Below are positions 1 to 30,355 of a DNA stretch of 30,355 bases, one piece after another. The translations under genes were made by a program, and so were the position numbers. Numbering within the stretch: position 1 is the first letter of the stretch; every line of letters starts with the position of its first letter. Below the pieces are notes generated by a model. It saw only the letters and a list, made by a program, of their open reading frames with translations. It ran no database searches and was not told where the DNA came from. Source of the stretch: a virus; the IMG/VR virus record IMGVR_UViG_3300033994_000555, positions 1 through 30,355 of that record, one strand, 5' to 3'.

Positions 1-10
1 TCTCTCTGTG

Positions 11-16
11 TACAAT
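11..16 (+). promoter_or_regulatory. Possible -10 box upstream of the late genes
   Basis: The hexamer TACAAT lies about 65 nt before the small terminase start and resembles a -10 element. Its -35 would fall outside the window, or across the junction if the genome is circular, so the call rests on one hexamer and its position ahead of the long plus-strand structural operon. Confidence 0.3.
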
Positions 17-51
17 CAGAGCGAATCAGCGTTGGGCTTATCACCCACGCA

Positions 52-80
52 AGAGAGAGAACCAGCAGAGAGAGAAACCA
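52..80 (+). repeat. Purine-rich direct repeat before small terminase
   Basis: AGAGAGAGAACCA (52-64) is repeated almost exactly as AGAGAGAGAAACCA (67-80), directly before the GTG start at 82. It can act as a purine-rich ribosome binding region. Because it sits at the terminase end of the genome it might instead be a terminase recognition or packaging site; the sequence alone does not decide. Confidence 0.5.
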
Positions 81-81
81 A

Positions 82-561
82 GTGACAGGGAATCGGAACA
101 GTGGTGGCAGGAACAAGAAACCTGTTGAAGCCAAAGCAAGGTTGGGTCAGGCAAGCGTGACTGAACTTGCTGTTGTGAAACAGACTGTTGATGTGAAGAA
201 GGCTGGTGCGCCTAAGCCAATCAGACCGTTGGTGAAGGGTGGTGCTGGTGAACAGTTGTGGCAATCGTTGTGGGCTTCATCGGCTGTGTGGGTTAGACCT
301 GACACTGATGTTGAACTGGTGCAGATGTTGTGCGAGATGACTGAAGAGTATGTTGCGTTGCGTATGCAGGTGATTGTTGATGGTGATTATCACGATAGGT
401 CTGCGCTGCGAATGTTAGAGAAGCAAAGGTTCTCGCTGATTTGTGCGTTGGGTCTTACACCTGTTGACCGTTCACGATTGGGTTTGCAAGCAGTGCAGGT
501 TGAAAGCCAGATGGAATTGTTCAGAAAGTCTGTTGCAAAGAAGCGTGCCAATGAAGCCTAA
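82..561 (+). CDS. terS: Small terminase subunit (P27-like)
   Basis: Predicted DNA-recognition subunit of the packaging motor. The 159-residue product starts with GTG and has a basic N-terminus (NRNSGGRNKK), a helical middle region, and near residues 125-140 the stretch LGLTPVDRSRLGL, which is characteristic of P27-family small terminases. It directly precedes and overlaps the large terminase, the canonical arrangement. Start chosen at 82 because a purine-rich tract lies just upstream. I recognise the family from the C-terminal motif, length and position; the DNA-binding helices are not individually identifiable by eye. Confidence 0.8.
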   Translation: MTGNRNSGGRNKKPVEAKARLGQASVTELAVVKQTVDVKKAGAPKPIRPLVKGGAGEQLWQSLWASSAVWVRPDTDVELVQMLCEMTEEYVALRMQVIVDGDYHDRSALRMLEKQRFSLICALGLTPVDRSRLGLQAVQVESQMELFRKSVAKKRANEA

Positions 562-2020
562 GCAGTTGTGGCAACCTGCGTTCTACACACCAAGCATCAG
601 CAAGATTAGTGATGGTGATGATGTGATTGATTTTGCGCAACACTTCTTGCGTTTGACTAAGGGTGTCAAAGCGCATGAGCCTTTGGTCTTTACTGATTGG
701 CAACAGTGGCTTCTGCGTTCAATGTTAGAACGCAACGCCAATGGGCGTTTGAGATACAAGCGTGCGCTGGTTGGGTTGCCCCGTAAGCAAGGCAAATCAC
801 TGTTGGGTTCTGCGCTTGCGCTGTATGGGTTGTTTGCTGGTGAAGCAGGTGCGGAAGTTTATTCAGCAGCAGGTGACAGACAGCAGGCACGCATTGTGTT
901 TGAAGAAGCCAAACAACAGATTGTTCAATCACCATCGCTGATGCCTGAATGCAAGGTCTATCGTGACGCGATTGAAGTCCCTGCAACAAACGCTGTGTAC
1001 CGTGTGTTGTCGGCTGATGGAAAACTGGCGCAGGGTTTGAACCCATCGCTGGTCATCTTTGATGAACTTCATGTGCAACGCAATGATGATTTGTATGACG
1101 CTTTGACTATGGGTTCTGGTGCGCGTCTTGACCCATTAGTGGTGGCAATTACTACTGCTGGTTATGACCTAGAAACATTGTGTGGCAGGTTGTACCAATA
1201 TGGCAAACAGGTTGCTGCTGGTGAAGTTGTTGACCCTTACTTTGGTGCGTGGTGGTGGGAAGCCAAAACTGATTGCAATGTGAATGACGAAAAGCAATGG
1301 AAGATTGCCAACCCTAATCTGGCGTTGGGACTTCTTGACATGGAAGATATGCGTGTGAGCGCACAGCAGTCATCTGAATCAGCAATGCGTAGATTCCGTC
1401 TGAACCAGTGGGTGCGTGCGCAAGAATCATGGTTGCCTGCTGGCGCATGGGACAATTGCAACAATCCATCAGCAAGTGAAATCAACGCATATGACCCTGC
1501 GTGGGTTGGCATTGACATGGCGTTGAAGCATGACAGCATCGGCATTGTGATTGCACAGCCACACGATGACGGGAAGATTGGTGTGAAGGCAAAGATATTC
1601 CACCCCGATATTGACGGTATTGATATTCACGCTATTGAAGAACACCTACGCTTCTTGCACAATGAATACAATGTTCAAGAGTTTGCGTATGACCCTGCGT
1701 TCTTTCAGCGTTCAGCAGAAGCGTTGTATGACGATGGGTTGCCAATGGTTGAGTTTCCGCAATCAGCACAGCGAATGATTCCTGCTTGCGGTACTACATA
1801 TGAACTGATTGTTGGCAAGAAGATTGCCCATGATGGTTCACCTATGTTCACTGACCAAGTGTTGTCAGCAGCACAGCGCATGACTGAACAGGGTTGGCGA
1901 TTGTCCAAAGGTAAGTCACGCAGAAAGATTGACGCGTGCATTGCACTAGTCATGGCTATTGACAGGGCAACTAGGCGTGGCACTAGTACACCACAACCTA
2001 TGATTGCGTCAGTATGGTGA
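551..2020 (+). CDS. terL: Large terminase subunit (ATPase/nuclease)
   Basis: Motor ATPase and headful/cos nuclease that packages DNA through the portal. The 489-residue protein has a Walker A-like P-loop GLPRKQGKSLL (about 75-85), Walker B LVIFDE (167-172) with the catalytic Glu, and an RNase H-like nuclease domain from about 318 (GIDMALKHDS, then YDPAFF at about 380 and DACIALVMAIDRA at about 461-473) supplying the acidic metal ligands. The ATG at 551 overlaps the end of terS by 11 nt and gives the usual N-terminus. An in-frame upstream start at 443 would add 36 residues lying wholly inside terS and is unlikely. Confidence 0.95.
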   Translation: MKPKQLWQPAFYTPSISKISDGDDVIDFAQHFLRLTKGVKAHEPLVFTDWQQWLLRSMLERNANGRLRYKRALVGLPRKQGKSLLGSALALYGLFAGEAGAEVYSAAGDRQQARIVFEEAKQQIVQSPSLMPECKVYRDAIEVPATNAVYRVLSADGKLAQGLNPSLVIFDELHVQRNDDLYDALTMGSGARLDPLVVAITTAGYDLETLCGRLYQYGKQVAAGEVVDPYFGAWWWEAKTDCNVNDEKQWKIANPNLALGLLDMEDMRVSAQQSSESAMRRFRLNQWVRAQESWLPAGAWDNCNNPSASEINAYDPAWVGIDMALKHDSIGIVIAQPHDDGKIGVKAKIFHPDIDGIDIHAIEEHLRFLHNEYNVQEFAYDPAFFQRSAEALYDDGLPMVEFPQSAQRMIPACGTTYELIVGKKIAHDGSPMFTDQVLSAAQRMTEQGWRLSKGKSRRKIDACIALVMAIDRATRRGTSTPQPMIASVW

Positions 2021-2024
2021 TGGC

Positions 2025-2153
2025 ATGAAACTGTTGATTGCTGAAACCATTGGTCTTGTTATTGCTTGCGCAGGTGTATTTATGATTCATATCCCTAGTG
2101 GATTTATCGTCACTGGTGTTGCTGTTGTTGCGATGATTGAAGCCAACGCATGA
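2025..2153 (+). CDS. 42-residue hydrophobic membrane peptide
   Basis: A tiny gene filling the terL-portal gap. It starts 4 nt after the terL stop and its TGA overlaps the portal ATG as ATGA. The product begins MKLLIAETIGLVIACAG and is hydrophobic over most of its length, with a Pro-Ser-Gly turn near residue 25, so one or two membrane segments are possible. The tight coupling to both neighbours argues that it is translated. Function unknown. Confidence 0.6.
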   Translation: MKLLIAETIGLVIACAGVFMIHIPSGFIVTGVAVVAMIEANA

Positions 2154-3361
2154 GCCTGTTCAGGAAGGTTGAGCAACGCCAGTTGCCACCAAGCATTGAC
2201 CCATCAGGGTTGACTGCAAGACCTGCGTATGGTTCTTCTGCTGGTGAGATTGTTGACCAGAACACAGCCTTCACCAGCACAACCATCATGGCTGCTGTGA
2301 CACTGCTTGCTGATTCTGTCGCGTTGATGCCTTTGGACTTGTACCGTGAAGTCAACAGCCGATACGAAAAACTGTCAAAGCCTTTGGTGTTGCGCAAGCC
2401 CAACGCAGAGCAAACAATGTTTGACTTTGTACACCAGTTCATTGCCACGCTTGCCATTCATGGCACTTGCTTTGTTTATGCACCACGCAAAAACGGCATG
2501 GTTGTTGAGTTGAGAAACATTCACCCTGACAGGGTTTCAATTCAAATTGACACCAATGAAAACAGCATTACTTATGGCGAACGCATCTACACCATCAGTG
2601 GTAGTTCTGAACAGTTCACTAGTGATGTGTTGAAGCAGGTTGATTGGTTGCGTTTCCCTAATCAGGTGCGTGGTCTTTCACCCATTGATTCATTGCGTCA
2701 GGCAATCGGAACCAACATCGCTATTGACCGTTTCTTGGCGCAGTTTTATGGCGATGGCGCAACGCCATCTTCAGTATTAGAGACTGACAACAACTTGTCA
2801 CCTGAAGCAGCAGAAGTGTTGCGTCAGACATGGGTTGACACGCTCTACAAGAACCGCAAGCCAGCAGTCTTGACTGGTGGTTTGAAGTGGCGCAGTGTCA
2901 CTGTGTCTGCTTCTGACATGGATACCATCAACTATCGTGAAGCAATTGTGCGTGACATTTCACGCGCATACAGAATCCCATTGCACATGATTAATGGTTC
3001 TGGTGGCGACACACAGACATATCAGAATGTTGAATCAGCAGGTATCAACTTCTTGCGCCACACGCTGTTGCCTTGGTGCAGAAGGCTTGAAGATTTGATA
3101 ACTGAATTGATGTCCCCTGATGAACAGGTGCGCTTTGATGTGAATGAGTTTGCACGCGCTGACTTGCTGACCCGTGTGCGCGCACAACAAGTAATGATTA
3201 TGTCAGGGACTTTGACACCTAATGAGGCACGCCACATTGAAGGCAGAGAGCCTTATGAGGGTGGTGACCAGTTCATTCTTGGTATTGCTGGCGCACCTGT
3301 CGCTGGTGTTGAAGGTGGCGATTTGCCCACATTGGGCGTGGATAGTTTGGTGCATGAATGA
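2150..3361 (+). CDS. HK97-family portal protein
   Basis: Forms the dodecameric portal at the capsid vertex through which DNA is packaged and ejected. The 403-residue length and sequence fit the phage_portal (HK97 gp3) family: N-terminal FTSTTIMAAVTLLADSVALMP, then YREVNSRYEKL, the WLRFPNQVRGLSPIDSLRQA segment, and YRIPLHMI followed by QNVESAGINFLRHTLLPWC. It lies between terminase and protease, as expected. The start overlaps the preceding small gene (ATGA) and the end overlaps the next gene in the same way. Confidence 0.95.
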   Translation: MSLFRKVEQRQLPPSIDPSGLTARPAYGSSAGEIVDQNTAFTSTTIMAAVTLLADSVALMPLDLYREVNSRYEKLSKPLVLRKPNAEQTMFDFVHQFIATLAIHGTCFVYAPRKNGMVVELRNIHPDRVSIQIDTNENSITYGERIYTISGSSEQFTSDVLKQVDWLRFPNQVRGLSPIDSLRQAIGTNIAIDRFLAQFYGDGATPSSVLETDNNLSPEAAEVLRQTWVDTLYKNRKPAVLTGGLKWRSVTVSASDMDTINYREAIVRDISRAYRIPLHMINGSGGDTQTYQNVESAGINFLRHTLLPWCRRLEDLITELMSPDEQVRFDVNEFARADLLTRVRAQQVMIMSGTLTPNEARHIEGREPYEGGDQFILGIAGAPVAGVEGGDLPTLGVDSLVHE

Positions 3362-3621
3362 AGGCTTACAAAGTAACTGTGACCGATACTGTGACACTGC
3401 TAGTGGCTGCTGATGACATCAACAGACCTGTATTTCTTCATGTGAACAACAATGAGACTTGCTACATAGGCGGTGCTGATGTCACTGTTGCAGAAGGGTT
3501 CCCCATCATTAAGCATGGCGCACCCTTGGCTGGTGGGCTTCCACCAAAGACTGCGTTGTACGCAATCGCTGAAGCAGGCAAGAGCATTGATATGCGTGTG
3601 ATTATCCCACCTACTGACTAG
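3358..3621 (+). CDS. Small beta-rich structural-type protein
   Basis: The 87-residue product shares an ATGA overlap with the portal gene. It contains VNNNETCYIGGADVTVAEG and LPPKTALYAIAEAG, a pattern of small phage head or decoration-type beta domains often found beside portal or capsid genes. No catalytic residues and no signal peptide. Co-transcription with portal and protease suggests a virion or assembly role, but I cannot name the function. Confidence 0.7.
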   Translation: MKAYKVTVTDTVTLLVAADDINRPVFLHVNNNETCYIGGADVTVAEGFPIIKHGAPLAGGLPPKTALYAIAEAGKSIDMRVIIPPTD

Positions 3622-3629
3622 GAAAAAGA

Positions 3630-4994
3630 ATGCCTTACTACATCAGTGACACAATGAATGACTGCGCAGGGTGGGCAACCATCAAGGCTGATACCCCTGA
3701 AAGCGCACCTGAAACAATTGGTTGCCATCAAACAAAGCAAGACGCTATTGACCAGATGGTTGCTGTCTCATTATCTGAAGAACTAGAACCAATGGGTGAT
3801 TGGGCAGAACGCGCACTACTCACCAACATTGAACTAATTACTGATGATGATATGAATGAGCAGTATGAAATGAAGCAAGACCCATCAATGCAAGTTGACG
3901 CATTGAAGCGTGCATATGACGCAGTGAAAAGCATTCTTGATGAAATCGCTGAAAAGATTGGTGAATCAGAACTTCAATATGAAGATGATGATGAACTTGA
4001 AATTGAGATGGATTCAAGAGCGCAACGCCAGATTGATTTATCAGCACCACAGTTCATGCGTGACAATGCCAAGCGTGGTTTGGAATACCACGCAGAAGGA
4101 TTGTCTGGTGATGGGCTTCAGCCACAGACCGTTGAAGATGCACGCAGTATGGCTTCAGGTGAAGTCACTGTTGATAAGTGGCGCAAAATTGCGCCTTGGA
4201 TAGCACGACATATGGTGGACTTAGACGCAGCAGATGGTGAAATCACAGCAGGTGTTGTGGCGCATCTTCTGTGGGGCAGTGGTTCAACAAAGGAAGAAGC
4301 ACAAAGAACTATGGACTACGCACAAGGAATCATTGACAATCTTGATGCTGAACTTGAAGATGAAGAGAGAACTGCACCAGCAGTGCGCGAACATCGTTGG
4401 GTGATTAGCAAGAGCAATGAACAGCGCAAGCAGATTGCATACACCAATCTTGAATTGCGTGCGCTTGACGATTCTGAAGATGGTTGGACTGTCAGTGGAT
4501 ATGCAGCCGTGTTTGATTCACCATCAGAGCCGTTGCCTTGGACAGAGTTTGTGCGCAGGGGTGCATTCAAGAAAACCATCAATGATGGTGCTGATGTGCG
4601 TTTGCTTATTGACCATACAGGTGTGCCACTGGCACGCACAAAGTCAGGCACACTGACCCTGCGTGAAGATGACAAAGGTTTATTCATGGAAGCACGCCTA
4701 GACCCAAACAACCCTGACGCAGTGAAGATGCGCAGTGCGTTGATGCGTGGCGATGTCACACAGATGTCTTTTGCTTTTGAAACAATCAAAGATGGTTGGA
4801 ATAGCGACAGGTCAGTGCGTGAACTGAAAGAAGTCAGGCTTCATGATGTCAGCCTTGTCACCTACCCTGCCTATGAAGAAACCAGTGCAGAGATTCGCAA
4901 CAACCAATCAAATGAAACAGTGATTGCTACCGTTGCTTCAACATCGCTACGCAAAGCACAAATTGCGCTTGCGATGGCAAGAGCCGTCAACTAG
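3630..4994 (+). CDS. Prohead protease with long N-terminal extension
   Basis: Maturation protease that cleaves the capsid delta domain and scaffold. The C-terminal half (about 270-425) is an HK97 prohead protease-type (U35) domain: LELRALDDSEDGWTVSGYAA, candidate catalytic His329 in LLIDHTG, candidate Ser380 in TQMSFAF, and the closing VRLHDVSLVTYPAYEET. Residues 1-250 are extra: a small N-terminal domain (about 1-60), an acidic linker (about 110-130) and a helical module with NAKRGLEYHAEG and WIARHMVDLDA (about 145-245) that I associate with other phage protease or capsid-region proteins. A good ribosome site (GGAAAAAG) precedes the ATG. The extension may act as a fused scaffold; that is inference. 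Confidence 0.9.
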   Translation: MPYYISDTMNDCAGWATIKADTPESAPETIGCHQTKQDAIDQMVAVSLSEELEPMGDWAERALLTNIELITDDDMNEQYEMKQDPSMQVDALKRAYDAVKSILDEIAEKIGESELQYEDDDELEIEMDSRAQRQIDLSAPQFMRDNAKRGLEYHAEGLSGDGLQPQTVEDARSMASGEVTVDKWRKIAPWIARHMVDLDAADGEITAGVVAHLLWGSGSTKEEAQRTMDYAQGIIDNLDAELEDEERTAPAVREHRWVISKSNEQRKQIAYTNLELRALDDSEDGWTVSGYAAVFDSPSEPLPWTEFVRRGAFKKTINDGADVRLLIDHTGVPLARTKSGTLTLREDDKGLFMEARLDPNNPDAVKMRSALMRGDVTQMSFAFETIKDGWNSDRSVRELKEVRLHDVSLVTYPAYEETSAEIRNNQSNETVIATVASTSLRKAQIALAMARAVN

Positions 4995-5054
4995 CCACAC
5001 GCCAGTGCGACACTCACCACAACAACAAACCCACTACAAGATTGGAAGCCCCAA

Positions 5055-6359
5055 ATGGCACTTTCAGAAAAGTTGATTGAAAAGCGTGACGCACATCTTG
5101 CATCTGCACAAGGCATCGTTGATGCAGCAGAAGCAGAAGCGCGTGACTTAACCACAGAAGAGAATGACACCATTGGTGTTGCTCTTCGTTCCGCATCAGA
5201 ACTTGATGCACAGATTGCACAGCACAAGGAACTTGAAGCACGCAATGCAAGCGCAACAGAGATGCGTTCGCAGGCTGGCTTGATTTCACCTGCTGTTGTC
5301 AAGTCTGAACCACGCACCTACACACGCGAGAACCGCAGCGCATCTTTTTTGGCTGACGCATTCGCAGCACAGTTCAACAATGACTATGTTGCCAAAGAGC
5401 GTCTTGCACGCCACATGAATGAAGAGCGTGTAGAACGCCGTGATGTAACTTCAGCAAACTTTGCTGGCTTGATTGTTCCGCAGTTCTTGACTGAACTTGC
5501 AGCACCATTGGCACGCGCTGGTCGCCCCGTTGCAGATGTTGCAGCCAAGCATCAGTTGCCTGCTGCTGGTTTGACCATCAGCATCAGCAAGGTCACCACT
5601 GGTTCAAGCACAGCAGCACAAACAGAAGGTGATGCTGTTTCTGAAACCAACATGGACGACACCAAGTTGGACATCAGCGTTGTCACCATCGCTGGTCAGC
5701 AGACAGTTTCCCGTCAGGCTCTTGAGCGTGGCACAGGCGTTGATGCGCTTGTGATGAATGACTTGATTCGTTCATACCACACGACACTTGACGCAGCCGT
5801 TGTTGCAGAGATTGAAGCATCTGCTGGTCAGTCAGTGACCGCAACAGATGCATCACCAACCGTTGCTGAACTGTATCCAAAACTTCTTGATGCAATTCAG
5901 AAGGTTCAGACCACCTACTACGGCAACCCCAATGTCATCATCATGCACCCACGCCGTTTGGCATGGATTCTTGCAGCCCTTGACAGCACCAACCGTCCAT
6001 TGGCTGTACCTGTTCCACAGTCACCAATGAACGCACTTGCTGTTGGCGATGGTGGCGTGGTTCGCTACGCAAACAGTGGCTACGCAATCGCAGGACTTCC
6101 TGTGGTCACAGATGCCAATGTTGCAACCAACCAAGGTTCAGGAACCAACCAAGACGCAATCTACATTGGTGATACCAATGAGTTGCACCTTTGGGAAGAA
6201 TCAGACGGTGCGCCAATGTACCTTCGCTTTGACCAGCCAAAGGCTGCACAACTTGATGTGCTTGCAGTTGTCTATGGTTACAGCGCATACACAGCCAACC
6301 GCTATGCAAACGCATGGGCAAAGGTAACTGGTACAGCACTGGTGACCCCAACCTTCTAA
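5055..6359 (+). CDS. Major capsid protein (HK97 fold)
   Basis: Main shell protein, 434 residues. Residues 1 to about 75 are charged and helical, consistent with a cleavable delta (internal scaffold) domain. The mature region starts around RSASFLADAF and contains GLIVPQFLTELAAPLARAG, ISKVTTGSSTAAQTEGD, the E-loop region and IMHPRRLAWILAALD, all typical of HK97-type capsids. Next to the protease that would process it. A perfect hairpin follows the stop codon, as often seen after highly expressed capsid genes. Confidence 0.95.
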   Translation: MALSEKLIEKRDAHLASAQGIVDAAEAEARDLTTEENDTIGVALRSASELDAQIAQHKELEARNASATEMRSQAGLISPAVVKSEPRTYTRENRSASFLADAFAAQFNNDYVAKERLARHMNEERVERRDVTSANFAGLIVPQFLTELAAPLARAGRPVADVAAKHQLPAAGLTISISKVTTGSSTAAQTEGDAVSETNMDDTKLDISVVTIAGQQTVSRQALERGTGVDALVMNDLIRSYHTTLDAAVVAEIEASAGQSVTATDASPTVAELYPKLLDAIQKVQTTYYGNPNVIIMHPRRLAWILAALDSTNRPLAVPVPQSPMNALAVGDGGVVRYANSGYAIAGLPVVTDANVATNQGSGTNQDAIYIGDTNELHLWEESDGAPMYLRFDQPKAAQLDVLAVVYGYSAYTANRYANAWAKVTGTALVTPTF

Positions 6360-6379
6360 TCCTTGAAGGTTCAATAGTT

Positions 6380-6424
6380 TGATGGTGCTGGCTGTGAGTA
6401 GAGACACGGCAGCCAGCACCATCA
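6380..6424 (+). terminator. Perfect 15-bp hairpin after the capsid gene
   Basis: TGATGGTGCTGGCTG (6380-6394) is exactly complementary to the inverted arm at 6410-6424, with a 15-nt loop. It lies 20 nt after the capsid stop. Only a short T tract follows, so it may be a partial terminator or a 3' stabilising stem that lowers expression of downstream genes or protects capsid mRNA. Confidence 0.65.
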
Positions 6425-6439
6425 CCTTTGAAAGAAAAC

Positions 6440-6643
6440 ATGAACACACAATTGATTGATGCGCTTCTTATTGAGCGTGAAGGATATGTGCGCAGGAATC
6501 TTCCTGACCGCGTGAAGCAAGTTGATATTGCTTTGCGTGATGCTGGCTACACAAAGACCAGCGCACCTATTGAGACTGCAACTGCTGAACCTATGGTTGA
6601 GCGTGCAGCAAAGCCTGCTACCAGAAAGCGTGCAACTGACTAG
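6440..6643 (+). CDS. Small post-capsid protein, unknown function
   Basis: A 67-residue product with N-terminal MNTQLIDALLIEREGYVRRN followed by a second amphipathic helix (RVKQVDIALRDAGY) and a disordered Ala/Thr/Lys tail. This helix pair is common directly after capsid genes in actinophages, but no function is established that I can name. ATG 6440 is preferred over a TTG at 6428 because AAAGAAAA precedes it and the N-terminus then matches relatives I remember. Confidence 0.75.
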   Translation: MNTQLIDALLIEREGYVRRNLPDRVKQVDIALRDAGYTKTSAPIETATAEPMVERAAKPATRKRATD

Positions 6644-6645
6644 CA

Positions 6646-7254
6646 ATGGCAATCGTGAATGGATACTGCACACTTGCACAGGTCAAGGCTGCACTGCGTC
6701 TGACAGACAACGCTGATGACACTTTGCTTGAATCCGCTATTCAATCTGCGTCACGCAGAATTGATGGATACTGCAACAGGTGGTTCTACAAGACACAGCA
6801 GACAGCCATTCAGGTTTACCCTGCCAGCATCTATGAATGTGGCGTACTGAACGACATTGCCAACAGCAGTGTCACAGTAAAGATTGACAGCCTTGGTGAT
6901 GGTTCCTACGCAACTACATGGACACAGGGACAGCAGTACCAACTAGAGCCATTGAACACAGCCATCACAGGAAAGCCATACAGACGCATTGTTTGCATCA
7001 ATGGCTATTCGTTCCCATTCGCCAATGACAAGCCAATGGTGCAGGTCACAGCGCAGTGGGGTTGGAACGCAATACCTGCCGATGTTGAGCAGGCTGCGAT
7101 TCTTTTATCAATGCGCCAGTTTGCGCGTTTGAACGCTGCACTAGGCGTGGTTGGTTTTGCTGACATGGCTATTCAGGTGCGTGCTGTTGACCCTGATGTG
7201 CGTGACTTGTTGCAACAGTTCATCATTCCTACTGCTGGCGCAGGCACTGTCTGA
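6646..7254 (+). CDS. Head-tail connector (HK97 gp6-like adaptor)
   Basis: A 202-residue protein with the signature start of gp6-like connectors: YCTLAQVKAALRLTDNADDT, then LLESAIQSASRRIDGYCNRWF, and a C-terminal helix PADVEQAAILLSMRQFARLN. Such proteins form the ring below the portal. Two nt separate it from the previous stop, and its own stop overlaps the next start by one base. The central beta-rich insertion (about 60-140) makes it longer than the minimal family, as in many actinophages. Confidence 0.85.
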   Translation: MAIVNGYCTLAQVKAALRLTDNADDTLLESAIQSASRRIDGYCNRWFYKTQQTAIQVYPASIYECGVLNDIANSSVTVKIDSLGDGSYATTWTQGQQYQLEPLNTAITGKPYRRIVCINGYSFPFANDKPMVQVTAQWGWNAIPADVEQAAILLSMRQFARLNAALGVVGFADMAIQVRAVDPDVRDLLQQFIIPTAGAGTV

Positions 7255-7664
7255 TGTCATCTGTATCTGCTATCGCAACAGGGCTTCAGGTAAGACTTGA
7301 CACCATCGCTGGTGTGCGTGCGTATTCGTATCAGCCTGAACAATTAAACCCACCATTCGCATACCCCGTATTGAACACTGTGTCTTATCATCAGACAATG
7401 GGCATGGGTAGCGCAATGACACAGTTTGATTGGACTGTGTATGTAGTTGTTGGAAGATGGGTTGACCGTGTTGCAATCACCAACCTTGATGGCTTCTTGT
7501 CACCCACTGGTGCTTCTTCTATTCGTGCTGCTCTTGAAGGTGACCTGACATTGGGTGGTGCTTGTCAGAATCTTGTTGTTGCATCATCTGCAAACATCAG
7601 CGCACTAGAACAAGATGATGCAGAATATCTGCAAGTTTCATTCTCCGTAACTATCTACGCATAA
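7254..7664 (+). CDS. Tail terminator / tail completion-like protein
   Basis: A 136-residue protein between the connector and the tail tube genes, the normal place for the tail terminator. It shows the alpha/beta pattern of such proteins: an N-terminal helix (VSAIATGLQVRLDTI), strands with VYVVVGRWVDR, the GFLSPTGASSIRAALEGD segment and a final strand LQVSFSVTIYA. Assigned from position, length and pattern; the exact family is not certain. Likely caps the tail tube and joins it to the head. Confidence 0.7.
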   Translation: MSSVSAIATGLQVRLDTIAGVRAYSYQPEQLNPPFAYPVLNTVSYHQTMGMGSAMTQFDWTVYVVVGRWVDRVAITNLDGFLSPTGASSIRAALEGDLTLGGACQNLVVASSANISALEQDDAEYLQVSFSVTIYA

Positions 7665-7674
7665 AGGAATCACA

Positions 7675-7842
7675 ATGCAATCATTCAAAGTAATCAGCGA
7701 TAACTGCACACTTGGCAAACAAGGTGCAACTGTTACTGAAGCAGAACTTGAAGGACTAAACTTGCAAGCGTTGCTTGAAGGTGGACATCTTGAAGTTGTT
7801 TCATCAAAGACACAAAAAACCACAACTACGGAAGGTGAATAG
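7675..7842 (+). CDS. 55-residue protein before the tail tube genes
   Basis: Small gene with AAAGGA upstream of ATG 7675. The product MQSFKVISDNCTLGKQGATV continues with TEAELEGLNLQALLEGGHLE and a Thr/Lys-rich tail. The short strand, strand, then helix ending in GGHLE pattern recurs in small proteins encoded between tail terminator and tail tube genes of actinophages. Function unknown; probably virion assembly. It fills the gap between its neighbours exactly. Confidence 0.75.
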   Translation: MQSFKVISDNCTLGKQGATVTEAELEGLNLQALLEGGHLEVVSSKTQKTTTTEGE

Positions 7843-7844
7843 TC

Positions 7845-8249
7845 ATGGCTGTTCTTGCCCTAACTGATGCCAGCATCACAATCAACAGCGTTGCGTTGAG
7901 CAGCAAAGCCAACAGTGTGACCGTCAACTATGAAGTTGATTCCGTTGAAGTCACAGCGTTTGGTTCTAACCACAACTTCATTGGTGGTTTGCAGAACCTG
8001 TCTGTTGAAGTTGCGCTAATGCAAGACTTCGCAGTATCACAAACTGAAGCCACCATCTATCCGCTTGTAGGCACGACAACCACACTGGTCATCAAGCCAA
8101 CATCAGGTGCTGTTGGCGCAGCAAATCCTTCTTACACAATCACAGGTGCTTTTCTTGCTAGTCATTCACCCGTTGCTGGCGGTGTGGGAGAGTTGGCTAT
8201 GACAACGCTTTCGTTCACAGGTGGAACCATCACCAAGGCTGTTGCATAG
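7845..8249 (+). CDS. Major tail tube protein, copy 1
   Basis: A 134-residue predicted tail tube subunit. It starts MAVLALTDASITINSVALSS, is beta-rich, and contains NYEVDSVEVTAFG, GGLQNLSVEVALMQDFA, IYPLVGTTTTLVIKPTSG and LASHSPVAGGVGELAMTTLS, a pattern typical of actinophage major tail proteins. It is followed 2 nt later by a clear paralogue (8252-8686), so the phage encodes two tube-like proteins in tandem. No ribosome binding site is visible; the start follows a stop codon in the context TAGTCATGGCTG. Confidence 0.85.
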   Translation: MAVLALTDASITINSVALSSKANSVTVNYEVDSVEVTAFGSNHNFIGGLQNLSVEVALMQDFAVSQTEATIYPLVGTTTTLVIKPTSGAVGAANPSYTITGAFLASHSPVAGGVGELAMTTLSFTGGTITKAVA

Positions 8250-8251
8250 TC

Positions 8252-8686
8252 ATGGCTGTTCTTGCACTCACAGATGCAGTCATCACCATTGCTGGTGTGG
8301 CTGTACAAAGTAAAGCCAACAGCATCACATTGAATTATGAAGTTGATTCAATTGAAGTAACCAGTTTTGATGGTTCTGGCGCACGCAAGTTTGCTGGTGG
8401 TTTGCAAAACAATTCACTTGAAGTTGCGCTAATGCAGGATTTCGCTGTGACAATTCCTGCTGGTTCACCATCAACAAGCGTGGAAGCGTTGATTTATCCA
8501 TTGGTAGGAACAACTACCACTGTGACCGTCAAAGCAACCAGCGCATCAACATCTGCAACAAACCCCCTATACACATTGAGTGGAACCTTCTTGGCTTCTC
8601 ATTCACCTGTTGCAGGCGGTGTGGGAGAGTTGGTGATGACATCACTTTCTTTCACTGGTGGAACACTGGTCAAGACAACAACCTAA
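8252..8686 (+). CDS. Major tail tube protein, copy 2 (paralogue)
   Basis: A 144-residue paralogue of the preceding gene. The N-termini share MAVLALTDA, and long stretches are near-identical (KANSITLNYEVDSIEVTSF, EVALMQDFAV, YPLVGTTTT, LASHSPVAGGVGELVMTSLS). It has about ten extra residues, mainly near FDGSGARKF and TIPAGSPSTS. Both copies keep the same domain, so neither looks broken. The TAGTCATGGCTG start context is duplicated too, suggesting tandem duplication of gene plus junction. One copy may be the main tube and the other a minor or alternative subunit. Confidence 0.85.
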   Translation: MAVLALTDAVITIAGVAVQSKANSITLNYEVDSIEVTSFDGSGARKFAGGLQNNSLEVALMQDFAVTIPAGSPSTSVEALIYPLVGTTTTVTVKATSASTSATNPLYTLSGTFLASHSPVAGGVGELVMTSLSFTGGTLVKTTT

Positions 8687-8707
8687 GCAAATAAGGACAG
8701 CATCAAA

Positions 8708-9001
8708 ATGAAAATGGAAATGCGAATCATCTTCAACGATGGTTCAACAAAAGACTGCACAGCAATCTTTGCGGATTTCGTAGCGTTTGAACGCACATGG
8801 AATCGCAGCGTCACAAAGTTTGAAACAGAACTGCGCTTGACAGACATTGCATGGCTTGCATGGAAAACCCAAATCAGGGTCAAGAACATTCAAGACCAGT
8901 TTGATATCTGGCTTGAAACTGTTGAAACAATTGATGTGGTTGCTGATGAAGTTCCTGATGCACCAGAAGAAGTTGTGACAAAGCAAGTCCCTTTGGACTA
9001 G
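8708..9001 (+). CDS. Tail assembly chaperone, short form (gpG-like)
   Basis: A 97-residue protein between tail tube and tape measure genes, with the gpG-type pattern FADFVAFERTWNRS then LTDIAWLAWKTQIR and FDIWLETVETIDVV. In siphophages this chaperone binds the tape measure during tail assembly. The sequence just before the stop holds CCCTTTG (8989-8995) in the correct phase for -1 slippage, producing a longer G-T type product through the next ORF. The acidic C-terminal tail just before the slip site is also typical. Confidence 0.85.
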   Translation: MKMEMRIIFNDGSTKDCTAIFADFVAFERTWNRSVTKFETELRLTDIAWLAWKTQIRVKNIQDQFDIWLETVETIDVVADEVPDAPEEVVTKQVPLD

Positions 9002-9141
9002 AAAGCACATATGGAAGATTCATCACTGTGTGTGTTGAATCTGGCATTGCACCATCTGTGCTAATTCAAGAAGATGAACGCGACATTCACGCCATGCATG
9101 ACTACATCATGTGGCGTAGAAAGAGTACGCAACAACAGTAA
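8995..9141 (+). CDS. -1 frameshift extension of the tail chaperone (gpT-like)
   Basis: The -1 frame is open from the slip site to TAA at 9139-9141, adding 48 residues (starting GLESTYGRFITVCVES and ending HDYIMWRRKSTQQQ) to the 96 residues before the shift, for a 144-residue fusion. The region has no start codon near its beginning, fills an otherwise unexplained 150-nt gap before the next gene, and the heptamer C CCT TTG fits the X XXY YYZ rule in phase. Seen: the heptamer and the open frame. Known: such frameshifts are conserved in tail chaperones. Not shown: actual frameshifting. Confidence 0.8.
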   Translation, partial: GLESTYGRFITVCVESGIAPSVLIQEDERDIHAMHDYIMWRRKSTQQQ

Positions 9142-9150
9142 GGTATTGAC

Positions 9151-9795
9151 ATGGCTGAAGTGACCAACAATCTGGTGCATGGTGTCGCACCAGTGTTGCA
9201 AGCCTTGCGTCAGTTAGAGCCTGAAACCTACAAAATCATTGTTGCCGATTTGAAAAACAACACCAATGATTTGCGTCTTGCTGTTGCAAACGATTTCCCC
9301 GATAAGCCTTGGAAGTCATCAACTGGCAATATCAATTGGGTCAAGTATGGTCGTACCAAGCGTGGTCGCAAGATGAATGACACTGCTGGTGCTGACTTCC
9401 CTAGGTGGGATAGCAAGAAGGTGAAGCGTGGTGTCACTGTTCAGGTTGGTGGTCGCAAGGTAAGACGCACCAATTCATATCCGATTTTGCGTATCAAACA
9501 ATCTGATGCTGCTGGCTCTGTGTTTGACTTGGCAAAGAACCAGCGTGGCTCTGGCAGTGTCGGTCAGCAGTTTGTTAGGAACCTGAATGCAACTGGCACA
9601 CCATCGCGTGTGATGTGGAAATCAACCAAGAAGAACTATCCACTGGTAGAAAACAAAGTGATGCGAATTGTTGACAACATCGGCAAGCGTTTCACAGTGC
9701 AGATTGCCAATGAAACAGAGAAGCGCAACAAGCAATCAATTCAGGCTTCTGGTCAGATTCGTAACGCATTGGGCAGATTCGGAAAGGCTCTCTAG
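9151..9795 (+). CDS. Basic tail protein, HK97 gp10-like
   Basis: A 214-residue, strongly Lys/Arg-rich protein between chaperone and tape measure. The N-terminal helix VLQALRQLEPETYKIIVADL resembles HK97 gp10-type proteins, and YPILRIKQSDAAGSVFDLA with FVRNLNATGTPSRVMW recurs in actinophage tail-region proteins. A role in the tail or at the head-tail joint is likely from position. The family link is moderate, because gp10-like genes usually lie before the tail tube rather than after the chaperone. Confidence 0.6.
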   Translation: MAEVTNNLVHGVAPVLQALRQLEPETYKIIVADLKNNTNDLRLAVANDFPDKPWKSSTGNINWVKYGRTKRGRKMNDTAGADFPRWDSKKVKRGVTVQVGGRKVRRTNSYPILRIKQSDAAGSVFDLAKNQRGSGSVGQQFVRNLNATGTPSRVMWKSTKKNYPLVENKVMRIVDNIGKRFTVQIANETEKRNKQSIQASGQIRNALGRFGKAL

Positions 9796-9797
9796 TC

Positions 9798-12245
9798 ATG
9801 GCTGTTGTAGTCCCAATCATAAGCACTTTTGATTCAAAAGGTGTCACGCGTGCTATTGCTGATTTCAAAAAACTGAACGGTGCAGGACAGAAAACCCAAT
9901 TTGCTCTTGGCAATCTGAACAAGGGTGCTGGTGTTCTTGGTGCGCAAATGGCAAAGTTTGGTGCAATCACTGCTGGTGTTGCTGGCGTTGTGGGTGGGTC
10001 ACTTGTCAAGGCTGCATATGAATCACAGAAGGTGATGAAGCAAACTGAAGCCATTGTTGCTGCCACTGGTGGTGCTGCTGGTTTGACAGCCAAACAGGTT
10101 TCTGATTTGTCTGAACAGTTATCAAATCAGACAGGCATTGATGATGAGTTGATTCAAACCAGCATGAACTTGTTGTTGACTTTCAAACAAGTACGCAATG
10201 AAGTTGGTGCAGGCAACGACATTTTCAACAGGGCTTCAATGGCTGCTTTGGATTTGGGCAATGTGTTTGGTTCTACTGATGCTGCTGCCAAGATGCTTGG
10301 CAAGGCTTTGTCAAACCCTGTGAAGGGTATCAATGCTCTTACGCGTGCTGGTGTGAACTTCAGTGACCAGCAGAAAGCACAAATCAAAACCCTTGTTGAT
10401 TCTGGCAAGTCTCTTGATGCGCAGAAGATTATTCTTGCTGAAGTTGAAGCGCAGGTTGGTGGTACTGCTATTGCCAGTATGACTGCGTTTGACCGTATGC
10501 GTGTTGCTATTGGAAACGCTGCTGAAGATTTGGGAAACATTCTGATTCCCTATGTAGAGAAGTTCTCGCAGTATGTGATTGACAATGTTGTACCTGTGGT
10601 TTCAGAGTTTTCTGACATTGTTGGGAAAAATGGTCTTGGTGCTGGCATCAAGTTCTTGTCTGGTGAGTTCTTCAAAGCCACAGCAAATATGGGTGCGTTT
10701 GGCAACATCATCTTGACTGTTACAGCAGCAATGGCTGCATTGCGTTTGGTGATGCTTGCTGCCACTGTCGCACAGGTTGCTTTCAATGTGGCGTTGTTTT
10801 CCAACCCAATCGGCATCGCAGTGGCTGCTGTGATTGCGTTTGGTGTTGCAATGGTTGCATTGGCTGTGAAGTTCAAAGTTGTGCGTGATGCGTTCAAAGA
10901 AGTGTTCAACTTCATCGTGTCTTATATGCAAATTCAAATCAACATTGCGTTGGGCATTGCAGAGTTTTTCATCAATAGGTTCATTGGCATGATTAATCTT
11001 CTGATTAAAGCGTGGAATGCAATTCCCTTCACAAGCAAGATTGATGAACTTCAGAAGGTAAATCTTGCACTTGATATCACTGGCGCAAAGATTGGTGGAT
11101 TGGGCAAGACTGCACAGACCAGTGCTGCACAGTTCAGAATGTTTGAATCAGGTACTGCACAGGTAGCAAAGTCTTTGAGTGGCAATGAAGGTGGTGCTGG
11201 TTCTGGTGGTCTTGGCAAGGCTGCTGAAACCGTTGCAGACAAGTTCAAGAAGTTTGCTGAATCTGCAAGGCAGGTCACATCAGACCAGAAGAACTTGCGT
11301 TCTGCGCTGAAAAATACTGCTGATGCACAAAAGACTTTGCAGACCGCCACAGACAAGGTTGCTGATGCACAAGCCAAACTGAACCGCATTGCTAGTGGTT
11401 ATGGTGCTGGTAGTGCTGAAGCGTCTGCTGCACAAACTGAATTGACACAGGCACAGCGAGAAGCAAGGCAGGCTGGCTTTGATTTGACTAAGGCAACCTT
11501 TGCTGTCACTGACGCTGAAACAGCGTTGACCACTGCTAGAGAAGGTGGGAATGCGCGTGAGATAACTGAAGCAGAAATTGCTTTGGAAGAAGCACGAATG
11601 GCTCTGACTGAAGCACAAGAAGCAGTTACTGAATCAACAAAGGCTGTGACAACAGCGCAAGAGAATCTGAATGAGATTGTCAGTGGTGCTGCTACTACTA
11701 GCGATACATACAAGACTGCATTGCAACAGTTGGTTGAAGCGCAAGACGCAGAAGTAGAAGCCATTGACAGGGTGCGTGACGCTAAAGAACGCGAGATTGA
11801 AACAACACGCAATCTTGCTAAGGCTGAAATCTTGTTGCGTAAGGCAAAAGGCAAATTGACTAAGAAGCAACGCGCAGCAGCAGACAGGTTGCTTGGCGAA
11901 TTGAACGCACCTGTGACTGTCTCTGCACCTGCTGCTAGTGGCTCTATGCCTGATTTCGCCAACATTGATTTCTCTGCTATTGACTTTTCAGGGTTCAGCG
12001 TTGGTGGTCTTGCCACGCTTAGTCAGGGTGGCATTGTGACCCGTCCAACATTCAGTCTGATAGGCGAGGGTGGGGAACCAGAAGCCGTCATACCTTTGTC
12101 AAAGTTGGGTGGCATGGGTGGTGGCGATGTGTACAACATCACCATCAACAGCAAGATTGCAGATGCCAGTTTGCCTGATGTCATCGTTGGTGAGTTGCGC
12201 AAGTTCAATCGCCGTTCTGGTGCAATCAACATTCAGGTTGCGTAA
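9798..12245 (+). CDS. Tape measure protein
   Basis: At 815 residues the largest protein here; it sets tail length and is ejected into the host envelope. Residues about 20-270 contain the conserved tape measure domain (ESQKVMKQTEAIVAATGGAA, LGKALSNPVKGINALTRAGV, AFDRMRVAIGNAAEDLG). A long hydrophobic stretch follows (about 300-415, with several candidate membrane helices such as PIGIAVAAVIAFGVAMVALA), then an Ala/Thr/Glu-rich coiled coil (about 470-690) and a C-terminal domain with LSQGGIVTRPTFSLIGEGG and EAVIPLSKLGG, typical of tape measure C-termini. Start context TAGTCATGGCTG, 2 nt after the previous stop. Confidence 0.95.
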   Translation: MAVVVPIISTFDSKGVTRAIADFKKLNGAGQKTQFALGNLNKGAGVLGAQMAKFGAITAGVAGVVGGSLVKAAYESQKVMKQTEAIVAATGGAAGLTAKQVSDLSEQLSNQTGIDDELIQTSMNLLLTFKQVRNEVGAGNDIFNRASMAALDLGNVFGSTDAAAKMLGKALSNPVKGINALTRAGVNFSDQQKAQIKTLVDSGKSLDAQKIILAEVEAQVGGTAIASMTAFDRMRVAIGNAAEDLGNILIPYVEKFSQYVIDNVVPVVSEFSDIVGKNGLGAGIKFLSGEFFKATANMGAFGNIILTVTAAMAALRLVMLAATVAQVAFNVALFSNPIGIAVAAVIAFGVAMVALAVKFKVVRDAFKEVFNFIVSYMQIQINIALGIAEFFINRFIGMINLLIKAWNAIPFTSKIDELQKVNLALDITGAKIGGLGKTAQTSAAQFRMFESGTAQVAKSLSGNEGGAGSGGLGKAAETVADKFKKFAESARQVTSDQKNLRSALKNTADAQKTLQTATDKVADAQAKLNRIASGYGAGSAEASAAQTELTQAQREARQAGFDLTKATFAVTDAETALTTAREGGNAREITEAEIALEEARMALTEAQEAVTESTKAVTTAQENLNEIVSGAATTSDTYKTALQQLVEAQDAEVEAIDRVRDAKEREIETTRNLAKAEILLRKAKGKLTKKQRAAADRLLGELNAPVTVSAPAASGSMPDFANIDFSAIDFSGFSVGGLATLSQGGIVTRPTFSLIGEGGEPEAVIPLSKLGGMGGGDVYNITINSKIADASLPDVIVGELRKFNRRSGAINIQVA

Positions 12246-13042
12246 TGGCTTTATCTGATTTGGGTTCATACAAGATAGAACTTGACGCAGGGTTCTATCA
12301 AGATGTCTTTACTCTTGATGATGATGACCTAGGCATTCTTGATGAAGATTTTCTTGATGGCAGCACAACCTTCTTTGATGTCACGCAGTATGTGGTGAAT
12401 GTTCAAATCAAGCGTGGCAGGACAAGTCAAGACGCACAGTTTGGTGCTGGTACTTGCACGATAATTGTTGATGATTTGCTTGGTCAGGACAAGTTCAATG
12501 TGGCTAATACCGCAAGCCCGTATTGGAACACAGAGCGTGGCAGGTTGGGCTTTGAGCCACGCAGAAAGGTGCGCATCAGTCGCAATGGGCAGTATCTGTT
12601 CAATGGTTTGATTCAGTCTTATGACACACAGTTTGATTTGGACAACCACAACCTTGTGACGATTACTGCAACTGATGCGACTATCAACTTGACGACAACC
12701 AACATCACTGCGTTCACGCCACCAGCAGAAAAGTCTGGTGCGCGTGTTGACCGCATACTTGGTCTGCCAGAAATCCAATACCCCACTGACCCTGCACCCA
12801 TCATCGCTGAAGGTGTTGCAAACCTGTCAAGCATTGAAGTCAGTTCACAAACCCCACTGGCTTACTTCAACGCATTGATTGAATCAGCCGAACAGGGAAG
12901 GCTTTACATTGACCGCAACGGTGCGCTGGTGTGGGAAGCACGCACACCCAAAGCCACCACTGAATCACCAACGATTGCTTTCAGCGATGATGGTCTAGCA
13001 ACATCAATCACCTATCAATCACTAGAAGTAATCTATGAGTGA
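12245..13042 (+). CDS. Minor tail protein, N-terminal part of tail-tip hub
   Basis: A 265-residue protein following the tape measure. It contains DVTQYVVNVQIKRGRTSQDA and a strand-rich domain with WNTERGRLGFEPRRKVRISR and LFNGLIQSYD, features of actinophage minor tail or hub-like proteins. The C-terminus has YFNALIESAEQGRLYIDRNG and SITYQSLEVIYE. In related phages I recall such proteins continuing for about 170 more residues, matching the next ORF, which overlaps by 8 nt in the +1 frame. It therefore looks like half of a split gene. Confidence 0.8.
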   Translation: MALSDLGSYKIELDAGFYQDVFTLDDDDLGILDEDFLDGSTTFFDVTQYVVNVQIKRGRTSQDAQFGAGTCTIIVDDLLGQDKFNVANTASPYWNTERGRLGFEPRRKVRISRNGQYLFNGLIQSYDTQFDLDNHNLVTITATDATINLTTTNITAFTPPAEKSGARVDRILGLPEIQYPTDPAPIIAEGVANLSSIEVSSQTPLAYFNALIESAEQGRLYIDRNGALVWEARTPKATTESPTIAFSDDGLATSITYQSLEVIYE

Positions 13043-13574
13043 TGTAGCGCGTTCTAGTTCCATTCGCCCTGATTCGCTGGTGAATTATGTGGACATCATC
13101 GTTATTGCTAACCCTTCTGAACCTTCACCCACATTGCAGGTTGTGCAGGACACCAATTCACAAGACATCTATGGCTTGCAGGGTGTGTCTCTTGAATCAC
13201 CATTGGCAACGAATGCTGATGCTGAACTGCTTGCTGACTATCTGATTAGACCTGACCCTAACTATTGGTTCACTGGTTTGGGTTTGAATATGTACCGCCT
13301 AACAGATGCACAACGCTTATCAGTAAGCCAGATTGATATTGGTTCATTTGTGTCTGTCACCAAGTCATTCAAATACGGAACGCCACCAGTGGTCACCAAG
13401 AATCTTTATGTTGAAGGAATTGAACACACACTGACACCATCAGTTCACACAATCAATTTGTATTTCTCACCTGTTGGTTTCTACCAAGAATGGCAAGAAG
13501 TAACAGCAGAACTGACATGGGAGAACGCACCAATTGGTGTGTCATGGACTAATCTTATTTGGACACAACTTTAG
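13035..13574 (+). CDS. Minor tail protein, C-terminal part of split hub
   Basis: A 179-residue product whose start (ATGAGTGA) overlaps the upstream gene. It carries NYVDIIVIANPSEPSP, NSQDIYGLQGVSLESPLATN, ISQIDIGSFV-type strands and a closing FSPVGFYQEWQ with LTWENAPIGVSWTNLIW, which I recognise as the end of longer actinophage minor tail proteins. It could be translated separately by coupling, or joined to the preceding ORF by a +1 frameshift at GAG TGA; a sequencing indel could also explain the split. Both ORFs are otherwise intact. Confidence 0.75.
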   Translation: MSDVARSSSIRPDSLVNYVDIIVIANPSEPSPTLQVVQDTNSQDIYGLQGVSLESPLATNADAELLADYLIRPDPNYWFTGLGLNMYRLTDAQRLSVSQIDIGSFVSVTKSFKYGTPPVVTKNLYVEGIEHTLTPSVHTINLYFSPVGFYQEWQEVTAELTWENAPIGVSWTNLIWTQL

Positions 13575-13580
13575 GAAACA

Positions 13581-14687
13581 ATGGGAACAACACCAAACTT
13601 TGCAATTCCATATCCTGAACCCACAGATTTTGTGGCTGATGGTGCTACGCAAATGGAGAACCTTGCTGAACGCTCTGACCTAGCCTTGTTTGCTTTGGGC
13701 ATGGGTCGCAATCGTCTCATCAATGGTGATATGCGTGTGTCGCAGCGTGGCACTTCTTTCACTGCTGGCGCAAACAATGACGACACCTACACCCTTGATA
13801 GGTGGACTTTATTATCTGATGGCAATGACATAGTTGATGTAACGCAAGCCAATGTTGCACCCACTGCTGGTCTGTTCAGTATCGGTCTTGATGTTGAAAC
13901 AGTGAACAAGAAGTTTGGAATCATTCAAATCATTGAGCAGCGCAACATTGTTGGAATGTTCAACCAGCCTGTCACCCTTTCGTTCAGCGCACGCACCAGT
14001 GGTTCTAGCATTGGTAATTTGAAGGCTGTGATTCTTTCGTGGAACAGCACTGCTGACACGGTGACTTCTGATGTTGTTTCTGCGTGGGGTGCTGATGGTG
14101 TCACACCAACTTTTGCAGCGAATTGGACAGCAGAGAACACACCACAGAACCTTGCCCCATCAAACACATGGACTAGATACAGCATCACAGCCACGCTTGA
14201 CACAGCCAGCACAAACAATGTTGCAGTGTTTATCTGGTGCGATGACATGACTACAACGCTTGGTGATTTCTTGTACATCACTGATGTGCAGTTGGAAGTT
14301 GGGTCACTGGCTACACCGTTTGAACGCAAAACAATGTCTGAATTGTTTTTAGATTGTCAGCGTTACTACTTCATGATTACTGCTAGAAAAGCGTCAGACC
14401 AACCTATTAGTGATGGGCATTGGTATAATGTCAACTCTTTTTGGATGACGATTAGATTTCCCGTACCTATGAGGATAGAACCAACTTCATTCACACTAGA
14501 CAGTGGCACATATGGTGTGTACACGGCTGCTAATTTGTACTCTGTTTCTACTTCTAGCCAATATCAAGCCAACTCAACAGGTGCAATTGTGAACTTCACA
14601 ACAACATCATCACCAACGCTTGGCTATGGTGGATTCGCAATTGTCAATTCATTGGATAAAGGGTTGAGATGGAGTGCAGAACTATGA
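13581..14687 (+). CDS. Tail fibre / receptor-binding protein
   Basis: A 368-residue protein with an N-terminal attachment segment (TTPNFAIPYPEPTDFVADGA) and then a carbohydrate-binding-like beta-sandwich: NRLINGDMRVSQRGTSFTAG, YTLDRWTLLSDGND, and the closing DVQLEVGSLATPFERK with SELFLDCQRYYF. This NRxxNGDMxVxQRG ... LExGxxATPFE arrangement is common in phage tail fibres and side proteins. The C-terminal 100 residues are a variable domain, probably for receptor contact. It lies after the tail tip and its stop overlaps a small gene (ATGA). Confidence 0.85.
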   Translation: MGTTPNFAIPYPEPTDFVADGATQMENLAERSDLALFALGMGRNRLINGDMRVSQRGTSFTAGANNDDTYTLDRWTLLSDGNDIVDVTQANVAPTAGLFSIGLDVETVNKKFGIIQIIEQRNIVGMFNQPVTLSFSARTSGSSIGNLKAVILSWNSTADTVTSDVVSAWGADGVTPTFAANWTAENTPQNLAPSNTWTRYSITATLDTASTNNVAVFIWCDDMTTTLGDFLYITDVQLEVGSLATPFERKTMSELFLDCQRYYFMITARKASDQPISDGHWYNVNSFWMTIRFPVPMRIEPTSFTLDSGTYGVYTAANLYSVSTSSQYQANSTGAIVNFTTTSSPTLGYGGFAIVNSLDKGLRWSAEL

Positions 14688-14863
14688 AGATTCGTTATTG
14701 GATTCAAGATGACCGCATTCACTTTTCAAGCGAAACATCAAGCGGAACATTCACAGCAAACGACACTGAAGGCTTGTACGCCAACTATCAACAGTGGCTT
14801 GCAGATGGCAACACACCTGAAGAATGGCAATCAAACATTGTTCAACCTGAAAGCGAGAACTAG
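14684..14863 (+). CDS. Small fibre-associated protein
   Basis: A 59-residue acidic protein starting at the ATG that overlaps the fibre stop (ATGA). The product begins MKIRYWIQDDRIHFSSETSS and ends with YQQWLADGNTPEEWQ, a WxxxGNTPE motif found at the ends of many tail fibre or fibre-assembly proteins. Function in fibre assembly or attachment is inferred from position and motif. An earlier in-frame ATG at 14669 would add five residues and is less likely, given the coupled overlap. Confidence 0.65.
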   Translation: MKIRYWIQDDRIHFSSETSSGTFTANDTEGLYANYQQWLADGNTPEEWQSNIVQPESEN

Positions 14864-14865
14864 TC

Positions 14866-15606
14866 ATGGCTGGTGCTGGTGCAAAGAAGTTCCCTGCGTT
14901 TAGCAAACTCTCATCTGATGATGTGAACAACTATCTAGCAGACCAAGTAATTATGCGTTTTGCTACTACGACAGCCCGTGACGCAGCGTTTGGTGGTGCT
15001 GGTGAACCAACACTTGCTGAAGGTATGAATTGCTACATTGATGACTTGAATGTATTGCAGACCTATGACGGTAGCAATTGGGTTACAACAACAGCATTGC
15101 AAACAACAGCAAATGTTTCTAGTGGTCTTGTTTATATAGCAAGTGGCACACTCTCTCTAGACCCTACCCCTGTCAATGTCACTGGTGTATTCAGCAGCAC
15201 ATATAAACAGTACAGACTTCTTCTGAACTGCACTTTCCGTGATAGAACTAATCGTCTTGAAATGCGGTACATAGTTGGGACAACGCCAACCATAACTAAC
15301 TACTACCAGTCAGGAATTGGTGCAGACTTTGCTGCTGATACAACACTGTATTATCAGCGTTCAAATAATGACCCTTTGTTCTATGGTATTGCTTCAGCAA
15401 GTATGACGGCGTTATCTTTTGACATTTACAACCCAAACAAAGAAGCCTTTACTATGCACACAGGAACAATCTTGAACGCTAACTTTTCGTTTCCATACAT
15501 CGTGGGCGGTGCGAACAGAACAACTAATCAATTCACAGGTTTTCAGTTGTTTACAAACTCTGGTGCTGCAACTGTTGAATATCAAGTCTTTGGGTATAGG
15601 AACTAA
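14866..15606 (+). CDS. Minor tail / second fibre protein
   Basis: A 246-residue protein. Residues 1-80 hold a recurring actinophage tail module: KKFPAFSKLSSDDVNNYLAD, then FATTTARDAAFGGAGEPTLA and DLNVLQTYDGSNWVT. The remainder is beta-rich with aromatic residues (YKQYRLLLNCTFRDRTNRLE, YQVFGYRN), resembling a receptor-binding jelly roll. Starts 2 nt after the previous stop in the TAGTCATGGCTG context. Probably part of the adsorption apparatus; the exact role is unknown. Confidence 0.75.
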   Translation: MAGAGAKKFPAFSKLSSDDVNNYLADQVIMRFATTTARDAAFGGAGEPTLAEGMNCYIDDLNVLQTYDGSNWVTTTALQTTANVSSGLVYIASGTLSLDPTPVNVTGVFSSTYKQYRLLLNCTFRDRTNRLEMRYIVGTTPTITNYYQSGIGADFAADTTLYYQRSNNDPLFYGIASASMTALSFDIYNPNKEAFTMHTGTILNANFSFPYIVGGANRTTNQFTGFQLFTNSGAATVEYQVFGYRN

Positions 15607-15608
15607 CA

Positions 15609-15737
15609 ATGTCAACACAAAAACAATTCGTTCATGACTGGTCAACAGGGTCATTGCGTGTGTATGAGATAGATGCTGAAACAATAGTTGCTACCGAACC
15701 ACCAACTGCTGAACCTGAAAAAGAGTTGCCTGCATAA
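15609..15737 (+). CDS. 42-residue protein, unknown
   Basis: The short ORF from ATG 15609 (2 nt after the previous stop) encodes MSTQKQFVHDWSTGSLRVYE followed by an acidic Pro/Glu-rich tail. Its TAA overlaps the next ATG (TAATG), and it exactly fills the gap, which supports translation. Unknown function; co-transcription suggests a tail or lysis accessory. No membrane segment. Confidence 0.6.
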   Translation: MSTQKQFVHDWSTGSLRVYEIDAETIVATEPPTAEPEKELPA

Positions 15738-15931
15738 TGCCTACTGAAGTTGTGGTTGCGTTGATTGGTGCATCGGTCACTTTGATTGTGACGCTGCTTG
15801 AATTGTCACGCCGACAGAACAACAAAGACCACGCAAGCAACGCAGAAAAACTAGACCGCATTGCAGAAAAGATAGACACTGTTGACAGCAGATTAGGCAA
15901 TCACATTGAATGGCACGCACACAAAGACTGA
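15737..15931 (+). CDS. Small membrane protein with coiled coil (holin-like)
   Basis: A 64-residue protein with an N-terminal membrane helix (VVVALIGASVTLIVTLLEL) followed by a charged coiled-coil tail ending VDSRLGNHIEWHAHKD. This architecture occurs in small phage membrane proteins encoded near lysis genes and sometimes called holin or antiholin. Its end overlaps the next gene by 22 nt in another frame. Holin function is possible but unproven; two other small membrane proteins lie downstream. Confidence 0.65.
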   Translation: MPTEVVVALIGASVTLIVTLLELSRRQNNKDHASNAEKLDRIAEKIDTVDSRLGNHIEWHAHKD

Positions 15932-17211
15932 TACGCCTAGGAACAGCACTGGCGTTCATTTGCTTATTGTTTGCGAATGGAAACGCCAAAGCAGAAAACA
16001 CAAACGGAGTCAGCGTAACTGTTTGGAACAATCGTGGCTTCAACGCTTCACCACCAATACCACCCACCACTGCCATAACAGGTGAATACATCACTGATGA
16101 TGTGCAAGACAACTTTGATGCGCAACCTGTGTTCAATCTGTATGAAGATTTCATCGTTAGATATCAAGGGTTTATCACTGCGCCAGTGACAGCCAATGTC
16201 AGGTTCTACGCACCAGCAGATGACGGTGTGCAGATGTTCCTATCAGAGCAGCGCATCATCAATGATTGGCGTGACAAGGGTGGCGGTGGGTCATTCAGCG
16301 CACCTGTTCAAATGGTTGCTGATGTGTCTCAACCATTCACACTTTGGTTCTATGAAAATGGCGGTGGCGCATGGGTCAATCTGCAATGGGACATTGATGG
16401 ATACTGGCAGACAATCCCTGCATCAGCGTTCACTATCAGTGCGATAGCCACCACGACAACCACACAAGAGCCAGCAACCACAACAACAGAAGCCCCAACA
16501 ACGACAACATCAGAAATCCCTACAACTACCAATCTTCAGGGAACTTCACCACCAATGGTGGTACAGACTTCTGTTCCTGTTGAGGTTCCTCAGACCACTG
16601 ATACCACTGCGACAACTGTTGCTGCTGTGGTTCCGCAACCCACACAGCCTGTGACCACGCTTGGTTCATCTGTTCCTGTCGCAACTGTTCCTGCAACTTC
16701 ATCAACCGATGCGCCAGCAGTAACACTGCCGATGCCAACAACAACGCTGCCAATTCAAGAACCCACATTGGAACCCCCACCTGAAAATCAAACTGAAACT
16801 GAAACCCAAATACTAGAACTGATAGACAACCTTGATGAGTCAACGCCAGAAGAAATCATTGAAGCCGTAGATACCTTTATTGAAGCAGGCATCACATCAG
16901 ATACAGCCTTGGCACTGGCAACCAGTGGTGAACTACTTGAAACCATCACAGCAGAACAGGCATCAGAAATCTTTGACGCGCTTGACATAACAACCCTTGA
17001 TGCGTCACAGGCTGCTGAACTAGTTGAAGCAGTACAAGATGCACCTGTGGCTGTGCGTGAATCGTTTGAAGAACAAGTCAACATCTTTGATGGTGTGGTT
17101 GATTCGTATGTTCCTATTGGGTCAACAGTTCCTATCAGCACACGCAGACTTGTCATTGCTGCTGGTGCGTTGTTGTCGGCTGTTCCTGTGTCATCTGGTA
17201 GGCGCAATTGA
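15910..17211 (+). CDS. Secreted PA14-domain protein with Thr-rich stalk
   Basis: A 433-residue protein. The signal peptide is at 1 to about 28: basic RTQRLIRLG, hydrophobic TALAFICLLFANG, and an AKA cleavage motif. Residues about 33-175 form a PA14-like carbohydrate-binding domain (VSVTVWNNRG, then FIVRYQGFITAPVTANVRFY, APADDGVQMFLSEQRIINDW and GGGAWVNLQWDIDG). Residues about 180-210 are a TTTTTQEPATTTTEAPTTTT-type stalk, followed by a longer Thr/Pro/Val region. The acidic helical segment at 295-395 and a C-terminal hydrophobic stretch (LVIAAGALLSAVPV, then RR) suggest membrane anchoring. It may be displayed on the infected cell or act in adsorption or exclusion. Domain call good; role unknown. 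Confidence 0.8.
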   Translation: MARTQRLIRLGTALAFICLLFANGNAKAENTNGVSVTVWNNRGFNASPPIPPTTAITGEYITDDVQDNFDAQPVFNLYEDFIVRYQGFITAPVTANVRFYAPADDGVQMFLSEQRIINDWRDKGGGGSFSAPVQMVADVSQPFTLWFYENGGGAWVNLQWDIDGYWQTIPASAFTISAIATTTTTQEPATTTTEAPTTTTSEIPTTTNLQGTSPPMVVQTSVPVEVPQTTDTTATTVAAVVPQPTQPVTTLGSSVPVATVPATSSTDAPAVTLPMPTTTLPIQEPTLEPPPENQTETETQILELIDNLDESTPEEIIEAVDTFIEAGITSDTALALATSGELLETITAEQASEIFDALDITTLDASQAAELVEAVQDAPVAVRESFEEQVNIFDGVVDSYVPIGSTVPISTRRLVIAAGALLSAVPVSSGRRN

Positions 17212-17249
17212 TTCAAGGATTCACACAAGATGAGAGAGACTAGAAAACT

Positions 17250-17420
17250 ATGAAGCGATTTGCAGGTGAGTTTTCAGGGCTGGTGTGGACACTGGCTGGT
17301 ACTGCTCTTGTGCTTATCACTTTGTCAGGTGAAACACGCAAGATGGGTTTATGGATTAGCGCAGTAGCACTACTTCTGAACATCGTTGCGCTGGCTATAT
17401 CGGGAGAAGAAGAAGAATGA
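17250..17420 (+). CDS. Two-helix small membrane protein, holin candidate
   Basis: A 56-residue ORF with two hydrophobic segments (LVWTLAGTALVLITLS and GLWISAVALLLNIVALAIS) separated by a short basic turn (GETRKM) and ending in four Glu residues. Two membrane helices with a charged C-terminus, directly before a second membrane protein and the endolysin, fit a class II holin. The stop overlaps the next start (ATGA). The C-terminus is acidic rather than basic, which is less usual. Confidence 0.65.
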   Translation: MKRFAGEFSGLVWTLAGTALVLITLSGETRKMGLWISAVALLLNIVALAISGEEEE

Positions 17421-17668
17421 AAACAGCAATCAGCATTGTGCAGAGAATCATCAGCACATTCGTGGTCAATGCAATGGCAATCATTGGTGGTGCATCAATC
17501 ATTGGTGGCATTCCCGTTGCTAAGTCAGCGATGCTTGCAGGCATCAGTGCAGTAGTGACTGTCATTGAGCGTCTTGCGCGTGCTTCTGTTGATGGCAATT
17601 TGACCACAGCCGAAATCAACGCAGCGTTCACAGGTGTTACACCACCAGAAAAGAATCAGGAAGCCTGA
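17417..17668 (+). CDS. Holin-like membrane protein
   Basis: An 83-residue protein with two hydrophobic stretches (STFVVNAMAIIGGASIIGG and AMLAGISAVVTVIERLA) and a soluble tail containing DGNLTTAEINAAF. This resembles the r1t-like and actinophage holin-type proteins encoded directly before endolysins. It would permeabilise the membrane to let the endolysin reach the wall. TGATG overlap with the endolysin supports co-translation. Which of the three small membrane proteins is the true holin cannot be decided from sequence. Confidence 0.75.
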   Translation: MKTAISIVQRIISTFVVNAMAIIGGASIIGGIPVAKSAMLAGISAVVTVIERLARASVDGNLTTAEINAAFTGVTPPEKNQEA

Positions 17669-18255
17669 TGAAATACCCATATCACAAACTGATGTTGCCT
17701 TCTTGCTTGAAGGGTGAAATCAACGGAAGGTTGAACAAGACACTTCTTGAGCGTGTCGCTACTGGTGGCAAAATGGTGAAGCCTGCTGCTGTTGCATTCA
17801 ATGCGATGTATGCAGATGCGTTAGCAAATGGCGTGACACTTAGAAACATTGGTGACTATCGTTCTTATGAAGGACAGTTGCAGATGTTCCTAGACCGCTA
17901 CGAAATCGCAAAGCCAAATGACCCACGCTTAGGGAAGCGCAATACCGTCACACGCAAGTTTGAAGGCAAGACATGGATTCTGAAGAAGGGTAAAGCACCA
18001 TCGGCTGCACCAGACCCAACAGGCAAGTCAGGTTCAAATCATGGTTGGGGTCTTGCGATTGACTTGGCTGTTGAAGGCAAGGGTGGCAACATCGTTGGCA
18101 TGGCTTCAGCCAAAAAGGGTTTCAAATGGATGTGTGAGAACGCACCCAAATATGGTTTCTACCTTCAGGGTGACAATCCAAAGTCACCAGAGTTTGAAGC
18201 ATGGCATTGGCAGTTCTGTCTTGGTGATGCCACGCCACCTGCGTTGCAGGTTTGA
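17668..18255 (+). CDS. Endolysin, M15 (VanY-like) peptidase
   Basis: A 195-residue peptidoglycan peptidase, probably L,D- or D,D-type endopeptidase acting on wall peptides at lysis. It has the M15 zinc signature: SNHGWGLAIDLAV (His125, Asp132) and EAWHWQF (Glu177, His180), with an upstream DYRSYEGQLQMF segment typical of the fold. No signal peptide, so it needs a holin. No separate cell-wall binding domain is visible. Last gene of the late plus-strand block; followed by a hairpin. Confidence 0.9.
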   Translation: MKYPYHKLMLPSCLKGEINGRLNKTLLERVATGGKMVKPAAVAFNAMYADALANGVTLRNIGDYRSYEGQLQMFLDRYEIAKPNDPRLGKRNTVTRKFEGKTWILKKGKAPSAAPDPTGKSGSNHGWGLAIDLAVEGKGGNIVGMASAKKGFKWMCENAPKYGFYLQGDNPKSPEFEAWHWQFCLGDATPPALQV

Positions 18256-18262
18256 CGGTCAT

Positions 18263-18299
18263 GGGTGGGGCTGGTTGCTGTCCATCAGCCCTGCCCACC
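18263..18299 (+). terminator. Hairpin after the endolysin gene
   Basis: GGTGGGG...CTG (18264-18273) pairs with CAGCC...CCCACC (18286-18299) with a small internal bulge, giving a strong GC stem just after the endolysin stop. No T tract follows. Likely the end of the late operon, before the leaderless promoter at 18341. Confidence 0.5.
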
Positions 18300-18340
18300 T
18301 TCAGTCATGTCCTTAGCCTGTAAGGGTTTGCGCAGGGTAG

Positions 18341-18370
18341 TTGTGTTGCCTGATTAGGTGTGGTTATGAT
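18341..18370 (+). promoter_or_regulatory. Leaderless promoter A
   Basis: TTGTGT (18341-18346), an 18-nt spacer and TATGAT (18365-18370). ATGGAAAC starts only 7 nt after the -10 box, so transcription should start at or next to the start codon. A small CCTTA/TAAGG stem-loop (18311-18325) followed by GGTTTGCGCAGGGTAG precedes it. Four further copies of this arrangement exist in the window. Confidence 0.7.
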
Positions 18371-18377
18371 TCAGGGT

Positions 18378-18890
18378 ATGGAAACAACAAACACCACCAC
18401 CACATCAACCGCACTTCGTCAGCAAGCAATTGCAGCACAACAAGAAGCGCACGATTCATTTGAGCGTTGCGACACTGATGGGTTCATCAGCCAAGCAGCA
18501 AACCAACTGACAGCACGCAAACTGAATCTGCAAGCAACGATTCAAGACAACAATGGTCTTGCTGAGTTCCCTGCATTGTTTGACCTGAAAGGCAATTGGG
18601 TTCCTGCACAGTTGATTGACAACAAGTTTGGTGGCAAGTCTTGGTTGCTTGTTGATGAGAACGGAAAGTCACTCAGCATCTTCATCAACGCTTTTCCTGC
18701 ACGCCGTTCAACAATCGCAAACAAAGGATTCGTTGAAGGTTCAGTGTTGCGACCAGCAACCGCACAAATCTGTGGTGGTGGTCGTGGCTTCTCTGGCATG
18801 ACTTCTTGCTATGTCACAGCAGTGGCAACAACCAAGGCACATGAAGCACCTGCACAGATTGTCAGCACAGACCGATTCAACGACAACTAG
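18378..18890 (+). CDS. Conserved hypothetical, leaderless gene A
   Basis: A 170-residue soluble protein beginning METTNTTTTSTALRQQAIAA. It contains SFERCDTDGFISQAANQLTA, an ALFDLKGNWVPAQLI strand region, WLLVDENGKS and a Gly-rich C-terminal segment (ICGGGRGFSGMTSCY). I recall similar CDTDGF-type proteins in actinophages and plasmids, with no established function. Start at 18378, not an upstream in-frame codon, because the -10 box ends 7 nt before it and four other genes use the same start context. A strong terminator follows. Confidence 0.8.
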   Translation: METTNTTTTSTALRQQAIAAQQEAHDSFERCDTDGFISQAANQLTARKLNLQATIQDNNGLAEFPALFDLKGNWVPAQLIDNKFGGKSWLLVDENGKSLSIFINAFPARRSTIANKGFVEGSVLRPATAQICGGGRGFSGMTSCYVTAVATTKAHEAPAQIVSTDRFNDN

Positions 18891-18905
18891 AAACCACAAC
18901 GCATC

Positions 18906-18938
18906 AGCCCCACCTGTAAGGGTGGGGCTTTTGTGTTT
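18906..18938 (+). terminator. Rho-independent terminator of gene A
   Basis: AGCCCCACC (18906-18914) pairs with GGTGGGGCT (18921-18929), followed by TTTTGTGTTT. The same cassette, including the preceding ACGCATC, recurs after gene B at 20575. Confidence 0.9.
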
Positions 18939-18949
18939 CTAAAACAAAT

Positions 18950-19001
18950 CCACCTGCGCAGGTAAGAAACCAACAAACAACTGCGCAGGTGGAAACCTTT
19001 T
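18950..19001. terminator. Bidirectional hairpin between convergent genes
   Basis: CCACCTGCGCAG (18950-18961) and CTGCGCAGGTGG (18981-18992) form a perfect 12-bp stem. On the plus strand TTTTT follows at 18997-19001; on the minus strand ATTTGTTTTAG follows the stem. It directly abuts the end of the minus-strand HTH gene and probably terminates that operon. Confidence 0.75.
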
Positions 19002-19258
19002 TAGAGTGACCACCATTCCCTGCCCCACATCGCTGATGGGTGGCAACCAAGCCTGATGGCGATTCTGTCAGCGCGTGCATAGTGAATCGTGGCTTCACCA
19101 TCTGATGCACGCCATTTCATAAGCGTTCCTACATTCACGCCAAGTAGGTCTGCTGCATCTCGCACAGGCAGGTCATTCACTACACGCAGAATAGGTGTTG
19201 TTGATAATCGTGCAACGCGTTCACGCTTCCAAACATCTTCAACACTTACTTCTGCCAT
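19001..19258 (-). CDS. HTH DNA-binding protein
   Basis: An 85-residue protein with a helix-turn-helix-like segment (LPVRDAADLLGVNVGTLMKW, about 30-49) and a C-terminal motif HYARADRIAIRLGCHPSAMW (59-78) ending GREWWSL. The AD..AIRLG.HPS.MWG motif recurs in a plus-strand protein at 29167-29517. It is the last gene of a minus-strand operon, 3 nt after the XRE gene, so it may be a second regulator or excisionase-like protein. Target unknown. Confidence 0.75.
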   Translation of the reverse strand: MAEVSVEDVWKRERVARLSTTPILRVVNDLPVRDAADLLGVNVGTLMKWRASDGEATIHYARADRIAIRLGCHPSAMWGREWWSL

Positions 19259-19261
19259 GCG

Positions 19262-19522
19262 TCAACTTTCTGTTGGTGTATCCCCGTAGGCAACAGCCAT
19301 GATGATTGAACCCTTGACTGATTCAAGAGCCGATTCAATCGCAACCAGATAGTTGATACTTGGCAATGACTTGCCTTTCTCCCATGAACTAATCAAAGGT
19401 TGTGTGACGCTGATGCGCTTTGACAGTTCACGCTGGCTAATGCCTGCTGTCATGCGTGCTGTCAGTAGCACTGTTGCGCACTGCTTCAATTGTTCTGGTG
19501 ATACTTCATGTTTCTTTGGCAT
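19262..19522 (-). CDS. XRE-family regulator
   Basis: An 86-residue protein with a lambda repressor-type HTH (about 16-68): LLTARMTAGISQRELSKRIS, then VTQPLISSWEKGKSLPS, the classic recognition-helix and WExGxxxP pattern. Likely a repressor or Cro-like switch acting on the mixed-strand region around 20000-21600. ATG at 19522 is chosen because AGGACAGG lies about 10 nt upstream; a longer in-frame start would run into the lysozyme-like gene. No integrase accompanies it. Confidence 0.85.
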   Translation of the reverse strand: MPKKHEVSPEQLKQCATVLLTARMTAGISQRELSKRISVTQPLISSWEKGKSLPSINYLVAIESALESVKGSIIMAVAYGDTPTES

Positions 19523-19547
19523 GGTGTGCTGTCCTGTCCTAGAAGGG

Positions 19548-20030
19548 TTAGTGATTATGAATACTAGCGTTGCTTGTTGCACGCCAGTGAGAACTGCCTT
19601 CACCATTGTCCCACAGAACTGCTGCAACTTTCAGGTTGCATTCACTGTTCAGAAGTATCAGCACATCTGATGATTTGCACACACGCTTTGTAAGTGATTT
19701 CCATGTGCTATTGACCTGCAACAAGCCAAGGTCATAAGACCTGACTGCACTGCATCTGCGATAGGTGCGCACTGGTGACAACTTGCAGTTCTTGTGTGAT
19801 TTGCCTTGCTTGTAATTCCACCCGACTGCCTTTTCTTGGCAGCGCGATTCGCGCCACATCACAGGTGCAAAGAAGCGCACTGGCAGACCAGCCTTGCGCA
19901 TCGCATCGTGCCATTCAGGACAGGGCAACCCTTTGATTGGGGCTGCATCTGCATTGCTGTTTGACCAGACCATTAGAACCAGATTCAGAAGAACGCCAAT
20001 GATGATGATGCGCAAGATGGGGTGTTTCAT
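19548..20030 (-). CDS. Secreted lysozyme-like transglycosylase
   Basis: A 160-residue protein with a signal peptide or membrane anchor (ILRIIIIGVLLNLVLMVW, cleavage likely after ADAA at about 30) and a lysozyme-like domain: catalytic-type Glu61 in VMWRESRCQEKAVG, YDLGLLQVNSTWKSL (99-113) and a late helix ECNLKVAAVLWDNG. Six or so cysteines could form disulfides outside the cell. It would cut glycan strands. Its place in a minus-strand operon with a repressor, away from the lysis cassette, suggests expression at another stage, for example superinfection exclusion or wall remodelling. Confidence 0.8.
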   Translation of the reverse strand: MKHPILRIIIIGVLLNLVLMVWSNSNADAAPIKGLPCPEWHDAMRKAGLPVRFFAPVMWRESRCQEKAVGWNYKQGKSHKNCKLSPVRTYRRCSAVRSYDLGLLQVNSTWKSLTKRVCKSSDVLILLNSECNLKVAAVLWDNGEGSSHWRATSNASIHNH

Positions 20031-20239
20031 GTGTTGCTTTCACTGCCACGCTGTATGGGTGTTTCAGGGTGTCTGGCTGTCTCTAGACCCAACTGGCGTT
20101 TGCGTGTCTCACAGAGCCATACAGCGCGTCTGGCTGTGGGTCTGGTGCGCTTTGCAGGTTTGTTCTGACCACCTGTGGTGGCTATGTCGGGGACAAGGTG
20201 CAACCACCCTAGGCACAGGCTGTGTGGGTTCCCTGTCAC
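20027..20239 (-). CDS. Doubtful small basic ORF
   Basis: A 70-residue GTG-started ORF whose stop overlaps the lysozyme-like start (ATGA on the minus strand), the coupling seen elsewhere in this genome. It is rich in Arg, Thr and Pro (KPAKRTRPTARRAVWLCETR) and I recognise no family. The same stretch contains a perfect 10-bp inverted repeat (20049-20058 with 20117-20126), and it is where the minus operon promoter would be expected, so it may be non-coding control DNA instead. Confidence 0.35.
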   Translation of the reverse strand: MTGNPHSLCLGWLHLVPDIATTGGQNKPAKRTRPTARRAVWLCETRKRQLGLETARHPETPIQRGSESNT

Positions 20240-20280
20240 CTGTTTGAAAGCCTTGTCTGATAAGGGTTTGCAGAAGGTGG

Positions 20281-20310
20281 TTGTGTTCCATGATTAGTTG
20301 TGGTTATGAT
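20281..20310 (+). promoter_or_regulatory. Leaderless promoter B
   Basis: TTGTGT (20281-20286), an 18-nt spacer and TATGAT (20305-20310), then six nt (GTCTGC) to ATGGAAAC at 20317. A stem with one mismatch (AAAGCCTT with AAGGGTTT, about 20247-20269) lies upstream, as in copies C and D. Confidence 0.7.
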
Positions 20311-20316
20311 GTCTGC

Positions 20317-20562
20317 ATGGAAACCAACACAATCATCAAGTTCACAGCAGGCGAAGAAGTTTCAGCAAGGTCAATCGGTGACTATGACTGCATCTTCAAG
20401 TTCACAGTTATTTCACGCACAGCAAAGTTTGTCACGCTTCAGTATTTCAATGACATCAAGCGCGTAGGCATCAAGGTTCGCGATGGTCGCGAATACTGCT
20501 ACCCATTGGGCAATTACTCAATGGCGTGCAGTGTCTCTGCTGGCATCAATCACAACAACTAA
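20317..20562 (+). CDS. Small conserved protein, leaderless gene B
   Basis: An 81-residue protein starting METNTIIKFTAGEEV. It contains FKFTVISRTAKFVTLQYFND and GREYCYPLGNYSMACSV. The SRTAKFVT plus YPLGxYSMA pattern belongs to a small family I have seen in many phages and plasmids, with unknown function. It is expressed alone between two minus-strand transcription units, with its own promoter and terminator. Start at 20317 is set by the promoter spacing and the shared METNT start. Confidence 0.8.
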   Translation: METNTIIKFTAGEEVSARSIGDYDCIFKFTVISRTAKFVTLQYFNDIKRVGIKVRDGREYCYPLGNYSMACSVSAGINHNN

Positions 20563-20574
20563 TCACCACGCATC

Positions 20575-20608
20575 AGCCCCACCTGTCATGGGTGGGGCTT
20601 TTGCTTTT
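20575..20608 (+). terminator. Rho-independent terminator of gene B
   Basis: AGCCCCACC (20575-20583) pairs with GGTGGGGCT (20591-20599), followed by TTTTGCTTTT. Almost identical to the terminator of gene A. It lies between gene B and the convergent rep-like gene. Confidence 0.9.
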
Positions 20609-21402
20609 CACAGGAAAGATTCTGTGTAGCACCCACACTTCTTTGACTGCCACTGCTGGTCTGCATCGTTGAACACGCTGAACACACCAGAACCTTCACA
20701 CTGCACACAACCAGCATCACCTGCGATGCGTGGCAACCTGCGCTTCTGCACAGGCTCTGAACGCATCGTGGCTGTGGGTGTCGCAATCAGTTTGTTCAAC
20801 TGAATGTCAAGCATCACTGCACTAGGAACACTGCACTGCATCAACGCTTCAGTGACCTGTTGTTCTGTCCAACCAGATTTCAACGCACCATCAGCAACAG
20901 CAATCAAAGCGTGCCATGCACCTTTGCCTGTTGGGGTCTTGCCACCAGTGCGCTTCTTGTATGCGTTCCACCAGTTTTCTGCGATTGACTGCGCAGCAGT
21001 GCGTTCATGACTTTGTTTCACACTGACTATGGTTTCTGTGTCGTTTTTGTCCCTACCCGTAGGGGTGATTTTGTCGCTAGGTAGGGACATTTCTGACGCT
21101 ACCTGCGGAACAGTTATCACTGTGTATTGGTTTGATGTCAGGTCACCATTCGCACTGACGCGTTGACGCTTACGCACAGCACCAATGTCAATCAGTTCTG
21201 CTAATGCTCTGTCAATTGACTTCACTGTGCAGTTGCACTTAGCAGCCAGCGTTGCGCGTGATGGGTGGCACGCACCAGTTTCTTTGTCTGCGTATCTTTG
21301 CAATGTTGCGTACAAGCGCACAGCAGTTGCAGTGATGTTTGCATATAAGACCCATTCAGGAATGATGCTGAAATAGTTATCGGCACTGATGTTGTTGTTC
21401 AT
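20608..21402 (-). CDS. Replication initiator-like winged-helix protein
   Basis: A 264-residue protein. Residues about 10-95 form a winged HTH of the kind found in phage replisome organisers (VRLYATLQRYADKETGACHP, SRATLAAKCNCTVKSIDRAL, AELIDIGAVRKRQR). The middle is a linker and a helical domain (SIAENWWNAYKKRTGGKTP). The C-terminus has a possible metal site (CVQCEGSG at 232-239, CGC at 256-258). GGAAAG precedes the ATG. With no polymerase or helicase in the window, it likely recruits host replication proteins. An inverted repeat inside the gene (21049-21088) could be its target. Initiator role is inferred; a regulator is the alternative. Confidence 0.65.
   Translation of the reverse strand: MNNNISADNYFSIIPEWVLYANITATAVRLYATLQRYADKETGACHPSRATLAAKCNCTVKSIDRALAELIDIGAVRKRQRVSANGDLTSNQYTVITVPQVASEMSLPSDKITPTGRDKNDTETIVSVKQSHERTAAQSIAENWWNAYKKRTGGKTPTGKGAWHALIAVADGALKSGWTEQQVTEALMQCSVPSAVMLDIQLNKLIATPTATMRSEPVQKRRLPRIAGDAGCVQCEGSGVFSVFNDADQQWQSKKCGCYTESFL
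21049..21088. repeat. Inverted repeat inside the initiator-like gene
   Basis: GTCCCTACC (21049-21057) is matched by GGTAGGGAC (21080-21088). A smaller overlapping inverted repeat, CCCTAC with GTAGGG, lies at 21051-21064. Repeats inside a replication gene can be the origin, as in lambda O; here that is a hypothesis. Confidence 0.45.
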
Positions 21403-21416
21403 TGTTCTTCTTTCCG

Positions 21417-21448
21417 TTGACAGTTACCCAAACAGCCACCGATACAAT
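21417..21448 (+). promoter_or_regulatory. Candidate plus-strand promoter of the early operon
   Basis: TTGACA (21417-21422) and TACAAT (21443-21448) lie 20 nt apart, long but possible with the overlapping GATACA at 18 nt. Two further TTGACA copies at 21464-21469 and 21509-21514 share the GTTGACA context. The 217-nt space separates the divergent initiator-like gene and the YqaJ gene. Confidence 0.35.
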
Positions 21449-21521
21449 GAACAGTGGCTGCTGTTGACAGTGATGTTGATTGGCTGCCGTTGCCGTTTCC
21501 CCCAAGCGTTGACAAAGATAC

Positions 21522-21559
21522 TGCCTGTGTGCGTCTTGAAATGAGAACGCACACAGGCA
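21522..21559. promoter_or_regulatory. Perfect 13-bp inverted repeat in divergent region
   Basis: TGCCTGTGTGCGT (21522-21534) and ACGCACACAGGCA (21547-21559) are perfectly complementary with a 12-nt loop. No clear T tract follows. It could be an operator for the XRE or HTH regulator, an attenuator in the early leader, or an origin structure. Confidence 0.55.
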
Positions 21560-21619
21560 TTGTCATTTATCACCAACGGTATTCAGAACTGTGACGCACC
21601 CTTCTGTCAGTATCACTGT

Positions 21620-22540
21620 ATGAAATCAATACCAAAGCCAGAACACGGAAGCCTTCAATGGCTAGAGACACGCCACAAGCACGATGGCAAGACAATCGTT
21701 GGTGCATCAGAAGTGTCAGCAGTGATGGGTGTCAACCCATACAAAAACATCATTGACCTAGCGATTGAGAAACTGCAACCACCACAGGTGCGTGAACAGA
21801 ACCAAGCAATGAAGCGTGGCACATACCTTGAACAAGGATTGCTTGACTACGCCAGCGCAGAAATCGGAAGCCTGATTGTTACACCAGCAATGATGTATCT
21901 GAACGGAAGAATCATCAGCACCCTTGATGGTGTCACGAATGACAGCACACGATTGTTTGAAGCCAAGACAACAACTGGTTGGGTGCAAGGTGATGAATGC
22001 CTGCCTGAATGGTTCTGGCAAGCACAAGCACAGATGCACTGCACAGAAGCCACCAGAGTGACTTTCATTGTTCTTGACCGTCAACTGCGCATCACCATGT
22101 TTGATGTGTTGCGAGATGATGAAGCCATTGCAGACATGGTTGCCAAGGTTGAACTGTTCTGCACAGCCATTGATGAAGAACGATTGCCAGAAGATGTCCC
22201 ATTGTCAGCAGAGCAGGTTGCACAGTTGCACCCCACACCAGACGCAGGTGAGATTGAACTAGGCGCAGCAGGTCTTGAACTGGTGCAACGCTGGCAAACA
22301 GCCAAAGAACTAGCAAAGCAATACGCAGATGAAGAACAAACACTGAAAGACGCATTAGCAAACCTGATACGCAACCACGAATCAGGCACAATTGATGGAC
22401 ACAAAATCATCACCTACAAAGCACAAAGCACCACACGCTTTGACCAGAAAGCCTTGTTGGAAGAACAACCAGAACTGGCAAAGAAGTACCAGAAGCAATC
22501 ATCATTCAGAGTGATGCGCGTTGTAAAGGGTGCAATATGA
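21620..22540 (+). CDS. YqaJ-family exonuclease (lambda Exo-like)
   Basis: A 306-residue 5'-3' exonuclease predicted to resect double-stranded DNA for recombination. YqaJ motifs are visible: GASEVSAVMGVNPYKN (28-43), KRGTYLEQGLLDYA with Glu71, STLDGV with Asp103, FEAKTTTGW with Glu114/Lys116 (the ExK), and WQAQAQMH with Gln135/137. The C-terminal third is a coiled-coil-like region. ATG at 21620 is preferred to a TTG at 21560 because the protein then starts just before the conserved core. It pairs with the ERF annealing protein one gene later. Confidence 0.85.
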   Translation: MKSIPKPEHGSLQWLETRHKHDGKTIVGASEVSAVMGVNPYKNIIDLAIEKLQPPQVREQNQAMKRGTYLEQGLLDYASAEIGSLIVTPAMMYLNGRIISTLDGVTNDSTRLFEAKTTTGWVQGDECLPEWFWQAQAQMHCTEATRVTFIVLDRQLRITMFDVLRDDEAIADMVAKVELFCTAIDEERLPEDVPLSAEQVAQLHPTPDAGEIELGAAGLELVQRWQTAKELAKQYADEEQTLKDALANLIRNHESGTIDGHKIITYKAQSTTRFDQKALLEEQPELAKKYQKQSSFRVMRVVKGAI

Positions 22541-22773
22541 GCGATGAACAAACGATGAAAGACCAGATTGAAGATTTGATGTTGGAAGTCGCATCACTGC
22601 GCAAAGAACTATTCAAAGCAAAGCAGATAGGTGGTGGCTGGCGTAGGGCTGCCGTAGGCGCATTCACGATGACAGGTGGGTGCATTGAAGGTTGCAGGGG
22701 TGCTTGTATGTGTACCTGTGGTTATGAGCATTACCGCGCAGCAATCGCACAAGAACAGCAGGAAAACCAATGA
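22537..22773 (+). CDS. Small Cys-rich protein between exonuclease and ERF
   Basis: A 78-residue protein coupled by ATGA overlaps to both neighbours. The N-terminus is a short coiled coil (IEDLMLEVASLRKELFKAKQ). The C-terminus has five cysteines (49, 53, 57, 59, 61) in GGCIEGCRGACMCTCGYEHY, suggesting a metal-binding knuckle. Position inside the recombination operon suggests an accessory to exonuclease or annealing protein. I do not recognise a family. Confidence 0.7.
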   Translation: MSDEQTMKDQIEDLMLEVASLRKELFKAKQIGGGWRRAAVGAFTMTGGCIEGCRGACMCTCGYEHYRAAIAQEQQENQ

Positions 22774-23516
22774 GCGAATCACCACAAATCTTCAAGGCAT
22801 TAGCACTGGTGATGGCTGATGTTGGTGCTGTCCGTAAAGCAGAGTTCAACAGCCACCAGAAGTTTTCATTCAGGGGCATTGATGCAGTCATCAACGCAGT
22901 GTCACCAGCGTTCCGCAAGCATGGCGTGTTCTGCATACCAACAGTTATCAGCAGTGAGTATGAATCTGTGCAGGTTGGACAGAACAGAACAGTGATGGGT
23001 CATGCACGCGTCATGGTGCGATACACATTCCACGCATCTGATGGTTCATCAGTAGAAGCCACAGTGAGCGCAGAGAGCATGGACAGTGGTGACAAAGCCA
23101 CAGCCAAAGCAATGAGCGTTGCCTATCGCACAGCGTTGTTGCAGACATTGTGCCTGCCCACTGATGAAGCAGACCCTGACGCTGACACATTTGAGCGTTC
23201 ACCAGTCACTGCACCAGCCAAGCATGAAGAAGCAGTGCGTGTCCCACGCGCAACACAAACACCAGAACGCAAGCCTGAACCACAATCAACCAACACACGC
23301 CAAGCACCAAAACGCAGTGACGCACAAGCAACGCTGATGAACAACTTGTTGCACCAATGTGAAGTTGATGAACAGTTGATTGTTGATTCTTTCAAAGTGA
23401 AGATTGATGACATGAATGTGCCACAAGCAAAGACAGTGATTGATGCGCTGTTGCGTTTGAAGAAGGGTGAATCAGAAGTTCAGATTGGTGCTGATGGTGT
23501 CCCATTCATTCAGTGA
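22770..23516 (+). CDS. erf: ERF-family single-strand annealing protein
   Basis: A 248-residue protein. Residues 1-140 match the ERF family: FKALALVMADVGAVRKAEFN, FSFRGIDAVINAVSPAFRKH, the AESMDSGDKATAKAMSVAYR stretch (101-120) and LLQTLCLPTDEADPD. The middle is a disordered Pro/Lys/Gln linker and the end a small helical domain (TVIDALLRLKKGESE). It anneals strands resected by the YqaJ nuclease, giving RecA-independent recombination. Start overlaps the previous stop (ATGA). Confidence 0.9.
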   Translation: MSESPQIFKALALVMADVGAVRKAEFNSHQKFSFRGIDAVINAVSPAFRKHGVFCIPTVISSEYESVQVGQNRTVMGHARVMVRYTFHASDGSSVEATVSAESMDSGDKATAKAMSVAYRTALLQTLCLPTDEADPDADTFERSPVTAPAKHEEAVRVPRATQTPERKPEPQSTNTRQAPKRSDAQATLMNNLLHQCEVDEQLIVDSFKVKIDDMNVPQAKTVIDALLRLKKGESEVQIGADGVPFIQ

Positions 23517-23703
23517 TGGTGACCGTTTCAAGGTTGCTGGTTTGCGTGGTGTCTTTGTGTATCGGGGCATCAATCCTGATGGGTCTGTGCGCTGCTTTGG
23601 TGGGGTGCAGGGCAGGGAGAAATGGCGCAGTTTCCCAATATCGGCAGGGCTGAAACCCTTACGCCACAAGGGTTTGAAGAATGAGTTGCATATCTCTGAT
23701 TAG
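23494..23703 (+). CDS. Small beta-rich protein, unknown
   Basis: A 69-residue product starting at ATG 23494, 23 nt inside the end of the ERF gene. Earlier in-frame GTG starts also exist. It contains GDRFKVAGLRGVFVYRG and DGSVRCFGGVQGREKWRSFP, a compact beta pattern that looks like a real domain. Its 3' end runs through the stem-loop at 23653 and the promoter of gene C, so coding and regulatory DNA overlap. Function unknown. Confidence 0.6.
   Translation: MVSHSFSDGDRFKVAGLRGVFVYRGINPDGSVRCFGGVQGREKWRSFPISAGLKPLRHKGLKNELHISD
23653..23675 (+). terminator. Stem-loop upstream of promoter C
   Basis: AAACCCTT (23653-23660) and AAGGGTTT (23668-23675) form a perfect 8-bp stem with loop ACGCCAC. The same stem and loop, within a 27-nt identical block, occur at 26291-26313. 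It may terminate upstream transcription before the leaderless promoter, although no T tract follows. Confidence 0.6.
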
Positions 23704-23716
23704 GTGTGCTTATAAT
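23686..23716 (+). promoter_or_regulatory. Leaderless promoter C
   Basis: TATAAT (23711-23716) is followed by six nt (GTCTGT) and ATGGAAAC at 23723. TTGCAT (23686-23691), 19 nt upstream, is the likely -35. CTGATTAGGTGTG in the spacer is shared with promoter A. Confidence 0.7.
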
Positions 23717-23722
23717 GTCTGT

Positions 23723-23935
23723 ATGGAAACACGCACATACCGCAACTACACAATCATCAAGACAGAAAGTGGCTTTGGTGGTCGCATTCATGGTGAAGTT
23801 TTCTACAAGACAACTTGTGGCAATTTCGCACACCCAACCCTGAAGGGTCTGAAGGCTCTCATTGATGCCCGACTTGAAATGACTGCTGATGACATCGCGC
23901 ATCGTGACGCAATCATTGCAATGCTTACCAAGTAA
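23723..23935 (+). CDS. Small protein, leaderless gene C
   Basis: A 70-residue protein starting METRTYRNYTIIKTESGFGG. It has a strand-strand-helix pattern with an amphipathic C-terminal helix (LKGLKALIDARLEMTADDIA). The following gene shows the same pattern (YRGIIIHKST ... LANAIAEIDERI), so the two may be distant relatives. Start set by the -10 to ATG distance. Expressed with the next gene, which has its own ribosome site. Function unknown. Confidence 0.75.
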   Translation: METRTYRNYTIIKTESGFGGRIHGEVFYKTTCGNFAHPTLKGLKALIDARLEMTADDIAHRDAIIAMLTK

Positions 23936-23962
23936 CAACCAACACACATCAAAGGAAACCAA
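23933..23962 (+). repeat. 30-nt leader repeat, copy 1
   Basis: The 30 nt from the TAA stop of gene C through AAAGGAAACCAA are identical to 27232-27261 after gene E. It holds the ribosome binding site AAAGGA for the second gene of each pair. Confidence 0.85.
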
Positions 23963-23965
23963 ACC

Positions 23966-24205
23966 ATGAACACCAACACCAAGCCAATCAAACTAAAAAC
24001 AGGTCGCTATTCGTATCGTGGCATCATCATTCATAAGTCAACAAGACTTGGATTTGTATTCACCATTCAACATGGAAACCCAAACTGCACTTGGTACTAC
24101 GGTGGCATCGGAACACTTGCCAATGCAATCGCAGAGATTGATGAACGCATTGCTAGTGGCGATTTCATTATCAATCGCACAGGATTGAAGCAGGTGAAGT
24201 GGTGA
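23966..24205 (+). CDS. Small protein, partner of gene C
   Basis: A 79-residue product with AAAGGA 12 nt upstream. The sequence TGRYSYRGIIIHKSTRLGFV leads into FTIQHGNPNCTWYYGG and a helix TLANAIAEIDERIASG. This beta-beta-beta-alpha layout resembles gene C and several other short proteins here. It might be a small nucleic acid binding fold, but no known family is recognised. Stop overlaps the next start (GTGA). Confidence 0.75.
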   Translation: MNTNTKPIKLKTGRYSYRGIIIHKSTRLGFVFTIQHGNPNCTWYYGGIGTLANAIAEIDERIASGDFIINRTGLKQVKW

Positions 24206-24417
24206 GTACCAAACAAGCCAAGCGCAGCAAGTGTCACTTCTGTGGGCAGACCATGACAGAGAAGCCAGTTATCAAAGCAACTGATGCAGAACGCTTCATC
24301 AACGAATACTGCGCAGAAGATGAAGAACTGGTGTGGGTCGCCAAAGATGGCAACGCGATTTGCTACGCAGATGGCATTGCACACTGCACAACTAAAGATT
24401 GGTACGCGTGCCAATGA
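24202..24417 (+). CDS. Small CxxC protein
   Basis: A 71-residue protein from the GTG that overlaps the preceding stop. CHFCGQTM near residue 11 and CYADGIAHC near residue 54 supply paired Cys/His ligands for one metal site. The middle (VIKATDAERFINEYCAEDEE) is helical and acidic. Unknown function; early-operon position suggests a takeover or DNA-metabolism accessory role. Confidence 0.7.
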   Translation: MSTKQAKRSKCHFCGQTMTEKPVIKATDAERFINEYCAEDEELVWVAKDGNAICYADGIAHCTTKDWYACQ

Positions 24418-24584
24418 GCAGACAAGATGACTTGCGATTCACTGGTGCGTACATCGTCACCACACCAGATGAACAACTGCTAATTCACACAGTCAGCGAT
24501 GGCACTGTGCGTGTGGCAAAACGCAAAGACCCAACAGACACTTGGCAACCGCCAGTGTGGGGCAAGCAGGTTCCACATGAGTGA
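24414..24584 (+). CDS. 56-residue protein, unknown
   Basis: Starts at an ATG overlapping the preceding stop (ATGA) and ends inside the next gene (ATGAGTGA). The product begins MSRQDDLRFTGAYIVTTPDE and continues with short strands (QLLIHTVSDGTVRVAKR), then a Trp/Pro-rich end. Tightly coupled on both sides, so likely real. No family recognised. Confidence 0.6.
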   Translation: MSRQDDLRFTGAYIVTTPDEQLLIHTVSDGTVRVAKRKDPTDTWQPPVWGKQVPHE

Positions 24585-25074
24585 CCAGCCAGACCTGTTC
24601 AGCGTTGCTGATGACGATGCTTTGCCCTATGCAGGCACAGCAGGCTTTGTCAGCCAACCAGCAAGCGCACAACGCGCACAGAATGAAGCACGCTCTGGTG
24701 AAGCCACAGCACGCGCACGCGCAGTCCTAACGCACCTAGAAGCCCACCCTGAAGGCTTGACATGGAAAGAACTAGCAACCCTGATGAACCTGCATCATGG
24801 TCAGGTTTCTGGTGCGCTGTCCAACCTGCACAAGTCAGGTCATGTGTTCATGCTTCACGCACAACGCAATCGTTGCCACCCTTACTGCCATGCCAAGCAT
24901 CGTGTGAACTATCCACCAGCAGCGCGCATTGATGAACCAGCACAAACCAAAGCAGGCAAACGCAAAGACGATTTAGAACAGTTGCTGATACTTGTGCAGA
25001 CAGCAGTGAAGTTTGGCAGACTGCAAGACAGTGAAATTGTCAAACACATCAACAGAATGAAGAACGAATCATGA
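24577..25074 (+). CDS. Winged-helix DNA-binding protein
   Basis: A 165-residue protein with a central winged helix (about 46-95): ARAVLTHLEAHPEGLTWKEL then ATLMNLHHGQVSGALSNLHK and the wing SGHVFML. It is followed by RCHPYCHAKH, possibly a metal ligand cluster. GLTWKEL..(x)LHHGQ.SGAL is a pattern I know from actinophage HTH proteins of unknown target. The C-terminal tail is basic then helical. Coupled to the PAPS-reductase-like gene (ATGA). Confidence 0.8.
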   Translation: MSDQPDLFSVADDDALPYAGTAGFVSQPASAQRAQNEARSGEATARARAVLTHLEAHPEGLTWKELATLMNLHHGQVSGALSNLHKSGHVFMLHAQRNRCHPYCHAKHRVNYPPAARIDEPAQTKAGKRKDDLEQLLILVQTAVKFGRLQDSEIVKHINRMKNES

Positions 25075-25868
25075 AGCACTGCGTACAGTTCAGCACTGGC
25101 ATTGGCAGCGCAGAAGTAGCACGCAGGGTTGAACAAATCGCTGCACCAGAAGATGAACTGATACTTCTCACTGCTGACACAATGGTTGAAGATGATGACA
25201 ACTGGCGATTTGCTGAAGAAGTAGTTGCCAAACTTTTATCACCAAGATGGAAATGGATTGTCTTGCGTGATGGCAGAACACCGATGCAAGTAGGTAGAGA
25301 CAAAAGGGTTGTGCCAAACAACAGACTTGCTGTGTGCAGCAAGGTCTTGAAATCAGAAATCTTGAATCGTTGGATAAAGCACAACTGTGACCCTGAAAAC
25401 ACAATCATTCATCTTGGTTTTGATTGGACAGAGCCACACAGATTTGAGCGTTCAGAACCACTGTGGAAGCCATACCAGATTGACGCTGTACTGATGCGTG
25501 AGCCATACAGAGAGAAATCAGCGTTGATGCAAGAGTTCCGTGACTTAGGCGTTGAACCACCACGCTTGTATTCAGTTGGCTTCAGCCACGCAAACTGTGG
25601 TGGTGCGTGTGTGCGTGGTGGTCAGGCATCATGGAAACTGCTTTACCAGTGGAACCCTGAACGCTTCAAGGAATGGGAAGAAGAAGAAGAACGCACCAGA
25701 ACGATGTTGGGCAAAGATGTTGCGATGATGCGTGAAACCGTGAAGGGTGAAATGCGCCCACTGACCCTGCGCCGATTCCGTGAACGCATTGAAGTACAAC
25801 CACAACTTTTTGAAAAAGATGATTGGGGTTCTTGTGGCTGCTTCATGGACACAGAAGAAGAACAATGA
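25071..25868 (+). CDS. PAPS reductase-like ATP pyrophosphatase
   Basis: A 265-residue adenine-nucleotide alpha-hydrolase-type protein. The PP-loop is degenerate: FSTGIGSAEVA (7-17) in place of SGGKDS. Other hallmarks are LLTADTMVEDDDNWRF, VLRDGRTPMQVG, VCSKVLKSEILNRW with Cys89, LGFDWTEPHRFERSEPLW, HANCGGACVRGGQASWKLL (Cys176, Cys180) and CGCF near the end. This is a common actinophage family annotated as PAPS reductase, but the true substrate is unknown; nucleotide or base modification is as plausible as sulfate reduction. Coupled on both sides by ATGA overlaps. Confidence 0.8.
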   Translation: MKHCVQFSTGIGSAEVARRVEQIAAPEDELILLTADTMVEDDDNWRFAEEVVAKLLSPRWKWIVLRDGRTPMQVGRDKRVVPNNRLAVCSKVLKSEILNRWIKHNCDPENTIIHLGFDWTEPHRFERSEPLWKPYQIDAVLMREPYREKSALMQEFRDLGVEPPRLYSVGFSHANCGGACVRGGQASWKLLYQWNPERFKEWEEEEERTRTMLGKDVAMMRETVKGEMRPLTLRRFRERIEVQPQLFEKDDWGSCGCFMDTEEEQ

Positions 25869-26284
25869 CAGAAGAAGAACCAGCACGCAAAGGTGAATGC
25901 CCATGTGGGTGTGACCTGTTCGGCAACATCACCAATGGTCGCCATGTGCGTGGCTGTGCCTGCAATCGTTGCAGGGGCAAACGCAACAGAAGCAAAGGTG
26001 ACAACAAAGCACGCAAAGCACGAAAGGCTTTGGGCATTGGTGGTGTCAACAGCAGACATGAAGAAGTGTGGGGTGGTGCGCTGCGTTTAGAAGTCAAAGC
26101 AGGTGCGCAAATCAAACCAGTGGTGACTGCGTTTCTGCGCTGTGAAGTTCAGTCAGAGCAGGCACGCCCGATTGGTGACCACAGACCCTTCATGATGGTG
26201 GCGATGCCTGATGGCTGGTCTGATGGGCTGATTGTGATGCGCCTATCTGATTACACCAAGCATCATGGGATTGAGCCTATCTAG
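25865..26284 (+). CDS. Cys-cluster protein with nuclease-like core
   Basis: A 139-residue protein. The N-terminal metal knuckle has Cys12, 14, 16, 31, 33 and 36 (ECPCGCD and GCACNRCRGKRNRSKG), then a basic helix (NKARKARKALGIGG). The core HEEVWGGALRLEVKAGAQ carries Glu66/67, Glu76 and Lys78, with Glu94/Gln96 after it, consistent with a PD-(D/E)xK nuclease or Holliday junction resolvase-like fold. It ends MVAMPDGWSDGLIVMRL. A structure-specific nuclease would suit the recombination operon. Motif-based inference, not certain. Confidence 0.6.
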   Translation: MTEEEPARKGECPCGCDLFGNITNGRHVRGCACNRCRGKRNRSKGDNKARKARKALGIGGVNSRHEEVWGGALRLEVKAGAQIKPVVTAFLRCEVQSEQARPIGDHRPFMMVAMPDGWSDGLIVMRLSDYTKHHGIEPI

Positions 26285-26290
26285 GTTCTG

Positions 26291-26313
26291 AAACCCTTAC
26301 GCCACAAGGGTTT
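26291..26313 (+). terminator. Stem-loop upstream of promoter D
   Basis: AAACCCTT (26291-26298) with AAGGGTTT (26306-26313), loop ACGCCAC, directly after the stop of the preceding gene. Identical to the stem-loop at 23653-23675. Confidence 0.65.
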
Positions 26314-26324
26314 GCGCAGGGTAG

Positions 26325-26354
26325 TTGTGTTGCTTGATAAGCCATGCCTATGAT
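26325..26354 (+). promoter_or_regulatory. Leaderless promoter D
   Basis: TTGTGT (26325-26330), an 18-nt spacer and TATGAT (26349-26354), then six nt (GTCTCT) to ATGGAAAC at 26361. The upstream sequence GGTTTGCGCAGGGTAG is shared with promoter A. Confidence 0.7.
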
Positions 26355-26360
26355 GTCTCT

Positions 26361-26558
26361 ATGGAAACCAACACCACCTTCATCAACAACAACACCAAGT
26401 TCACCATTGTTCAAATCAAAGAACACAGCGAGAACTTCAGCACCCAACTTGGCTGGTCACACTTTGCAGAAATCAAACGCGTGAATGGTCGCAAGTCCTA
26501 CTACGCCAACCTTCTCATTGTTGATGGCGCAGTTGTTCAGACAAAGGTGGTCATGTGA
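26361..26558 (+). CDS. Small protein, leaderless gene D
   Basis: A 65-residue protein starting METNTTFINNNTKFTIVQIK. The pattern FAEIKRVNGRKSYYANLLIV is beta-rich and basic. No family recognised. Start fixed by the shared promoter-to-ATG spacing. The stop overlaps the next start (TGATG), so the two are co-transcribed. Confidence 0.75.
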   Translation: METNTTFINNNTKFTIVQIKEHSENFSTQLGWSHFAEIKRVNGRKSYYANLLIVDGAVVQTKVVM

Positions 26559-26755
26559 TGACTAAGCCACACACACCAATCAACCAGTTGATTCTTGACA
26601 GCAAAGACCTGTCACAGTTCCCCATCACACGCGTGGCGCAGGGCTGGCAGGTCATTGACCAGCGTGAAGGGTTCTGCCATCACCCACGCATCTTCAAGAC
26701 CAAGCGTGCAGCGCAGGTGGCTATCTGCTCTGTGGTCAAGCAGGCAATGTCATGA
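26558..26755 (+). CDS. Small protein, partner of gene D
   Basis: A 65-residue product, MTKPHTPINQLILDSKDLSQ followed by FPITRVAQGWQVIDQREGFC and a C-terminal helix (FKTKRAAQVAICSVVKQAMS). The strand-strand-(F)KTKRAAQ helix pattern resembles gene E (HSFKTQKQAQQFID). A GTG at 26555 is an alternative start adding one residue. Function unknown. Confidence 0.65.
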   Translation: MTKPHTPINQLILDSKDLSQFPITRVAQGWQVIDQREGFCHHPRIFKTKRAAQVAICSVVKQAMS

Positions 26756-26796
26756 GCCTGCCAGAAGCGTCAGGAAGCCCTGTGAGCGTCTTTCAG

Positions 26797-26826
26797 GGCT
26801 GGCAGGGGCTGAACCACCCCACAGCC
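26797..26826 (+). terminator. Hairpin between gene D partner and gene E
   Basis: GGCTG...GGGG (26797-26808) pairs with CCCC...CAGCC (26817-26826) with a small internal asymmetry. It resembles the post-endolysin hairpin and lies in the 150-nt gap before promoter E. That gap otherwise holds only the promoter; a reading frame through it from ATG 26752 continues into gene E. Confidence 0.45.
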
Positions 26827-26895
26827 ATCAGCAAGGCTTCTGAAGGCTTGTCAGGGAATCTGCCCCCAATGCCACAACCAGTCATCAGTTGTGGT

Positions 26896-26901
26896 TATGA
26901 T
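26896..26901 (+). promoter_or_regulatory. Leaderless promoter E (-10 box)
   Basis: TATGAT followed by six nt (GGGGCT) and ATGGAAAC at 26908. AGTTGTGGT just upstream is shared with promoter B, but no good TTG-type -35 is seen at 18 nt, so this copy may depend on an extended -10 or an activator. Confidence 0.6.
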
Positions 26902-26907
26902 GGGGCT

Positions 26908-27234
26908 ATGGAAACCAACACACCAGCACCAACCATCACCAAGACTGTCATGCACAATGGCGTTGCAATTCGCAGGTCAAACGAAATGACAAACAGCAAC
27001 GCCTATCTGAACCGCAATCCGTTTACATGGGTTGTTGATGGACACGCAACCAAGCATTCATTCAAGACACAGAAGCAAGCACAGCAGTTCATTGATGACA
27101 CCATCAAGGCAGAAGCCACCAACGCCTATGGCGATTGGTCAGGTAACTACTTCATCGTTCGTGCTGTTGATGGCAAGTTCACAGAAGTTGCAATCAGCCG
27201 TGATGAATACACAGCAATCAAAGCCACCCGATAA
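26908..27234 (+). CDS. Small protein, leaderless gene E
   Basis: A 108-residue protein starting METNTPAPTITKTVMHNGVA. It contains NPFTWVVDGHATKHSFKTQK and a helix QAQQFIDDTIKAE, then a second half FIVRAVDGKFTEVAISRDEY. An in-frame ATG at 26752 overlaps the previous stop and would add 52 residues, but it would translate the hairpin and promoter, and the METNT start is shared with four other genes. Followed by the 30-nt leader repeat and a partner gene. Function unknown. Confidence 0.7.
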   Translation: METNTPAPTITKTVMHNGVAIRRSNEMTNSNAYLNRNPFTWVVDGHATKHSFKTQKQAQQFIDDTIKAEATNAYGDWSGNYFIVRAVDGKFTEVAISRDEYTAIKATR

Positions 27235-27261
27235 CAACCAACACACATCAAAGGAAACCAA
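27232..27261 (+). repeat. 30-nt leader repeat, copy 2
   Basis: Identical to 23933-23962, again starting with the TAA stop of a leaderless gene and carrying AAAGGA for the following start. Confidence 0.85.
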
Positions 27262-27264
27262 CCA

Positions 27265-27504
27265 ATGAAAACCACCAAGCCAAACAACATCAACTACGCA
27301 ATGCAGTACCAACTGATGCGCCTATCAGAAACACTGATGCCACTGATGCCAGAAGTCATCATTGACAAGTTCAGCGCAGTCATGACACCACGCATGGAAC
27401 AAGCAGAAGAACAAGCATCACTGATGCACACAGACCGATATGACATGGTTGTGGATTGGGGCTGTCTTGCACAGCGCATCATTCGCACCAAGGTCAGCCG
27501 ATAA
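27265..27504 (+). CDS. Small helical protein, partner of gene E
   Basis: A 79-residue protein, Met-rich and mainly helical: NYAMQYQLMRLSETLMPLMP, then VIIDKFSAVMTPRMEQAEEQ and YDMVVDWGCLAQRIIRTKV. AAAGGA lies 12 nt upstream within the leader repeat. No family recognised and no similarity to the gene C partner, so the shared leader links unrelated second genes. Confidence 0.75.
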   Translation: MKTTKPNNINYAMQYQLMRLSETLMPLMPEVIIDKFSAVMTPRMEQAEEQASLMHTDRYDMVVDWGCLAQRIIRTKVSR

Positions 27505-27538
27505 ACAAATCTCATCAACAACAAACAAAGGACAGAAC

Positions 27539-28024
27539 ATGAGAATCAACACAGCAACACAACTGCGCAAAGAAATCACTGCGCTTGACCTAGCACTGAA
27601 GATGCTGCGCGCAGAAACAGAAGGACTGCGCAGGTCAACAGTTACCTTGAAGAAAGCCACCAACGCACCACTGGCACTGTGGGAAGAACACTGGTTTGGT
27701 GAACTGCCACAAGCAGAGCAGGACAACATCAACCGCACAGCACGCATGATTGGCAACGCATTAGCAACACGCATCAACCCTGCGCCAGTAGTCAACAACA
27801 CCATCACCAGCGCAACACCAGCAAAGCCAGCAGCACAGAAGCCTGTGAAGCGCACACGCAAGAAAAGCACAGCACCAGCACGCAACGCACGATGGACAGC
27901 CACAGATGACAAGAACCTTCTGCGCATGGTCAAAGCAAAGCAAACACCAGAAAACATTGCAGTGCTGATGGGTCGCAGTACAGGTTCAATCACACAACGC
28001 ATCAAGATTCTGAAAGCCCGATAA
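27539..28024 (+). CDS. Myb/SANT-like DNA-binding protein
   Basis: A 161-residue protein with an N-terminal coiled coil (LRKEITALDLALKMLRAETE), a basic Ala/Pro/Lys linker (about 93-117) and a C-terminal three-helix Myb-like domain: RWTATDDKNLLRMVKAKQTP then ENIAVLMGRSTGSITQRIK (119-156). Likely binds DNA, as a regulator or a nucleoid-like protein. AAAGGA precedes ATG 27539. A long antisense frame lies opposite but has no support. Confidence 0.75.
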   Translation: MRINTATQLRKEITALDLALKMLRAETEGLRRSTVTLKKATNAPLALWEEHWFGELPQAEQDNINRTARMIGNALATRINPAPVVNNTITSATPAKPAAQKPVKRTRKKSTAPARNARWTATDDKNLLRMVKAKQTPENIAVLMGRSTGSITQRIKILKAR

Positions 28025-28026
28025 CC

Positions 28027-28218
28027 ATGAGCCTTGACCAAGCATTCTGGTTGTTCTTCATGCTTCCACTAGTCGCAGTCATCATTGGTGGTGTTCTGTG
28101 GGAAGCGTTCAAAGAAATTGCCAATGAAAACACCATCAACAAGCAACGCGTGCGAGAACTGCACCAGCAGAACCATGACCTGCGTGACGAAATCGCACGA
28201 TTGACCAGACAACGCTGA
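28027..28218 (+). CDS. Small membrane-anchored coiled-coil protein
   Basis: A 63-residue protein with an N-terminal membrane helix (AFWLFFMLPLVAVIIGGVLW) followed by a charged coiled coil (VRELHQQNHDLRDEIARL). It resembles the layout of the holin-like protein at 15737 but belongs to the early operon. It could tether a phage process to the membrane or be a spanin-like or exclusion factor. Function unknown. The stop overlaps the next start (TGATG). Confidence 0.65.
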   Translation: MSLDQAFWLFFMLPLVAVIIGGVLWEAFKEIANENTINKQRVRELHQQNHDLRDEIARLTRQR

Positions 28219-28508
28219 TGGCAATGCACGCACAAATCACAACCATCAATGGCGATGTGTGGCTGTCACCAATCACATTGAAAGTCTGTGCTGATTGGGA
28301 ACGCTGGTCAGGCAAAACACTTGCAGCGATGGCAGACCCAACAGCATTGGACTTTGCATACCTGTGCTGGCGTGCTGCCATCTACGCCAAGCAGATAAGC
28401 AAACGCACATCACTTGATGCTTTCGCCAAGATGGTCAATGGTTGGGAGATAGTGAACATAACACCCAATGGTGTTGACCAACTTGAAGAATGGCTGAAAG
28501 AACAGTGA
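28218..28508 (+). CDS. Tail-chaperone-like small protein in early region
   Basis: A 96-residue protein whose core, TLKVCADWERWSGKTLAAMA then LDFAYLCWRAAIYAKQIS and LDAFAKMVNGWEIVNI, follows the same order as the tail chaperone at 8708 (AFERTW, DIAWLAWKTQIR, FDIWLETVETIDV). I regard it as a possible distant relative placed in the early operon. The next ORF begins 19 nt before its stop and lies in the -1 frame, as for chaperone pairs, but no good slippery heptamer is visible. Function uncertain. Confidence 0.6.
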   Translation: MAMHAQITTINGDVWLSPITLKVCADWERWSGKTLAAMADPTALDFAYLCWRAAIYAKQISKRTSLDAFAKMVNGWEIVNITPNGVDQLEEWLKEQ

Positions 28509-28828
28509 CCACATCAGAACACCTACTGCGCCAGTACGCAGTCACAATGCAAATCACTAAGCAGCAATACCATTCACTGCGTGATTACATTTGGTATGAC
28601 ATGGCAGAACGGCAACTGCGCATTGAGACACAGCAAATAGGCATGGTCATTGAAATCATCAACTTTCGGAATGAACCAACACTTATATTCACTGAAGAAG
28701 GTGAACCAGTAGAGATAATCAAACTGTCTTGCATCGCTACTGGTTATCTATCAAGCGAATCATCAAAGCAAACCCTGCGGAAGATAGAGATTGACAACGC
28801 ACAAACAGAATGGACAGAAGAAGAATGA
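28490..28828 (+). CDS. Acidic hypothetical protein
   Basis: A 112-residue product starting MAERTVTTSEHLLRQYAVTM. It contains QQYHSLRDYIWYDMAERQLR and strands VIEIINFRNEPTLIFTEEG, ending in an acidic tail. No family recognised. Overlaps the previous gene by 19 nt and the next by ATGA. A later in-frame ATG at about 28547 would be the alternative start. Confidence 0.65.
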   Translation: MAERTVTTSEHLLRQYAVTMQITKQQYHSLRDYIWYDMAERQLRIETQQIGMVIEIINFRNEPTLIFTEEGEPVEIIKLSCIATGYLSSESSKQTLRKIEIDNAQTEWTEEE

Positions 28829-29094
28829 ACATCACAATCAACCTTGTTGTGCAGGACTACACAAAGCCTGCTGGCGCAATCATGGTACGCACCTATGACA
28901 TACCAGAGCGCATGACATTAGAAGAAGCAATCAAGATTCAACGCTTCATTCAAGGCTTCATTGATGAACGCAATCAAGCAGTGAATGCTGTGACCACGCT
29001 TCAAGAGCGCATACGCAGAGCCAACCAAGCAATGCAACAAGTTCATGATGACCTGAATGGCTATCACGAAGAAGTTGAAGCATCACCAATATGA
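28825..29094 (+). CDS. Hypothetical protein with coiled coil
   Basis: An 89-residue protein: an N-terminal strand pair (ITINLVVQDYTKPAGAIMVR) and a long helix (LEEAIKIQRFIQGFIDERNQ through LQERIRRANQAMQQVHDDLN). ATG 28825 overlaps the previous stop. No family recognised; a small dimerising or adaptor protein is plausible. Confidence 0.65.
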   Translation: MNITINLVVQDYTKPAGAIMVRTYDIPERMTLEEAIKIQRFIQGFIDERNQAVNAVTTLQERIRRANQAMQQVHDDLNGYHEEVEASPI

Positions 29095-29195
29095 CCAGAT
29101 GCACACGCTGTGACCAACTGTTGTGGCAGTGTGTATGCCCCACCCAACCCAATAAGGAAACCAACCATGAACAGAACCAAGAAGAACATCACTGA
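29091..29195 (+). CDS. Possible 34-residue Cys-knuckle mini-protein
   Basis: The ATG overlaps the previous stop (ATGA), the coupling typical of this genome. The product MTRCTRCDQLLWQCVCPTQP has four cysteines (4, 7, 14, 16) and ends in a polar tail that overlaps the next gene by 29 nt. It might be a minimal zinc-binding peptide or simply a leader helping translation of the next gene. Confidence 0.4.
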   Translation: MTRCTRCDQLLWQCVCPTQPNKETNHEQNQEEHH

Positions 29196-29517
29196 ACACG
29201 GCATCAGTATGTACCGCTACCGCAACTGCCGATGCGACATCTGCAAAGCATCAGCAGCAGAACAACGCGCACGATTCCGCACCACATCACCCAACAAGAA
29301 AATCAGACTTGACGCTGAACCACTGATACAACGCCTAACAACTGATGAGCGTCTTGCATGGGTCAACACAGGACTACGCGACAAATGGCGCAAAGGTGGC
29401 ATTGACATCTACAACGCTGATGAATGGTGCATCAAGTTGGGTTATCACCCATCAGAGATTTGGGGACAAGACTTCTACCAAGACTGCTGTGAAGAAGAAC
29501 TGGTCAAAGCATCATGA
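29167..29517 (+). CDS. Cys-cluster DNA-binding-like protein
   Basis: A 116-residue protein. The N-terminus EHGISMYRYRNCRCDICKAS (10-29) has Cys21, 23 and 26 in an HG...Y..C.C..C pattern common in actinophage and actinobacterial proteins. The C-terminus DIYNADEWCIKLGYHPSEIW (80-99) matches the motif of the minus-strand HTH protein at 19001 (AD..AIRLG.HPS.MWG). Ribosome site AAGGAAA upstream of ATG 29167. Likely nucleic-acid binding. Confidence 0.75.
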   Translation: MNRTKKNITEHGISMYRYRNCRCDICKASAAEQRARFRTTSPNKKIRLDAEPLIQRLTTDERLAWVNTGLRDKWRKGGIDIYNADEWCIKLGYHPSEIWGQDFYQDCCEEELVKAS

Positions 29518-29723
29518 ACAACGATGACATCTTCACACCACCAAGCGAACTGGTTGCCTATCTGCGTTGGAACTCACAACGCAACAAAGCATTGAGCGCA
29601 TCAGTAGGTATTACCTTGCGTGATATGTACGCAGAAGCAGCCGATGAGATTGAACGCCTACGCGCTGAACTCAAAGAAGCGCAGAATGGTTTGACCTGGA
29701 TTGTGAAGATTCCCAATGAGTGA
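29514..29723 (+). CDS. Small helical protein
   Basis: A 69-residue protein coupled to the previous gene by ATGA. It has FTPPSELVAYLRWNSQRNKA and a helical stretch DMYAEAADEIERLRAELKEA suited to a coiled coil. This ITLRDMYxEAADEIERLR pattern is frequent in small phage proteins with unknown function. Confidence 0.7.
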   Translation: MNNDDIFTPPSELVAYLRWNSQRNKALSASVGITLRDMYAEAADEIERLRAELKEAQNGLTWIVKIPNE

Positions 29724-29925
29724 ATACACAGTGCGCAACACAGACATACAGAAACAAATCTGTGAACTGGTAGGACTGAAATGGGAAGGACTACAAGCAC
29801 TAACTATCAAGATGGGTCTGACTGGCACGATAGAAGTTGACGCACAGTTCTATGTCATGACAAAAAAAAATGACACCCCCACCACCCTTCACCAAGAAAC
29901 ACAATCAAAGAAAAAAAATGCCTAG
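29716..29925 (+). CDS. Small protein with A9 tract
   Basis: A 69-residue product overlapping the previous gene by 8 nt (ATGAGTGA). It begins MSEYTVRNTDIQKQICELVG and continues LKWEGLQALTIKMGLTGTIE. Near its 3' end the gene has nine consecutive A (29862-29870) and a second A-run of eight (29911-29918), where slippage could change frame into the HNH ORF. The C-terminus overlaps the HNH gene start by 8 nt. Function unknown. Confidence 0.65.
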   Translation: MSEYTVRNTDIQKQICELVGLKWEGLQALTIKMGLTGTIEVDAQFYVMTKKNDTPTTLHQETQSKKKNA

Positions 29926-30226
29926 ACCCCCACGCACCTGTCTCACCTGTGGGGCTATGCACCACAACCCATCACGCTGCGATGCCTGCGAACTACAACG
30001 CAACAATCAACGCCAACGCCACAGGGACAAGAGCCACTATGACGCTGAGTACAGACGCGTTGCCAAGCAAGTCAGAGATTCAGCACAGGTCTGCTGGTTG
30101 TGTGGACAAGCAGCCAGAGCAGGTGACCCTTGGACAGCAGACCACCTGATACCAGCAGACAAGGCATCACCACTACTACCAGCACATCGTTCATGTAACA
30201 GCAGAAGAGGCAACAGGAACCCCTAG
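29918..30226 (+). CDS. HNH endonuclease
   Basis: A 102-residue zinc-bound HNH nuclease. Structural cysteines lie in CLTCGAMHHNPSRCDAC (8-24) and CWLCG (59-63); catalytic motif TADHLIPADK (His76) and HRSCNSRRGNR (His90, Asn94) complete the beta-beta-alpha metal site. It is the last gene in the window; if the genome is circular or cohesive-ended it sits directly upstream of the terminase, where such HNH proteins assist DNA cleavage during packaging in HK97-like phages. ATG 29918 gives the natural N-terminus. Confidence 0.9.
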   Translation: MPRPPRTCLTCGAMHHNPSRCDACELQRNNQRQRHRDKSHYDAEYRRVAKQVRDSAQVCWLCGQAARAGDPWTADHLIPADKASPLLPAHRSCNSRRGNRNP

Positions 30227-30278
30227 ACACCCCCACCCCTACCCACACCACCCAACCCACCCCAAACCGCATCAGGCA
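30219..30278 (-). other. C-rich tract, potential G-quadruplex on minus strand
   Basis: The plus strand has runs CCCCC, CCCC, CCC, CCC and CCCC separated by one to seven nt. The complementary strand therefore offers at least four G3+ runs with short loops. It lies between the HNH stop and the right edge, in a non-coding stretch near the terminase side of the genome. Confidence 0.5.
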
Positions 30279-30312
30279 AGCCCACACAGGGCAATCAGGG
30301 CAACCCACCATG

Positions 30313-30355
30313 CCCCACCGCCATACGGATTTTTCAGGGTGGGGTTCTTCTTCAC
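30313..30355 (+). terminator. Terminator-like hairpin at the right edge
   Basis: CCCCACC (30313-30319) pairs with GGTGGGG (30338-30344) across an 18-nt loop, followed by TTCTTCTTCAC. Likely the end of the early operon, just before the terminase region if the ends join. Confidence 0.5.

Follow-up and report, generated by a model that had tools for sequence, protein, structure and literature searches.

Morons of lambdoid phages bring their own promoter. Cluster K mycobacteriophages carry repeated elements, SAS and ESAS, at the starts of non-structural genes from unrelated families, and some of these families have the elements in one phage and lack them in another (Pope 2011, PMC3203893; Adephagia, PMC11373665). 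The SAS is a 13-mer that contains a Shine-Dalgarno (SD) sequence and lies 3-7 nt before the start codon, and thus SAS genes are leadered; the ESAS combines a putative SigA-like promoter with an imperfect inverted repeat that shows no covariation between its arms (PMC3203893; PMC11373665). In T4-like phages, PeSL (promoter-early stem-loop) elements place a repeated early promoter and an adjacent inverted repeat among small genes and are reported to mediate modular gene shuffling (Arbiol 2010; Comeau 2014; via PMC4503421). The preliminary description of the phage DNA analyzed here reported five promoter/start repeats and knew of no dispersed phage module joining a promoter to N-terminal codons. 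The elements above are similar, and it is the joint across the start codon that differs. Our best reading is that a leaderless promoter-start joint acts as a socket for exchanging genes and is a variant related in kind to SAS/ESAS and to the T4 PeSL cassettes.

In the 30,355-nt stretch (the window), ATGGAAAC was located at all five positions originally listed (18378, 20317, 23723, 26361 and 26908), in five copies of TATRAT-N6/7-ATGGAAAC. The distance from the TATGAT or TATAAT box to ATG is 6 nt in four copies and 7 nt at 18378. A search of the window for TATNATN6ATGGAAAC with up to two mismatches returned 6 sites against 0.47 expected, a number reached in 0 of 100 shuffles. The first four copies have a TTGTGT or TTGCAT hexamer 18-19 nt from the -10 box, and the copy at 26908 has none, again as first described. 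Four of the five belong to a 94-nt repeat family, which exceeds the earlier description and takes in an inverted repeat, AAACCCTT-N7-AAGGGTTT, upstream of the promoter. A consensus promoter scanner did not report the five module promoters in the window because their -35 is poor. Rfam gave no match in the window, and none of the cargo proteins received a Pfam assignment above cut-off.

All five modules are on the + strand. The promoter of module 1 (18341..18377) comprises a -35-like TTGTGT (18341-18346), the core TGATTAGGTGTGGTTATGAT (18351-18370) with -10 TATGAT (18365-18370), and a 7-nt gap; its gene (18378..18890) encodes 170 aa (METTNTTTT...) of family phrog_5855, of unknown function, and has a homologue in relative G002 under a different promoter. 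A terminator-like intrinsic hairpin with a T-run (18906..18929, +) lies directly 3' of this gene, and the cassette is monocistronic. Module 2 follows an imperfect inverted repeat, AAAGCCTT-N7-AAGGGTTT (20247..20269, unstranded), and has a promoter (20281..20316) with TTGTGT, core at 20291-20310, -10 TATGAT at 20305-20310 and a 6-nt gap, an 81-aa gene (20317..20562; METNTIIKFT...) in whose place G001 has METKKVTAKQ..., and a 3' terminator-like intrinsic hairpin (20575..20599, +). Cassettes 1 and 2 resemble promoter-gene-terminator units lying among phage genes, as do morons and the boundary sequences of lambdoid phages; unlike in morons, the module promoter is mostly retained in place and it is the gene that changes.

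Module 3 stands behind erf. The gene for an Erf-like single-strand annealing protein (22770..23516, +), a candidate recombination enzyme, flanks this post-erf socket, and a YqaJ-like exonuclease gene (21620..22540, +) encodes a candidate partner of Erf. An inverted repeat, AAACCCTT-N7-AAGGGTTT (23653..23675, unstranded), precedes the promoter (23686..23722), which has TTGCAT, a 19-nt spacer, TATAAT at 23711-23716 and a 6-nt gap; the socket's occupant in the window (23723..23935) encodes 70 aa (METRTYRNYT...). An SD-type start-associated box, AAAGGAAACCAA (23951..23962, +), precedes the next gene (ATG 23966). The same inverted repeat at 26291..26313 (unstranded) lies upstream of module 4, whose promoter (26325..26360) has TTGTGT, core TGATAAGCCATGCCTATGAT, a -10 box at 26349-26354 and a 6-nt gap; its 65-aa gene (26361..26558; METNTTFINNN...) has homologues that in both G001 and G003 follow the other type of upstream region. 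Module 5 is of this second upstream type (26822..26907), with no inverted repeat and no TTG -35 (core 26882-26901; -10 TATGAT 26896-26901; 6-nt gap). Its gene (26908..27234) encodes 108 aa (METNTPAPT...) and is followed by another SD-type start-associated box, again AAAGGAAACCAA (27250..27261, +), before the next gene's ATG at 27265.

Related ~30-kb phages also carry the module, for a total of 44 modules together with the window. With a search matrix covering the 20 nt that end at the -10 box, and thus excluding the ATG, an ATG follows the -10 box at exactly 6-7 nt in 32 of the 34 best matches; 1.1 Mb of random sequence contained one match of 18 or more. The two exceptions, in G001 and G017, have the same promoter followed by a ~45-nt leader with an SD sequence. 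Different sequences fill the 6-nt gap (GTCTGT, TCAGGT, GGGTGC, CCCTGT, GAACCC, GGGGCT), while its length is kept. The module serves at least 17 unrelated small genes, with no cross-family similarity past residue 6 (17 families); the five window proteins, described from the outset as looking unrelated, are likewise unrelated past the first ~6 residues.

The modules have the hallmarks of TA-led leaderless genes, which in bacteria carry TANNNT with its first T ~12 bp upstream of the start (PMC3160421). All 37/37 modules have TANNNT at -12/-13, against 11/217 other genes, of which five are themselves additional module copies, with TAATCT; no TATRAT was found within 60 nt upstream of non-module genes. 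An SD sequence precedes 0/37 modules versus 49/217 other genes, as scored with purine-rich motifs; scoring by every 4-mer of the anti-SD complement was set aside, since it takes the TGAT of the -10 box for a match. The +1 to +40 region of modules has a mean folding energy of -0.8 kcal/mol, against -4.7 kcal/mol for other genes. The type and position of the -10 box and the absence of an SD sequence are as in leaderless genes of Actinobacteria and other bacteria; those, however, are individual host gene promoters, whereas the modules form a dispersed repeat family with swapped cargo (PMC3160421; PMC3898074).

The host is probably actinobacterial. The nearest isolated phage by terminase, at only 39% identity, infects an actinobacterium (Pontimonas). 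Megablast of the window against isolated phages gave no match, and no such module family was found in Pontimonas phage phiPsal1. A YqaJ profile search of genome contigs for a host or prophage returned only remote Chloroflexi matches (34-47% over short pieces), and therefore no host was assigned from it.

The original proposal of leaderless translation thus gains from the rigid spacing, the lack of SD sequences, the unstructured 5' ends and the probable host; argued from spacing and analogy, leaderless initiation at the modules is a well-supported prediction. An unlikely alternative is that real promoters here make leadered mRNAs, with transcription starting further upstream or translation at other start codons, and that the spacing only reflects common descent of the DNA joint. 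Such descent would also preserve the spacing, two copies do drive leadered SD genes, and some copies have in-frame upstream starts (the frame at 26908 is open back to 26752). Yet the positions of these starts are not conserved, SD sequences are absent from all 37 modules, and the gap keeps its length while its sequence differs.

The coding side of the joint raises a second alternative, that selection on the protein preserves the METNT codons, for instance as a common N-terminal stability or targeting motif. Similarity does reach about codon 5-6 in unrelated proteins, and all five window genes begin Met-Glu-Thr as first noted, but relatives have MNTNT, MNKN, MEIT, MEIN, MEEI or MTS after the same promoter (MEITS and MEINH among the longer forms), and MET-N-T is not obligatory. 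SD-led genes of these phages also often start MNT or MKT, which together with the varied first residues points to a nucleic-acid or initiation constraint and leaves the protein-level explanation improbable. Gain or loss of N-terminal codons is seen in METNTTSRKHN versus MTSRKHN and in METNTKKTTKRSKCHFCGQ (leaderless) versus MNTTKQAKRSKCHFCGQ (SD) versus VSTKQAKRSKCHFCGQ. METNT codons came or went with the module in two gene families; in others the first codons differ.

Comparison of relatives places gene exchange at this joint. In the post-erf socket, the distance from the erf stop codon to the ATG is 205-206 nt in ten phages and 216 nt in one, with at least 7 different first genes; G001 has an SD-led gene instead. 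At module 2, 93.6% homology between the window and G001 ends ~10 nt into the ORF, gives way to a different gene and begins again at the stop codon/terminator. G001 and G011 share one gene with 98.7% identity over 230 nt, but at different loci and under different promoters; the identity spans the start box/ATG to the next gene's SD box, and in G001 the promoter of this gene is a close match to promoters that precede unrelated genes in G010 and in the window. Promoters of unrelated genes that occupy one locus reach an identity of 0.95, and those of several pairs of homologous genes are at 0.37-0.66; other homologous pairs share the promoter too (0.75-0.96), so a gene and its promoter are at times passed on jointly.

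The preliminary description had promoter and first codons spreading as a unit. Only half of this stands up: in relatives the promoter is usually fixed at its locus and it is the downstream gene that is exchanged, at a joint inside the -10 box, start codon and first codons. Had the five genes instead arisen by duplication, as diverged paralogues that retained an ordinary promoter and their N-terminus without any exchange at the joint, the 94-nt repeat common to four copies and the homologous genes that keep the same promoter would follow. The sequence comparisons already contradict this very improbable history: the 17 families show no similarity to one another past residue 6, identity switches abruptly at the ATG (G001/G011 and G001/G010), and the same erf-linked promoter position, at constant distance, serves different genes. 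A metagenome assembly artefact, with different phages joined at short repeats, is scarcely credible, since, although all contigs are metagenomic and 30-90-nt repeats are a classic misassembly site, arrangements behind erf recur in separate contigs (G005/G006, G003/G015, G009/G010) and homologous genes that stand under different promoters are by now divergent (METNTTF family, 63-77% protein identity).

We therefore consider it likely that the leaderless promoter-start box is a mostly fixed expression socket at which small genes are exchanged by recombination. Each copy would be a leaderless sigma-70-type promoter fused to the start codon, with transcription predicted to start on the A of ATG or no more than about one base from it; the promoter would then also set the translation start, and no ribosome binding site would be needed. 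In this phage clade the sockets lie mostly fixed in the non-structural genome half, where small accessory genes, nearly all of unknown function, are swapped by recombination. Comparison of relatives shows the left joint in the shared -10/ATG/first-codon box and the right joint at the next gene's SD-type box AAAGGAAACCAA or at the stop codon/terminator. The A-/C-rich first codons (consensus M-E/N-T-N-T) may be kept because they are part of the joint and keep the leaderless mRNA 5' end unstructured. The phage's own Erf/YqaJ recombinases are likely candidates for the exchange agents. More tentatively, this clade may have turned a leaderless start site into a gene-capture socket whose positions are conserved while the cargo turns over. 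With promoter, transcription start and translation start in one ~25-nt box, any incoming ORF recombining there would need no ribosome binding site of its own for in-frame expression and would gain an M-E/N-T-N-T start. Such a box would explain swaps of tiny unrelated genes without expression loss, linking leaderless translation and phage mosaicism, which are usually studied separately, and TGTGNTTATRAT-N6-ATG offers a search rule for accessory, possibly host-directed, genes in related phages.

The modules share with SAS/ESAS a repeated element at the starts of unrelated non-structural genes (17 families) but differ from SAS in that the promoter itself abuts the ATG, the shared sequence enters the coding region and the consensus is another. 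The SAS consensus GGGATAGGAGCCC is absent 3-7 nt before module starts, where the -10 box and 6-nt gap stand; SAS proper is more closely paralleled by the window's AAAGGAAACCAA box. PeSL and the modules have in common an association with modular shuffling of small genes. The PeSL joint is intergenic and its genes retain their own ribosome binding sites, whereas the module joint spans the start codon; the window represents not a T4-like myovirus but a ~30-kb phage with HK97-type capsid, terminase and tape-measure genes. A promoter is present, as in PeSL, but the inverted repeat shows no sign of behaving as an RNA hairpin, with no RNA covariation, and has no T-run of its own. It has an 8-7-8 form upstream of the -35 in type-A copies, is absent in type B, and is shorter than the ~17-bp imperfect inverted repeat of ESAS. 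An RNA hairpin is not supported: 13/24 copies break pair 6-22 with no compensation. Centred near -59, the repeat may bind a protein, with the HTH protein encoded at 19262-19522 as one candidate, and may serve to co-regulate the set.

The preliminary description placed five modules in the window, at 18378, 20317, 23723, 26361 and 26908, each a promoter whose -10 box (TATRAT) ends 6-7 nt before the ATG of a small gene, and all five were present exactly as described. When as many as two mismatches are allowed, the window holds six instances of TATNATN6ATGGAAAC, against 0.47 expected, and none of 100 shuffles reached six. Four of the five copies are members of a 94-nt repeat family whose starting point, an inverted repeat (AAACCCTT-N7-AAGGGTTT), lies well upstream; the copy at 26908 has another upstream half and no TTG -35. 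In type-A copies, those with the inverted repeat, it is centered near -59, in fixed phase. Because it showed no covariation when tested as an RNA hairpin, it is more likely the site of a DNA-binding protein.

Relatives were identified by scanning viral contigs with two window proteins and DNA patterns, and 16 related records (handles G001 and so on), six of them measuring 29-31 kb, were used. Together with the window they contain 26 ATGGAAAC modules, ahead of genes from 17 families among which no cross-family similarity was found past residue 6. Because this search required ATGGAAAC, a second test used a matrix restricted to the -10 box and the bases just before it, 20 nt in total. ATG lay 6 or 7 nt beyond the -10 in 32 of the 34 best matches in the window and relatives; the remaining two have the same promoter, followed by a leader of ca. 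45 nt with a Shine-Dalgarno sequence (SD) and then the gene. The codons after the module start are M-E/N-T-N-T-like, but MEEI, MEIT, MEIN, MNKN and MTS were also found. Seven more copies use TAATCT as the -10, again with ATG 6-7 nt on, bringing the leaderless-type modules from 37 to 44. A distant relative, G012 (IMGVR_UViG_3300010885_021350; L152, L153; Erf 66%, YqaJ 42%), carries three METN modules with the same TTATGAT/ATGGAAACRAAC box type and a different upstream element, AAGTNNNACTTTACTTTT. In G020 (IMGVR_UViG_3300008952_000207; L155, L156), a phage for which the tested window proteins gave no similarity, four or more GTGCTTATAAT-like boxes lie 6 nt ahead of the ATG of different genes (METKP, MKAGD, MKNLE, MDKAF); thus, the core may be a leaderless promoter of a more general kind.

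TANNNT stands at -12/-13 in all 37 modules versus 11 of 217 other genes, the position published for leaderless genes in bacteria (PMC3160421), and an SD precedes none of the 37 versus 49 of the 217. Module genes show almost no structure in their first 40 nt (-0.8 kcal/mol, against -4.7 for other genes), and the 6-nt gap between -10 and ATG is constant in length and variable in sequence. From TANNNT position, absent SD, unstructured 5' ends and fixed gap length, we infer, with strong support, that module mRNAs are leaderless. A GTGACRCACCC-N-TCTG box 20-30 nt upstream of the YqaJ start (21591-21619), conserved in all relatives and lacking an SD, could be a further promoter, of another type, that is leaderless or gives a short leader.

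The distance from the erf stop to the ATG of the gene behind it is 205-206 nt in ten phages and 216 in an eleventh, and the gene in this slot varies: METRTYR in the window, MNKNAK in G009 and G010, METNQNIK in G011, MEINHS in G005 and G006, METTS/MEITS in G003 and G015, MTST in G002 and G008, and METNTKK-CHFCGQ in G007. Behind erf in G001, an SD gene directly follows the promoter. The METNQNIK genes of G001 and G011 share 98.7% DNA identity along 230 nt, a stretch bounded by the ATG and by the CAAAGGAAACCAA box belonging to the following gene; beyond it the two phages differ in promoter sequence, in locus and in the next gene, and the G001 promoter closely matches promoters of unrelated genes in G010 and the window. 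Window positions 18937-20327 match G001 at 93.6%, stopping ca. 10 nt into the ORF and restarting at the stop codon. Across all pairs, promoter identity reaches 0.95 for unrelated genes sharing a locus and falls to 0.37 for homologous genes, and in two families METNT codons were gained or lost together with the module. Every relative is a metagenomic contig, and the exchanges might be ascribed to misassembly; the recurrence of the same arrangements in separate contigs argues against this. Together, the erf-slot turnover, contig comparisons, promoter identities and METNT gain and loss point to replacement of the gene below a resident promoter, with the joint inside the start box, as the usual event. 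The proposal that promoter and first codons spread as a unit therefore needs qualifying: insertion of a complete promoter-gene cassette happens too (383 nt in G009, between window positions 24585 and 24586), but usually the promoter stays while the downstream gene is swapped. A second recurrent start-associated sequence, the SD-type box CAAAGGAAACCAA(N0-4)ATG, precedes one to five genes per phage (window 23951-23962 and 27250-27261; also G001-G003, G005-G007, G009-G011, G015 and G017). In at least one case an exchanged gene has this box as its right-hand joint.

Comparison shows a common box, rigid spacing, cargo turnover and joints at start boxes and at the stop/terminator. Each module would yield a leaderless mRNA, Erf/YqaJ would drive recombination on short common boxes, and the inverted repeat would co-regulate the modules. 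The closest known elements are the Start-Associated Sequences (SAS/ESAS) of cluster K mycobacteriophages and the promoter-early stem-loop (PeSL) cassettes of T4-like phages. The module resembles both in how it works, but it deviates from the SAS consensus, and its inverted repeat did not behave as an RNA stem-loop. Adephagia 90, adjoining an ESAS, has been proposed as a leaderless gene (PMC11373665). What is new is a single joint covering promoter, transcription start (here putatively leaderless), start codon and first codons.

The window spans the complete 30,355-base record. It carries genes for terminase, portal, S78 protease, HK97-type capsid, tape measure, PA14-domain protein and VanY peptidase; the module region follows, with HTH proteins (minus strand), YqaJ exonuclease and Erf annealing protein. 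The top terminase match among isolates, Pontimonas phage phiPsal1 (39%), suggests an actinobacterial host. Two neighboring homologous genes in the structural region (7845-8686), with 76-79% DNA identity over several stretches, are apparently a tandem duplication. A 265-aa protein (25071-25868) for which Pfam gave nothing at E<=0.001 retains 61-96% identity across viral contigs of widely different G+C.
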